Shown here in pieces: positions 1 through 52,410 of a DNA stretch of 52,410 nucleotides. The position numbers were made by a program, and so were the translations under genes. The number at the start of each line of letters is the position of its first letter. Within the stretch, counting starts at the first letter, position 1. The DNA comes from Meiothermus sp. (GTDB taxonomy: Bacteria > Deinococcota > Deinococci > Deinococcales > Thermaceae). The DNA is taken from assembly GCF_025060375.1 (NCBI RefSeq), contig NZ_JANXCG010000067.1:1-52410 (forward strand). Direction: 5' to 3'. The notes below the pieces were generated by a model. That model had not been told where the DNA came from and did no database searches. It saw only the letters and a list, made by a program, of their open reading frames with translations.

Positions 1-1230
1 AGAAGAACCGCCGTAAACCTTCCCTTCAAAGCTTCAATGTCGCATGTCTTCATCGTCGCCCTGGCCTCGGCGACAATTTTTCCGGCATGGCTCGCGGCGG
101 CGCTGGTCTTCTCCTTTTCCTTCAACAAAGACCTGGGGAAAGCCTCGTATCCCTGGTACAAAGACCTGTTCAACCGAACCCAGTCTGCCCTAGCAACCGG
201 CACCGCTGGGCTGGCCTGGTGGTGGGTGCAGTCCCACAACCAAACGCTGGCACCCCACCCTGCCGCCTTGGACTTTGTGGGCATCCTGGCCGCCTCGCTA
301 GCCTACTTCGCAGTCAACGTCCTTTCCGTCACCTGCGTCATCCACCTCGCCAGCGGGGTCAGCCTGGGCAAGGTCTGGTCTGAGAACTTTGGCTGGCTCT
401 GGGTGAGCTACCTGGCCCAGGCGCCGGTCGGGCTTCTCCTGGCCGAGGCCTACCAAACACCCCTGGTGGGGGGGTGGGGCGGGTTCACGGTGCTTCTCCT
501 CATGCTGCTGCTCCACTTCTCGCGCCACTACTGGGACGAGAAGGTCAAGCTGGAAGCGGCCTTTGACTCCACCATTGAGATTCTTGTAGCCACGCTGGAC
601 GCCAAAGACCCCTTCACCCGGATGCACTCTGAAAGGGTGGCGGCCATCGCGGGGAGCATTGCCAAAGAGCTGGGGTTTGACGAGCCGGACACCAAGCGGA
701 TTACCTACGCAGCCCGCCTCCACGATATCGGCAAGATGGCCATTCCCGATTCGGTCCTGCTCAAGCCCAGCAAGCTCACCTCCGAGGAGTTCCAGCTCAT
801 CAAGCGGCATCCTGAAAAAGGCCTGGAGCTGCTCAAGCCGATGATGGAGCGCCTCTCCCGGGAAGCGCAGGGGGTCATCCTGCACCACCACGAACGCTGG
901 GACGGCACAGGGTACCCCATGGGGCTGAAAGGCGAGCAAATTCCCCTTTGGGCCCGCATTGTTGCTGTGGCCGACGCCTACGAGGCCATGACCGCGGGCC
1001 GGGCTTACAGCCCGGCTAAAACCCCAGAACAGGCCCTCAGCGAGATAATCATGCTGGCAGGTCAGCAGTTTGACCCCCAGGTGGTCCGGGCCTTTGAGGC
1101 AGCTTGGGCGGAAAACCCCATCTGGAAAGACCGGGAGGTGTTCCTACGACGCTCTACCTCATCAGTGCAGCCATTGGCGTTGCCCTTGCCCTCGCCCTCC
1201 GAGCCAGTCTCCGCGACATCGGAAACATAG
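1..1230 (+). CDS. HD-GYP domain protein with N-terminal membrane region (5' partial)
   Basis: Probable cyclic-di-GMP phosphodiesterase. The first half is hydrophobic, with several membrane segments; the second half is an HD-GYP domain with the HD motif in LHDIGK and the diagnostic HHHERWDGTGYP. The frame is open to base 1: the 12 codons before the ATG at 37 contain no stop and read like part of the membrane region, so the true start probably lies upstream of the window. It overlaps the next gene. HD-GYP proteins hydrolyse c-di-GMP; this substrate is inferred from the family, and no GGDEF or receiver domain is visible. Confidence 0.85.
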   Translation, partial: RRTAVNLPFKASMSHVFIVALASATIFPAWLAAALVFSFSFNKDLGKASYPWYKDLFNRTQSALATGTAGLAWWWVQSHNQTLAPHPAALDFVGILAASLAYFAVNVLSVTCVIHLASGVSLGKVWSENFGWLWVSYLAQAPVGLLLAEAYQTPLVGGWGGFTVLLLMLLLHFSRHYWDEKVKLEAAFDSTIEILVATLDAKDPFTRMHSERVAAIAGSIAKELGFDEPDTKRITYAARLHDIGKMAIPDSVLLKPSKLTSEEFQLIKRHPEKGLELLKPMMERLSREAQGVILHHHERWDGTGYPMGLKGEQIPLWARIVAVADAYEAMTAGRAYSPAKTPEQALSEIIMLAGQQFDPQVVRAFEAAWAENPIWKDREVFLRRSTSSVQPLALPLPSPSEPVSATSET

Positions 1231-1715
1231 AGCTAAAGGCCCTTTGGACCTTTCTAGCGGCGGCGCTCCTGGAAGGCGGGCTGGCCTTGGGAACCGCCCG
1301 GGGCCTCTTCCCACCGGAAGCAGCAGGCCCCATCGCCAAGAGCCTGGTGGTGGGGCTGGTGGGCTACGGCCTCTGGCAGAACCGGCATCTGCGAGGGCTG
1401 TGGCTGGTGGGGCTGGGGCTAGCCAGCAACGCGCTGGTAATCTTTGCCAACGGGGGACACATGCCGGTAGACCCGGCGGCGCTCGAGCGGGCAGGGCTCG
1501 AGGCCCTGGTACCCAGGCTACAAGCCCGATACGACGCGGTCCACTCCCTAATGGACGAGTCTACCCGGCTGGGCTTCCTGGCCGATGTAATCCCCGTGCG
1601 CATCCTGAGCTACGCCAACGTCATCAGCCCTGGGGATGTCTGCCTGATGCTGGGCATCGCCCTGACCATTGTGGAGGGAGCCCTGCGGGCCAAGCGGGGT
1701 TCCCGAGCGCCGTAA
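1104..1715 (+). CDS. DUF5317-like membrane protein
   Basis: A small hydrophobic protein of up to 203 residues with about five predicted membrane segments, and a central polar stretch containing NGGHMPVDP, which I associate with the DUF5317 family (unknown function). The start is uncertain: the only conventional in-frame option I see near the front is TTG at 1104, which overlaps the HD-GYP gene by 127 bases; the family-like part begins around 1149. The overlap suggests co-transcription with the HD-GYP gene. No function can be read from it. Confidence 0.65.
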   Translation: MGGKPHLERPGGVPTTLYLISAAIGVALALALRASLRDIGNIELKALWTFLAAALLEGGLALGTARGLFPPEAAGPIAKSLVVGLVGYGLWQNRHLRGLWLVGLGLASNALVIFANGGHMPVDPAALERAGLEALVPRLQARYDAVHSLMDESTRLGFLADVIPVRILSYANVISPGDVCLMLGIALTIVEGALRAKRGSRAP

Positions 1716-1724
1716 CCGGTGTCC

Positions 1725-1730
1725 TATAAT
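1725..1730 (+). promoter_or_regulatory. -10 box of fabF (leaderless type)
   Basis: A perfect TATAAT lies 7 nt before the ATG at 1738, so transcription would start at or next to the start codon. Confidence 0.65.
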
Positions 1731-1737
1731 GGCCTCC

Positions 1738-2967
1738 ATGCGTCGCGTGGTTGTTACGGGAATCGGACCGGTGGCCCCCAACGGTGTCGGAGCGGAGGCC
1801 TTCCATAAGGCTCAGCTTGCGGGGAAATCGGGCATACGCCGCATCACCCAGTTTGATGCCAGCAACTATCCCGTCCAAATTGCAGGGGAGGTGGACATCA
1901 ACCCAGAGCAGTACATAGACAGGCGCGAGCTTCGGCGGCTCGACCGATTTACCCAGCTCGCCCTCATCGCCGGGCAACTGGCCCTGGAGGACGCCGGGCT
2001 CGAGCTGGAAAAGGAGGACCTCACCCGCATTGGCACCCTAGTCGGCACGGGCATCGGGGGGATGATCACCTGGCAGGAGCAAAGTCGGGTGCTCTTTGAA
2101 AAGGGGGGCACGCGCCTTTCACCCTTCTTCATTCCCATGATGATCGCCAACATGGCCTCAGCCCAGCTCGCCATGAGGTACGGCTTCATGGGCCCCTCCT
2201 CCACCGTGGTCACGGCCTGCGCCACCGGCTCAGACGCCATCGGCAGCGCCTTTCGGGTGGTGCAGCTCGGCGAAGCCGACGTCATGCTCACCGGCGGTAC
2301 CGAGGCCTCGGTGGCCGAGATGGCCATCGGCAGCTTTGGGGTGATGCGGGCCCTCTCTACCCGCAACGAAGAGCCCGAGAAGGCCAGCCGCCCCTTCAGC
2401 AAAAGCCGGGACGGCTTCGTGCTCTCCGAGGGAGCAGCGGTGCTGGTGCTGGAGGAGTACGAGCGGGCCAAGGCGCGGGGCGCCAAAATCTACGCCGAGG
2501 TGGTGGGCTTCGGCCGTAGCTGCGACGCCCACCACATCACCGAGCCCCACCCCGAGGGCAAAGGCGCAGCCCTGGCTATGCGGGCTGCCCTAAAAGACGC
2601 CAAGGTAGCGCCTGAGCAGGTGGGCTACATCAACGCCCATGGCACCTCCACCCCCATTGGTGACAGGGCCGAGACCCTAGCCATCAAGCAAGTCTTTGGC
2701 GAGCACGCCTACCGGCTAGCGGTTTCCTCTACCAAAAGCATGATTGGGCACCTGCTGGGTGCCGCCGGGGCCATAGAGGCCATCGCCACGGTGCAGGCCC
2801 TGGCCTCGGGCATCCTGCCCCCCACCATCAACCTGGACGACCCCGACCCCGAGCTCGACCTGGACTACATCCCCCACGTCCCCCGGGAGCAGAGGGTGGA
2901 GTACGCCCTCTCCAACTCCTTTGCCTTTGGGGGGATGAACGCCACCCTGCTCTTCCGCCGGGTGTAG
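1738..2967 (+). CDS. fabF: 3-oxoacyl-ACP synthase II
   Basis: Condensing enzyme of fatty-acid elongation: it joins malonyl-ACP to a growing acyl-ACP in the cytoplasm. The 409-residue length is normal for KAS II. The Cys-His-His triad is intact: C161 in VVTACATGSD, H301 in NAHGTSTP and H338 in SMIGHLLGAAGA. In-frame ATGs also exist at 1669 and 1729, but MRRVVVTGIGPV at 1738 is the usual KAS II amino terminus, and a TATAAT 7 nt upstream makes 1738 a leaderless start. The stop is followed directly by the next gene's ATG. Confidence 0.96.
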   Translation: MRRVVVTGIGPVAPNGVGAEAFHKAQLAGKSGIRRITQFDASNYPVQIAGEVDINPEQYIDRRELRRLDRFTQLALIAGQLALEDAGLELEKEDLTRIGTLVGTGIGGMITWQEQSRVLFEKGGTRLSPFFIPMMIANMASAQLAMRYGFMGPSSTVVTACATGSDAIGSAFRVVQLGEADVMLTGGTEASVAEMAIGSFGVMRALSTRNEEPEKASRPFSKSRDGFVLSEGAAVLVLEEYERAKARGAKIYAEVVGFGRSCDAHHITEPHPEGKGAALAMRAALKDAKVAPEQVGYINAHGTSTPIGDRAETLAIKQVFGEHAYRLAVSSTKSMIGHLLGAAGAIEAIATVQALASGILPPTINLDDPDPELDLDYIPHVPREQRVEYALSNSFAFGGMNATLLFRRV

Positions 2968-3900
2968 ATGGTGCGCTTTTCGCTCAGCGGTGTGCGGCTT
3001 GACCAGGCTTTGGCCCATCAGGCCAACATCTCTCGAGCCAAGGCCCAGGAGTGGATTGCCGCGGGGCGGGTCCGGGTCGGGGGGCAGGTGGTCACCAAGC
3101 CTGCCTACCGGCTGAAGGGTGAGCTGGTGGAGGCCGAGCCTCCGCCCCCCAGCCCCCCCATCGTGGCCCCGGAGGCAATCCCCCTCGAGGTGCTCCACGA
3201 GGACGACGATATCCTGGTGCTCAACAAACCCCCAGGGATGGTCACACACCCGGCCCCTGGTGTCTATTCCGGCACCCTGGTCAATGCCCTGCTGGGCCGC
3301 TACGGGGGCCCGGCAGAGGAAGCCACCAGGCCTGAGCTGGTACGCCCCGGCATTGTCCATCGGCTGGACAAGGATACCAGCGGGGTGATGGTAGTGGCCC
3401 GGCACGAGGCCGCTCACCGCCGGCTGGCCGAGGCTTTTGCCGGCCGGAGCGTGTACAAACGCTACCTAGCCATCACCGCAGGCGTCCCCCCTGAGGGCCT
3501 CCTCTCCGCCCCCATCGGCCGCCACCCGGTGGACCGCACCCGCATGCATGTGGGCGGGGTAGCAGCTCGCCATGCCCAGACCGAGTTTGAGGTGATGGCC
3601 CAGGCAGCGGGCCACGCTCTGGTCTCCGCCGTCTTGCACACCGGCCGCACCCACCAAATTCGGGTGCACCTCAAACACCTGCGGGCCCCCGTCCTCGGGG
3701 ATGAGCTCTACGGCAGACCTTCCCCGCTTATCCCACGCCAAGCCCTGCACGCCTACGAGCTGCGCTTCCAACACCCCAGGACGGGAAAGTACCTGCACTT
3801 CACCGCTCCGGTTCCTGCCGATATGGTGCAGTCCTGGGAGGCCCTGGGAGGGGTTTGGCCCGACGGGCTGCTGCTTCAAAGCCGCTCCAGCGCCTCCTGA
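2968..3900 (+). CDS. RluA/RluD family 23S rRNA pseudouridine synthase
   Basis: Converts uridines to pseudouridine in large-subunit rRNA, by family assignment. Residues 1-60 form an S4-type RNA-binding domain; the catalytic motif HRLDKDTSG has the nucleophilic aspartate at D134, and the C-terminal GRTHQIRVHL motif is present. The 310-residue length fits RluD. The ATG abuts the fabF stop (TAG-ATG), so the two genes are almost certainly co-transcribed and coupled. Its last 25 bases overlap the 3' end of the convergent M24 peptidase gene. The exact rRNA target cannot be told from sequence. Confidence 0.93.
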   Translation: MVRFSLSGVRLDQALAHQANISRAKAQEWIAAGRVRVGGQVVTKPAYRLKGELVEAEPPPPSPPIVAPEAIPLEVLHEDDDILVLNKPPGMVTHPAPGVYSGTLVNALLGRYGGPAEEATRPELVRPGIVHRLDKDTSGVMVVARHEAAHRRLAEAFAGRSVYKRYLAITAGVPPEGLLSAPIGRHPVDRTRMHVGGVAARHAQTEFEVMAQAAGHALVSAVLHTGRTHQIRVHLKHLRAPVLGDELYGRPSPLIPRQALHAYELRFQHPRTGKYLHFTAPVPADMVQSWEALGGVWPDGLLLQSRSSAS

Positions 3901-5015
3901 GCCACGGTGGTTACCTCCGGCCCTTCAGGATGGAGGTAGACGTTCACCTCGGTGCGAACCCCAAAGGGCCCTGGGTAGACCCCGGGCTCTATGGTGAAGG
4001 CCAGACCCGGGATGAGGGGGCGGGTATCGTGGGTCTCCCAGTCGTCTAGGTGGGTGGCGTTGCCGTGAGGCGCGGCAAAGCCCAGGTGGTGCCCGGTGCG
4101 GTGCCGCAGGTGGCCCCCAAGGCCGGCCCGCTCAACAACCCCTCGAGCCACCCGGTCCAGCTCAAAACCGCGCGGATAGCGCCCCTCAGCGTAGGCCTGG
4201 CGGCAATGGGCCAAGGCCGCCTCGCGGGCCTCCCGCACCACCTGAAAGGCCCGGTGGGCCTCCTCTGGGGCTTCCCACCCCGCCATCCAGGTCACGTCGG
4301 CATAGGGACCTTCGGGCCGCCGGCACCAGAGGTCTATGAGAAGCACCTGCCCCTGCTCGAGCCGGGCCTCCCCCGGGATGTGATGGGGATTGGCCGTATG
4401 AGGACCGAAGGCCACCATAGGGGGATGGTCCCAGACCAGCCCCCGAGCGACAAAGACCCGGAGGACCTCAGCCTGCACCTCCCGCTCGCTGGGCGGGCTG
4501 TCCAGGCGAGCGCGCACAAACCCTAGGGCGTGGGTCAGGGCCTCGGCAATGCCCGCGGCGGCCTCGCGGTGAGCGGCCAGGTCAGCCTCGTGCCAGGTCT
4601 GGAAATGGAGCAGCACCTCTGCCGAGGAGACCACCTCGAGCCCCATCCCCCGCAAAAGCTCCACCGTACCAGCGTCCACCCGGGAAAGGTAGGGAATCCC
4701 CCCGGCTGGGTGGTACTCCATAGCCACCCGCCCCAGGGGCACCACATGGGTCCGCAGGGCCTCTAGGAACTGGGTCCAGCTGGAGAAGACCGCTCGCCGC
4801 CCCGGAAGGTCGGAGAAGTAGGTTTCCTCTATGGCGTGCACGATTAGGGTGGGCTCGCCATGGGCGGGAATCAGATAGGCAAAACGCCGGCTCAAAGCCC
4901 GTCCCCCGAGGCCAAGGACCTCCAGGGCTAAGGGGTTGCTCCCTTGGAAGCTGTACAGGAGCCAGCCGGGAATTCGCGCCTCCCGCAAGACCTGCTGGGC
5001 CAAAGGGATGTCCAT
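3876..5015 (-). CDS. M24 family Xaa-Pro aminopeptidase-like metallopeptidase
   Basis: A pita-bread metallopeptidase of 379 residues. The N-terminal creatinase-like domain covers about residues 1-150 and the M24 catalytic domain the rest. Metal ligands are visible in order: Asp in LLIDLW, Asp in YADVTW, His in TGHHLG, Glu in FTIEPGVY and Glu in RTEVNVY. A longer frame extends upstream to 5144, but the ATG at 5015 (MDIPLAQ) sits 6 nt after a TATATT -10 box, so I choose it. The family removes N-terminal residues next to proline; the actual substrate is unknown. Confidence 0.9.
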   Translation of the reverse strand: MDIPLAQQVLREARIPGWLLYSFQGSNPLALEVLGLGGRALSRRFAYLIPAHGEPTLIVHAIEETYFSDLPGRRAVFSSWTQFLEALRTHVVPLGRVAMEYHPAGGIPYLSRVDAGTVELLRGMGLEVVSSAEVLLHFQTWHEADLAAHREAAAGIAEALTHALGFVRARLDSPPSEREVQAEVLRVFVARGLVWDHPPMVAFGPHTANPHHIPGEARLEQGQVLLIDLWCRRPEGPYADVTWMAGWEAPEEAHRAFQVVREAREAALAHCRQAYAEGRYPRGFELDRVARGVVERAGLGGHLRHRTGHHLGFAAPHGNATHLDDWETHDTRPLIPGLAFTIEPGVYPGPFGVRTEVNVYLHPEGPEVTTVAQEALERL

Positions 5016-5021
5016 GCGCCC

Positions 5022-5027
5022 AATATA
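5022..5027 (-). promoter_or_regulatory. -10 box of the M24 peptidase gene (leaderless type)
   Basis: TATATT on the minus strand, 6 nt before the ATG at 5015. Confidence 0.55.
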
Positions 5028-5091
5028 AGGGGTGCGCCTGCTTACGATTCGCTTTTCGGAGCGTGCTACTTTAGGGGTTGGGAGGTCTTTT

Positions 5092-5472
5092 GTGGTGCAG
5101 GAAGCGGTGATCTCCATTACCCCTCTAGCCGCCGAACGGGCCAAGGAAATTCTGGAGCGCTACAACAAGCCCCACGCAGCCATTCGGGTTTTCGTGAAGT
5201 CGGGGGGCTGCAGCGGCTACCAGTACGGCATGGCGGTGGACGAGCGGGAGCTCGAGGGCGACACCACCGTGGAGATGCACGGGGTACGCCTGGTGGTGGA
5301 CCGGATGTCCCTCCCCCTCCTGGTTGGCTCCCAGGTGGATTGGGTAGACAACCTGATGGGCGGTGGCTTCAGCATCAACAACCCCAACGCCACCTCCTCC
5401 TGCGGTTGCGGCCACTCCTTCCGCACCGACGGCAGGGCCCCCGAGGGCGCGGGAAGCGGCTGCCGCGGCTAG
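5092..5472 (+). CDS. HesB/IscA/ErpA family iron-sulfur carrier
   Basis: A-type Fe-S cluster carrier of about 126 residues. The three conserved cysteines are present: C40 in SGGCSGYQ, and C104 and C106 in SSCGCGHSF. The start GTG at 5092 is chosen because GGAGG lies 6 nt upstream (5081-5085) and the family domain begins at once; the frame is open back to 5032 and GTG 5095 is also possible. A TACTTT at about 5067 could be the -10 box. It transfers clusters to apoproteins by family role. It ends before a strong terminator. Confidence 0.92.
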
Positions 5473-5489
5473 CCTAAGGAGGCCGAACA

Positions 5490-5520
5490 GGGCCATCCAC
5501 CAAAGGGTGGATGGCCCCTT
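5490..5520 (+). terminator. Intrinsic terminator after the HesB gene
   Basis: A perfect 12-bp stem (5490-5501 with 5506-5517) with loop AAAG, followed by CTTT. Confidence 0.85.
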
Positions 5521-5533
5521 TACGTCCACAGGT

Positions 5534-5561
5534 TTGACGCAAGTGAACGGCTGGCTATAAT
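5534..5561 (+). promoter_or_regulatory. Promoter of the first solute-binding protein gene
   Basis: TTGACG at 5534-5539 and TATAAT at 5556-5561, spaced 16 nt, form a near-consensus housekeeping promoter; the ribosome binding site AAAGGAGG lies before the ATG at 5625. Confidence 0.85.
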
Positions 5562-5624
5562 AGGGGCGGCAAAACGCCATAGCACAGCAGGATTCTGCTT
5601 CGGCAGAGCCCAAAAGGAGGTTTA

Positions 5625-7499
5625 ATGAACCGTGTAGGCAAGGTCTTTGCACTGGGTCTAACCCTGGCCGCCGGGGCTGCCCTGGCTGGGCCCGCCGACA
5701 ACAGCCTGGTGATCGGCGCCTCCCAGGAGCCCCGGGTGCTGGGGGGGGACTTCCTCAACGTCATCTCCAACCAGTCCATCAAGATTGAGATTGAAAACTA
5801 CCTCTTCGCCCCCCTCATGGTGCAGAACCTGCGGGCCGAGAACGAGGCGGTGCTGGTCACCGAGGTGCCCACCCTGGCCAACCGCCGCCTGCGGGTGACC
5901 GACATCGGCGGGGGTAAGCGCCGCCTGGAAATCGACCTCACCCTCAAGCCCAACCTGCGCTGGTCAGACGGAGCCCCCCTCACCACCGACGACTTCGCCT
6001 TCTACTTCGAGGTGGGCAAGGCCAAGGGGATGCCGGTACCCAACCCCGACTACTGGGAGCGGGTAAACCTTCGGGTCCGCGACAGGCAGAACATGACCGT
6101 AATCTTTGAGCCGGCCTACTACTACGACACCTACGGCTCGCCCATTGGCTACGCCCCGGCCCACATCATGCGGCCCGAGTGGGAAAAAGTCAAAGCCGCG
6201 GCGGCCAACCTCAACCCCGACCGCGACGCGCAGCGCCTCAACGAGCTCTACCGGGGCTTCTTCCAGCAGTTCTCCTCCAACCAGGCCATCAATGCCGGCC
6301 GCATGGTCTACAGCGGCCCCTTCCAGGTCCGGCGCTGGGTTTCCAACAACTCCATCGAGCTGGTGCGCAACCCCAACTTCACCGCCATCGTCCCCCAGGG
6401 TGGGGCCGACAAGTACGTGCAGCGGGTGGTCTACCGCATCATCCAAAACACCAACTCCCTCCTGGTGGCCATCCTGGGCGGGGGAATTGACGCCACCTCC
6501 ACGGTGGGCATCACCGCCGACCAGGCCAGAAGCCGCCAGCTCACCAGCCGGGCTCCGGGCCGCTTCGACATCTGGGCAGTGCCCGGTCCCATTTGGGAGC
6601 ACATCGACATCAACAAGTTCACCAACGTTCAGCGGGTTCGCGACCTGACCCTGGACGACAGGCGCACCCGCCAGGCCCTGCTGCACGCGATTAACCGCGA
6701 GGCCTGGGTGCAGGCCTTCTTCGACGGCACCGAGCCAGTCTCCCACACCTGGGTCTCCCCCTACAACCCGCTCTTCAACCCCAACGTCAGGAAGTACGAG
6801 TACAACCCGGCCCGTGCCCGCGAGCTGCTGGCCCAGGTGGGCTGGCGCCCCGGTCCGGACGGCATCCTGCAGCGTACCGTGGACGGGCGCACGGTGCGCT
6901 TTGAGCTGGAGTTCGTCACCACCGCGGGCAACGCTGTGCGGGAGCGCACCCAGCAGCTCTTCATCGAGCAGTGGCGGCAGGTGGGCATCGCGGTCAGGAC
7001 CGCCAACGCCCCCAGCGCGGTGGTCTTCGCCGACGACTTCATCCAGCGGGGCGAGGAGGGCAAGTGGCTCTTCTTCATGTTCGCCTGGGTGAGCAGCCTG
7101 GCCGAGGACGGAAGGCTCTTCCAGTACAGGAACCTGAACACCGGGGCCATCCAGGTACCCAGCAGGGAGAACAACTACGCCGGGCAGAACATCGGCAACT
7201 GGCGCAACGAGGAGTTTGACCGGCTCACCAGCCAGGCAGTTCTCGAGTTCGACGAGGCCCGGCGCAAGCAGCTCTTCGCCCGGGCCCAGGAGATCTGGGC
7301 TGAGGAGCTGCCCGCCCTGCCGCTGCGCTTCCGCTCCAACTACCTGATCGTGCGCAACGGGCTGGTGAACTACGTGGCCTCCACCTACTCCGGGGGCAAC
7401 GGCTACCCCGGCTGGAACGCCTGGGAGATCGGCTGGGCCAGCCGCGGGGCGGTCAAGCGTCACGACCAAGCCCAGGCCGGCGGTATCGCCATCAAGTAG
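5625..7499 (+). CDS. ABC transporter family 5 solute-binding protein (paralogue 1)
   Basis: Secreted or surface-anchored binding protein of the peptide/nickel/oligosaccharide class (SBP family 5), 624 residues. It has a signal peptide of about 21 residues ending in ALAG, then the family body with LRWSDGAPLTTDDFAFYFE. There is no lipobox cysteine, so anchoring is unclear. It has its own strong promoter and RBS and a terminator behind it, and no permease or ATPase genes adjoin. The following gene is a paralogue with long stretches of near-identical DNA. The ligand cannot be inferred; peptides are the usual guess. Confidence 0.92.
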   Translation: MNRVGKVFALGLTLAAGAALAGPADNSLVIGASQEPRVLGGDFLNVISNQSIKIEIENYLFAPLMVQNLRAENEAVLVTEVPTLANRRLRVTDIGGGKRRLEIDLTLKPNLRWSDGAPLTTDDFAFYFEVGKAKGMPVPNPDYWERVNLRVRDRQNMTVIFEPAYYYDTYGSPIGYAPAHIMRPEWEKVKAAAANLNPDRDAQRLNELYRGFFQQFSSNQAINAGRMVYSGPFQVRRWVSNNSIELVRNPNFTAIVPQGGADKYVQRVVYRIIQNTNSLLVAILGGGIDATSTVGITADQARSRQLTSRAPGRFDIWAVPGPIWEHIDINKFTNVQRVRDLTLDDRRTRQALLHAINREAWVQAFFDGTEPVSHTWVSPYNPLFNPNVRKYEYNPARARELLAQVGWRPGPDGILQRTVDGRTVRFELEFVTTAGNAVRERTQQLFIEQWRQVGIAVRTANAPSAVVFADDFIQRGEEGKWLFFMFAWVSSLAEDGRLFQYRNLNTGAIQVPSRENNYAGQNIGNWRNEEFDRLTSQAVLEFDEARRKQLFARAQEIWAEELPALPLRFRSNYLIVRNGLVNYVASTYSGGNGYPGWNAWEIGWASRGAVKRHDQAQAGGIAIK

Positions 7500-7513
7500 G
7501 CTGTGGGCCTGTT

Positions 7514-7540
7514 GGGCCAGGGGATGCCCCTGGCCCTTTC
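7514..7540 (+). terminator. Intrinsic terminator between the two binding-protein genes
   Basis: A 10-bp perfect stem (7514-7523 with 7527-7536) with loop ATG, followed by TTTCGCTTT. Confidence 0.82.
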
Positions 7541-7543
7541 GCT

Positions 7544-7572
7544 TTGACTGGGCGTGCACAGCCCAATAGAAT
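7544..7572 (+). promoter_or_regulatory. Promoter of the second solute-binding protein gene
   Basis: TTGACT at 7544-7549 and TAGAAT at 7567-7572, spaced 17 nt. Confidence 0.82.
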
Positions 7573-7607
7573 CTAGCCCAGCCGGTTACGGCTGGAAAGG
7601 AGGAGGC

Positions 7608-9455
7608 ATGAAAAAGCAGTTCCTTACCCTGGTACTCCTGAGCGGGTTGGCCCTGGCTGGCCCCCAGGACAACAGCCTCATCATTGGGGCAGCCCAGGAG
7701 CCCCGCTCCCTCGCTGGGGATGTGGTCAACGCCATATCCAACCAGTCCATCAAGTTTGAGATAGAAAACTTCCTCTTCGCGCCTCTGGTGCAGACCAACC
7801 GCGACCTGGAAATCATTCCGGTGGTGGTAACCGAGGTGCCCACCCAGCAAAACGGACGCGTGCGCTTTACCAACGTGCGCCCTGGGGTACGGCGGCTCGA
7901 GCTCGACTACACCATCCGCCCCGATGCGGTCTGGTCGGATGGGCGGCCCATCACCACCGAGGACGTGGCGCTCTACTTTGAGATGGGCAAGACCAAGGGA
8001 GTACCCTCCACCAACGTGGACTTCTTTGAGCGGGCCTCCATCCGGGTACGGGATAGCCGAAACTTCACGGTGGTCCTAGAGCCTGCCTACTTCTATGACC
8101 TGGACGTAAACCAGGTCTACTACGCCCCGAGCCACATCATGCGGTCTGAGTGGGAACGGGCCAAGGCAGCCGCTGCACAGACCAACGACACCGCCCGCCA
8201 GGCCGAGATCTTCCGCAACTTCTTCGCCCAGTTCTCCAACCCGCAGTTCCTCAACAGCGGGCGCATGGTCTACTCTGGTCCCTTCACCCTGGTGCGCTGG
8301 GTACCGGGGAGCAGCATTGAGATGCAGCGCAACCCCCGCTTCTGGATCAAGCCCCCTGGGGGAGAGGACAAGTACGTGCAGCGGGTGGTCTACCGGATCA
8401 TCCAGAACACCAACTCCCTCCTGGTGGCCATCCTGGGCGGGGGAATTGACGCCGCCTCGAGCGTTTCCATCACCTTCGACCAGGCCAGAAGCCGCCAGCT
8501 CACCAGCCGGGCCCCGGGCCGCTTCGAGATCTGGGCAGTCTCCACCCCCTTCTTCGAGCATCTGGAGATCAACCAGTTCAGCAACGTGCCCAAGGTGCGT
8601 GAGCTGATGCTCGACAACGTCAAGACCCGCCAGGCCCTCATCTACGCCATGAACCGCGAGGGCATCACCAGGGCTTTCTTCGACGGGCTCTACACGGTGG
8701 CCCCCACCTGGGTCTCGCCGCAGAACCCCATGTTCAACCCCAACGTCACCAGATACCCCTACAACCCCGAGCGGGCCCGGCAGCTTCTGGCTGAGCTGGG
8801 CTGGCGCCCCGGCCCGGACGGCATCCTGCAGCGCACCGTGGACGGGCGCACCGTGCGCTTCGAGATTGAGTGGGCCACCACCGCGGGCAACGCCGTTCGG
8901 GAGCGCATCCAGCAGTTTGTGGCGGAGAACTACCGCCAGGTGGGGATTGCGGTGCGCATCAACAACGCCCCCAGCGCGGTGCTCCTGAGCTCGCAGTACC
9001 GCTCGAGGGCCCAGGAAGGCACCTGGACAGGGTTCCTGCATTACGCTTTCAGCATGGGCCAGGCCGACGATGGGGTGCGCTCGGCCTGCCGCGACGACGA
9101 GGGCCGCATGATCTACGTGCCCACCCGGGAGAACGGCTTCCGGGGGCTCAACTTCGGCGGCTGGTGCAACGAGGAGTACGACCGCCTGCGCAACCAGGCG
9201 GTGGTGGAGTTCGATGTGAACCGCCGCAAACAGCTCTTCGCCCGCATGCAGGAGATCTGGGCCAACGAGGTGGCCATGATTCCCCTCTACTTCGTCGCCG
9301 ATGCGCGGATCTACAGGGTAGGCCTGCTCAACTACGTCTCCTCCACCTTTGCCAGCTCGGCCTACCCCACCATCGAACCCTGGCTGATTGGCTGGCAGTC
9401 GCGGGGCGCGCAGAAGGTCTACGACCAGGCCAAGTACGGCCAGCCCATTCGCTAG
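7608..9455 (+). CDS. ABC transporter family 5 solute-binding protein (paralogue 2)
   Basis: A 615-residue paralogue of the preceding protein, alignable over its full length. The start ATG at 7608 follows GGAAAGGAGGAGGC and gives a clean signal peptide (MKKQFLTLVLLSG, then LALAG); an upstream in-frame start at 7554 would lie within the promoter and is rejected. The motif VWSDGRPITTEDVALYFE corresponds to the same place in paralogue 1. The separate promoter and terminator mean the two proteins can be expressed independently. No transport partners are encoded nearby. The ligand is unknown. Confidence 0.92.
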   Translation: MKKQFLTLVLLSGLALAGPQDNSLIIGAAQEPRSLAGDVVNAISNQSIKFEIENFLFAPLVQTNRDLEIIPVVVTEVPTQQNGRVRFTNVRPGVRRLELDYTIRPDAVWSDGRPITTEDVALYFEMGKTKGVPSTNVDFFERASIRVRDSRNFTVVLEPAYFYDLDVNQVYYAPSHIMRSEWERAKAAAAQTNDTARQAEIFRNFFAQFSNPQFLNSGRMVYSGPFTLVRWVPGSSIEMQRNPRFWIKPPGGEDKYVQRVVYRIIQNTNSLLVAILGGGIDAASSVSITFDQARSRQLTSRAPGRFEIWAVSTPFFEHLEINQFSNVPKVRELMLDNVKTRQALIYAMNREGITRAFFDGLYTVAPTWVSPQNPMFNPNVTRYPYNPERARQLLAELGWRPGPDGILQRTVDGRTVRFEIEWATTAGNAVRERIQQFVAENYRQVGIAVRINNAPSAVLLSSQYRSRAQEGTWTGFLHYAFSMGQADDGVRSACRDDEGRMIYVPTRENGFRGLNFGGWCNEEYDRLRNQAVVEFDVNRRKQLFARMQEIWANEVAMIPLYFVADARIYRVGLLNYVSSTFASSAYPTIEPWLIGWQSRGAQKVYDQAKYGQPIR

Positions 9456-9460
9456 CCATC

Positions 9461-10330
9461 CTAAACCCAAAGGCCCTCCCTCAGGAGGGCCTTTTTCCCT
9501 ATTCCCTGCTCCTTCCCCTTGGCCTCCACCATGACATCCGCAGGACCGGGGAGGGCCCGAAGAAGCCTCTCGAAGTCCTCCTCCGCCACCCTGTAGGCAT
9601 GGGCCCCAGGACGTTTGGCGGGGTCCTGGCTTGCCAGGTGGACCTTGGGCCGCCCCCGCCAGGTGGGGAAGGCAAGGCCAAGGGCCTCCTCCAAGGAAAG
9701 CCGCCCGGGGTTTAGGGCGTGGTGGAGGCTGTCCACCACCACCGCAACCCCCAAGGCCTCCGCTGCCCTCAGCACTTCCTCCGCGGGCCAAAGCCTCTCG
9801 TCGTTCTCCAAGGCCAGGTAGCGGAGGACCTCCCTCTCCCCCCTCAGGTTGTCCACAAAGCGCCAGAGGCTCCTTTCCGGGTCGCCGTAGACTCCGCCCA
9901 GGTGGAGGACCAAGACCCCTTCCTCCGCCCCTAAAAGGCTAAGGGCCCGAGCCGAGTAGCGGAGCTCCGCCAAGGAGCGCTCCACCACCTGGGGGTCGGG
10001 GCTTCCCGGGTTCACGTACTGCCCTGGGTGGAAGGAAAGCCGCTGCCCAAGGGCTTTGGCCAGGCTCCCCAGGCGACGGAGCTCCGCCCCGTGGACCTTC
10101 TCCCAGTCATAGGGAAAAGCGGGGTGGGAGGCGAAGGGGACAAGGTGCTGGCCGATGCGGAAAAGGTAGAAGCCCCTAAGGGCGTTCCAGCGGAGAATCC
10201 GTTCCAGGTCGGTGAGGTTTTCCGTTACCTTAGCCCGGACCCTTTCCTCGGTCAGGGAAGCAAGGCGCAGGGTGTGGTTGGTGCTGGCTTTCAGGGTAAG
10301 GTTCTCGCAGGGGTAGCCCAGACGGATCAC
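9461..10330 (-). CDS. uvsE: UV damage endonuclease
   Basis: UVDE-type nuclease that nicks 5' of UV photoproducts and abasic sites, giving an alternative excision repair route. It has 289 residues in a TIM-barrel fold; the metal-binding motifs are all present in order: [38 protein letters not shown] and VEAKGKE. It starts at GTG 10330 with GGAGGT 6 nt upstream, giving [13 protein letters not shown] as I recall for the Thermus enzyme. The frame remains open upstream to 10510 in a very GC-rich stretch that is unlikely to be coding for this protein. It is last in a Thermus-like block. Confidence 0.93.
9470..9496 (+). terminator. Intrinsic terminator after the second binding-protein gene
   Basis: A 10-bp stem (9470-9479 with 9484-9493) with loop CTCA and a following T-run. 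The hairpin lies inside the last codons of the convergent uvsE gene, so it does double duty as coding sequence. Confidence 0.85.
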
Positions 10331-10528
10331 CGCGTGACCTCCACCCCGCCCCTCACCTCCAAGAAGCGGAGGCACCCCAAGCCCCACCCGAAGAGGCGGG
10401 CGGGCGCTCCCGGAAGCCCTCCCCCGGGCCGCGGGCCACCCCCTCCCAGCTCCCCGAGGGGCAAAGGCCGCGCTGGCGCGCGGTGCCCTCCACGGCGCAG
10501 GGGGAGGCAAGGGGGGGCCAGGGTTGCC
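10331..10528 (-). other. Very GC-rich gap with a possible truncated ORF
   Basis: 198 bases between the flavin reductase stop and the uvsE start, clearly richer in GC than its surroundings. One minus-strand frame ends in [11 protein letters not shown] and a TGA that overlaps the uvsE GTG (GTGA). That reads like the tail of a gene once coupled to uvsE. A plausible upstream portion lies in another frame, suggesting decay. It could equally be chance coding in GC-rich DNA. Confidence 0.3.
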
Positions 10529-11026
10529 TCAAGGCCGAAACCTCCAGGTCTCCCCTAAGGTGGCGAAGTCACGGAAGCCCAGGAAGAGGATGGGCCGCCG
10601 CTTGGCCTCGGCACCTCCCTCGGCGTGGAGCACGTCCCCCAGGAAAAGGCTGTGGTCGCCGTCCGTAGGCCACTCCACTACCCGCAGCTCGTACACCGCC
10701 AAGGCCTTCTCCGGCACCTGGGTCCGGACCAGCCTCCGCGCTGGACGCAAGGGGATGCCGAGCTTTTGGGCCTTCTGCGCCCGCCTTCCCGAAAGGTAGC
10801 CCGCGCGCACCACCCAGGCCCGCTCCTCCCAAGGGAGGAAGCAAAGCGCCGCCTCGCCCAGCTCCCGCAGAAGGCTTAGGGTGTGGTTCCTCCGGTCCAT
10901 GGCCAGGAGGAAACGGAAGGGTTCTTTGGACACCGGGGTCCACCAGGCCATGGGCATGAAGTTCTCCCCCACGGCCAGAAGGGCCAGACGCATGGGGTAG
11001 AAGTGGGCCCGGTAGCGAGCTTCCAC
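10529..11026 (-). CDS. Flavin reductase-like domain protein
   Basis: A 165-residue FMN-binding split-barrel protein of the flavoredoxin/flavin reductase type. The front contains MPMAWWTPVSKEPFRF and later FLGDVLHAE, both fitting this family. The GTG start at 11026 follows the stop of the upstream SDR gene by 2 nt, with GGAGG overlapping that stop, so the two genes are translationally coupled. It may supply reduced flavin or bind FMN; the partner is unknown. The sequence style is very like Thermus. Confidence 0.8.
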   Translation of the reverse strand: MEARYRAHFYPMRLALLAVGENFMPMAWWTPVSKEPFRFLLAMDRRNHTLSLLRELGEAALCFLPWEERAWVVRAGYLSGRRAQKAQKLGIPLRPARRLVRTQVPEKALAVYELRVVEWPTDGDHSLFLGDVLHAEGGAEAKRRPILFLGFRDFATLGETWRFRP

Positions 11027-11028
11027 GG

Positions 11029-11652
11029 CTAGACCTCCAAAACCTCGGGCGGGGGTTCAGCCAGAACCCCCTCCAGGACCTTCCTGGCCGCCTCCTCCGG
11101 AGGAAGGGCGCCTTTGGGTGGGCCTCCCAGGGGAGCCCAAAGCCCTGTAGCCACGGCAGGAAGGCGCACCAGGATGAGGTGCACCCCCTCCCGGCGGAGC
11201 TCCTTCCGGGCCGCCTCCAGGTAGGCCTCGAGGGCCCCCTTGGCGGCAGCGTAGGCGGCAAAGCCCGGCACCCGCACATAGGTAGGGTAAGCCCCAAAGA
11301 AGACCGCCCGTCCCCCTTGCTGGAGGCGGGCGTACCTGAGGGCGTGGTGGGCAGTGAGGAGGTGGGCCGATAGCATCCCCTCCAGAAGCTCCCTCGAGGT
11401 TTCCCGCACCGGGGCCCGCCCTGCCACCCCCACGGCGTGGAGGAGGAGGTCCAACGGACCGGCTTCTTCCAGGAGGGCCTTGGCCTCGATGGCGTCCGTT
11501 AGGTCCCCGGGGAGGGGTGTCCCTCCCAGGGCCTCTGCCAGTTCCCGCAGGGGCAGGGACCGCCTTCCCGAAAGGAAAAGGGTGTGCTCCCGCAGGAGGT
11601 GGGCAAGGGCGCTTCCCAGGCCTCCCGTAGCACCCAGGACGAGGACCCGCAT
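11029..11652 (-). CDS. Short-chain dehydrogenase/reductase (SDR)
   Basis: A compact NAD(P)-dependent SDR of 207 residues. The N-terminal GATGGLGSAL is the dinucleotide-binding motif, and YAAAKGALEAY carries the catalytic Tyr-x3-Lys. The substrate is unknown. It starts at ATG 11652; a TAGCCT lies 7 nt upstream (11660-11665) next to a G-rich run, so it may start leaderless or use the AAGGGGG as a ribosome binding site. It is followed at once by the flavin reductase gene. Confidence 0.85.
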   Translation of the reverse strand: MRVLVLGATGGLGSALAHLLREHTLFLSGRRSLPLRELAEALGGTPLPGDLTDAIEAKALLEEAGPLDLLLHAVGVAGRAPVRETSRELLEGMLSAHLLTAHHALRYARLQQGGRAVFFGAYPTYVRVPGFAAYAAAKGALEAYLEAARKELRREGVHLILVRLPAVATGLWAPLGGPPKGALPPEEAARKVLEGVLAEPPPEVLEV

Positions 11653-11706
11653 CCCCCTTAGGCTAGGGGGGAAGGCATCCCCCCTTTGTAGCCCAGGGGA
11701 AAAACC

Positions 11707-13128
11707 CTAGCGACCCTCCCCGCTTTCCGCTTCCTTGGCAATGGCCCGGGCCAGGTCGCTGAAGATGCGGGCGTGGACGGGGTAGAGGAGCCACCAGTAG
11801 AGGAAGCCTGTAAGGCCAACAGGCTCAAAGTAGGCGGTCTGCACCAGGCGGGACCCTTCCCCTTCCGGTAGGAGCTGCCACTCGAGCCAAGCCTTCCCGG
11901 GTAGGCGCATCTCCGCCCGAAGCCGCAGGAGGCGGGGAGGTTCGGCCCGCTCCACCCGCCAAAAGTCCACCGCCTCCCCGGGGAGAAGCTCCGTGGGGTG
12001 GCGCCGGCCCCGCCTGAGCCCCGGCCCCCCCAGGAGCCGGTCCAGCCACCCCCGCACCGCCCAGGCCCAGCCCCACACGAGCCAGCCCCGCTCCCCTCCC
12101 AAGGAAGCGAAGACCCCGTAGACCCTTTCCAGTGGGGCCTGAACGGGGAGGGTGCGCACCTCCCGGATGACGCCCTCGCGGTCCTCCAGAAAGTAGCCCC
12201 GGCCCTGGAGAGCCCCAGACCAGCGGGTCTCCACTTCCCCCGCAGCGATACGCGCCAGGGCGAGCGCCACCGCCTCCCGGTAGGGAATGGGCTCCACCTC
12301 GGGGAACAGGGTCTTCGCACGGCAGGTGTCCGCCACCAAGGGGTGGAGGATCCCCTCCACCAGAGGCAGGGCGAGGCGGTTTGGGATGGGGGTCACAAGG
12401 CCCACCCAGAGAGCGGCGAGCCGGGGGGCGAGCACAGGTACAGGAAGGATGAGGCGCCTTAGCCCCCGCACCTCGGCGTAGGTCTCCATCATGGCCTTGA
12501 AGGGGAGGGGCGAGGTCCCAATCTCCACCACCCCGGAGGGCCCCCTTTCCAAAGCGAGGAGAAGGTAGGCCAGGACATCCCGGATGGCAATGGGGGCGAC
12601 AGGGTTGAGGACCCAGCGGGGGGCTACCATCACGGGCAACCTCTCCGTCAGGTAGCGGACCATCTCAAAGCTGGCCGAACCTGAGCCCACGATGGGCCCG
12701 GCCCGAAACTCCGTGGTGGGCAGGTGTGCCCGCAAGATCTCTCCCACCCGGGCCCGGCTTGCTAGGTGGGCGGAGGGCTTCTCTCCATGGGGAAGGAGCC
12801 CTCCAAGGTAGATGGCATGGGGGAGGCCCACCTCCCGGGCGGCTTGTGCGAAGGCGTGGGCCTGTCGTTCCTCCGCCTCCTGAAACCGGGATTCCGAGAG
12901 CATGGCGTGCACCAGGTAAAAGGCGGCCTCCACCCCCGAGAGGGCCCTCAGCAGGGCCTCTCGGTCCTCCAGGCTTCCCTCCACCGCCTCCACGGCCTCC
13001 GCCCAGGGTCTTCCCTCGAGGCGGCCCAGGTCCCGCACGAGGACCCGCACCTGGTAGCCCCGCTCTAGGAGACGGGGAACGAGCCGCCCCCCCACGTACC
13101 CCGTGGCCCCCGTCACCAGGACCCTCAC
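11707..13128 (-). CDS. NAD(P)-binding epimerase-like protein with C-terminal DUF2867
   Basis: A two-domain protein of 473 residues. Residues 1 to about 290 form an atypical SDR/NmrA-like Rossmann domain beginning VLVTGATGYVGGRL; residues about 320-470 match DUF2867, with GWLVWGWAWAVRGWLDRLLGG and YWWLLYPVHARIF. The frame is open to 13200, but GTG 13128 gives the canonical start right at the Rossmann strand and follows a TAAGGT box by 7 nt. The function of this family is not established. It heads the Thermus-like block, with a 54-nt gap to the SDR gene. Confidence 0.85.
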   Translation of the reverse strand: MRVLVTGATGYVGGRLVPRLLERGYQVRVLVRDLGRLEGRPWAEAVEAVEGSLEDREALLRALSGVEAAFYLVHAMLSESRFQEAEERQAHAFAQAAREVGLPHAIYLGGLLPHGEKPSAHLASRARVGEILRAHLPTTEFRAGPIVGSGSASFEMVRYLTERLPVMVAPRWVLNPVAPIAIRDVLAYLLLALERGPSGVVEIGTSPLPFKAMMETYAEVRGLRRLILPVPVLAPRLAALWVGLVTPIPNRLALPLVEGILHPLVADTCRAKTLFPEVEPIPYREAVALALARIAAGEVETRWSGALQGRGYFLEDREGVIREVRTLPVQAPLERVYGVFASLGGERGWLVWGWAWAVRGWLDRLLGGPGLRRGRRHPTELLPGEAVDFWRVERAEPPRLLRLRAEMRLPGKAWLEWQLLPEGEGSRLVQTAYFEPVGLTGFLYWWLLYPVHARIFSDLARAIAKEAESGEGR

Positions 13129-13135
13129 AGGGCCC

Positions 13136-13141
13136 ACCTTA
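13136..13141 (-). promoter_or_regulatory. Possible -10 box of the DUF2867 gene (leaderless type)
   Basis: TAAGGT on the minus strand, 7 nt before GTG 13128; a weak match to TANNNT. Confidence 0.4.
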
Positions 13142-13217
13142 TCCCACGCAGACTGAAGGAAGGGTAGTGGGAGAGCAATTTCTCCGAGGTACCGGGGCAT
13201 CCTCCCCCCGAGGCTGA

Positions 13218-13233
13218 GCAGCCCAAGGGCTGC
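13218..13233 (-). terminator. Hairpin after the Rieske gene
   Basis: GCAGCCC and GGGCTGC separated by 2 nt, directly behind the Rieske stop codon. There is no T-run, so termination is uncertain. Confidence 0.4.
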
Positions 13234-14325
13234 CTACCGGGAAAGCACCTCTGCCAACAACCGATGGAAGTGGTGCACCCCCTGCTCCCGCTTCACGCTG
13301 AAGCGGCCCTGGTCGTAGAAGCGCGACCTGACCCCCTTATGCACGGCCTCCACCACCACCTCGTCCTCCCGCTCCACCCGGTCGAGGGCGGCCCCGGCCC
13401 CCGCCTCGAGCTTGCTGGCATCCCAAACGTAGGGCAGAAACGAGACCTTGGTCAGCTCAGGACCCAGGGGGCGCACCACGTTGACCGAGAGGCCCCAGGG
13501 GTAAAAGTTCAGCATCAGGTTGGGAAACACCCAGTAGTAGTAGGCCGCAACGCGCTTGCCGTAGTCAGGCGAGTCCTTGGGTAGCTCAAAGCAGGGCTCG
13601 CCGGGGGCCGCGATGCCCAGTTGCAGGTTGCACCAGTCGTAGATTTCGGTGGTGTAGCTGCCGTAGTCAATGGCGCTGTTGAGCGAGGCGTGGATGTAGG
13701 GAATGTGAAAGCCCTCGAGGTAGTTGTCGCAGTAGAGCGCCCAGTGGGCCCGCACCAGGTAGTCACGGGCGCGGGCTGGCTCAAAGTAAAACTGCTCAAA
13801 CGGCATCCAACCCACGCGCTCCTCTATGGGCCTCAGCACCTCCTCCAGCGGAACGGCGGGGTTCAGGCTGGCGAAGAGGAACTTGCCCTTCCCCCAGGTT
13901 GCAAAGGCCACCTTGGGCAAGTTGTCTTTGGGGCTGGGAAAGCCCTGAACCCCCTCGAACTCCGGCATGGCCTGGAAGCAGCCGTCCAGGCCAAAGCGCC
14001 GCCCGTGGTAGCGGCAGCGCAGGTAGCGGGCGTTGCCGCCGGTCTCGGCCACCAGCATCCCCCGGTGGGTGCAGACGTTGGAGAGGAGGTGCAATCGGTC
14101 GTCAAAGTCGCGGGTCAGCACCAAAGGCTCGTCCAGGCAGCCCTCGAGCAAGATAAAGGGCTTGACCGTGCCGGGGGCCTTCAGGTCGTCGGTGTCGCCC
14201 ACCCACTGCCAGCTCTGGGCAAAGACCTTTTCCTTGCTGGCCTCGTAGAGGGCCGGGTCTTTGTAGAAGCGGGCGGGCAGGGTAGCGGCCTGGGCGATGT
14301 CGGGGTGGACTTCAAGCTCCTTCAT
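13234..14325 (-). CDS. Rieske [2Fe-2S] non-haem iron oxygenase, alpha subunit type
   Basis: A ring-hydroxylating/choline-monooxygenase-like oxygenase of 363 residues. The Rieske cluster ligands are C85 and H87 (CTHRG) and C104 and H107 (CRYHG). The mononuclear iron site begins with DNYLEGFHIPYIH, with histidines 207 and 212. The start at ATG 14325 has GGAGGG just upstream; ATG 14337 is in frame but lies next to the terminator T-run. No reductase or small-subunit gene is adjacent, so the electron donor is unknown. A 23-codon ORF and an intrinsic terminator immediately upstream suggest attenuation control. Confidence 0.92.
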   Translation of the reverse strand: MKELEVHPDIAQAATLPARFYKDPALYEASKEKVFAQSWQWVGDTDDLKAPGTVKPFILLEGCLDEPLVLTRDFDDRLHLLSNVCTHRGMLVAETGGNARYLRCRYHGRRFGLDGCFQAMPEFEGVQGFPSPKDNLPKVAFATWGKGKFLFASLNPAVPLEEVLRPIEERVGWMPFEQFYFEPARARDYLVRAHWALYCDNYLEGFHIPYIHASLNSAIDYGSYTTEIYDWCNLQLGIAAPGEPCFELPKDSPDYGKRVAAYYYWVFPNLMLNFYPWGLSVNVVRPLGPELTKVSFLPYVWDASKLEAGAGAALDRVEREDEVVVEAVHKGVRSRFYDQGRFSVKREQGVHHFHRLLAEVLSR

Positions 14326-14337
14326 GACTCCCTCCAT

Positions 14338-14372
14338 GAAAAAGCGGTGCAGCCAGGACCTGACCGCACCGC
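14338..14372 (-). terminator. Intrinsic terminator/attenuator just upstream of the Rieske gene
   Basis: On the minus strand GCGGTGC (14372-14366) pairs with GCACCGC (14350-14344); the stem extends inwards by about six more pairs including two G-T wobbles, to a 3-nt loop. It is followed at once by TTTTT (14343-14339). The Rieske ATG lies 13 nt after the T-run, leaving no room for a separate promoter. Confidence 0.75.
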
Positions 14373-14385
14373 GCAGGGACGCACC

Positions 14386-14457
14386 TCACTTACCAGCGGC
14401 CACGATGGCTCGAGCAAAGCGCAGGCAGCGGATCTGCATTGCAGGCCAAAGGGGCAT
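14386..14457 (-). CDS. Putative 23-residue leader peptide upstream of the Rieske gene
   Basis: A short ORF beginning MPLWPAMQIRCLRF, ending AAGK and stop. A TAGAAT -10 box lies exactly 6 nt before its ATG, the same geometry as the leaderless genes of this window. The stop codon is 13 nt upstream of the terminator hairpin that precedes the Rieske gene. This is the layout of a transcription attenuator with a leader peptide, but no run of regulatory codons is evident and no clear antiterminator was found. Alternatively it is a short transcript or sRNA of about 120 nt. Confidence 0.45.
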   Translation of the reverse strand: MPLWPAMQIRCLRFARAIVAAGK

Positions 14458-14463
14458 GCCCTT

Positions 14464-14469
14464 ATTCTA
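14464..14469 (-). promoter_or_regulatory. -10 box of the leader ORF/Rieske transcript
   Basis: TAGAAT on the minus strand, 6 nt before ATG 14457. No good -35 is visible. Confidence 0.5.
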
Positions 14470-14492
14470 CCGCACCCCCAGGGCCCCAGGCC

Positions 14493-15305
14493 TCACTTCC
14501 CCCACTCCAGCCGCACCACCAGCTCCCCACCGCGAGGGGTTACGCTTACCTCGAGCCTGTCCCCACCCCGGCGGTACTCCGCCTGGTAGGCCAGGCTCCT
14601 CTTATCCCCCCTGGAGCGGAAGCTCACCTTCACCCAGCCCTTGGAAAGGAGGTCCTTGTGGTAGTAGCTGAAAACCTCCTCCACATCGCCTCCCCGGTAG
14701 GCCACCTGGTACTCGGTCTCCTTGCGGTCCTCCCAGAGAACCGCATGGCCCGGTAGGGGTGGGATGAAGAAAAGGGGGGGCCTAACCGCCACTGCGGGTG
14801 GTTGCACCCGGTAACGCACAACGCCGCTCACCCAGTCGCGTTCGGGCAGGCTGGCCTCCATCGTGCCCTGCGCCCATCGCCTAACCTCGGCTAGCTGGAT
14901 GGGCGAGAGGGGCCGACGGCTGGCCAACGCAAGCACCCGACCCACCCCGGCAGGGCCGCCGAGGCTGAACTCATAGCGGGCCCCTGGCTCGGGGAAGGCC
15001 CGGGTCTCGCCCGCCCGCAGGTAGTTCTCCGAAGAGAAGGCGTTGGGCAGGATCAGGCCAACTTGGCCGTCGGCGCCGATGGTGAAGAGGTAGATGTAGG
15101 CGTCCTGGCTGACCCAGGCGTAGATGCGAATTCTGTCCCCAATGGAGTAGGTTGGGCTGCCCGATGCCTGGGGGTCGCGGTCCAGCCAGAGGCGCAGCTC
15201 GAGCCCGGAAGGCACGGGGTTCACCAAAATCCCCTGGGGGCCCAGCGGGGCCGCCAAGGCCAGCAGGGCCAGGCTTCCCATCAAAACCACCATCCAACGT
15301 CCCAT
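14493..15305 (-). CDS. DUF4384 domain-containing secreted protein
   Basis: A 270-residue protein with a signal peptide (MGRWMVVLMGSLALLALAAP). Residues about 45-140 match the DUF4384 type, with the characteristic YSIGDRIRIYAWVSQDAYIYLF followed by a G-rich polar stretch. The C-terminal half (about 170-270) is a separate region with VFSYYHKDLLSKGW, which reads like a small lipoprotein-like fold. The function is unknown; such proteins are envelope-located. An AGGAG motif precedes the ATG. Its 3' end carries the promoter for the downstream leader ORF. Confidence 0.82.
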   Translation of the reverse strand: MGRWMVVLMGSLALLALAAPLGPQGILVNPVPSGLELRLWLDRDPQASGSPTYSIGDRIRIYAWVSQDAYIYLFTIGADGQVGLILPNAFSSENYLRAGETRAFPEPGARYEFSLGGPAGVGRVLALASRRPLSPIQLAEVRRWAQGTMEASLPERDWVSGVVRYRVQPPAVAVRPPLFFIPPLPGHAVLWEDRKETEYQVAYRGGDVEEVFSYYHKDLLSKGWVKVSFRSRGDKRSLAYQAEYRRGGDRLEVSVTPRGGELVVRLEWGK

Positions 15306-15360
15306 GGCTCCTCCTGGGTCCCAGGCTAGGAAAAAGGCCCGCCCCCACCATGAAACCCTC

Positions 15361-15382
15361 GTCAGGGAAGCTTAACCCTGAC
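15361..15382. promoter_or_regulatory. Inverted repeat in a divergent intergenic region
   Basis: GTCAGGG and CCCTGAC, 7-bp perfect arms with an 8-nt AT-rich centre, between the divergent DUF4384 and plsC genes. It could be an operator or a leader hairpin of the DUF4384 transcript. Confidence 0.35.
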
Positions 15383-15443
15383 CTTGAGCCATCCTTTACG
15401 CCCTTCCCCCTCGCAAGACTGGCCCCCCCGGCGGGCTCTTCCT

Positions 15444-15449
15444 TATGAT
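15444..15449 (+). promoter_or_regulatory. -10 box of plsC (leaderless type)
   Basis: TATGAT, 8 nt before ATG 15458. Confidence 0.55.
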
Positions 15450-15457
15450 GAGTTGCC

Positions 15458-16099
15458 ATGTACGCCTACGGCCTCAGCGTCTACAGGGTCTGCAAGGTTC
15501 TGGCCACATTCTTGCTCAAGGTGCTGTTTGGCTTCCGGGTGGAAGGGGCCGAGAAAATTCCCAAAGAAGGCCCGGTAATCCTGGCCTCCAACCACATGTC
15601 CTTCCTGGACCCGGTGGTGATGGGCGTGGCCTGCCCGAGGGTGGTGAGCTACATGTCCCGTGACGACCTGTTCAGATACCCCATCCTGCGGTGGCTGTTG
15701 CCCCGGCTGTACGTGATACCCGTAGCCAGGGGCGCAGGCGACCTGGCAGCCATCAAAGCGGCCATCCGCACCCTGAAAAACGGCATGGCCTTCGGCATCT
15801 TTCCCGAAGGGCGGCGAAGCCGCACCGGCTTCATTGAGCCCTTCAAGACAGGCACCGCGGCCATCGCCCTGCGCACCGGGGCCCCCATCGTCCCTGCCGC
15901 CATCATCGGAAGCGACAAGGCCTGGCCGGTGGGCAAGGGGCCGCGCCTTCGACGCCCCATCCGGGTGGTGTTCGGTGACCCCATAGCGGTATCTCCGGGA
16001 AAGACCGATCACCAAAGTCTGGAAGCTCTCACCAAGCAGCTCGAGGCTGCTGTAACCGCTCTTCTCCCTCCCGAGTATCACAGAAAGCCCATCGTTTAG
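15458..16099 (+). CDS. plsC: 1-acyl-sn-glycerol-3-phosphate acyltransferase
   Basis: Membrane-associated acyltransferase that converts lysophosphatidate to phosphatidate in phospholipid synthesis. Of its 213 residues, motif I NHMSFLD has catalytic H46 and D51, and motif III is FPEGRRSRTG. An N-terminal hydrophobic stretch is present. The ATG at 15458 follows TATGAT by 8 nt. The region behind the gene is AT-rich for this genome and holds the HU promoter. The acyl substrate preference cannot be told. Confidence 0.92.
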   Translation: MYAYGLSVYRVCKVLATFLLKVLFGFRVEGAEKIPKEGPVILASNHMSFLDPVVMGVACPRVVSYMSRDDLFRYPILRWLLPRLYVIPVARGAGDLAAIKAAIRTLKNGMAFGIFPEGRRSRTGFIEPFKTGTAAIALRTGAPIVPAAIIGSDKAWPVGKGPRLRRPIRVVFGDPIAVSPGKTDHQSLEALTKQLEAAVTALLPPEYHRKPIV

Positions 16100-16143
16100 A
16101 TATTCTGTTTTTAGCATAAAAGCTTTTCGTGCCGACCCAGCGC

Positions 16144-16173
16144 TTGCAATTCCATGGCGAGCTGTGATAGACT
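16144..16173 (+). promoter_or_regulatory. Probable promoter of the HU gene
   Basis: TTGCAA at 16144-16149 and TAGACT at 16168-16173, spaced 18 nt; a small ACTTCG/CGAAGG hairpin and AAAGGAGGT follow before the ATG. Confidence 0.6.
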
Positions 16174-16206
16174 TCGTCCCGAAGGGAAAACAAAGGAGGT
16201 AATGCT

Positions 16207-16509
16207 ATGGCAAAAGCTGGAGCAAGGAAAACCAAGACCAAAGCGGACCTGATAGACCAGGTGGCCGCTGCAGCAGGTTTGAAGAAGAAGGACGCCAAGG
16301 CTGCCGTAGATGCCTTCCTGAGCAAAGTAGAAGACGCCCTCAAGTCCGGCAGCAAGGTGCAGCTTACCGGTTTCGGCACCTTCGAGGTGCGCAGCCGCAA
16401 GGCCCGCACAGGGGTCAAGCCCGGCACCACCCAGAAGATTAAAATCCCCGCTTCCAAGTACCCCGCTTTCAAACCGGGCAAGGCCCTGAAGGAAGCGGTC
16501 AAGAAGTAG
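16207..16509 (+). CDS. HU family DNA-binding protein
   Basis: Histone-like protein of 100 residues that bends and compacts DNA as a dimer. The body shows [17 protein letters not shown] and [15 protein letters not shown], with the conserved DNA-contacting arm around [17 protein letters not shown]. The N-terminus carries a short lysine-rich extension ([12 protein letters not shown]), which I also associate with Thermaceae HU. A strong AAAGGAGGT precedes the ATG and a good terminator follows, as expected of a highly expressed monocistronic gene. Confidence 0.96.
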
Positions 16510-16524
16510 GCACCCAGTCCCTTC

Positions 16525-16554
16525 CAATAGAGGAGGCCCCGGCCTCCTTTATTG
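16525..16554 (+). terminator. Intrinsic terminator after the HU gene
   Basis: CAATAGAGGAGGC pairs with GCCTCCTTTATTG (one G-T wobble), loop CCCG, then CTTT. Confidence 0.75.
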
Positions 16555-16592
16555 CTTTGCCCAGGGCGCAAGCGCAAGGCGCCCAGCTTGGT

Positions 16593-16598
16593 TAGGAT
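16593..16598 (+). promoter_or_regulatory. -10 box of the SDR gene (leaderless type)
   Basis: TAGGAT, 6 nt before ATG 16605. Confidence 0.5.
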
Positions 16599-16604
16599 AG
16601 GGCC

Positions 16605-17369
16605 ATGTTCCAAGGCAAGGTGGTGCTGGTCACCGGGGCTGCGCGGGGCTTGGGCCGGGCCATCGCAGAGGCCTTTGCACGGGAAAAAGCCCTGCTTGTG
16701 CTCTGTGATGTACGACCGGAGGGCCTGGAAGTGGCCAAGCAGCTGGGGGCCCTGTTCGTTTACGCCAACCTGGCCGAACCCAGCCACCGGGAGCGGCTGG
16801 TGGAGCAGGCCGTCAAGCAGTGGGGAGGGGTGGATGTGCTCATCAACAACGCTGCCATCGCCCCACCCGGCTCGGTGCTCAAGGTAAGCCTGGAGGAGTG
16901 GCAGCGGGCCTTGGAGGTAAACCTGACCGCCCCCATGCACCTTTCGGCTCTGGCCGCACGGGAAATAGCCAAGCGGGGTGGAGGGGCCATCGTCAACATA
17001 GCCAGCGTGCAGGGTCTATTTGCTGAGCAGAACAACGCCGCCTACAACGCCTCCAAAGGGGGTTTGGTCAACCTTACCCGCTCCTTGGCCCTCGACCTGG
17101 CTCCGCTGAACATCCGGGTCAATGCGGTAGCTCCCGGCGCAATCGCCACTGAGGCGGTGCTCGAGGCCATTCAGATGTCCACCCACCCTGAACTCACCCG
17201 ACAGGACTGGGAAGACCTGCACGCCCTACGCCGTCTAGGGCGGCCCGAGGAGGTCGCCGAAGCGGTGCTGTTTTTGGCCTCAGAGAAGGCCAGCTTTATC
17301 ACCGGGGCCATCCTCCCCGTAGACGGGGGCATGACCGCCAGCTTCATGATGGCTGGGCGGCCGGTCTAG
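16605..17369 (+). CDS. Short-chain dehydrogenase/reductase (classical SDR)
   Basis: A classical NAD(P)-dependent oxidoreductase of 254 residues. The cofactor motif is [10 protein letters not shown], the structural motif NNAA is intact, the catalytic serine is in NIASVQG, and the Tyr-x3-Lys is in YNASKGG. The C-terminal PVDGGMTAS is typical of FabG-like and glucose-dehydrogenase-like SDRs. The substrate is not predictable. It stands between HU and the LIV-type operon with its own -10 box, and a 17383-17427 tail containing two small hairpins follows. Confidence 0.9.
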
Positions 17370-17382
17370 GCCGTCGCGAATT

Positions 17383-17427
17383 CTGCGGGGGCGCAGCCGC
17401 TAAAACACAACGTTTTTTATCAAAAAC
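17383..17427 (+). other. Two small hairpins upstream of the transporter promoter
   Basis: CTGCG/CGCAG with a GGGG loop (17383-17396), and GTTTTT/AAAAAC with loop TATC (17412-17427). Either could end transcription of the SDR gene; the second is AT-rich and could also be an operator. Confidence 0.35.
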
Positions 17428-17439
17428 CGCCACAAAGCG

Positions 17440-17469
17440 TTGACACTAACTCACAGGTGTCGCTATACT
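17440..17469 (+). promoter_or_regulatory. Promoter of the LIV-type transporter operon
   Basis: TTGACA at 17440-17445 and TATACT at 17464-17469, spaced 18 nt. The spacer holds GACAC (17442-17446) and GTGTC (17457-17461), an inverted repeat that could be a repressor site. Confidence 0.82.
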
Positions 17470-17536
17470 TGGCCCCAACCAAACGCACGTTAGCCCTGTC
17501 CAGTCAAGGTTTTCGGCAGGCGTACCAGGAGGCGCG

Positions 17537-18304
17537 GTGCAACTTCAGGTAGACAAGGTCACCCTAAGCTTTGGTGGTGTCCAGGCCCTGAGCCAGGTTT
17601 CGCTCGAGGTGGACAAGGGCGAGCTGGTTTCGGTCATAGGGCCCAACGGCGCAGGTAAGACCAGCCTTCTAAACTGCATCTCGGGCTTCTACCACCCCAG
17701 CTCTGGAAGGATTACCTTTGAAGGCCACGACCTGACCCACGCCCCACCCCACCTGGTCACCCGCTACGGCATTGCCCGGGCCTTCCAGAACATCGAGCTC
17801 TTTACCGGGATGACCGTGCTGGAAAACCTACTGATGGCCCGGCACACCTTCGGCCACTACAGCCTGTGGGACAACCTCTGGTTCTACGGCCGAGCCCTCC
17901 GGGTTAGCGTGGAAAACCGCCGCATTTGCGAGGAGATTATCGACTTCATGGAGCTCGAGCCCTACCGAAAAGCCTTGGTGGGCGACCTGCCCTACGGAGT
18001 GCGCAAGCGGGTGGAGGTGGCTCGAGCCCTGGCCCTCTCCCCCAAGCTACTGCTCCTGGACGAGCCGATGGCCGGCATGACCCTTGAGGAAAAAGAGGAC
18101 ATGGTGCGCTTTATCCTGGATATAAGGGCTGAGCGGGGCACCACGATCGTCCTCATCGAACACGACCTGGGGGTGGTGATGGACATCTCCGACCGCGTAT
18201 ATGTCCTCGATTTTGGACAGGTTATCGCCTCGGGCCTTCCAGAAGAGGTTAGCCGAAACCCAAGGGTGCAGGAAGCCTACGTGGGGGTGGAGCATGGGGC
18301 ATAG
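17537..18304 (+). CDS. LIV-type ABC transporter ATPase (LivG-like)
   Basis: ATPase subunit of 255 residues for a branched-chain amino acid-type (HAAT) transporter. Walker A is GPNGAGKTSL, the signature region is LPYGVRKRVEVARAL as in LivG proteins, Walker B is LLLLDEPMAG and the switch histidine is in IEHDLGVV. It starts at GTG 17537 with AGGAGG upstream. It is the first gene behind a strong promoter, 72 nt before the acyl-CoA synthetase. The transported solute need not be an amino acid. Confidence 0.93.
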   Translation: MQLQVDKVTLSFGGVQALSQVSLEVDKGELVSVIGPNGAGKTSLLNCISGFYHPSSGRITFEGHDLTHAPPHLVTRYGIARAFQNIELFTGMTVLENLLMARHTFGHYSLWDNLWFYGRALRVSVENRRICEEIIDFMELEPYRKALVGDLPYGVRKRVEVARALALSPKLLLLDEPMAGMTLEEKEDMVRFILDIRAERGTTIVLIEHDLGVVMDISDRVYVLDFGQVIASGLPEEVSRNPRVQEAYVGVEHGA

Positions 18305-18376
18305 ACCTCAAGCCACTGCCGAGACCAAGCCACACGCCAGGAGGGGCCCCGGGCCCTGCTCTCAGGGGGTGGTCCT

Positions 18377-20317
18377 ATGATGCCCTCCGGCTACGAGCTC
18401 AAAAGGTACACCCTCCCCCAAGTCCTGCGGCTACGGGCCCAACACACCCCCAGAAAGGTGGCGCTAAGGGAAAAGGAGTTCGGCATCTGGAACGAAATCA
18501 CCTACCAGGACTACTACCGCCACGTGACCCACTTCGCCGCAGGGCTGCTGGCCTTGGGCTTTGAGCGGGGGGAGCGCCTGGCCATCATCGCCGACAACAT
18601 CCCCGAATGGCTCTACGCCGAGCTAGGTACCCAGGCCGTGGGAGGCATCTCGGTTGGGGTTTACCAGTCCTCCTTACCCCCCGAAATCGCCTACGTGCTC
18701 GCCTACACGGGAACGGCCTTCGTGCTAGCCGAAGACCAAGAGCAGGTAGACAAGCTTATAGAGATCAGAGGCGAAATCCCCAGCGTCCGCAAGGTCATCT
18801 ACGAAGACCCAAGGGGCATGCGGGCCTACCGGGACGACCCCTGGTTCATCAGCTACGAGGAGGTGGAGCGGCTGGGCGAGGCCTACCTGCAGCGCCACCC
18901 AACAGCGGTGGAGGAGCGCATCAACGAGGGGAATCCGGAGGATGTTTGCCACCTCTCCCTCACCTCCGGCACCACCGGCAGACCCAAAGCAGCTATGCTG
19001 CGCCACCGAAACCTTCTGCACATGGGGGTGGCCCTGCAGGAGGTAGACCCCCTAGAGCCCACCGACGACTACCTTTCCTTCCTGCCTTTTGCCTGGATTG
19101 GCGAACAGATGATGTCCGTGGGAATGGCCCTTGCAGGGGGGTTTGCGGTCAACTTCCCCGAATCCATTGAGACCGCCATGAACGACCTCAAGGAGATTGG
19201 CCCTCACGTGATGTTCAGCCCTCCCAGGGTCTGGGAGGGCACCCAAAGCCAAATCTGGGTCCGTATCTCCGAAACCTACGCCTTCAACCGCTGGGTCTAC
19301 AACCAGATGCTCAAGATTGGCTACCGCGCTGCCGACTACCGCATGCGGGGTAAGCCCATGCCCATTGGCCTGCGAATCGCCTACTGGCTGGCCGACCAGA
19401 TCATGTTCAAACCCCTGCGCGACCAGCTAGGCTTCCTGCGGTTGCGCCGAGCCTACACGGGCGGAGCCGCGTTGGGCCCGGATGTCTTTCGCTTCTACCA
19501 CGCCATTGGGGTCAACCTGAAGCAGATATACGGCCAGACCGAAATAATCGGAATTGCTTTTGTACATCGCGACGGCGATGTGCGGGCCGACACAGTGGGG
19601 CTGCCCATCCCCGGCGGTGAGGTGAAGATCAGCGAGCGAGGCGAAATCCTCTGCCGGTCCGATGCGGTGGTGGCGGGCTACTGGCAAAACCCCGAAGCCA
19701 CCGCCGAAACCTTCGCGGAGGGATGGCTGCACACCGGTGACGCTGGCTACCTCACGCCGGACGGCCATCTGGTGGTGATCGACCGGGTTTCGGACGTGAT
19801 GCACACCAGCAGCGGCCACATGTTTAGCCCGCAGTTCATAGAGAACAAGCTCAAGTTCAGTCCCTACATCAAGGAGGCGGTGGTCTTTGGCCATCAGAAG
19901 CCCTACATCACCGCTTTCATCAACGTAGACCCCCAGACCGTGGGTAAATGGGCTGAAGACCACCGCATCGCCTACACCACCTATCTGGACCTCTCCCAAA
20001 AACCCCAGGTGGCTGAGCTGATCCGCAAAGAGGTGCAGGCCGTTAACGAGAGCCTCCCAGAACACCTGCGCATTCAGCGCTTCGTGCTTCTGTACAAGCT
20101 CTTAGATGCTGACGATGACGAGCTCACACGCACCGGAAAGGTGCGCAGGAAATTCATAGCCCAGCGCTATCAAGCCCTGGTGGAAGCCCTCTACAGCGGG
20201 GCCCAGCAGGTACGGGTGGAAACCGAGTTCAAGTACCAGGATGGCTCAATACAAAGGGTATCTACCGAGGTAAGCGTGCTCGAGACTCATTCCCACCAAC
20301 CCTTGGTGGGGGTGTAG
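18377..20317 (+). CDS. Long-chain acyl-CoA synthetase-like AMP-binding enzyme
   Basis: A 646-residue adenylate-forming ligase of the FadD/long-chain type: it activates a carboxylic acid with ATP and CoA. The P-loop motif is LTSGTTGRPKAAM, followed by YGQTEIIGI, then LHTGDAGYLTPDGHLVVIDR and the C-terminal lysine region around RTGKVRRKF. It lies inside the LIV-type operon between the ATPase and the permeases, so the transporter probably brings in its acid substrate (fatty, aromatic or dicarboxylic). A perfect 8-bp hairpin occupies its last codons (20292-20310). Confidence 0.92.
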   Translation: MMPSGYELKRYTLPQVLRLRAQHTPRKVALREKEFGIWNEITYQDYYRHVTHFAAGLLALGFERGERLAIIADNIPEWLYAELGTQAVGGISVGVYQSSLPPEIAYVLAYTGTAFVLAEDQEQVDKLIEIRGEIPSVRKVIYEDPRGMRAYRDDPWFISYEEVERLGEAYLQRHPTAVEERINEGNPEDVCHLSLTSGTTGRPKAAMLRHRNLLHMGVALQEVDPLEPTDDYLSFLPFAWIGEQMMSVGMALAGGFAVNFPESIETAMNDLKEIGPHVMFSPPRVWEGTQSQIWVRISETYAFNRWVYNQMLKIGYRAADYRMRGKPMPIGLRIAYWLADQIMFKPLRDQLGFLRLRRAYTGGAALGPDVFRFYHAIGVNLKQIYGQTEIIGIAFVHRDGDVRADTVGLPIPGGEVKISERGEILCRSDAVVAGYWQNPEATAETFAEGWLHTGDAGYLTPDGHLVVIDRVSDVMHTSSGHMFSPQFIENKLKFSPYIKEAVVFGHQKPYITAFINVDPQTVGKWAEDHRIAYTTYLDLSQKPQVAELIRKEVQAVNESLPEHLRIQRFVLLYKLLDADDDELTRTGKVRRKFIAQRYQALVEALYSGAQQVRVETEFKYQDGSIQRVSTEVSVLETHSHQPLVGV

Positions 20318-20328
20318 GGAGGATTGCG

Positions 20329-21234
20329 ATGGACCTGGCACAGAACCTGATTTCCGGCGTCGCTGTGGGCTGCATCTACGCGCTGGCCGCTTTAGGCTTC
20401 GTGCTTATCTACAAATCCAGCCGGGTCATCAACTTTGCCAACGGGCAGCTCATCGCCATCGGAGCCTTTCTGGCCTACGCCCTGGCGGTCTGGGTTGGGC
20501 TTCCCGTCCTCCTGGCCATGCTCCTGGCCATGCTCCTTACCGCAGGTCTTGGCTTCCTGGTGGAGCGATTTTTTCTGCGCAGGCTGGTCGGCCAGCCCAT
20601 CATCTCGGTCATCATGGTCACCATTGGCCTAGCCAGTGTCCTTGATGGGCTGATGTACCTGACCCCTTTTGGCTCAGGCAACTTCACCTTTCCCCAGTTC
20701 CTCCCCCCAGGCGGTCTAAACCTGGGAGGCGTCAGCATATCCTACCCCCAGCTCCTAGCTATTGGCTTCACAGTGGTCTTTCTCCTAATCTTCGGCTGGT
20801 TCTTCCAGCGGTCGATCCTGGGGATAGCCATGCGGGCCGTGGCCGACGACCAGATGGCCTCCATGAGCCTGGGTGTCTCGGTAGAAAAGGTCTTCGCCCT
20901 TGCCTGGGCGGTGGCGGGCCTCGCCGCCGCGTCAGCAGGAATTGTGGTCGGCGCGGTTTCCGGGCTCAACCAAGACGGGCTCATCGCCATCGGCCTGGCC
21001 GTCTTTCCAGCGGTAATCCTGGGCGGGCTTGACTCGGTACCGGGCGCCGTGGTGGGCGGTATCGTCATCGGAATCCTGCAGTCCCTCTCCACCGCCTACC
21101 TAGACGGCTTGCTGGCCCAGGTGGGGCTGGTGGGGGGTGGGTCGCAGTACGCGGTGCCCTTCGTGGTGCTCCTGATTATGCTCTGGTTCAAGCCACACGG
21201 CCTGTTCGGCACTGAAGAGATAGAGCGGGTGTAA
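20329..21234 (+). CDS. LIV-type ABC transporter permease (LivH-like)
   Basis: Inner-membrane permease of 301 residues with about eight hydrophobic segments. It opens with ISGVAVGCIYALAALGFVLI and carries RVINFANGQ, both hallmarks of LivH. It starts at ATG 20329 with GGAGG 7 nt upstream, 11 nt after the acyl-CoA synthetase stop. It forms the channel with the LivM-like protein encoded next. Confidence 0.94.
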   Translation: MDLAQNLISGVAVGCIYALAALGFVLIYKSSRVINFANGQLIAIGAFLAYALAVWVGLPVLLAMLLAMLLTAGLGFLVERFFLRRLVGQPIISVIMVTIGLASVLDGLMYLTPFGSGNFTFPQFLPPGGLNLGGVSISYPQLLAIGFTVVFLLIFGWFFQRSILGIAMRAVADDQMASMSLGVSVEKVFALAWAVAGLAAASAGIVVGAVSGLNQDGLIAIGLAVFPAVILGGLDSVPGAVVGGIVIGILQSLSTAYLDGLLAQVGLVGGGSQYAVPFVVLLIMLWFKPHGLFGTEEIERV

Positions 21235-21245
21235 GAGGAGGCAAC

Positions 21246-22322
21246 ATGCGCAACCCCTGGGCCCAGACCGGCAACTACCGCACCTCCTACGCGCAGGACA
21301 CCACCATCTTCTTCAACTACCGCGAGATCCTCTCGGTTGGGCTGCTTCTGGTGGCCCTCTGCCTGCTTCCCCTGTTTCTGGAACGCTCGCAGGTGCTGGT
21401 GCTGAACTTTATCCTGATCTACGCCATCGCGGTGCTGGGGCTCAACATCACCACCGGCTACGCCGGGCTCATCAGCGTAGGGCAGGCCGCCTTCATGGGG
21501 GTAGGGGCCTACACCGTGGCCCTGAGCGCGCCCAGCCTGCCCTTCTGGCTCACCATTCCCCTAGGGGGACTGGTCGCGGCGCTGGCCGGGTTTCTGGTGG
21601 GGATTCCCTCGCTCCGGGTCAAGCACCTCTACCTGGCGCTGGCCACGCTGGCCTTCCAGGAGATCTTCGTCTGGGTGGTAGGGCGCAGCCCGGCCCTGGC
21701 CCAGGGCTCAGCCATTCCGGTGGAAATGCGCAACTTCCTGGGGCTGGAGATTACCTTCCGCAACCACAACTACTTCTGGTACTACGTGATTCTCTTCGTG
21801 CTGGTGGTGCTGGTGGTAGCTTGGCGTAACCTGTTGCGGGGCAAGTACGGCCGAGCCCTTATCGCCGTGCGCGACAACGACCGCGCCGCCGACGCTATGG
21901 GCATGGACCCAGGCCGCACTAAGCTCTTCGCCTTCGCTCTGGGGGCCTTCTATGGGGGGGTGGCTGGAGGGCTTCTGGCCTACATGCAGCGGGCGGTGGT
22001 GGTGGAGGAGTTCACCCTGGTGCGCTCGGTGGCCCTTCTGGCCATGGCCATCGTAGGGGGGCTGGGTACGGTGGTGGGCAGTATTCTGGGCCCGGCCTTC
22101 ATCGAGTTCCTTAGGCTGGGGGTGGAGCGGCTTTCAGAGTGGATGAAGGCCAACCCCTTTATCCAGAGCATCACCCCGGCGGGGGTGGATGTGGCCTCGG
22201 CCCTGCTGCCGCTCTCCTTTGGCCTGGTGATCGTGCTCTTCTTGATGTTCGAACCCCGCGGCCTATACAACTGGTGGCGGCTGGTGCGCAGCTACTTCCG
22301 CAACTGGCCTTTCAGGTACTAA
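21246..22322 (+). CDS. LIV-type ABC transporter permease (LivM-like)
   Basis: Second permease, 358 residues with about nine membrane segments. The conserved LNITTGYAGLISVGQAAFMGVGAY is the LivM signature region, and the EAA-like loop around VRDNDRAADAMG is present. AGAGGAGG precedes the ATG 11 nt after the livH-like stop. An extended polar N-terminus (about 30 residues, AQTGNYRTSYAQD) precedes the first membrane segment. Confidence 0.94.
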   Translation: MRNPWAQTGNYRTSYAQDTTIFFNYREILSVGLLLVALCLLPLFLERSQVLVLNFILIYAIAVLGLNITTGYAGLISVGQAAFMGVGAYTVALSAPSLPFWLTIPLGGLVAALAGFLVGIPSLRVKHLYLALATLAFQEIFVWVVGRSPALAQGSAIPVEMRNFLGLEITFRNHNYFWYYVILFVLVVLVVAWRNLLRGKYGRALIAVRDNDRAADAMGMDPGRTKLFAFALGAFYGGVAGGLLAYMQRAVVVEEFTLVRSVALLAMAIVGGLGTVVGSILGPAFIEFLRLGVERLSEWMKANPFIQSITPAGVDVASALLPLSFGLVIVLFLMFEPRGLYNWWRLVRSYFRNWPFRY

Positions 22323-22362
22323 CGGCAACCCCGCGTTTGCGCGCGTTGCGAAAGGAGGCAGC

Positions 22363-23580
22363 ATGAAGCGAGCGATGACGTTAGCTCTGGCGGTAACCAT
22401 AGGACTTCTGGGACTGGTCCTGGCCCAGGGACGCACGGTAACGCTGCTCTGGTCGGGAGCCATCACCGGGCCTACCTCGGATGTGGGCGGGCCCTACGCA
22501 GCCGGCATCGAGGACTACTGCCGCTACGCCAACGAGCAGAGGCTTATCCCCAACGTGACCCTGAACTGCATCGTGCGGGACGACCAGTACCAGAACCCCA
22601 ACACCCAGCGCATCCTCGAGGAGGCCCTGGACCGCTCCAAGCCGGCCATCTACCTGGGCTACTCCACCGGGGCCATGCTCCAGCTCAAGCCCCTCATCCA
22701 GGAGGTCAAGCTGCCCACCATTCCGGCCTCAGCCCACATCGGCCTGATCGACCCCCCCAACAACCAGTACTTCTTCCTGCCGGTAAGCAGCTACTCCGAG
22801 CAGGTTGTGGCCCTGATGGAGTACATCAACCGCAGCGAGAAAAACGCCCGCATTGCCCTGGTGGTCAACCCCAGCCCCTTCGGCCGGGCGGTGGTGGACC
22901 ACGCCCGGCGGGCCGCCCAGCGGCTCGGACAGACCATTGTCGATGTCCGAGAAGTTGGCGGCGGCAACCTGGACAACACCGCCCTCCTGCGGGCCTTGGA
23001 TGCCGCCGGTGCGCAGTACATCATCCACCAGAACGTGGCCGGGCCGGTGGCCAACATCCTCAAGGACGCAAAGCGGCTGGGCCTTGACCGTAAAATCAAA
23101 CAGATGGGGGCGGTCTATACCGGGGGCTCCGACCTGATCCGGCTGGCCGGCGACGCCGCCGAGGGCTACCTCTGGGCCAGCAGCTACTACACCCTGGACG
23201 AGAACACCCCTGGCATCGCCCTGCAGAGACAGCTTGCAACCCGCTACAACCGCAGCGCCGATATCCTGAACTCCACCAACTACACCGCTGGGATGCTGGC
23301 CGCGGCCATTGCTATAGAGGCCATGAAGCGGGCCGCGCAACGTTTCAGCGGCCGAATTGACAACGATACCGTCTACCAGTCCATCATCGGGATGAATGGC
23401 CCCAACGCCTTTAAGCCGGGCTTTGCGGTCTCCACCAAAGCGGGCATTGAAATTGACTTTACCCGCAGCGAGCAAACTGGGGCCGAGGGGCTTCGGGTGC
23501 TCGAGGTGCGGGGAGGCAAGTTTGTGCCCATCACCGACCCCTTCACCTCTGCCCTCTTCCGGCAGGTAAGAAACCCCTAA
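22363..23580 (+). CDS. LIV-type ABC transporter substrate-binding protein
   Basis: Exported type I periplasmic-binding-fold protein of 405 residues that captures the solute for the LIV-type permease. Signal peptide residues 1-23 end in LVLAQG; the mature part opens with TVTLLWSGAITGPTSDVGGPYAAG. There is no lipobox. AAAGGAGG lies 7 nt before the ATG. A strong terminator follows, which would reduce expression of the downstream second ATPase relative to this protein. The length and style resemble the aromatic/fatty acid-linked subgroup more than classic LivK; this is impression, not proof. Confidence 0.92.
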   Translation: MKRAMTLALAVTIGLLGLVLAQGRTVTLLWSGAITGPTSDVGGPYAAGIEDYCRYANEQRLIPNVTLNCIVRDDQYQNPNTQRILEEALDRSKPAIYLGYSTGAMLQLKPLIQEVKLPTIPASAHIGLIDPPNNQYFFLPVSSYSEQVVALMEYINRSEKNARIALVVNPSPFGRAVVDHARRAAQRLGQTIVDVREVGGGNLDNTALLRALDAAGAQYIIHQNVAGPVANILKDAKRLGLDRKIKQMGAVYTGGSDLIRLAGDAAEGYLWASSYYTLDENTPGIALQRQLATRYNRSADILNSTNYTAGMLAAAIAIEAMKRAAQRFSGRIDNDTVYQSIIGMNGPNAFKPGFAVSTKAGIEIDFTRSEQTGAEGLRVLEVRGGKFVPITDPFTSALFRQVRNP

Positions 23581-23590
23581 ATCCCCCCAG

Positions 23591-23618
23591 GGCCGAAGGC
23601 AGCCCGCCTTCGGCCTTT
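23591..23618 (+). terminator. Hairpin terminator inside the LIV operon
   Basis: A 10-bp perfect stem (23591-23600 with 23606-23615), loop AGCCC, followed by TTTGGTTT. The next gene starts at 23633 with no obvious promoter between them, so it depends on readthrough. Confidence 0.75.
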
Positions 23619-23632
23619 GGTTTGGAGGCCGT

Positions 23633-24448
23633 ATGCAGCCTGAGGATATAGGGCCCATCCTCCTCGAGGTCAACAACATCGAGGTGGTCTACAAAGACAT
23701 CATCCAGGTGTTGCGGGGGGTTTCCCTCAAGGTGCCCGAGGGGCACATTACCGCCCTGCTGGGCCCCAACGGCGCGGGCAAGACCACCACCCTCCGGGCC
23801 ATCTCCGGGCTCCTGGTGCCCGAGGATGGCCGCGTGGTCTCGGGGTCTATACGCTACCGCGGCGAGAACATCGCCAACCGGCCGCCTGAGGAAATCGTGC
23901 GGATGGGCATCGTACAGGTACCCGAAGGGCGGCGGGTTTTCAAACACCTCACCGTGGAGGAAAACCTCCGGGTGGGTTCCATCACCCGCCAGGACAGGGC
24001 CGTCAAAGAGGACCTGGAGCGCATCTACCACTACTTCCCGCGGCTCGCAGCCCTCAGGAACCGCCTTGCTGGCTACTGCTCGGGGGGAGAGCAGCAGATG
24101 CTGGCCATCGGCCGGGCCCTGCTGGCCCGTCCCCGGCTCCTGCTGCTGGATGAGCCCAGCCTGGGCCTGGCCCCCTTGCTGGTGCGGGAGATTTTTGACA
24201 TCGTGGCCCAGATCAACGCCGAAGAGGGCGTAACCGTGCTGGTGGTTGAGCAAAACGCTCGGGTAGCCCTTTCGGTGGCCCACTACGGCTACATCATGGA
24301 GTCGGGGCGAATCGCTTTGGAGGGCACCCGGGAGTACCTGGAAGCCAATCCCGACGTCAAGGAGTTTTACCTGGGGGTGGCCAAGTCGGGGGGGCGGAAG
24401 AGCTTCAAAGAGGTCAAGAGCTACCGGCGCCGCAAGCGGTTTATGTAG
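23633..24448 (+). CDS. LIV-type ABC transporter ATPase (LivF-like)
   Basis: Second ATPase, 271 residues. Walker A is GPNGAGKTTT, the ABC signature is CSGGEQQMLAIGRAL, Walker B is LLLLDEPSLG and the switch histidine position is in VEQNARVAL, as in LivF. It is about 30 residues longer than typical LivF, with a short N-terminal addition and a basic tail (SYRRRKRFM). GGAGG precedes the ATG. It pairs with the LivG-like protein encoded at the front of the operon. Confidence 0.93.
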   Translation: MQPEDIGPILLEVNNIEVVYKDIIQVLRGVSLKVPEGHITALLGPNGAGKTTTLRAISGLLVPEDGRVVSGSIRYRGENIANRPPEEIVRMGIVQVPEGRRVFKHLTVEENLRVGSITRQDRAVKEDLERIYHYFPRLAALRNRLAGYCSGGEQQMLAIGRALLARPRLLLLDEPSLGLAPLLVREIFDIVAQINAEEGVTVLVVEQNARVALSVAHYGYIMESGRIALEGTREYLEANPDVKEFYLGVAKSGGRKSFKEVKSYRRRKRFM

Positions 24449-24489
24449 GCTTTGCAACACAAGGTAGCTTTGGAATGGGCCCTATGCGC

Positions 24490-24495
24490 TAGTAT
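24490..24495 (+). promoter_or_regulatory. -10 box of the DUF59 gene (leaderless type)
   Basis: TAGTAT, 7 nt before ATG 24503. Confidence 0.5.
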
Positions 24496-24502
24496 AACCA
24501 GC

Positions 24503-24832
24503 ATGAGCGAGGCCACGCTACCCACCAAAGAGGAAATCCTAGAGGCCCTCAAAGTGGTGCGGGACCCGGAGATTCCAGTCAACGTGGTTGACCTGGGTCT
24601 GGTCTACGACGCCCAAGTGAAGGAAGGGGGCATTGTGGACATTACCATGACCCTTACCTCCATCGGCTGCCCTGCCCAAGACATCGTGAAGGCCGATGCC
24701 GAAATCGCCGTGCTGCGCCTGCCTGGGGTGAACGCGGTCAACGTGGAATTCGTCTGGACCCCCCCCTGGACACCGGCCCGGATGACCGAGGAGGGCAAGC
24801 GCCAGATGCGGATGTTCGGCTTCAACGTCTGA
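24503..24832 (+). CDS. DUF59/MIP18 family metal-sulfur cluster assembly factor
   Basis: A small protein of 109 residues of the DUF59 family (SufT/PaaD-like), linked to Fe-S cluster maturation. It shows ALKVVRDPEIPVNVVDLGLVY, TLTSIGCPAQD with the conserved cysteine C56, and VEFVWTPPWTPARMTEEGK. The frame opens at 24452 but the family start is ATG 24503, next to a TAGTAT box. Together with the HesB gene at 5092 it is the second Fe-S assembly gene of the window. Confidence 0.92.
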   Translation: MSEATLPTKEEILEALKVVRDPEIPVNVVDLGLVYDAQVKEGGIVDITMTLTSIGCPAQDIVKADAEIAVLRLPGVNAVNVEFVWTPPWTPARMTEEGKRQMRMFGFNV

Positions 24833-24834
24833 GC

Positions 24835-25239
24835 CTAGGTCGGCTTGTGGGGCCCCAGGTACAGCGACGGGTCGGCCGGGTTGGCCGCAGCGAGCAGAAC
24901 TTTGGCGAGCTCATCCTCCTCCAGCCTGAAAAGGGCGGCGAACCTCGAGGGCGGAACCACCGCCTCCCGAAACTCGCTAACCCCCTGCTCCAAGAAGTAG
25001 CGGGTGAGCGCATCCAGCGCCTTCACCCCCTGAGGGCCGAAGCGAGGACCAAAGGCATCCAGGGAAAGCACCCGACGCGCGCCTTCCCGCACATAGACCG
25101 CATAGCGCGCCTGGTCGCGCCGGTCCTGCCAGTCGGTGATGTAGGTAACCACTGCCTCTGGGAAGTTCACCCTTCTTAGGGCCTCCTTCAGGGCTGATAG
25201 ACTCTCCTGAGGCGCACCCCGCAAACCCACGATCTCCAT
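24835..25239 (-). CDS. Conserved-looking hypothetical protein, 134 residues
   Basis: I do not recognise this protein. It is soluble, charged and without a signal peptide; residues 1-60 alternate strand- and helix-like patterns (MEIVGLRGAPQESLSALKEA), and the C-terminal part reads as a helical segment (FAALFRLEEDELAKVLLAAA). A TAGAAT lies exactly 7 nt before its ATG, the geometry of the other leaderless genes, and codon use matches the neighbours, so it is very probably real. It ends 3 nt from the convergent DUF59 gene. Confidence 0.72.
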   Translation of the reverse strand: MEIVGLRGAPQESLSALKEALRRVNFPEAVVTYITDWQDRRDQARYAVYVREGARRVLSLDAFGPRFGPQGVKALDALTRYFLEQGVSEFREAVVPPSRFAALFRLEEDELAKVLLAAANPADPSLYLGPHKPT

Positions 25240-25246
25240 GCCCCAG

Positions 25247-25252
25247 ATTCTA
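25247..25252 (-). promoter_or_regulatory. -10 box of the 134-residue hypothetical gene (leaderless type)
   Basis: TAGAAT on the minus strand, 7 nt before ATG 25239. Confidence 0.6.
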
Positions 25253-25333
25253 ACCAGCTGTGGGTTCTAGACCCCGGGTGGCCCGCTACGGTTGCCACCG
25301 GGCAAGAGGCTATCCTAAAGAGCGAGGAGGTGT

Positions 25334-25702
25334 GTGTTGGGAAACCTGAGCGCTAGAGCCCTATGGACCGGGGTATTTCTCGTCCTGATCTCCACGCTGG
25401 CGGTGGCAGCCTCTAAGCCCACGCCTACCGCCCTCATACCAGGCCTCTTGGGGCTCCTGATAGCCCTGATGGGCATCTGGGCAAAAAGACGCCCGGACCA
25501 GGCCCGGCTGGCCCTGGGCCTCGCCCTAGGCCTCTCCCTGCTGGGCATCCTGGGCTCGCTCAGAGGGGTACCGGAGTTTCTGACCCTGCTCACTGGGGGT
25601 ACTGTGGAGCGGCCGGTGGCCGCCATGGCCCAGTTCGCCACAGCATTCATATGCTTGGGCTTTGTGGTGCGCTACCTGGCGGAAAGGCGCAGGGGCGGAT
25701 GA
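25334..25702 (+). CDS. Small membrane protein, unknown function
   Basis: A 122-residue protein with four hydrophobic segments (for example VFLVLISTLAVAA and LIPGLLGLLIALMGIW) and a basic C-terminus. No family is recognised. GAGGAGG at 25324-25330 is only 3 nt from GTG 25334 and 6 nt from TTG 25337, so the start could be the TTG, one codon later. Its 3' end overlaps that of the convergent mtaB gene by 31 bases. Confidence 0.75.
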   Translation: MLGNLSARALWTGVFLVLISTLAVAASKPTPTALIPGLLGLLIALMGIWAKRRPDQARLALGLALGLSLLGILGSLRGVPEFLTLLTGGTVERPVAAMAQFATAFICLGFVVRYLAERRRGG

Positions 25703-26991
25703 GCCTCCTCTGGCTCCACAGAACCCCGCAGGGTGTAGCCCGAGACGCCCTCCACCCGCGCCCAGACAGTCTGGCCCACCCGGGCTTCTCCAGCCAGCTC
25801 GGCCTCGTAGTAGTCCGGCGTATGGCCGTAGGCCCTATCCCCCCGGAAGCTCTCCACCAAGACCTCCACCCGACCCCCCAGGAGGGGACGGACCCGCTCC
25901 TCAGCCAGACGGCGGGCCAGTGCGGCGAGCTCCCGGTTCCGCCGCTTGCGCACCTCCACGGGTACCTGGGGCATTGAGGCCGCGCGGGTTTTGGGCCTGG
26001 GGGTGTAGGTAAACACATGCACCCGGCTGGGGCGAAGCTCCTCCAAAAAGGCCAGGGTCTCCCGGTGCTCGGCCTCGGTTTCGGTGGGCAGGCCCGCGAT
26101 GACATCGGTGGTGAGGGCAAAACCCGGTATCAGGGCGTAAGCCCGCTCCACCAAGGCGCGGTAGTAGGCTCTGTCGTAGCGGCGGCCCATCAGCGCGAGG
26201 AGCCGGTCGGAAGCGGTCTGCAGGCTCAGGTGCAGGTGGGGGCGAACCTGGGGGGCATAGCGGCGAAGAACCTGCAGCAAATCCTCCCCTGTGTCCTCAG
26301 GCTCAATGGAGGAAAGGCGCACCCGGGCCCCCATCTGGGCCAGGGCCTCCACCAGCCCAGCGATGCCTCGGGGATGGCCCTTGTAGGAGCCCAGGCGAAC
26401 CCCCGTGAGCACGATTTCTTGCACCCCAGCCTTCAGCAAGGCTTCGGCCTCCCGAAGAACGCCTTGGTAATCGCGGTGGCGCTCCCGCCCCCGCAAGCGA
26501 GGGATGATGCAGTAGGCGCAACCCGCGTTGCAGCCGTCCTGCACCTTGATAAAGGCCCGCACGTAGTTGTTCAGCAGGCCGCGCTCGCCCGCACCCCAGA
26601 ACTCGTTGGGTGGGGTGGTCAGCGGGTCGGCAGGCAGGCCGAAGCGCTCGAGAATAATCCCCGGCAACTCGGCCTTGCGCCGGTTGGGCACCACCGCATC
26701 AGCCCCCAGCTCGGCCACCTGTTCGGGAGCCAGCTCGGCGTAGCAACCGGTAACCACGATAAAAGCGCCTGGGTTGGCCCGCCGGGCCCGGCGCACCTCC
26801 TTGCGGGCGTCGGCCTCGGCGCCGGTGGTAACCGCACAGGTGTTGATGACCACCAAGTCTGCCCCAGCCTCCAGCGGCACCACCCTGGGGTTCAAGGCCC
26901 CCAAAAGGCCCACCAGGGCATCCGATTCCACCTGGTTAACCTTGCAACCGAGCGTCCTTACAGCCAGCCGAAGCCCCTCCACCAGGGGCAT
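25672..26991 (-). CDS. mtaB: tRNA t6A methylthiotransferase, MtaB type
   Basis: Radical SAM methylthiotransferase that converts t6A37 to ms2t6A in tRNAs. The N-terminal UPF0004 domain has its three cluster cysteines (LGCKVNQ, NTCAVT, TGCYAE); the radical SAM motif is CNAGCAYC; a C-terminal TRAM-like region follows, with GGRVEVLVESF. The MtaB rather than MiaB subtype is inferred from the N-terminal TLGCKVNQVES. The frame is open to 27075, but ATG 26991 (MPLVEGLRLAVRTLGC) is the natural start; it lies 24 nt behind the upstream gene. Length 439. Confidence 0.92.
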   Translation of the reverse strand: MPLVEGLRLAVRTLGCKVNQVESDALVGLLGALNPRVVPLEAGADLVVINTCAVTTGAEADARKEVRRARRANPGAFIVVTGCYAELAPEQVAELGADAVVPNRRKAELPGIILERFGLPADPLTTPPNEFWGAGERGLLNNYVRAFIKVQDGCNAGCAYCIIPRLRGRERHRDYQGVLREAEALLKAGVQEIVLTGVRLGSYKGHPRGIAGLVEALAQMGARVRLSSIEPEDTGEDLLQVLRRYAPQVRPHLHLSLQTASDRLLALMGRRYDRAYYRALVERAYALIPGFALTTDVIAGLPTETEAEHRETLAFLEELRPSRVHVFTYTPRPKTRAASMPQVPVEVRKRRNRELAALARRLAEERVRPLLGGRVEVLVESFRGDRAYGHTPDYYEAELAGEARVGQTVWARVEGVSGYTLRGSVEPEEAHPPLRLSAR

Positions 26992-27014
26992 TGTGGGGGA
27001 AGCGAAGCCCGGGG

Positions 27015-27512
27015 TCAAGGGTCGGCGTCGGTGATGATCAAGGAGGCTATGTCGTCGTCCTCCCCACCGGCCCACTCCTGACGGACCCCGGGAAGCCTGA
27101 GGAGCTGCGCGGGCCTTTGCCCGGCCTGCCCCTGGGAGCGGAGCACCCGCTTTTGGATGAGCCGCTCGAGCCCAGGGGTGGCCTGCTGGAGGCTCACGGG
27201 AAGGTCGAAGAGTTCGGAAGCCTGGACGGGGTAGACCGTCTCCAGGTAGCGCAAAGCCTCCAGCACCTCGGTTGCGGAGACCAGGTCCCGCCCAACCGCG
27301 CTGCGAAGGGGCTCAGAAGCCGGCTCTGGAAGATGGAGCACGTACAGGTCAAACCCCCCTTCGTGGCGGTGCACCCAAAGCTGCAGGACTCCCTGGGAAA
27401 AGGGCGTCTGGCCGGACAGCACCTGACCGGGCTGCAGTGTGTAGAGGGCCTCGGCAAGCGGGCGCATGGCTTCAGGGTAGCCAAGGCCGACGGGCCCCGG
27501 GGGGGCTTTCAT
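27015..27512 (-). CDS. Hypothetical protein upstream of mtaB
   Basis: A 165-residue protein I do not recognise. It has no signal peptide or membrane segment. The body alternates strand-like stretches (GVLQLWVHRHEGGFDLYVLHL) with helices (SATEVLEALRYLETVYPV), and the tail is acidic (GGEDDDIAS). Its position directly before mtaB suggests co-transcription. It diverges from the threonine dehydratase gene; its own promoter is not obvious. Confidence 0.65.
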   Translation of the reverse strand: MKAPPGPVGLGYPEAMRPLAEALYTLQPGQVLSGQTPFSQGVLQLWVHRHEGGFDLYVLHLPEPASEPLRSAVGRDLVSATEVLEALRYLETVYPVQASELFDLPVSLQQATPGLERLIQKRVLRSQGQAGQRPAQLLRLPGVRQEWAGGEDDDIASLIITDADP

Positions 27513-27544
27513 GCGTTACGCAAGGGTCTAGCGTTAAGGCCTGG

Positions 27545-27550
27545 TAGCAT
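27545..27550 (+). promoter_or_regulatory. -10 box of the threonine dehydratase gene (leaderless type)
   Basis: TAGCAT, 6 nt before GTG 27557. Confidence 0.55.
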
Positions 27551-27556
27551 GGGAAG

Positions 27557-28471
27557 GTGCTCACCCTCCCCGAGGTTTTAGCCGCATCCCAGCGAATCGC
27601 TCCCCACATCCACCGCACGCCGGTACTGACCAGCCGGGGGCTGGATGCCCTTTTGGGCAAGAGGCTTTTCTTCAAAGCCGAGCACCTGCAAAAAACCGGC
27701 AGCTTCAAGGCTCGAGGGGCTCTCAACGCCGCCTTGGAGCTACAAAACCCCAAGGGGCTCATCGCCGTCTCCTCGGGCAACCACGCCCAGGGGGTTGCCT
27801 ACGCCGCAGGGATTCTCCGGGTTCCAGCCCTGGTGGTCATGCCCAGCGATGCCTCGCCCACCAAAAAGGCCGCCGCCCGGGCCTACGGGGCAGAGGTCTA
27901 TGACCAGGGGGTCACGGTGGAAAACCGGGAGGCGGTGGCCGAAAAGCTGGCCGAGGAGACGGGCTACACCCTCATCCACCCCTTTGACGACCTCCGGGTG
28001 ATGGCCGGGCAGGGCACCCTGGCTCTGGAGCTGCTGGAGCAGGCCCCCACCCTGGAAGCGGTCTTGGTTGCGGTAGGGGGCGGGGGGCTTATCTCCGGTG
28101 TGGCCACGGTGGTCAAGGCCCTGCGGCCCGAGGTGGAGGTCATCGGGGTAGAACCCGAAACCGCCAACGACGCCCAGCAGAGCCTGCAGGCAGGCCGGCG
28201 GGTCAGCCTGCCCCAAGCCCCCAAGACCGTGGCCGATGCGGTGCGCACGCTGGCGGTGGGGGAGCGCACCTTCCCGGTGATGCAGCGGCACGTGGACCGC
28301 ATTCTGACCGTTCCAGACGAGGTCACCCTGCAGGCCCAACGCCTCATGATGGAGCGGCTCAAGCAAGTGGTGGAGCCCACCGCCGGGCTGGCCCTAGGAC
28401 CGGTGCTGATGGGCTACCCACTCCCTCAGCGGGTGGCGGTGGTGGTGTGCGGGGGCAACTGGATGCCTTAG
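27557..28471 (+). CDS. Threonine/serine dehydratase (PLP fold type II)
   Basis: A PLP enzyme of 304 residues that deaminates threonine to 2-oxobutanoate, or serine to pyruvate. The PLP lysine is K51 in SFKARGA; SGNHAQGVAYAA and the glycine-rich VGGGGLISG phosphate loop are intact. It lacks the C-terminal ACT regulatory domain of biosynthetic IlvA, so it is a short TdcB-like or catabolic form. The GTG start at 27557 follows TAGCAT by 6 nt. It overlaps the 3' end of the convergent M28 peptidase gene by 4 bases. Confidence 0.9.
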   Translation: MLTLPEVLAASQRIAPHIHRTPVLTSRGLDALLGKRLFFKAEHLQKTGSFKARGALNAALELQNPKGLIAVSSGNHAQGVAYAAGILRVPALVVMPSDASPTKKAAARAYGAEVYDQGVTVENREAVAEKLAEETGYTLIHPFDDLRVMAGQGTLALELLEQAPTLEAVLVAVGGGGLISGVATVVKALRPEVEVIGVEPETANDAQQSLQAGRRVSLPQAPKTVADAVRTLAVGERTFPVMQRHVDRILTVPDEVTLQAQRLMMERLKQVVEPTAGLALGPVLMGYPLPQRVAVVVCGGNWMP

Positions 28472-29643
28472 CGGAGGAGCCGCCCCAGCACCCCCTGCAC
28501 CACCCGGCCCGTCTGGGCCATGAGCCGAGGGTCGGCGATGGTGTCGGTGGGGCGGTGGTAGTTGGGGTCAAGGCCCCGGAAGAAGAAGAGCACCGGCACC
28601 CCGGCCTGGGCAAAAGGCACGTGGTCGCTGCCCCCACCCGGCGCGCTGCCGCAGACCACCTGCACTGCCGCGCAGTCAACCAAGGCCCGCAGTTCGTTGC
28701 TGCCCCCGATGCCCAGGCTGCCGTTCACATCCACCCCCACCATGTCCAGGTTGAGCATGGCCCTAAGCCCCCTCACCAGCTCGAGGTTCTGCTCCACGAA
28801 GCGACGCGAGCCCCAAAGACCATCCTCCTCGCCGTCGAAGAAGATGAACCAGATGCGCTCGGAAAGGGGGTCGGCGGCCAGCTGGCGGGCCAGCTCGAGC
28901 ACCGTCACCGTGCCCGAAGCGTTGTCGTTGGCCCCCGGGCTGCCCGGCACCGAATCGTAGTGGGCACCCACGATGGCCAGCGGGCTCTGGCCGCCCCGCC
29001 TGGCAATCACGTTGCGCCCCTGGACTTCCTCACTCACCATGCGCACGTCCAGCACGGCCCAGGCCCCGGCCTGGTTGAACAGCGCCTCGCCGTCGGTGCG
29101 GGAAAGGGTCGCGCCCGGAATGGGGCTTTCACCGCCAAAGGTGAAGCGGGTGCTGCTGGGTTCTTCGGTGACCAGAACAATGCCCAAAGCGCCCCGCTCG
29201 GCGGCCAGGCGGGCCTTCTCGAGGCCCGGAATTCCCCCCCGGCGCACCAGGGCAATGCGGCCTTGCAGGTTCAGGCCGGCAAAGTCTGCCGCCAGCCCCG
29301 CCCCCGGCACCACTGCCAGCGGCCCTTCCACCCTTCGGCCTGGGCTGCCCGATATGCCGTTCACCGGGAACGAAGCGCCGCCCACCACCAGGCTGGTGCC
29401 CTGGTCGCGGGTGCGGCTGTAGGTGAAGGGAAAAAACTCCACCGAGTACCCCACCCTGCGCAGCTCTCCCGCCAGGTACTCCGCCGCAGCAGCGGCCGCC
29501 GGGGTCCCGGCCACCCGCGGCCCCTGGGAGAGCAAGGCCTGCAGGTCGGCCTGCATCCGCTCGGTGGAAAAGGCCTGCACCAGCGCCAGCAGCCCCAGCG
29601 CCACCAGACCCCAAAAGGCTCTGGAAAGCAGGTTTCGGCTCAT
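28468..29643 (-). CDS. M28 family aminopeptidase with PA domain
   Basis: Exported zinc peptidase of 391 residues. It has a signal/anchor at residues 1-25; a protease-associated (PA) insert at about 90-200; then the M28 catalytic core with the zinc ligands in GAHYDSV, ANDNASG, FDGEEDGLWGS, NLDMVG and YHRPTD. The family cleaves N-terminal residues from peptides outside the cytoplasm. No strong RBS is seen before the ATG; an AAGAAT lies 5 nt upstream. It is convergent with the threonine dehydratase gene. Confidence 0.9.
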   Translation of the reverse strand: MSRNLLSRAFWGLVALGLLALVQAFSTERMQADLQALLSQGPRVAGTPAAAAAAEYLAGELRRVGYSVEFFPFTYSRTRDQGTSLVVGGASFPVNGISGSPGRRVEGPLAVVPGAGLAADFAGLNLQGRIALVRRGGIPGLEKARLAAERGALGIVLVTEEPSSTRFTFGGESPIPGATLSRTDGEALFNQAGAWAVLDVRMVSEEVQGRNVIARRGGQSPLAIVGAHYDSVPGSPGANDNASGTVTVLELARQLAADPLSERIWFIFFDGEEDGLWGSRRFVEQNLELVRGLRAMLNLDMVGVDVNGSLGIGGSNELRALVDCAAVQVVCGSAPGGGSDHVPFAQAGVPVLFFFRGLDPNYHRPTDTIADPRLMAQTGRVVQGVLGRLLR

Positions 29644-29741
29644 GCCCCATTCTTGCCACCCGGCGCATGAGTTAGATGGGCTCCAAGCACCTTACCGGTG
29701 CTCTTTAGAGCAATCTCGACCATGAGCCTTCTGACTTCAAG

Positions 29742-29766
29742 AAAAAACCCCCGCTGGGATCCAGCG
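29742..29766 (-). terminator. Intrinsic terminator downstream of the lipoprotein gene
   Basis: On the minus strand CGCTGG and CCAGCG enclose a 3-nt loop, followed by GGGGTTTTTT. Confidence 0.65.
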
Positions 29767-29907
29767 AACCAGAGAAAATGCCCCCGAGGGTAGCGGGGCT
29801 CCAAACCCTGCGGCCCCGAGGGCCGCTCTTGACAAAAGCCGCGCGGTTGGTCTCCAGCAGGCCCAGGCTCAGGCCGCCGAGGAGGACGTAGGCCGCTCCG
29901 CGCATAC

Positions 29908-30933
29908 CTACTCGTGGTAGCGGAAGCTGAACCCCTCCGGCCAGCGGAAGGGGTTGTACTCATCGGGCAGCAGGAAGGGGTGGGCGGCGTTCTGGATGTA
30001 GGGAATCTCCACCCAGCGCCAGGGCTCGCTCTGGCAGACCAGCCGCCCCCCCTCCAGCCGGGCGCTGACCCTGGTCCAGCTGATGAAGGAGTCCCGTGGG
30101 TAGTGGGAATCCCAGTTTGGATCGGTGCTCTGCAGCATGACCACCTCGTAGGGGGCCTCCCGGGGCGGGAGGGCGGTGATGAAGTCGGCACCGCCCAAGG
30201 CATTCATCTGGGCCACTCCATCCAGGTACAGGGTCTCCTTGCCCTGACTATCCAGCGCCAGGTAGAGGGCTGGGGGGGCCGGGGGGGCCAGGATGCGGCC
30301 CGGGTTGGGCTCGTCGTTCACCGGCGGCCCCAGGAACCACTTTGCGCCCGCCTGCAGGCAGTAGGGCTCGTGGGCCACCAAGCGGGGGCCGACCTCCCGC
30401 GCCCACAGCCTCGGCTTTCCGTTCTCGTCCAGCCGGTCGCTGAAGAAGAGGGGTGACTCCGCCGTGGGCTCCCGGTAGACCACCGTGGGGGTGAAGCGGA
30501 AGGTGTAGCTTCCGTCCGGCTGGAACTCGGCCTCCACGGTGCGCCGGGCCACCCACCAGGCCTCGGCCGGGTCGGGGCTGGACTTGTAGTAGTAGAAGAT
30601 GTGGTGGCCGGGCTTGAGGTGGACGCAGCTGAGCGCCGTCCAGCCCTCCTCCCGACGGGGCTGGTGCCTCATCAGCAGCCCCTTGGCGCTCTTCTGGTCA
30701 GGCCTCTTCCCCACGAAGAAGGCGTACCAGCCCGGCTGCTCCCCGATGGTGTGCAGCAGGAAGCGGCCGTCGTCCTCGCAGGTGTCGTTGCGCCCCTCGG
30801 GGCTCTCGTCCATCAGCAGGATGCGCAGGACGGGGGCGCGCTCGGGCGAGGGTGGAGGGGCGGTCAGGCGGCCGAGCTCGTTGCAGCCAAAGAGGGCGGG
30901 CAGTAGCAGTAAAAGGATGAGATACCTGCTCAT
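29908..30933 (-). CDS. Lipoprotein of unknown function
   Basis: A 341-residue exported protein with a lipoprotein signal: a hydrophobic stretch followed by the lipobox LFGC, with lipidation at C17. The mature part is rich in Trp, Tyr and Pro (for example HHIFYYYKSSPDPAEAWW, and GADFITALPPREAPYEVVML) and reads like a beta-rich surface protein. No known domain is recognised. The start is ATG 30933, 8 nt after TACAAT; a TTG nine bases upstream is rejected. A terminator follows about 140 nt downstream. Confidence 0.8.
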   Translation of the reverse strand: MSRYLILLLLLPALFGCNELGRLTAPPPSPERAPVLRILLMDESPEGRNDTCEDDGRFLLHTIGEQPGWYAFFVGKRPDQKSAKGLLMRHQPRREEGWTALSCVHLKPGHHIFYYYKSSPDPAEAWWVARRTVEAEFQPDGSYTFRFTPTVVYREPTAESPLFFSDRLDENGKPRLWAREVGPRLVAHEPYCLQAGAKWFLGPPVNDEPNPGRILAPPAPPALYLALDSQGKETLYLDGVAQMNALGGADFITALPPREAPYEVVMLQSTDPNWDSHYPRDSFISWTRVSARLEGGRLVCQSEPWRWVEIPYIQNAAHPFLLPDEYNPFRWPEGFSFRYHE

Positions 30934-30941
30934 GCTTCTCA

Positions 30942-30947
30942 ATTGTA
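30942..30947 (-). promoter_or_regulatory. -10 box of the lipoprotein gene (leaderless type)
   Basis: TACAAT on the minus strand, 8 nt before ATG 30933. The 294 bases from here to the pseudogene hold no gene I can support. Confidence 0.5.
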
Positions 30948-31215
30948 GTGCCAGGAAGCGGGCGTCTCAGGTCAAAACCATCGGATCACTGCCGCCAACC
31001 GCGGCCCGCCCACCCGTTTTGGTTTGTGCCGGGTATGGGAAGTTACCCGGAAGGGTGAACACCCTAACCCAAATCTGTGCAACCGCTGGTTCTCCGAGCG
31101 CCGTTTGATTGTGGGCTGCGGGTTTCCTGCTGTGCGTTCCACTGCCAGAAAAACGCCCTCCACGCCGCCACGCAAAAAGGGGGGGCTTGCACCGGGGTTT
31201 GTAAGGAAATCCCCG

Positions 31216-31221
31216 TACAAT
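31216..31221 (+). promoter_or_regulatory. -10 box retained in front of the DUF418 pseudogene
   Basis: TACAAT, 6 nt before GTG 31228, the same geometry as the intact leaderless genes. Confidence 0.45.
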
Positions 31222-31227
31222 CGCCTG

Positions 31228-31670
31228 GTGCAGCCGCCGGCCTCGCTCGAGCGCGACGCTTCGCGCTGGTAGGCATCCTGGCGGTGAACCTGGAAATCTT
31301 CGCCGGGGTGGGCCTGTACGCCGCCCTCCACGGGGCCTCGCCTGGCTACCAGCTGGGCCGCGAGGTGCTTTTTCTTTAGCGGCAATTTCTACACCATCTT
31401 CTCGATTCTGTGGGCTGGGCCTGCTGCAACACCGGCGCTTTGTGGAAGCGGGCCTGGATGCACAGAAGCCACTCCGCCGCCATCTGGGCTGGCTGCTGGG
31501 GGTGGGGGCGCTGCACGGGGTGTTTGGAACGAGCTTTACAACAACGAGGTGATGCGAAGCAGGGGGTTCTGGGCGTGACCTTGCAGGTGGTCCTGAGCCG
31601 CTGGTGGCTGGCGCACTTTGGGCAAGGACCGCTAGAACGCCTCTGGCGGAGCTTCACCTACCGCGCGTGA
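31228..31670 (+). pseudogene. Remnant of a DUF418 (YeiB-like) membrane protein gene
   Basis: Pieces of one family appear in successive frames: FALVGILAVNLEIF after an early frameshift near 31258; SGNFYTIFSIL after a shift near 31375; GLGLLQHRRFVEAGLDA after another near 31413; and LHGVFG near 31510. Finally, VLSRWWLAHFGQGPLERLWR with SFTYRA (31590-31670) is the typical DUF418 C-terminus. An intact gene would be about 1.1 kb, so a large internal deletion is also present. It cannot make a functional protein. The start region with its -10 box is still intact. Confidence 0.8.
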
Positions 31671-31699
31671 AGCCCGCCGAGGCGCTGTTCCCAGCCAGA

Positions 31700-32686
31700 C
31701 TAGAGCAACCCCGCCTCGCGCAGCAGGCGCAGGGCAGTCTCGAGGGGCAGCTTCTCAAAGTCTACCTTGGGGCTCTTGGCCACAGCCTGGTTGAGGGGCA
31801 GCAGGCTGCTGCTCAAGACCACCCCCCGGCCTACGGGATACTCGATGATCTCGCTGGTGAAGAACTGCTGAGCCTTAGGCGAGAGCAACCAGAGCAGGAA
31901 GCGGTTAGCGGCCTGGATGTTCTTGCTGGTCTTGAGAATGCCCGCCCCGGTTACCAGAGCCAGGTTGCCCGCGTCCCCATCGGCGAAGTAGTAGGTCCCA
32001 ATCTGCTGACCGGCCCGCACAAAGCGCTGGATGTAGTAGTGGTTGGTGGAACCCAGGTCAATCTCCCCCGAGCGGATGGCCTCCATCATGGCCGGGTTGG
32101 AAGGGTAGGCCTTGGGCTCCAGGGCCTTCATCTCGGCCAGCCACTGGCGGGTGCGGGCCTCGCCAAACTGCAGCACCATGGCCGCGATCATGTCCTGGAA
32201 GCTGCTGTAGGTAGGTGTCCATCCAATGCGGCCTTTGTACTGGGTTAGCTTGGGCAGGTCCAGGATGCTCCTGGGCAGCTCCTCGGGCTTAACCTTGGCC
32301 GGGTTGTAGGCCAGCACCCGCAGGCGCACCGTCAGGGGCACCCACTGCCGGCTGGCCGGCAGAAACGCCGTCACCCGTTGGGCAATGGGGTCGGGTACCC
32401 GCAGGAACAGCCCCCGCTCGGCGGCCACCCCCAGGGCCCCCGCCGTGTTGCCCCAGAAAATATCGGCTGGGCTGCGGCTTCCCTCCTCCTGCAGGGCCGC
32501 TAGAATCTCCGCATCCCGACCGTAGCGCACATTAACTTTGATGCCGGTCTCTGCTTCAAACTGCCGGACCAGAGGCTCTACCAAAGCCTGACCCCGTCCG
32601 CTGTACACGGTGAGGGTTGCTTGCTGAGCCTGAGCCAGGCTCGCAAAGGCCAGGGCTGCTCCAACCAGAACCGATTGCAGTTTCAC
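31700..32686 (-). CDS. Iron(III)-type ABC transporter substrate-binding protein
   Basis: Extracellular solute-binding protein family 1, 328 residues, resembling FbpA/FutA ferric binding proteins. The signal peptide (about 20 residues) ends in AQAQ; the mature protein begins LTVYSGRGQALVEPLV, and the C-terminal region has EIIEYPVGRGV. The GTG start at 32686 has AGGAGGT 7 nt upstream, and a consensus promoter lies further up. No permease or ATPase is adjacent; the convergent neighbour is a pseudogene. Iron as ligand is inferred from the family. Confidence 0.88.
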   Translation of the reverse strand: MKLQSVLVGAALAFASLAQAQQATLTVYSGRGQALVEPLVRQFEAETGIKVNVRYGRDAEILAALQEEGSRSPADIFWGNTAGALGVAAERGLFLRVPDPIAQRVTAFLPASRQWVPLTVRLRVLAYNPAKVKPEELPRSILDLPKLTQYKGRIGWTPTYSSFQDMIAAMVLQFGEARTRQWLAEMKALEPKAYPSNPAMMEAIRSGEIDLGSTNHYYIQRFVRAGQQIGTYYFADGDAGNLALVTGAGILKTSKNIQAANRFLLWLLSPKAQQFFTSEIIEYPVGRGVVLSSSLLPLNQAVAKSPKVDFEKLPLETALRLLREAGLL

Positions 32687-32732
32687 TTTCCACCTCCTGC
32701 AAAAATTTCAAGTCGTTGCCGACTCCAGGGTG

Positions 32733-32761
32733 AGTCTACGGACCGGCCTGGCAAATGTCAA
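32733..32761 (-). promoter_or_regulatory. Promoter of the iron-type binding protein gene
   Basis: On the minus strand TTGACA (32761-32756) and TAGACT (32738-32733), spaced 17 nt, set in an unusually AT-rich patch (32755-32810). Confidence 0.82.
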
Positions 32762-32870
32762 GTATTCCAATCGGATTTACTAACTTTTTGAAAACAGGAC
32801 CTATTCGCATTAGGCCCATGCCCAGGTGGTCCAGCCGCCGGGCAGCACCTCCCCCATCCCTAAAAGCGCC

Positions 32871-33905
32871 TCACTCGAGGGTCCGCAGCGCCGCGGCAGC
32901 CTCCTGGAAGCCCGGCCGGTACCCCAACGCCGCCCGGAGGTCGGCCCTCGCCCCTCGCAGGTCCCCCAGCGCCCCCCGAGCCCTTCCCCGCCAGTAGAGG
33001 CTCTCCTCGTGGTCCGGGGCTCGAGCCAGCACCCCATCGGCCAGGGCCATGACCTCCGCGTAACGGCCTGAGCGGTAGTAGGCCTCGTAAGGGCCAAACT
33101 GGTACCAGAGCATCCGCCAAGGCCAGCCAAAAGCCCCACCCCCCACAGGACGGGGGTCGAGGCCCCGGTCTGGCGGCATCCGGCGGGAGCGGTCAAAGGC
33201 CAAAGCGGCGTCCTGGGGCCGTCCCAGCGCCAGCCAGGCGCTGCCTAGGTTGAACCAGGGAAAAGGGCTGGGAGGGCCCTCCCGAATCTCCTGCTGGGCC
33301 CGCTCTGCGGCCAAGCGAGCCTCAAACCCCACCCGCCGCCGCTCCCCTAGTACGGCCCAAAGCCGCTCCTGGTGAGATTTCGGATAGACCACCAAGTAGG
33401 TCCGGCCAAAAACCCGCCAAAGCCGGTCCAGCTCGCCGTAGGGAAGGAGAACCCGGGGGCCGAGGTAGCTGTCCAGGGCGTGGAAGACCCTCCGGGCCCG
33501 GTCGTAGCCCACCAGCAACCGGTAGTGCCCCATCCCCCCATGATCGGGGGTCACAAACCAGGTCTCCACAACCACCGGAAAGCCCGCCCCAAGGAGCCGC
33601 TCGAGGAGCCCCCAATCCCCGGCCACCCCCTGGTGGGCGCCGAAACCCAAGCCCCGGGCGTAGGCCACCATCTCCTCTGGGCTCACGTTCTTGTCATTGG
33701 GGTTGGGCTTCAGCACCGGGGCGATCTGGTACTGGGTCTCAGGACGCCCCCAGTAGCTCAGGGCCATCCCCAAGGTGGCCGGACCGCAGTTGTTGAAGCG
33801 CTGGTACTCGTGCCGAATACCCCTCAACAAGAGGGCCTCCTGGGCCTTGGCCGCGGGATAGGCCAGCAGCGCCCCAAGGCCCCACAACACCCAGAAGGGC
33901 AACAC
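32871..33905 (-). CDS. C39-like cysteine peptidase with C-terminal TPR-like repeats
   Basis: Exported protein of 344 residues. After a signal peptide (residues 1-21), a C39-type papain-like domain shows the catalytic cysteine in FNNCGPATLGMALSYWG (C40), the histidine in GGMGHYRLLVGYD and the aspartate in ALDSYLGP. Residues about 215-344 contain TPR-like helical pairs (FNLGSAWLALGRPQDAALAFDRS is the clearest start). It probably acts outside the membrane as a peptidase or peptidase-like sensor. The GTG start at 33905 lies 6 nt after TATACT; an alternative RBS GGGAGG also abuts it. Confidence 0.82.
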   Translation of the reverse strand: MLPFWVLWGLGALLAYPAAKAQEALLLRGIRHEYQRFNNCGPATLGMALSYWGRPETQYQIAPVLKPNPNDKNVSPEEMVAYARGLGFGAHQGVAGDWGLLERLLGAGFPVVVETWFVTPDHGGMGHYRLLVGYDRARRVFHALDSYLGPRVLLPYGELDRLWRVFGRTYLVVYPKSHQERLWAVLGERRRVGFEARLAAERAQQEIREGPPSPFPWFNLGSAWLALGRPQDAALAFDRSRRMPPDRGLDPRPVGGGAFGWPWRMLWYQFGPYEAYYRSGRYAEVMALADGVLARAPDHEESLYWRGRARGALGDLRGARADLRAALGYRPGFQEAAAALRTLE

Positions 33906-33911
33906 CCTCCC

Positions 33912-33917
33912 AGTATA
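33912..33917 (-). promoter_or_regulatory. -10 box of the C39-like peptidase gene (leaderless type)
   Basis: TATACT on the minus strand, 6 nt before GTG 33905. Confidence 0.55.
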
Positions 33918-33953
33918 GGCCCAGGCTGGCTCAAGGGGACCGGGTACCCCTAC

Positions 33954-34415
33954 CTAGCCGCGCTGAAGGCCTGCCGCCTCCACCAGGGACTCTTCGCTGG
34001 GCCAACGGCCCGCTTTCAGCTCGCGAAGCAGGTACTCGCTCATGCGACCCAGGGCGTCACGAACCCTGCGCCACTCCGCCAACTCCCTTCCGCTAGGGTC
34101 TGGAAAGGAAACGTGCCGCCTCTGGGTCTGGGCCGGGTAGGCAGGACAACGCTCAGCTGCCGCATCGCAAACCGTGAGGACAAGGTCAAAGTTCCAGGGG
34201 TCGGGCAGTTCAAACAGGGTCTTGGAGGTATGGCCGCTCAGGTCTATGCCCACCTCGGCCATCACCGATACCGCCTCGGGCTTGACCCGCGTCTTCTCCG
34301 TTCCTGCCGAGAAAACCTGGGCAGGAAGCCCTATCTGCTCCGCCCAGTGGCGCAGCCAACCCTCGGCCATCTGGCTGCGGGCCGAATTGTGGGTGCAGAG
34401 GACCAGGATTCTCAC
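33954..34415 (-). CDS. arsC: Arsenate reductase, thioredoxin-linked (LMW phosphatase fold)
   Basis: Reduces arsenate to arsenite. Of its 153 residues, the P-loop CTHNSAR holds nucleophile C7 and R13; the redox pair C83 and C90 (TVCDAAAERC) distinguishes thioredoxin-coupled ArsC from ordinary tyrosine phosphatases; the general acid is in FPDPSG. The GTG start lies behind an AT-rich TAATAATAACCTCA. No ars efflux pump or ArsR gene is next to it, so arsenite export must be encoded elsewhere. Confidence 0.9.
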   Translation of the reverse strand: MRILVLCTHNSARSQMAEGWLRHWAEQIGLPAQVFSAGTEKTRVKPEAVSVMAEVGIDLSGHTSKTLFELPDPWNFDLVLTVCDAAAERCPAYPAQTQRRHVSFPDPSGRELAEWRRVRDALGRMSEYLLRELKAGRWPSEESLVEAAGLQRG

Positions 34416-34473
34416 TGAGGTTATTATTAGACACTTTTTTTCACGGCAACGTCAGGCGGTCGGCCCGCTTTGA

Positions 34474-35203
<730 letters not shown>

Positions 35204-35231
35204 AGGGGAGTAGCCTCACCTGGGGCTTAGA

Positions 35232-36335
35232 ATGACAGAGTTCCTCAAAGCCATCGGCATTGCCAACCCCGGAGGCACTGGCTGGCTCACGGTGGTCTTC
35301 ACCTTCGTGGCGGCTTGGATAGTGACCTGGCGCTTCATCCCACGGGTGCGCCAGTTTGCGCTCAAGGTAGGCTGGGCCGACCACCCCAACGCTCGGCGGC
35401 TCAACAAGGAACCCCTGCCCAATGCGGGAGGGCTGGCCATCTTCGCCGGTGTGGTGGCGGCTCTGGTCGTAGCCACCGCCCTGCGGCCCATCCTCATTCA
35501 AGAGGTGCAGGTGCAGGTGCTGGCCATCCTCTTGGGGGGGTCCATCCTGGTTCTGGTGGGCTTTGTGGACGACCAGTTTGGCCTGCCGCCCCTGTTTCGG
35601 TTGCTTGTGCAGCTCCTAGCAGCGTTGCTGTTGGTGGCGGTAGACATCCGCTTCCACGCGGCTTTCGGCACCGCCCTAGACCCCCTGCTGGGCATCCTGC
35701 TCACCTTGGTCTGGGTCGTCGGTATCACCAATGCGGTCAACCTGATGGACGGGGTGGACGGCCTGGCCGGAGGGGTAGCCTTTATCACCGCCATGAGCCT
35801 TCTGGCCGTCTCAGCCCAAAGCCCCCAGTGGGCCGCGGCCACCCTGGTGCTGTCCGCTTTGGCTGGGGCCGCACTGGGCTTTTTGCGGCACAACTTCTAC
35901 CCATCCAAAATCATCATGGGCGATGCCGGAGCCTACTTTTTTGGGTATGTGCTGGCCGCCACTGCGCTTTTGGGCAGCCTCAAGCTCACCACTGCCTTCT
36001 CCTTGGTGCCCACCGCGCTTTTCCTGCTCTTGCCGATTCTGGACACCACCCAGGTGTTCGTGCAGCGGCTTTTGCGGGGGCAAAACCCTATGGCCACCCC
36101 TGGCAAGGACCACATCCACCATCGGCTGCTGGCCCGGGGCTTCTCCCAGCGGCGCACCACCCTGACGCTTTGGACCATCACCCTGCTGTTCAATCTGCTG
36201 GCCATGCGGGTGCAAGGCCTAAGCCCCCTGGTCATAGGGGTAACCGCTCTGGGCACCGCCCTGCTGCTGGGGTTTACAGTCTGGCGAAAGCTCCGGGCAG
36301 TATGGAAAGAAGCTGAAGGAGCGGCCCACCCCTAA
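35232..36335 (+). CDS. Glycosyltransferase family 4, WecA/TagO-like
   Basis: Polytopic membrane enzyme of 367 residues that transfers a sugar-1-phosphate from a UDP-sugar to undecaprenyl phosphate, starting a surface polymer. Conserved cytoplasmic motifs are in order: [35 protein letters not shown] and the HIHHRLL loop that separates WecA/TagO from MraY. About ten membrane segments are visible. No clear ribosome binding site precedes ATG 35232, and a TAGAAT overlaps the start. The following gene is ldh. Confidence 0.9.
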
Positions 36336-36442
36336 GGGGCCTTGCACCCTTGTGAGGGCAGGGCAACCCAAGCGCCGCCCTTGTCGCGCGGAAGGGGTGC
36401 AGCCGTCGGGATAACCGCACGAGAAACCCCAAAAGCGCATGA

Positions 36443-37429
<987 letters not shown>

Positions 37430-37752
37430 AGCCTCCCCCAATTCTCCACCGAAAGGCAGGGGGCACGGTCCCTTCTGCAAGCCAAAGCACCACCTCAAAG
37501 GGTTTCCCCCACCGGGGCCAATGTCCCCAAAGCCACAAGGCTCGGGCCACCTCCGGCAAGACTGCTCCAGCAGATGGAAGGAGTAGAGGTTTCGGCCTGG
37601 GGAAAGCCTCGTTCTCCGCGTGCTCTTTTTGTCGGTGCGGGGCTCTGCGGTTTGGGAGCACCTCACACGTACTGCTTGGTGAGGGTTTTTCCCTGGCGAA
37701 CCTCCCCCAGAATAGCCCGGTAGCGGCAGGCCAGATTCTATTGGGCTTCCGG
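37430..37752. other. 323-base stretch without a recognisable gene
   Basis: Between ldh and the ABC-2 permease. Open frames exist on both strands but none has an RBS, a -10 box at the right distance or a family motif. Codon use is unlike the flanks. It may hold decayed coding sequence brought in with ldh, but I cannot identify any. No hairpin with a T-run was found. Confidence 0.4.
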
Positions 37753-38532
37753 TCAGCTCGAGGCCGAGGTGTAGCTCCTAAGAGCCACCCGCCACAAAAG
37801 TCGGGACAATCCCAACAAGCCCAACGCCAGCCCCACGGACAGCGCCAGGCTCGAGGCGCCCAACCGTCCCAGCACCGCCTCAGCCGGAACGGTGGTCAGG
37901 AAAGCCACCGGCACCACAAAGGTAAAGACGAACCGGTAGGCTGGCGGAAAGGCCTGAATGGGAAAGCGTCCCGCCTCCAGAAGAGCCCTGAGCACCTCTA
38001 CGGCGTTGGCAACCTTCACAAACCAGATGCTGCTCGAGGCGATGACGAACCACAAGCTGTAGAGGATGAGCATTGCCAGGAGCAGAAGGCCCAAGCCCAG
38101 CAGGTAGTCCAGCGGTCCAAGCCCCAGCCGCACCCCCGCGTACAGCCAGAGGCCCAGGCCTATGAGAAGGTCGGTAAGACCCCAGGGAGAAAGGCTCCGG
38201 CAGGAAAGCCAAAATTGGCTGTCTATGGGCTTCAGCAGGACAAAGTCCAGGGTCCCTTTCTGCACGTGCTCCACAATACGGCCGAGGTTGGGGTACAAAA
38301 GCACAGAGGAAAAACCATCCAGCATCAAAAAGGCCGACAGAACCAAAAGAGCCTCCTCAAACCGCCACCCTCCCGGCTGGTAGCCGCCCTGGTACAGCAG
38401 CGAGATACCGAACAGGCTACCCAAGGCCCCCCCAACCGCAGAAAGGGCGGCGAGCGAAAAGTTGCTGCGGTACTCCAGCTCCGCTGCCAAAGACGTACCC
38501 CAAAAACGCCACAGCACCCGCAGGTAACGCAC
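37753..38532 (-). CDS. ABC-2 type transporter permease (DUF990-like)
   Basis: Integral membrane protein of about 260 residues with six hydrophobic segments. RFWGTSLAAELEYRSNF near the front and LLYPNLGRIVEHVQKGTLDFVL in the loop are typical of ABC2_membrane_6. An ATG at 38538 is in frame, but it directly abuts a TAGACT box; GTG 38532 lies 6 nt after that box, as in the other leaderless genes, so I prefer it. Such permeases normally come with an ATPase and a second permease gene; neither is here. Confidence 0.85.
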   Translation of the reverse strand: MRYLRVLWRFWGTSLAAELEYRSNFSLAALSAVGGALGSLFGISLLYQGGYQPGGWRFEEALLVLSAFLMLDGFSSVLLYPNLGRIVEHVQKGTLDFVLLKPIDSQFWLSCRSLSPWGLTDLLIGLGLWLYAGVRLGLGPLDYLLGLGLLLLAMLILYSLWFVIASSSIWFVKVANAVEVLRALLEAGRFPIQAFPPAYRFVFTFVVPVAFLTTVPAEAVLGRLGASSLALSVGLALGLLGLSRLLWRVALRSYTSASS

Positions 38533-38538
38533 CCCCAT

Positions 38539-38544
38539 AGTCTA
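38539..38544 (-). promoter_or_regulatory. -10 box of the ABC-2 permease gene
   Basis: TAGACT on the minus strand, touching ATG 38538 and 6 nt before GTG 38532. Confidence 0.5.
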
Positions 38545-38633
38545 CCCATCCGGCCCTCTGCACCCCTTGCCCCCAGGCTGGGCCCGATGTAGTTTTGGTG
38601 TATGCCCCGCTAGGGGCCGAAAGCTCGAGCCGC

Positions 38634-38862
38634 TCTCGGTGGCTGGGCGCGTAGTCCAGCCTTAAAGTGGGGAAGTCCGGTGAGAATCCGGCACTGTTGC
38701 GCAGCGGTGTGGGGCGCTGGAGCGCCCCGAGTCCGAATACCTGCCGAGAAGTCCTCCGGAGCCGCAACGGAGGACTCCCGCGCATCACGGGAGAGATACG
38801 GGGTTCCCGTTCTCTTGGGCCTTTGCCCAGCGAAATCCAAGCTCGAGCTTCAGGGAGCCAAA
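38634..38862 (+). ncRNA. Cobalamin riboswitch
   Basis: The closing stem TCTCGG (38634-38639) pairs with CCGAGA (38743-38748). A GGCTGG/CCAGCC hairpin follows, then the conserved core GGGGAAGTCCGGTGAGAATC, and AATACCTGCC near the 3' side. Behind the aptamer come a 9-bp hairpin (38749-38775), a TCCCG/CGGGA hairpin and an AGAG..ACGGG/CCCGT.CTCT hairpin (38791-38814), the likely expression platform. It precedes the B12 uptake and synthesis genes. B12 binding should lower expression; whether by termination or by blocking translation is not clear. Confidence 0.92.
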
Positions 38863-39729
38863 ATGAAACGTGTGTTTTCCCTCCTTCTGGCGTTTGTCCT
38901 AAGCCTCGCTCTAGCCCAGTTTCCCCTCACCCTCACCGACGATCAAGGCCGCAGCATCACGCTGCAAAAACCGCCCCAACGCATCGTGACCATGCTGCCC
39001 TCGGCCACGGAGACCATCTGCTCGCTTTCTGAAACGGCCTGCAGGCGCATTGTGGCCACCGACCAGTTCTCCAACTGGCCGGAGCAGGTAAAAAGCCTGC
39101 CCAAGGCCGGCGGCCTCATCAACCCCAACCCCGAGCTGATCGTCTCCCTCAAGCCCGACCTGGTCATTGTGAACTCGGCCCGGCTGGTGGAGCCCCTGGA
39201 GCGGGCCGGCATCCCGGTCTACATCACCCGCCCCCAGACCTTTGCCGACATCTTCCGCACTGCCCGGGTCTACGGCGAGATGCTGGGCATGCGGGCCGAG
39301 GCCGAGCGGCTGGTGGCCCGCATCCAGGCTGAGGTGTTCGCCCTGGAAAGCCGCGCCGCCAAGGCTAAGGAACGCCCGCTGGTCTACTACGAGATCGACC
39401 CCACCCCCTACACCGCTGGACCGGCCTCCTTCATCGGTACGCTCATCGAAAAGGCCCGTGGCCGAAACATCATCCCTGCCGAGCTGGGCAACTTCCCCAA
39501 GATCAACCCCGAGCTGGTGGTGCAGCGAAGACCCCAGGTGATCGTGGTCACCCACCCCGAGGTGGGGGGCATCCGGAACCGCCCCGGCTGGGGGACCATC
39601 CCTGCGGTGCAGCAGAACCGCATCTGCGCCTTCAGCGGGGAGGCCACCGACCTGCTCTCCCGACCCGGACCCCGGGTGGCGCAGGGGCTCAGGCTCCTGA
39701 TTGAGTGCTTCCACCCGGAGCTGAAGTAG
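38863..39729 (+). CDS. btuF: Vitamin B12 ABC transporter substrate-binding protein
   Basis: Exported helical-backbone metal-receptor protein of 288 residues that delivers corrinoids to the permease. The signal peptide ([19 protein letters not shown]) is followed by [16 protein letters not shown], the BtuF/FhuD start region, and by [19 protein letters not shown]. The open frame runs back through the riboswitch to 38680; the true start is ATG 38863, with GGGAG upstream. It is the first gene under the riboswitch. Confidence 0.92.
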
Positions 39730-39732
39730 GCC

Positions 39733-40794
39733 ATGCAAGGCCGCCTGAGCCCCACCCAGAGGTGGACAGGCCTGCCCTTTGCAGCCCGGCGCACCCTCAC
39801 CTTCACCGCCCTGGCCCTCCTGTTAGGCGCGGCGCTGGTCCTGGGGGTAGGCCAGGGGGCCGTCTACGTCCCCCCGCTCGAGGTGCTCCAGGCCCTCCTG
39901 GGCCAGCGCGAAAACCCCATCGTCACCGAGCTCCGCCTGCCTCGGGTGCTGGGAGCCATGCTGGTAGGGGCGGCCTTGGGCCTGGCCGGGGCCGCCTACC
40001 AGGGCCTTTTCCGCAACCCCCTGGCCGACCCCTACCTGATGGGGGTGGCCGCCGGGGCTTCCTTCGGCTTCACCCTCACCCTGAGCCTAAGCGGTGCGCT
40101 GGCCGGCTTCGGGGCGGGCCTCTTCTTCTCCAGCCTGCCCACCACAGCGGCGCTGGGGGCCTTCCTGGGGGCCCTTCTCGCGGTCTTCCTGACCCTCATC
40201 CTGGCCGGTGGGTCCAGAAGCGGACAGCACCTTATCCTGGCCGGGGTGGTGGTGGGCAGCGTGCTCACCGGCTTCTCCACCCTTCTTCTGCTGCTGGACA
40301 CCGACCGCATCCGCGAGGTCTTCAGCTACACCCTGGGAAGTCTAGCCTTCATGGGTTGGCGAGGGGTGGGTCTGCTCTCTGCGGGGCTGGCCTTCGCGAT
40401 GCCCTTGCTTTGGGGGCTGGCCCGGGCCCTGAATGCCCTGGCGCTTGGGGAGGAGACCGCGCGAAGCCTGGGCCTGCCCCTTTCGGCCCTTCGGTTGGTG
40501 CTGATTGGCCTCTCCACACTGCTCACCTCACTCTCGGTGGTGCACGCCGGCATCATCGGGTTTGTAGGCTTTGTAGCCCCCCATGCCCTCCGGCAGCTCG
40601 TGGGGGGGGATTACCGCTACCTGCTCCCCGCCTCGGCGCTGGGCGGGGCCCTGCTGCTGGCCCTGGCCGACTGGGCTGCGCGGGTGGTGGTGCGGCCCGC
40701 CGAGCTTCCGGTGGGGGTGATCACCACCCTGCTGGGCGGGCCTTTTTTCCTCTATTTGCTTTGGCGGGCCCGGCGGGGCCTCCAGTGGGGGTAA
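39733..40794 (+). CDS. btuC: FecCD-type permease for vitamin B12
   Basis: Polytopic permease of 353 residues and about ten membrane segments, 3 nt behind btuF. Family motifs are [36 protein letters not shown] and [16 protein letters not shown]. Corrinoid specificity is inferred from the riboswitch and neighbours. The ATPase gene (btuD) that normally follows is absent; the next gene is cobO. Confidence 0.92.
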
Positions 40795-40796
40795 AG

Positions 40797-41357
40797 ATGG
40801 AACAGCCCAAACGGGAAAAACCCTACCAAAAGCCCACCGGCCCCCGGCGGGGGCTGGTCCTGGTCTACACTGGGGAGGGCAAGGGCAAAACCACCGCCGC
40901 CTTGGGGCTGGTGCTCCGGGCGGTGGGGCGGGGCTACCGGGCGCGCGTCTTCCAGTTCATGAAGCACGAGCGCGCAGCCTTCGGCGAACACCGCGCCCTG
41001 GAACAGCTCGGGGTGGAGATTGAGGGCCTGGGCGACGGGTTTAGCTGGAAGTCCAAGGATTTGGAAAAGTCGGCGGCGCTGGCCTACCAGGGCTGGCAGA
41101 AAGCCCGTGCGGCGCTTTTCTCGGACTACTTCCTGGTTGTCTGGGACGAGATCAGCTACCCCCTGCGCTACGGCTGGGTGCCCCTGGCCGAGGTGCTCGA
41201 GGCCCTGCGGCAGAGGCCCCAAGGGGTGCACGTGGTGCTCACCGGGCGGGGCATGCCGCAGGAGATCCTCGAGCTGGCCGACACCGTGAGCGAGGTGCGC
41301 AAGCTCAAGCACGCCTTCGATGCGGGCATACCGGCCCAACGGGGGATTGAGCACTGA
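40797..41357 (+). CDS. cobO: Cob(I)alamin adenosyltransferase, CobA/CobO type
   Basis: Adenylates cobalamin or its precursors at cobalt, making the coenzyme form. Of its 186 residues, the P-loop is [12 protein letters not shown], followed by [13 protein letters not shown] and [14 protein letters not shown], as in the CobA/BtuR family. ATG 40797 follows the btuC stop by 2 nt; a longer open frame upstream runs antiphase through btuC and is not used. It is coupled with the uptake genes, suggesting immediate adenylation of imported corrinoid. Confidence 0.93.
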
Positions 41358-41362
41358 AGCCC

Positions 41363-44300
41363 ATGAACCTATACCGCCAAAAAGTCCTGCGCCCCGATGG
41401 CCGCCCGGTGCACCTGGTGCAGAAGCGGGGCCACCTGAGCTACTGCTACACCGGCTGCTGCTGCGGCCACACCGAGCGGGGCTACGCCCCGGTGCCCGCC
41501 GAGGTCTACAAGGAGGAGTGGCTGCGGCGCAAGCTGCGCAACGTGGTCCATCTGACCAAAGGGGGCTGCCTGGGGCCCTGCACCCTGGCCAACGTGGCGG
41601 CACTGGTTTTTGACGGGCGCTCGGTCTGGTTCCACTCGGTGAACACCCCCTGGCAGGTGCGGCTCATCTTCGACTACATCGAGAGCATGCTCCAGGCCGA
41701 CCGCTTCCTGCCCCCCCCGCCCGAACTCGCCGAGTACGCCTTCAACTTCTACGACTGGGAGGCCCGGGGTGCGGTGGCTCAGCCCCCTTCCGCGCCCACC
41801 GAGGCCCCTCAAGCCCTCTCAGGCCTCGCCCTGCTGAGCCATGCCGACACCGACCTGCTGGCCCTGGAGGCGGCCAAAGGCCTGCTGCCCCCGGGCTTCC
41901 CGCCGGTGCTGGGCCTGAGCCTCAACCAGCTAAAAAGCCCCGAGCAGATGGGCCTGTGGCTCCAGGGCCCTCTGGGCCGGGCCCAGGTGGTGGTCCTGCG
42001 GCTACACAGCTCGCCCGAACGGGTACCCGGCCTGGAGGCCCTTCAGGCCCACGCCCAGGCTCACGGGCAGCAGCTTTTGCTCGTAAGCGGCCTGGGGGAA
42101 CTCTCCCCGGAGCTGGCCCGGCTCTCCGACGCGGGCCCGCTGACCCTTCGGGAGGCCACCGCCTACTTGTCGGCGGGTGGAGTGGACAACCTGGTGGAAC
42201 TCCTCAAGTACCTCTCGGATACCCTGCTGGGAAGCCGCTACGGGCACGCCCCCCCAATCCCCCAACCCGAGCACGGCATCTATCACCCCCGCCTGCCCCA
42301 AGGGGCCACCCTGGAGGACTGGGAGGGAATCCGCGACCCCAACCGCCCCACCGCCGGCCTGCTCTTCTACCGGGCCCACTACCTGTCGGGAAACCTGGCC
42401 TTTGTGGACGGTCTGGTAGGGGCCCTGGAAGAGCGGGGAATGAACGTCCTTCCCGTCTACACCTCCTCGCTCAAAGCCATGGAGATGGGCTTTCCCGTGG
42501 CGCTCAGCTTCTTAGAAGGGCGCGTGGATGTGCTCATCTCCACCCTGGTCTTCGCGCTGGGGGAGGTTCGGGGGGGCGCCATCACCCCACCGGGGCAGGG
42601 GGTGGGGGCCTTCGCCCGGCTTGGGGTGCCGGTCCTACAAGCCCTGACTCCGGGAATGCCCAAGGGAGCCTGGGAGGTGAGCCAAAGGGGGCTCAACCCC
42701 CTCGAGACCGCCATGGGGGTGGCCCTGCCGGAGTTTGACGGCCGGCTGATTGGGGTGCCCATCAGCTTCAAGGAGCAGGGCCAAGCAACCCTCTACATTC
42801 CCGAACCCGAACGCATGGAGCGCACCGCTGGCCTGGCCGCGCGGCTCGCGGCGCTGCGGCGCAAACCCAATGCGCAAAAACGCATCGCCTTTGTGCTCAC
42901 CAACTCAGGGGCCAAGGCCCAGATGGTGGGCAACGCGGTGGGCCTGGATGCCCCTGCCTCGCTGCTGCGCATCCTACGGGCCATGCGGGCCCGCGGCTAC
43001 GACATCCCCGAGCTGCCAGAAAACCCCACAGCCCTCATGGAGGCCCTACTGCGGCGGGGCAGCTACGACCCGCAGCACCCCCTAGACCCTCAGCAGGCCT
43101 TCCGCATCCCCCGCTCGGACTACCTGCGCTGGTTCAGGGGCTTTCCCGAGGCCCTGCGCTTCCGCATGGAGGACTTCTGGGGCACCCCGCGCGAGCGGGG
43201 CTACACCCTGCGCCAGGGGCGTCCCAGGACCGACAAGAAGACCCTGAGCAAGGAGCTCAGGCGGCTGGGCACCCCGAAGCTGGACGAGGAACCCTACAGC
43301 GACGAGGAGAGCTACTGGGTGGCGGGCCTCGAGCTGGGCAACGTCCTCATCGCCCTCCAGCCCCCCCGGGGCTACGGCCTCGACCCCGACGCCATCTACC
43401 ACACCCCCGACCTACCCCCCACCCACCACTACGCGGCCTTCTACCGGTGGCTGGAGGAGGGCTGGGGGGCCGATGCCATCGTGCACCTGGGCAAGCACGG
43501 CACCCTGGAGTGGCTCCCCGGCAAGGGGGTGGGCCTCTCGGCGGCCTGCGCCCCCGACGCCCTGCTGGGCGATCTGCCCCTCTTCTACCCCTTCATCCTC
43601 AACGACCCTGGCGAGGGCACCCAGGCCAAACGGCGGGCCCACGCCGCAGTGGTGGACCACCTACCCCCACCCCTGACCCTAGCCGAGACCTACGGCCCCC
43701 TGGCGCGCCTGAGCGAACTGGTGAACGAGTACTACGTCCTGGAGAAGCTGGATCCCAGCAAGCTACCCCTTCTGCAGCAGGAAATCTGGCAGCTTCTGGA
43801 GGAGACCCAGCTCAAGGCCGACCTCGAGCTGAAAAACCTGCTCAGCGCTGACCACGGCGACCACAAACACGAGTGGGACGAGACGCTCACCCCTGAGGGC
43901 ATCCCCTCCACCCTGGCCGAGATGGAAGGGCGCCAGGTGGCCCACCTGCTGGAGGACATCGAGGGCTACCTATGCGAGCTGGGACTGGCCCAGATCCGCA
44001 ATGGGCTGCACACCCTGGGCGAACTGCCCCCCTTCCCCGAAACGCTCAGGGCCCTCACCCGGCTGCCCAACGGGGGGGTACCGGGCTGGCTCCCCACCCT
44101 GGCCCGGGCCTACGGCTTCCAGCTGGACGGGCTCCTGGAGCGCATGGGGGCCCGCCTGGACCCCCCCCACCCCCTGGGCCGGAGCCACGGCCAGGTGCTG
44201 GAGGGCCTCGAGCACCTGGCCTTGCGGCTTTACGAAGCTTTGGAGGAGGAAGGCTTCGACCCCGGCAAAGTCCCCGGTATTCTGGCCCAGACGCTGCCCG

Positions 44301-45691
44301 AAGGGTACGACGTGGGGGCGCTGGCCGAGCTGGAGGAAACCCTGCGCTTCGCCTGCAACCTGGTAGGGGTTCTGGAGCGCACCGACGACGAGATCGAACA
44401 CCTCTTGCTGGGGCTGGAAGGCGGGTACATCCCAGCCGGCCCTGCTGGAGCCCCCAGCCGCGGGCAGGCTCACGTCCTCCCCAGCGGGCGCAACTTCTAC
44501 GCGGTGGACCCCCGGGCCCTGCCCTCCCCGGCGGCCTGGCGGGTGGGCGAGCGGCTGGCCCGGGAAACCCTGGAGCGCTACCTGAAGGAGACCGGGCGCT
44601 ACCCCGAGATGGTGGCCCTCTCGGCTTGGGGCACTGCCCAGATGCGCACCCAGGGCGACGATGTGGCCGAGGTGCTGGCCTTCCTGGGGGTGCGCCCCCG
44701 CTGGCACCCCCTGAGCCGGCGGGTTGAGGGGCTGGAGGTCATCCCTCTAGCCGAGCTGGGCCGTCCCCGCATCGACGTGACCCTGCGCATCTCCGGCTTC
44801 TTCCGCGACGCCTTCCCCCACCTGATAGAGCTTCTGGACGAGGCTTTTGAGATGGTCATGCACTTGGACGAAGACCCCGAGCAAAACTACCCCCGCAAGC
44901 ACTACCTGGAGGCCTTGCAGCAGTGTGGCCCGGAGGCGTGTGGCCTGGCCGAGGCCCAGGCCCGCTGGCGCATCTTTGGCTCCAAGCCGGGGAGCTATGG
45001 GGCGGGGATGCTGCCGCTGCTCGAGGCGGGCAACTGGGCAGGCCCAGACGACCTGGCCGAGGTCTACCTGGCCTGGGGGGGGTACGCCTACGGGCGTGGG
45101 GTGGATGGGCTCGAGGCCAAGGAGGTCTTTGCTCAGCGGCTGCGGCAGGTGGAGCTGGCCCTGCACAACCAGGACAACCGCGAGCACGACATCCTGGACT
45201 CCGACGACTACTTCCAGTACCATGGGGGCCTTATAGCCGCGGTACGGGCCCTCAAAGGAGAGGCCCCCAGGGCCTACTTCGGCGACACCGCCGACCCCGA
45301 GCGGCCCCGGACCCGCGACCTGAGGGAGGAAATCCTGCGGGTTTACCGGAGCCGGGTGGTCAACCCCAAGTGGCTTTCGGCCATCCAGCGCCACGGCTAC
45401 AAGGGGGGGCTCGAGATGGCCGCCACCGTGGACTACCTGTTCGGCTACAGCGCCACCGCAGGGGTGGTGCCCGACTTTGTCTTCCAGGGCGTAGCCCAGG
45501 CCTATGCCCTCGACCCCAGCACCCAGGCCTTCCTCAAGAGGGCCAACCCCTGGGCCCTGCGGGCCATCGCCGAGCGGCTCCTGGAGGCCGCCGAGCGCGG
45601 GCTCTGGAAAGCTGAAGAGGCCACCTTGGAGGCCCTTCGCGAGGCCCTTTTGGAAGGTGAGGCGGCCTTGGAGGCTCGAGGCGAGGTATGA
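41363..45691 (+). CDS. cobN: Cobaltochelatase CobN with N-terminal [2Fe-2S] ferredoxin-like domain
   Basis: Large subunit of the aerobic ATP-dependent cobaltochelatase that inserts cobalt into hydrogenobyrinic acid a,c-diamide. At 1442 residues it exceeds the usual 1200-1300. Residues 1 to about 115 form a thioredoxin-like ferredoxin, with cysteines C28, C32-34, C69 and C73 in [10 protein letters not shown] and GGCLGPC. A variable linker follows, then the CobN body from about 320 with [16 protein letters not shown] and [17 protein letters not shown], and near the end [11 protein letters not shown]. Its stop overlaps the next ATG (ATGA). Confidence 0.95.
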
Positions 45692-47319
45692 ACTACCCCT
45701 TCGCTGCGTTGGTTGGACAGGAGGCCATGCGGCTGGCCCTCCTGCTGGCGGCCACCGACCCCGGGCTATCGGTGCTCCTGCAAGGGGAGAAGGGCAGCGC
45801 CAAGACCACCGCCGCGCGGGCCCTGGCCGAGCTGCTCCCCGAGGGGGCTCCCTTCGTGAATCTGCCCATCGGCACCGGGGAGGAGCGGCTTTTGGGCGGG
45901 CTTGATCTGGAAAAGGCCCTGGCCGGCCAGCCGGCCCTGAAGCCGGGCCTCTTGAGCCAGGCCCACGGGGGGGTGCTCTACATAGACGAGGTCAACCTGC
46001 TGGCCCCCCACCTGACCGATGCCCTGCTGGACGTGGTGGTGAGCGGGGTGGGGCGGCTCGAGCGGGAAGGGTTCAGCCTGGAGTACCCAGCCCGCTTCGT
46101 GCTCCTGGCCAGTATGAACCCTGAGGAGGGGCGGCTTAGGCCCCAGCTCTACGACCGGTTTGCCCTGAAGGTAACCGTTGCCGGCCTCAAAGACCCCGCG
46201 GAGCGGGCCGAGGCCCTGAGGCGAAGGCTGGCCTTTGAGGCCGACCCGGTGGGGTTTCGCGAGGCCTGGGCAGAAGCGCAATCGGCGCTTCGGACCCAGC
46301 TCGCCGAGGCTCGCGCCCGGCTGGGGGGGCTGACCTTACCCCAAGAACTCCTCCAGGAAATCAGCGCACGGGTGGCCGCCCTAGGGGTGGGAAGCCTGCG
46401 GGCCGACCTGGCGCTGGCCAAGGCCGCGCGGGCCCTGGCCGCCTGGGACGGGCGGGATGGGGTAGCCTGGGAGCAGGTAGCGGTGGTCTGGCCCTTGGTG
46501 CTGCCGGAAAGCCCCAGCCCGACCCCGCCCACCCCACCCTCTGCCCCACCCCCTCCCCCCGAGGACCACCCCCCCTCCGAGCGGGTCTTCGCCCCGAAAA
46601 CGCCCCCTCACCCCCTCCGCCTGGAAGCCCCGCCCCTCCCCCAGGGCCATAGCCAGCCCTCCCCAAGAGGCCCCGCAGTAAGGGCCATACCTGAGGAAGG
46701 GCCGGTCCGCCTCGAGCTCCGCGCCTCCTTGCTCCATGCTGCTGCGCGGGGAGCCCACCGGATAGAGCGGCAGGACCTGCACGCCCGCGTAGAGGCCGGA
46801 CGGGAGGGCCGCCGGTTGCTGTTGGTGGTGGACGCCAGCGGCTCCCTGGGGGCCCAAGCCCGCATGGCCTGGGCCAAAGGAGCCCTCCTGCAACTCCTGG
46901 AGGAGGGGCTCGAGGAGGTGGGGCTCATCGTCTTCCGCGGCAGCGAGGCCCGGCTGGCCCTGCCCTTCACCCGCGACCTGGAGGCCGCCCGGCGGGCCCT
47001 GGAGCACCTGCCCACCGGAGGGCGCACCCCGCTGGCCGCGGCGCTGGCCCTGGCCCTGACCCACCTGGATGGCCGCACCCGGCTGGTGCTGGTCACCGAC
47101 GGGCGGGCCAACGTGCCCCACCAGGGAGGCGACCCCTGGGATGAGGCCCTGGCGCTGGCCCGGCGCATCTCCAGCCCCGCGGTGGTGCTGGATGTGGAGG
47201 GCGGCCCTCACCCTTTGGGCCGCGCCCGCCTCCTGGCCCAGGCCATGGGTGCCCAGTACGCCCGGCTCGACGACCTCAACGACCACACGGTTCTCCTCAG
47301 GCTGGAGGGAGCGCCATGA
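45688..47319 (+). CDS. Chelatase AAA+ ATPase fused to a VWA domain (ChlI/ChlD-like)
   Basis: Motor subunit of 543 residues for the chelatase. Residues 1 to about 270 are the AAA+ I-type domain: Walker [11 protein letters not shown], Walker [11 protein letters not shown] and [19 protein letters not shown] Pro-rich linker covers about 275-330, and a VWA domain about 360-535 has the MIDAS motif VVDASGSLG and [10 protein letters not shown]. It therefore combines the I and D roles, and presumably replaces CobS and CobT for CobN. Its ATG overlaps the cobN stop, and its own stop overlaps the next ORF's ATG. Confidence 0.92.
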
Positions 47320-47468
47320 ACCCACCTCGCCCGCTGGCGGCCGCCCCCCATCCCGGAACGGGCAGGGCCACCTCACTGGCGCTAGCCCCAGACTCTCTGG
47401 CCCGGGACTCTCGGACGCAGCCCCACGGGCCGGAGCCCAACTACCTGACCCTGAGCGGGGGGGGATGA
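47316..47468 (+). CDS. 50-residue ORF between the chelatase and cobQ genes
   Basis: Starts with ATG overlapping the chelatase stop (ATGA, 47316-47319); its TGA at 47466-47468 overlaps ATG 47465 and touches the cobQ start, so it is coupled at both ends. The product is rich in Pro, Ala and Gly, begins [20 protein letters not shown] and ends EPNYLTLSGGG. I recognise no family. Without it the two flanking genes would be separated by an odd 148-base gap in an otherwise tight operon. It could be a real small protein, a coupling ORF, or a remnant of a lost gene. Confidence 0.45.
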   Translation: MNPPRPLAAAPHPGTGRATSLALAPDSLARDSRTQPHGPEPNYLTLSGGG

Positions 47469-48853
47469 TGTCCAAGGCCATTATGGTTCAAGGGACCAGC
47501 AGTGGGGCCGGCAAGAGCCTGTTGGTCACCGCGCTGTGCCGCTACTACGCCCGGCAGGGCCTCCGGGTAGCCCCCTTCAAGGCACAGAACATGAGCAACA
47601 ACGCCCGGGTGGGGGTGGGGGGGGAGATGGGCAGCGCCCAGTACTTTCAGGCCCTGGCGGCAAAGACCACCCCCGAGGTGCGGATGAACCCCATTCTGCT
47701 CAAGCCCGAAGGGGAAAACCGAAGCCAGGTGGTGGTGCTGGGAAAGCCCCAGCCGGAGCTTTCCCGCCTCCCCTGGCACGAGCGCAAGGCCCGACTCTGG
47801 CCGGTGGTTCGGCAAGCCCTGGGGGAGCTGCGGGAAACCTACGACCTCCTCGTCATCGAAGGGGCGGGCAGCCCAGCGGAAATCAACCTGAAGGCCAGCG
47901 ATATCGTGAACATGCGGGTAGCCCGGGAAGCGGGCGCCCGGGTGCTTCTGGTGGCCGACATAGACCGGGGCGGGGCCTTCGCCCACCTCTACGGCACCTA
48001 CCTGCTTCTAGAACCTGAGGAGCGCAGACTGCTTCGGGGCTTTGTCCTCAACAAGTTTCGCGGCGACGCCAGGCTCCTCTCCCCTGCCCCTGAGCGGCTG
48101 GAAGCCCTCACCGGGGTTCCCACCGTAGGGGTACTGCCCTTCCTCGAGAGCCACGGGCTGCCCGAGGAGGACGGGGTTTTCGACGACAGGGCGACCGGGG
48201 AGGGCTTCACCGTGGCCGTGGTGGCCTATCCCCGGGCCTCCAACCTAGACGAGTTCGAACCCCTAAAGCATCTGAAAGGGGTGCGGCTGGTCTGGGTCCG
48301 GAAGCCTGCCGACCTCCAGGGGGTGCACCTGGTGGTGTTGCCCGGCTCCAAGCACACCGCAGACGATCTCCGCTGGCTGCGAGGGCAGGGCCTCGAGAAG
48401 CCCCTGCGGGCCCATGCCCAAAGCGGCCGGCCACTTCTAGGTGTCTGCGGCGGGCTGCAGATGCTGGGTCAGGCCATCCACGACCCGCTGGGGATAGAAG
48501 CCCCAGGAAGCCACCAGGGGCTCGGGCTCTTGCCCCTTCAAACGGTGTTTGAGCCCAATAAGGTGCAGCGCCACACCCGGCTGCGCCTAACCGGGCTTTC
48601 GGGCTTCTGGGCAGCGCTGGAAGGGGTGGAGATGGAGGGCTACGAGATTCACCACGGCCAAAGCGGCTCCCTTTACCTCCAGCAAGGAAGCGTACTCGGA
48701 CTCTACCTGCACGGGCTGTTCGAGAACCCGGAGGTGCTCCGGCGGCTTTTCGGCGGGAGCCACGCTGGACTGGAGCCGGTCTTCGAGGCCCTGGCCGACC
48801 TTGCGGCAAAACACTTCGCCAAGGGCTTCTTAGAGCGCCTGCTGGAGCCCTAA
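47468..48853 (+). CDS. cobQ: Cobyric acid synthase
   Basis: Glutamine-dependent amidase of 461 residues that adds four amide groups to adenosylcobyrinic acid a,c-diamide. The N-terminal ATPase domain starts with IMVQGTSSGAGKSLL, then FKAQNMSNNA and IEGAGSPAEINL. The C-terminal class I glutaminase domain has the catalytic cysteine in GVCGGLQMLG and later LYLHGLFENP. ATG 47468 is chosen over 47465; the frame is open far upstream through the chelatase gene. It is the last gene of the riboswitch-controlled operon. Confidence 0.94.
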   Translation: MSKAIMVQGTSSGAGKSLLVTALCRYYARQGLRVAPFKAQNMSNNARVGVGGEMGSAQYFQALAAKTTPEVRMNPILLKPEGENRSQVVVLGKPQPELSRLPWHERKARLWPVVRQALGELRETYDLLVIEGAGSPAEINLKASDIVNMRVAREAGARVLLVADIDRGGAFAHLYGTYLLLEPEERRLLRGFVLNKFRGDARLLSPAPERLEALTGVPTVGVLPFLESHGLPEEDGVFDDRATGEGFTVAVVAYPRASNLDEFEPLKHLKGVRLVWVRKPADLQGVHLVVLPGSKHTADDLRWLRGQGLEKPLRAHAQSGRPLLGVCGGLQMLGQAIHDPLGIEAPGSHQGLGLLPLQTVFEPNKVQRHTRLRLTGLSGFWAALEGVEMEGYEIHHGQSGSLYLQQGSVLGLYLHGLFENPEVLRRLFGGSHAGLEPVFEALADLAAKHFAKGFLERLLEP

Positions 48854-48873
48854 GCCTACCTCTTCCGGTAGGC
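48854..48873. terminator. Hairpin between convergent genes
   Basis: GCCTACC and GGTAGGC, perfect 7-bp arms with loop TCTTCC, between cobQ and the minus-strand membrane gene; it includes that gene's last codons. It could stop transcription from either side; T-runs are lacking. Confidence 0.45.
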
Positions 48874-49038
48874 GTACAGCACCCCGGCCACCGCCAGCAG
48901 GGCTAGCAGGAGCCCCGGCCACCCCTCCTGCAGCACCGCCGCCCAACCTCCCTGGCTCCAAAGGGAGTAGGTCCACAGACCGAAGAGGAACCCAATCAAG
49001 GCCAGCCAAAATTCGCGCAGCGAGGGGTTGGACTTCAC
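48856..49038 (-). CDS. 60-residue membrane protein
   Basis: A small protein with two membrane helices (FWLALIGFLFGLWTYSL and GLLLALLAVAGVLYA) and a basic tail (YRKR). The frame opens at 49221, but GTG 49038 lies 6 nt after a TACACT box, matching the leaderless genes, and gives a compact two-helix protein. No family is recognised. It is divergent from mqnD and convergent with cobQ. Confidence 0.6.
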   Translation of the reverse strand: MKSNPSLREFWLALIGFLFGLWTYSLWSQGGWAAVLQEGWPGLLLALLAVAGVLYAYRKR

Positions 49039-49044
49039 CCCTTC

Positions 49045-49050
49045 AGTGTA
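49045..49050 (-). promoter_or_regulatory. -10 box of the small membrane protein gene (leaderless type)
   Basis: TACACT on the minus strand, 6 nt before GTG 49038. Confidence 0.45.
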
Positions 49051-49113
49051 CAAAAGGACTGGGGAGCGCGCAAAAAGGTATCCCCAAAGGATGCGGTGCC
49101 TCCCCCAGGGGTT

Positions 49114-49119
49114 TAGCAT
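49114..49119 (+). promoter_or_regulatory. -10 box of mqnD (leaderless type)
   Basis: TAGCAT, 6 nt before ATG 49126. Confidence 0.55.
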
Positions 49120-49125
49120 AGGCCC

Positions 49126-49935
49126 ATGCAGCTCGGATACTCCTTCTGCCCCAACGACACCTTCATTTTCTACGCCCTGGCCCACGGCAAGGTGGAGGCC
49201 CCCTTTGCCATTCAGGAGCACTTAGAGGACGTGGAAACCCTAAACCGCTGGGCCCTGGAGGGAAGGCTACCCCTCACCAAAATCAGCTACGCGGCCTACG
49301 GCCACCTGCGCGAAGGCTACGTAGCCCTGCGCTCGGGAGGGGCACTGGGCCGGAAGGTAGGACCTCTTCTGGTGGCCCGCACACCTTTAGGTAGCCTGGT
49401 AGGCAAACGGGTGGCCATCCCCGGCCGCTACACCACGGCTTTTCTCCTGCTCTCTCTCTTCAATCCGGGCTTCGTGCCGGTGGAGATGCGCTACGACCAA
49501 ATTATGCCCAAAGTGGCCCAGGGAGAGGTGGACGCAGGGCTCATCATCCACGAATCGCGCTTCACCTATCCGCGCTACGGCTTGGTAAAACTCCTCGACC
49601 TGGGGGAGTGGTGGGAGGACGAAACCGGCCTGCCCTTGCCCCTGGGGGCCATCCTGGCCCGGCGCGACCTGGGAGCGGAGGCCATCCGGGCTCTAGACCA
49701 GGCGGTGCGGGCCAGCCTCGAGTACGCCTGGGCCCACCCCGAAGAGACCGTGGCCTACATCAAACAGCACGCCCAAGAGCTGGAAGACGAGGTCATATGG
49801 GCCCACATCCATACCTACGTGAACGAGTTCTCACTAGACGTGGGCCCGGAGGGCGAAGCTGCGGTAGCTGAGCTCTTCCGCCGGGGCGAGGCCGCCGGTC
49901 TTCTACCCTCCTCCAACCTTCCGCCCTTCCTCTAA
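49126..49935 (+). CDS. mqnD: 1,4-dihydroxy-6-naphthoate synthase
   Basis: Enzyme of the futalosine route to menaquinone: it forms 1,4-dihydroxy-6-naphthoate from cyclic dehypoxanthinyl futalosine. The 269 residues have the periplasmic-binding-protein-like fold of MqnA/MqnD. LGYSFCPNDTFIFYALAHG at the N-terminus is diagnostic of MqnD, and PLTKISYAAYG and GLIIHESRFTYP are present. ATG 49126 lies 6 nt after TAGCAT. Other mqn genes are not in the window. The stop codon touches the putative regulator site upstream of the next gene. Confidence 0.95.
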   Translation: MQLGYSFCPNDTFIFYALAHGKVEAPFAIQEHLEDVETLNRWALEGRLPLTKISYAAYGHLREGYVALRSGGALGRKVGPLLVARTPLGSLVGKRVAIPGRYTTAFLLLSLFNPGFVPVEMRYDQIMPKVAQGEVDAGLIIHESRFTYPRYGLVKLLDLGEWWEDETGLPLPLGAILARRDLGAEAIRALDQAVRASLEYAWAHPEETVAYIKQHAQELEDEVIWAHIHTYVNEFSLDVGPEGEAAVAELFRRGEAAGLLPSSNLPPFL

Positions 49936-49951
49936 TGTGATATTCACACAT
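49935..49951. promoter_or_regulatory. Possible Crp/Fnr-type operator
   Basis: TGTGA (49936-49940) and TCACA (49944-49948) form a palindrome with a 3-nt centre; ATGTG and CACAT 7 nt apart is an alternative reading. It lies 55-70 nt before the Crp/Fnr gene and may be its own binding site. The half-sites match Crp; the spacing is shorter than the E. coli 6 nt. Confidence 0.45.
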
Positions 49952-50005
49952 TTTGTATCCCATACCCGAAATCAGCTTCCCGAAAGCCGCTAAATTATCC
50001 CAGGG

Positions 50006-50647
50006 ATGACGCCGGAATTCATCGCCTCCCTGCCCCCAGAAGCCCGGGCTGAAGCTGAGCGGGTTTTCCACAGCTTCACCGCCCGCCGTGGCAGCTACAT
50101 CTACTACCCGGAGGACGAGGCCAAAACCCTCTACTACGTGGTAGATGGCTGGGTGCGGCTCTTTCAGCTCGGTCCGCAGGAAGAGGAAATCACCCTTACC
50201 GTGGTGGGCGCGGGAGAAATTTTCGGCGAAGGGGCCCTCCTGCCCAGCGAGTCCTACGGCGCCTTCGCCGAACCATTGGTGGACAGCGAGCTCCTCTCGG
50301 CCAGCCGCGAGGACCTGCAGCGGCTCGCAAGCCGCTTTCCCGAAACCCAGATGGCCTTTGTGCTTCTCCTCTCCCGCAGACTGCGCAAGGCCGAAGAACG
50401 CCTGCGCGACCTGCGCTTCAAAGAGGTTCTGCCCCGCCTGGCCAAGGCCCTGCTCTCGGCCATGCGGCCGGGCGAGGAGGGCTTTGAGGTGACCCTCTCC
50501 CACCAGGACCTGGCCCACCTGGCTGGATCCACCCGGGAGACCATCACCAAGGTACTGGGCGAGCTGGCCATGAAAGATGCAATTGAGCTGGGCTACCGGC
50601 GTATCCTAATCCTGAAACCCGAGGTCTTGCGGCGGGTAGCCTTTTAG
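50006..50647 (+). CDS. Crp/Fnr family transcription regulator
   Basis: A 213-residue regulator. Residues 1 to about 115 are a cyclic-nucleotide-binding-like domain (VVDGWVRLFQLG, GEIFGEGALLP). A dimer helix follows, then a helix-turn-helix at about 165-195 with LSHQDLAHLAGSTRETITKVLGEL, in which the recognition helix matches the Crp type (TRETxxKVL). There are no N-terminal cysteines for an Fnr Fe-S cluster. GEGALLP resembles the cAMP-binding loop, though the cAMP-contacting arginine seems absent. Its targets are unknown; mqnD lies directly upstream. Confidence 0.9.
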   Translation: MTPEFIASLPPEARAEAERVFHSFTARRGSYIYYPEDEAKTLYYVVDGWVRLFQLGPQEEEITLTVVGAGEIFGEGALLPSESYGAFAEPLVDSELLSASREDLQRLASRFPETQMAFVLLLSRRLRKAEERLRDLRFKEVLPRLAKALLSAMRPGEEGFEVTLSHQDLAHLAGSTRETITKVLGELAMKDAIELGYRRILILKPEVLRRVAF

Positions 50648-50680
50648 CGGTAGCCTACGCCACGGCACCCGGGAAGGCGG

Positions 50681-50686
50681 TAGAAT
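50681..50686 (+). promoter_or_regulatory. -10 box of bshC (leaderless type)
   Basis: TAGAAT, 8 nt before ATG 50695. Confidence 0.55.
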
Positions 50687-50694
50687 CCCTGGTT

Positions 50695-52191
50695 ATGGCT
50701 GACCCCTTGCGCCTGTTCCTGCCCTACGGCTTAGAGGAGCTGCCGGTGGCGCTCTCCTCTCCCAAAGAGGCCCCCCGCGAAGCCCTGAGCCAGGGGTTAC
50801 AGGCCTACCTCAGGCGGCTGGGGGCACCAGAGGAGAGCCTGGCCGCCGCCCGCCACCTCGCCCACCCCCAAAGCCGAGCGATTGTCACCGGGCAACAGGC
50901 CGGCCTGCTCACCGGGCCTGCCTACACCTTTTACAAGGCCCACACAGCCCTCCGGCTGGCAGCGCAGCACCACCACCCCGATCGCCCGGTGGTCCCGGTC
51001 TTTTGGGTAGCCTCGCAGGACCACGACACAAGCGAGGTGAGCAGCGTTGAGTTGCTGGACTTTGAGGAGCGGATTCACCGCCTGACCCTGAACCTACCCC
51101 CTGCCCGACCCGCAGGGCGCATTCCGTTTGCACCCCATCTGGAATTGGTCTGTGGACTTCTGGGGAAGTTCGGGGGGCGGCCCGAGGTACGGGCCCGGCT
51201 TTGTCAGGCCATGCTGGGACCCTGGAGCTACAGCGAGGTCTTTGCCCGGATGCTTCTGGAGTTTCTGGGTCCACAGGGGCTGGTGGTCTTCGACCCCATG
51301 GCTCCGGAGCTAGCCCCGCTGTTTGTCCCGGCCCTCGAGCGCGAGCTGGCCAATCCCTTGGCCTCCTCCGAGGCCATCAACCGCACCGCTCGAGCCATGA
51401 AGCAGGCCGGGCTCGAGCCCAGCTTGGGCCGAGGCGAATCCGCTACCAATCTCTTCCTTGAAGGTGACGATGGCCTGCGCCGGCTGTTGCGCTTCCGCGA
51501 CGGGCGGTTTGACGACGGGGTGCAAACCTACACCCTGACCGACCTCAGGGCCATCCTAGCCCAAGACCCCGCCCGCCTTACCCCAGCTGCGGGCCTGCGG
51601 CCGGTACTCCAGGACACCGTTCTCCCCACCGCCGGATTCGTGGTGGGACCGAGCGAGCTGCGCTATGTGGCCGAGCTAGGGGAAGTCTACGCTCTACACG
51701 GCCTTACGCCACCTGCTGTTATCAGCCGCATGCGGACTACGGTGATTGAACCACCCATCGCCCGCATCCTGAAAAAGTACAACCTGGACCCCTGGGCTTT
51801 TCAGGAAGACCCTGAAGGGGCCTTCAAAAGGGCTTTAGCGGAGCAAGAAGAGCGCATAGCGGCCATTGAGCGGCACCTCGAGCGCATCCAAGGCGAGCTA
51901 GAAGGGATACAGGCCCTGCTTCCCGAACCCACCCTGGCGCGTCCCAAAAAGCGGGCCCAGGCGCGAATAGCTCACGAGCTAGAGCGGCTCAAACGGAAAA
52001 TTCTAGACTCTGCGTTGCGGCAGGAAAACACCATCGGAGCCCATTTTGCTCGCCTCCAGCGCCACCTGGCTCCAAATGCTCCTCAGGAAAGGGCTTACCC
52101 CTTTCCCATGTACCTGATTAAGCACGGCGAAGCAGCCCTGAGGAAGCTCACAACCTTGCCCGCCACTGGGCAGCACATCATCCCGCTGTAA
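50695..52191 (+). CDS. bshC: Bacillithiol biosynthesis cysteine-adding enzyme
   Basis: Adds cysteine to glucosaminyl-malate in the last step of bacillithiol synthesis. The 498 residues are somewhat shorter than the Bacillus enzyme. IVTGQQAGLLTGPAYTFYK, PVFWVASQDHDTSEV and LPTAGFVVGPSELRYVAELG are signature stretches; a coiled-coil region (about 375-440, EEQEERIAAIERHLERIQ-like) precedes a C-terminal conserved block. ATG 50695 lies 8 nt after TAGAAT. The presence of this gene indicates bacillithiol as the low-molecular-weight thiol of the organism. Confidence 0.94.
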   Translation: MADPLRLFLPYGLEELPVALSSPKEAPREALSQGLQAYLRRLGAPEESLAAARHLAHPQSRAIVTGQQAGLLTGPAYTFYKAHTALRLAAQHHHPDRPVVPVFWVASQDHDTSEVSSVELLDFEERIHRLTLNLPPARPAGRIPFAPHLELVCGLLGKFGGRPEVRARLCQAMLGPWSYSEVFARMLLEFLGPQGLVVFDPMAPELAPLFVPALERELANPLASSEAINRTARAMKQAGLEPSLGRGESATNLFLEGDDGLRRLLRFRDGRFDDGVQTYTLTDLRAILAQDPARLTPAAGLRPVLQDTVLPTAGFVVGPSELRYVAELGEVYALHGLTPPAVISRMRTTVIEPPIARILKKYNLDPWAFQEDPEGAFKRALAEQEERIAAIERHLERIQGELEGIQALLPEPTLARPKKRAQARIAHELERLKRKILDSALRQENTIGAHFARLQRHLAPNAPQERAYPFPMYLIKHGEAALRKLTTLPATGQHIIPL

Positions 52192-52209
52192 AACCCCTAC
52201 CAAACGACC

Positions 52210-52260
52210 CGACGACCCGTTCGCGCCGGGCAGCATAGCCGCACCACGAACGGGTCGTCG
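52210..52260. repeat. 14-bp perfect inverted repeat between bshC and the CRISPR array
   Basis: CGACGACCCGTTCG at 52210-52223 and its exact complement at 52247-52260, separated by 23 nt. There is no T-run. It could be a transcript-end hairpin for bshC or a boundary element of the array. Confidence 0.75.
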
Positions 52261-52271
52261 TCTGTATCTGG

Positions 52272-52410
52272 GTTGCAATCCCCTTTCGGGGCTTTGGGTT
52301 TGCGACCTACGAGTGCCCCGCCTGCGGCGCTCGTTGAGTAATCGTTGCAATCCCCTTTCGGGGCTTTGGGTTTGCGACATGGAATACGCAAATATGGTCG
52401 TCAGGTTTCT
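52272..52410 (-). CRISPR. Edge of a CRISPR array (two repeats visible)
   Basis: Two identical 35-nt repeats at 52272-52306 and 52344-52378, with a 37-nt spacer between them and 32 nt of a second spacer up to the window end. The repeat contains the stem-loop CCCCTTTCGGGG and starts GTTGCAA. Its reverse complement ends ATTGCAAC, close to the ATTGCGAC tag I recall for Thermus type III arrays, so transcription is probably leftwards and the leader outside the window. No cas gene is visible here. Confidence 0.88.

Follow-up and report, generated by a model that had tools for sequence, protein, structure and literature searches.

A conserved leader peptide and a terminator-like hairpin precede a Rieske oxygenase gene in Meiothermus and form a candidate leaderless attenuator

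In the DNA of Meiothermus sp. analyzed here (52,410 nucleotides, referred to below as the window), the gene of a Rieske oxygenase is preceded by a 23-codon open reading frame (ORF), the C-terminal residues of which are conserved among relatives right up to the stop codon, and by a covarying, terminator-like hairpin located at a nearly constant distance from that stop codon. On balance, this arrangement appears to be a leaderless, cis-acting leader-peptide attenuator that governs the Rieske gene.

All elements are found on the minus strand of the window. The −10 box TAGAAT (14464–14469), of the type expected for a leaderless promoter, lies 6 nt upstream of the start codon of the putatively leaderless ORF MPLWPAMQIRCLRFARAIVAAGK (14386–14457), which begins with ATG at 14457 and ends with TGA at 14388–14386. 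Its conserved tail LRFARAIVAAGK, which together with the stop codon occupies 14386–14424 (G000:C68:14386-14424), is the proposed arrest sequence. A spacer (14373–14385) separates the stop codon by 13 nt from the stem, and by 16 nt from the conserved core, of a hairpin that comprises a 13-bp stem and a 3-nt loop (14344–14372). It is followed by the TTTTT run of the candidate terminator (14339–14343), by the Shine-Dalgarno sequence GGAGGG (14330–14335), and, 13 nt after the TTTTT run, by the ATG at 14325 that opens the gene of the Rieske non-heme iron oxygenase alpha subunit (13234–14325, 363 residues, PF00355 and PF00848), the proposed target of regulation. The ORF caller placed the start of this gene at the ATG at 14337; the ATG at 14325, with GGAGGG just upstream, is likely to be the real one, since the genes of the relatives begin there. 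The box, the ORF, the hairpin, the TTTTT run, and the Rieske ATG had all been listed in an initial annotation of this DNA, and each of them was located where that annotation had put it. On both strands of the 52-kb window, this hairpin is the only one with a stem of at least 11 bp and a T-run, against an expectation of 0.025–0.05 derived from dinucleotide-preserving shuffles. The combination of TANNNT, a start codon 5–8 nt further on, a short ORF, and a hairpin 8–20 nt past its stop codon has a single occurrence in the window, whereas 30 shuffles gave none. The arrangement of leader and hairpin is thus far beyond chance.

An orthologue of the Rieske gene is present in each of the 18 Meiothermus genomes. 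It is preceded by a −10 box and a short ORF in 16 of them, as well as in the two genomes of g2, a related genus, and in all these cases the ORF ends with LRFARAI[IV]AAGK-stop. When searched for with a degenerate pattern, the leader is found as one copy in each of the 18 carriers, always in front of this Rieske gene; none of the 111 genomes of the phylum contains an additional copy before another gene, and the 93 genomes other than the carriers, including 27 from the genus taken as Thermus, contain no copy at all. To account for the last 12 codons of the 18 genomes, at least 22 synonymous and 5 non-synonymous changes are required, whereas in the absence of selection roughly 30% of the changes should be synonymous. 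All 12 of these codons vary at the third position, but only two at the second. The tail of the peptide is under strong purifying selection, and the conserved block extends precisely to the stop codon, for which all three types are in use among the carriers. The N-terminal half drifts, with Trp4, Asp6, Thr9, and Lys/Arg10 recurring. The short ORF that characterizes a leader-peptide attenuator is in this way represented in 18 genomes by a selected and, as predicted from its sequence, translated peptide. No known arrest motif was recognized in the peptide, and no literature on leader peptides or attenuation was found for this Rieske gene or for Meiothermus; the peptide family appears to be undescribed so far.

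In two genomes (G009 and G016), a dispersed repeat of 93 nt (31 codons) is inserted into the leader after codon 4, in frame and without a stop codon. The tail, the stop codon, and the spacing to the hairpin are unaltered by this insertion, as would be expected if only the part of the peptide residing in the exit tunnel mattered. The repeat itself, which is palindromic and ~85–93 nt long, is present at ~40 sites or more in G011 and at 9–17 sites in G003, G009, and G016; its insertion into the leader was noted at the L004 and L007 leader regions.

Selection acting on a peptide at the protein level would also be expected if the leader ORF were a small gene of its own, whose product works in trans (a small regulator, for instance, or a partner of the oxygenase) and whose mRNA is ended by the hairpin, with some readthrough. 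Leader peptides with a function in trans do exist, as exemplified by peTrpL (PMC7298713), and the peptide is kept in g2 in the absence of the hairpin. The leader, however, is always located directly upstream of this one gene and nowhere else, its conservation is concentrated in the 12 C-terminal residues that lead to the stop codon, its drifting first half tolerates the 31-codon insertion, and its stop codon keeps a fixed distance to the hairpin. An independent function of the peptide in trans therefore deserves consideration, although we regard it as unlikely.

The hairpin follows the leader stop codon in 16 Meiothermus genomes. Together with the ORF and the −10 box, it is found in 16 of the 18 congeners; the absence of hairpin and ORF from close relatives, which the initial annotation would have held against its proposal, is thus not observed. 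In an alignment of the 14 distinct hairpin sequences, 91.6% of the cells are paired, compared to 22–40% in slid controls. Five of the 11 pairs have changed on both sides, the number of double-changed cells is 10 versus 3.8 in shuffles, and the covariation score is higher than in all 500 shuffles. The distance between the leader stop codon and the hairpin core is 16 nt in 14 of the 16 genomes, and 15 and 13 nt in the other two. It has remained constant although the sequence of the spacer has diverged; these genomes are closely related and the counts are not independent, so the fixed spacing may in part reflect shared ancestry. The lengths around it vary, from 4 to 7 nt in the loop and from 20 to 62 nt between the hairpin and the gene. 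Alignment folding revealed no covarying structure besides this hairpin, nor any aptamer-like structure, and the region has no match in Rfam at the gathering score, only matches at chance level. A ligand-sensing RNA, one of the options raised initially, is unsupported for these two reasons. Regulation through leader-peptide translation, also raised there, is the option that we favor, because conservation is seen at the level of amino acids and because the distance from stop codon to hairpin is fixed while the flanking lengths drift.

The conservation of peptide and hairpin that the initial annotation had suggested looking for among relatives is thus evident, whereas that of the T-run is uneven. 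The run is good in the window, in M. luteus, and in G007, intermediate in about seven species, and poor in six (CGACCTGGTTTGTT), where the sequence 3' of the hairpin is C-rich and where efficient intrinsic termination is consequently doubtful. A candidate terminator is therefore placed between leader and gene in the window and in most Meiothermus, with a weak U-tract in these six. The claim that expression of the gene depends on readthrough is supported in M. luteus, G007, and the window, in which the hairpin core ends 20–22 nt before the gene, and is weaker where this distance amounts to 44–62 nt. In both genomes of g2 (L046 and L047), there is no such hairpin, so the peptide must act there without the terminator; the stretch between leader and Rieske gene is C-rich and G-poor in g2 and is possibly a Rho site.

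In view of the latter observations, the peptide could also be thought to control Rho-dependent termination or translational coupling, with the hairpin being an accessory element of RNA stability. The C-rich, G-poor stretch of g2 agrees with such a role, as do the C-rich sequences past the hairpin in the six Meiothermus with a poor U-tract. A precedent is provided by the tna operon of E. coli, which works via Rho. Nevertheless, good U-tracts are found in the window, M. luteus, G007, and several other species, in the first three of which they accompany a hairpin only 20–22 nt away from the gene, and this explanation is accordingly an unlikely one. The poor T-runs and the situation in g2 suggest, however, that the effect of the peptide may be exerted partly through Rho or through translation in part of the family.

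A short ORF followed by a terminator, as well as the potential of leader nucleotides 37–51 to pair with the 5' arm of the hairpin in about half of the species (about −14 kcal/mol; −18.8 kcal/mol for nucleotides 28–40 in the window), would also be compatible with a trp-type class-I attenuator, in which amino-acid starvation stalls the ribosome within the ORF and frees an antiterminator helix. We consider this improbable. The alignments of the peptide contain no run of any amino acid, in agreement with what had been noted for the window, and the energies of pairing between ORF and hairpin are not clearly different from those of synonymous-codon shuffles (z between −1.9 and +0.5). Folding of the alignment yielded no alternative helix involving the hairpin arms, so that neither approach, duplex energies against synonymous shuffles or alignment folding, found a conserved antiterminator helix. 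In addition, the 93-nt insertion would disrupt long-range pairing with the 5' part of the ORF.

The inverted repeat GTACAGTC-N4-7-GGCTGTAC might in principle be a DNA operator for a regulator or a roadblock protein rather than an RNA hairpin, and its arms are indeed strongly conserved in sequence among close species, but the variable spacing of the arms (4 or 7 nt), the retention of a G-U pair, the compensatory changes, and the T-run that follows in most species make this very improbable. It is harder still to believe that the hairpin merely terminates the upstream DUF4384 gene, with the ORF arising by chance and the Rieske gene having its own promoter: the window has no other terminator between the DUF4384 stop codon (14493) and the hairpin, but the peptide is conserved, and in many relatives leader and hairpin persist even though a separate upstream terminator precedes the leader promoter or the upstream gene is a different one, so that the comparative data contradict this assignment.

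The promoter elements are as consistent among the relatives as the leader itself. All 16 leader-bearing Meiothermus have the sequence TA[TG]AAT 6–8 nt ahead of the leader start, and in g2 the box is located 11 nt ahead of it. The arrangement in Meiothermus matches that of the −10-adjacent leaderless genes of Deinococcus-Thermus, in which TANNNT precedes the ORF by 6–7 bp (PMC12340547; leader peptides, uORFs, and attenuation are not mentioned in the main text of that paper). No leader is present before the Rieske orthologues of Calidithermus, M. granaticius, MAG015, Deinococcales, Armatimonadota, and Bacteroidota. In the first three of these, and in the Deinococcales inspected, the Rieske gene itself bears such a box, while in the 16 species with the hairpin, the Rieske ATG comes after a Shine-Dalgarno sequence (AAGGAG or GGAGG). 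It thus appears that the leader took over the leaderless promoter of the Rieske gene, the direction of this change being the one that the distribution suggests; the tree of the Rieske proteins does not distinguish a history of one gain and two losses from others. Elsewhere in the window, a near-consensus promoter (TTGACA, 18 nt, TATACT; 17440–17469, plus strand) is found upstream of an ORF for an ABC-transporter ATPase at 17537.

The elements described above can be combined into a mechanism for the favored leader-peptide attenuator. A promoter consisting of a −10 box alone would start transcription at the leader ATG or right beside it, as we infer from the rule known for the phylum, and the leaderless 23-codon ORF would be translated by a 70S ribosome. 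In the presence of a signal, the tail LRFARAI(I/V)AAGK, positioned in the exit tunnel, would slow or block release at the stop codon. The ribosome parked there would extend to about 3–6 nt before the hairpin and would hinder folding of the terminator, allowing RNA polymerase to pass and a Rieske mRNA with its own Shine-Dalgarno sequence to be made. In the absence of the signal, the ribosome would depart, the hairpin would fold, and the transcript would end at about 115–120 nt. In E. coli, terminators located from 8 to about 18 nt past a stop codon are repressed by a ribosome at that codon, whereas no such repression is seen beyond about 27–30 nt; at 17–18 nt the effect depends on the sequence, with a termination efficiency of about 0.12 in one series and 0.8 in the other (PMC4824070). 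As the leader ends 13–16 nt before the hairpin, it falls on the sensitive part of the E. coli curve, where any pausing of the ribosome on the stop codon would be expected to turn into readthrough. This spacing, as well as the predicted location of the tail in the tunnel at the moment of termination, leads us to favor, by analogy with the E. coli data, regulation through a pause that the peptide causes at the stop codon. An antiterminator would not be needed, because the E. coli ribosome at a stop codon can itself repress a nearby terminator. We can further speculate, more tentatively, that the peptides ending with LRFARAI[IV]AAGK-stop may constitute a new family of arrest peptides, acting on leaderless mRNA in thermophiles, in which an amino-acid-like metabolite is sensed in the tunnel and the ribosome is parked beside a terminator at a fixed distance, with no antiterminator RNA.

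Some indication of the nature of the signal is provided by the enzyme and its neighbors. The solved structure closest to the Rieske protein is that of carnitine monooxygenase (E 6e-23), although the similarity to carnitine and glycine-betaine monooxygenases is only distant. Downstream of the Rieske gene in g2, Calidithermus, M. granaticius, and MAG015 comes a gene for the substrate-binding protein of a polar amino-acid ABC transporter, and after it, where read, come permease and ATPase genes. This order is found in six Thermaceae genomes, while in the other 16 the transporter is encoded elsewhere (transporter loci: L065:7136-9900, L066:7217-9932; G040, G041, G008; G000:C79:11883-12716). At the cut-off used, the 22 Thermaceae genomes with a Rieske orthologue all encode the transporter protein, whereas the 28 other genomes of the family all lack it, and both proteins are missing from the genus taken as Thermus. 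In Bacteroidota, an APC amino-acid permease adjoins the Rieske orthologue in three sampled loci (L078, L089, and L114). The proximity of amino-acid transporters in several lineages makes an amino-acid-like inducer plausible, and an amino-acid-like substrate and inducer are a reasonable guess; the signal would most likely be the substrate of the oxygenase or a related compound of this kind, as far as neighboring transporters allow such a suggestion. In a Fimbriimonadaceae genome (L071), the gene adjoining the Rieske orthologue is that of an aldehyde dehydrogenase.

To our knowledge, natural switches based on leader peptides have been described in only a few cases outside proteobacteria, firmicutes, and actinobacteria. 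If the proposed attenuator is real, it would represent a nascent-chain sensor on a leaderless mRNA, working by a simple mechanism of terminator spacing, in a phylum that provides standard ribosome models (Thermus). Its ligand would point to the substrate of a widespread, amino-acid-associated family of Rieske oxygenases, and both the arrest and the ligand would be open to direct test.

The kind of switch proposed here is already known, with TnaC being, in functional terms, the closest apparent analogue. In pyrBI-type attenuation, the leader ORF extends into the terminator and the speed of the polymerase depends on UTP, whereas the Meiothermus ORF stops 13 nt before the stem. The likeness to pyrBI would lie in a ribosome close behind RNA polymerase that prevents the terminator from folding (PMC4824070). 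The leaderless polycysteine sORF attenuators of mycobacteria (Canestrari et al. 2020) resemble the Meiothermus leader in being short ORFs that begin at the transcription start, 5' of the regulated gene, but those attenuators depend on contiguous Cys codons (as reviewed in PMC9031893), whereas the 23-codon form of the Meiothermus leader has at most one Cys and no run, and a terminator-like hairpin comes next. TnaC, the leader peptide of E. coli tnaCAB, has about 24 residues, arrests at its own stop codon, and controls genes of amino-acid uptake and breakdown (PMC8429421, PMC10941005). No sequence similarity was seen between TnaC and the Meiothermus leader, which has no Pro before the stop codon and in which Trp4, conserved in most leaders, is near the N terminus; as the TnaC signature of a conserved Trp and a Pro before the stop codon is missing, the leader is not filed as TnaC. 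Furthermore, TnaC works through Rho, whereas the Meiothermus leader is followed by a hairpin and a T-run, and the Meiothermus ORF is leaderless, with a proposed arrest and a putative ligand. Both peptides are nevertheless short, arrest at the stop codon is proposed for the Meiothermus leader as well, and the enzyme of the Meiothermus type adjoins amino-acid transporters in several lineages. At the stop codon the tail of TnaC sits in the exit tunnel (PMC8429421), and the C-terminal residues of the Meiothermus leader, LRFARAI[IV]AAGK, are likewise conserved up to the stop codon.
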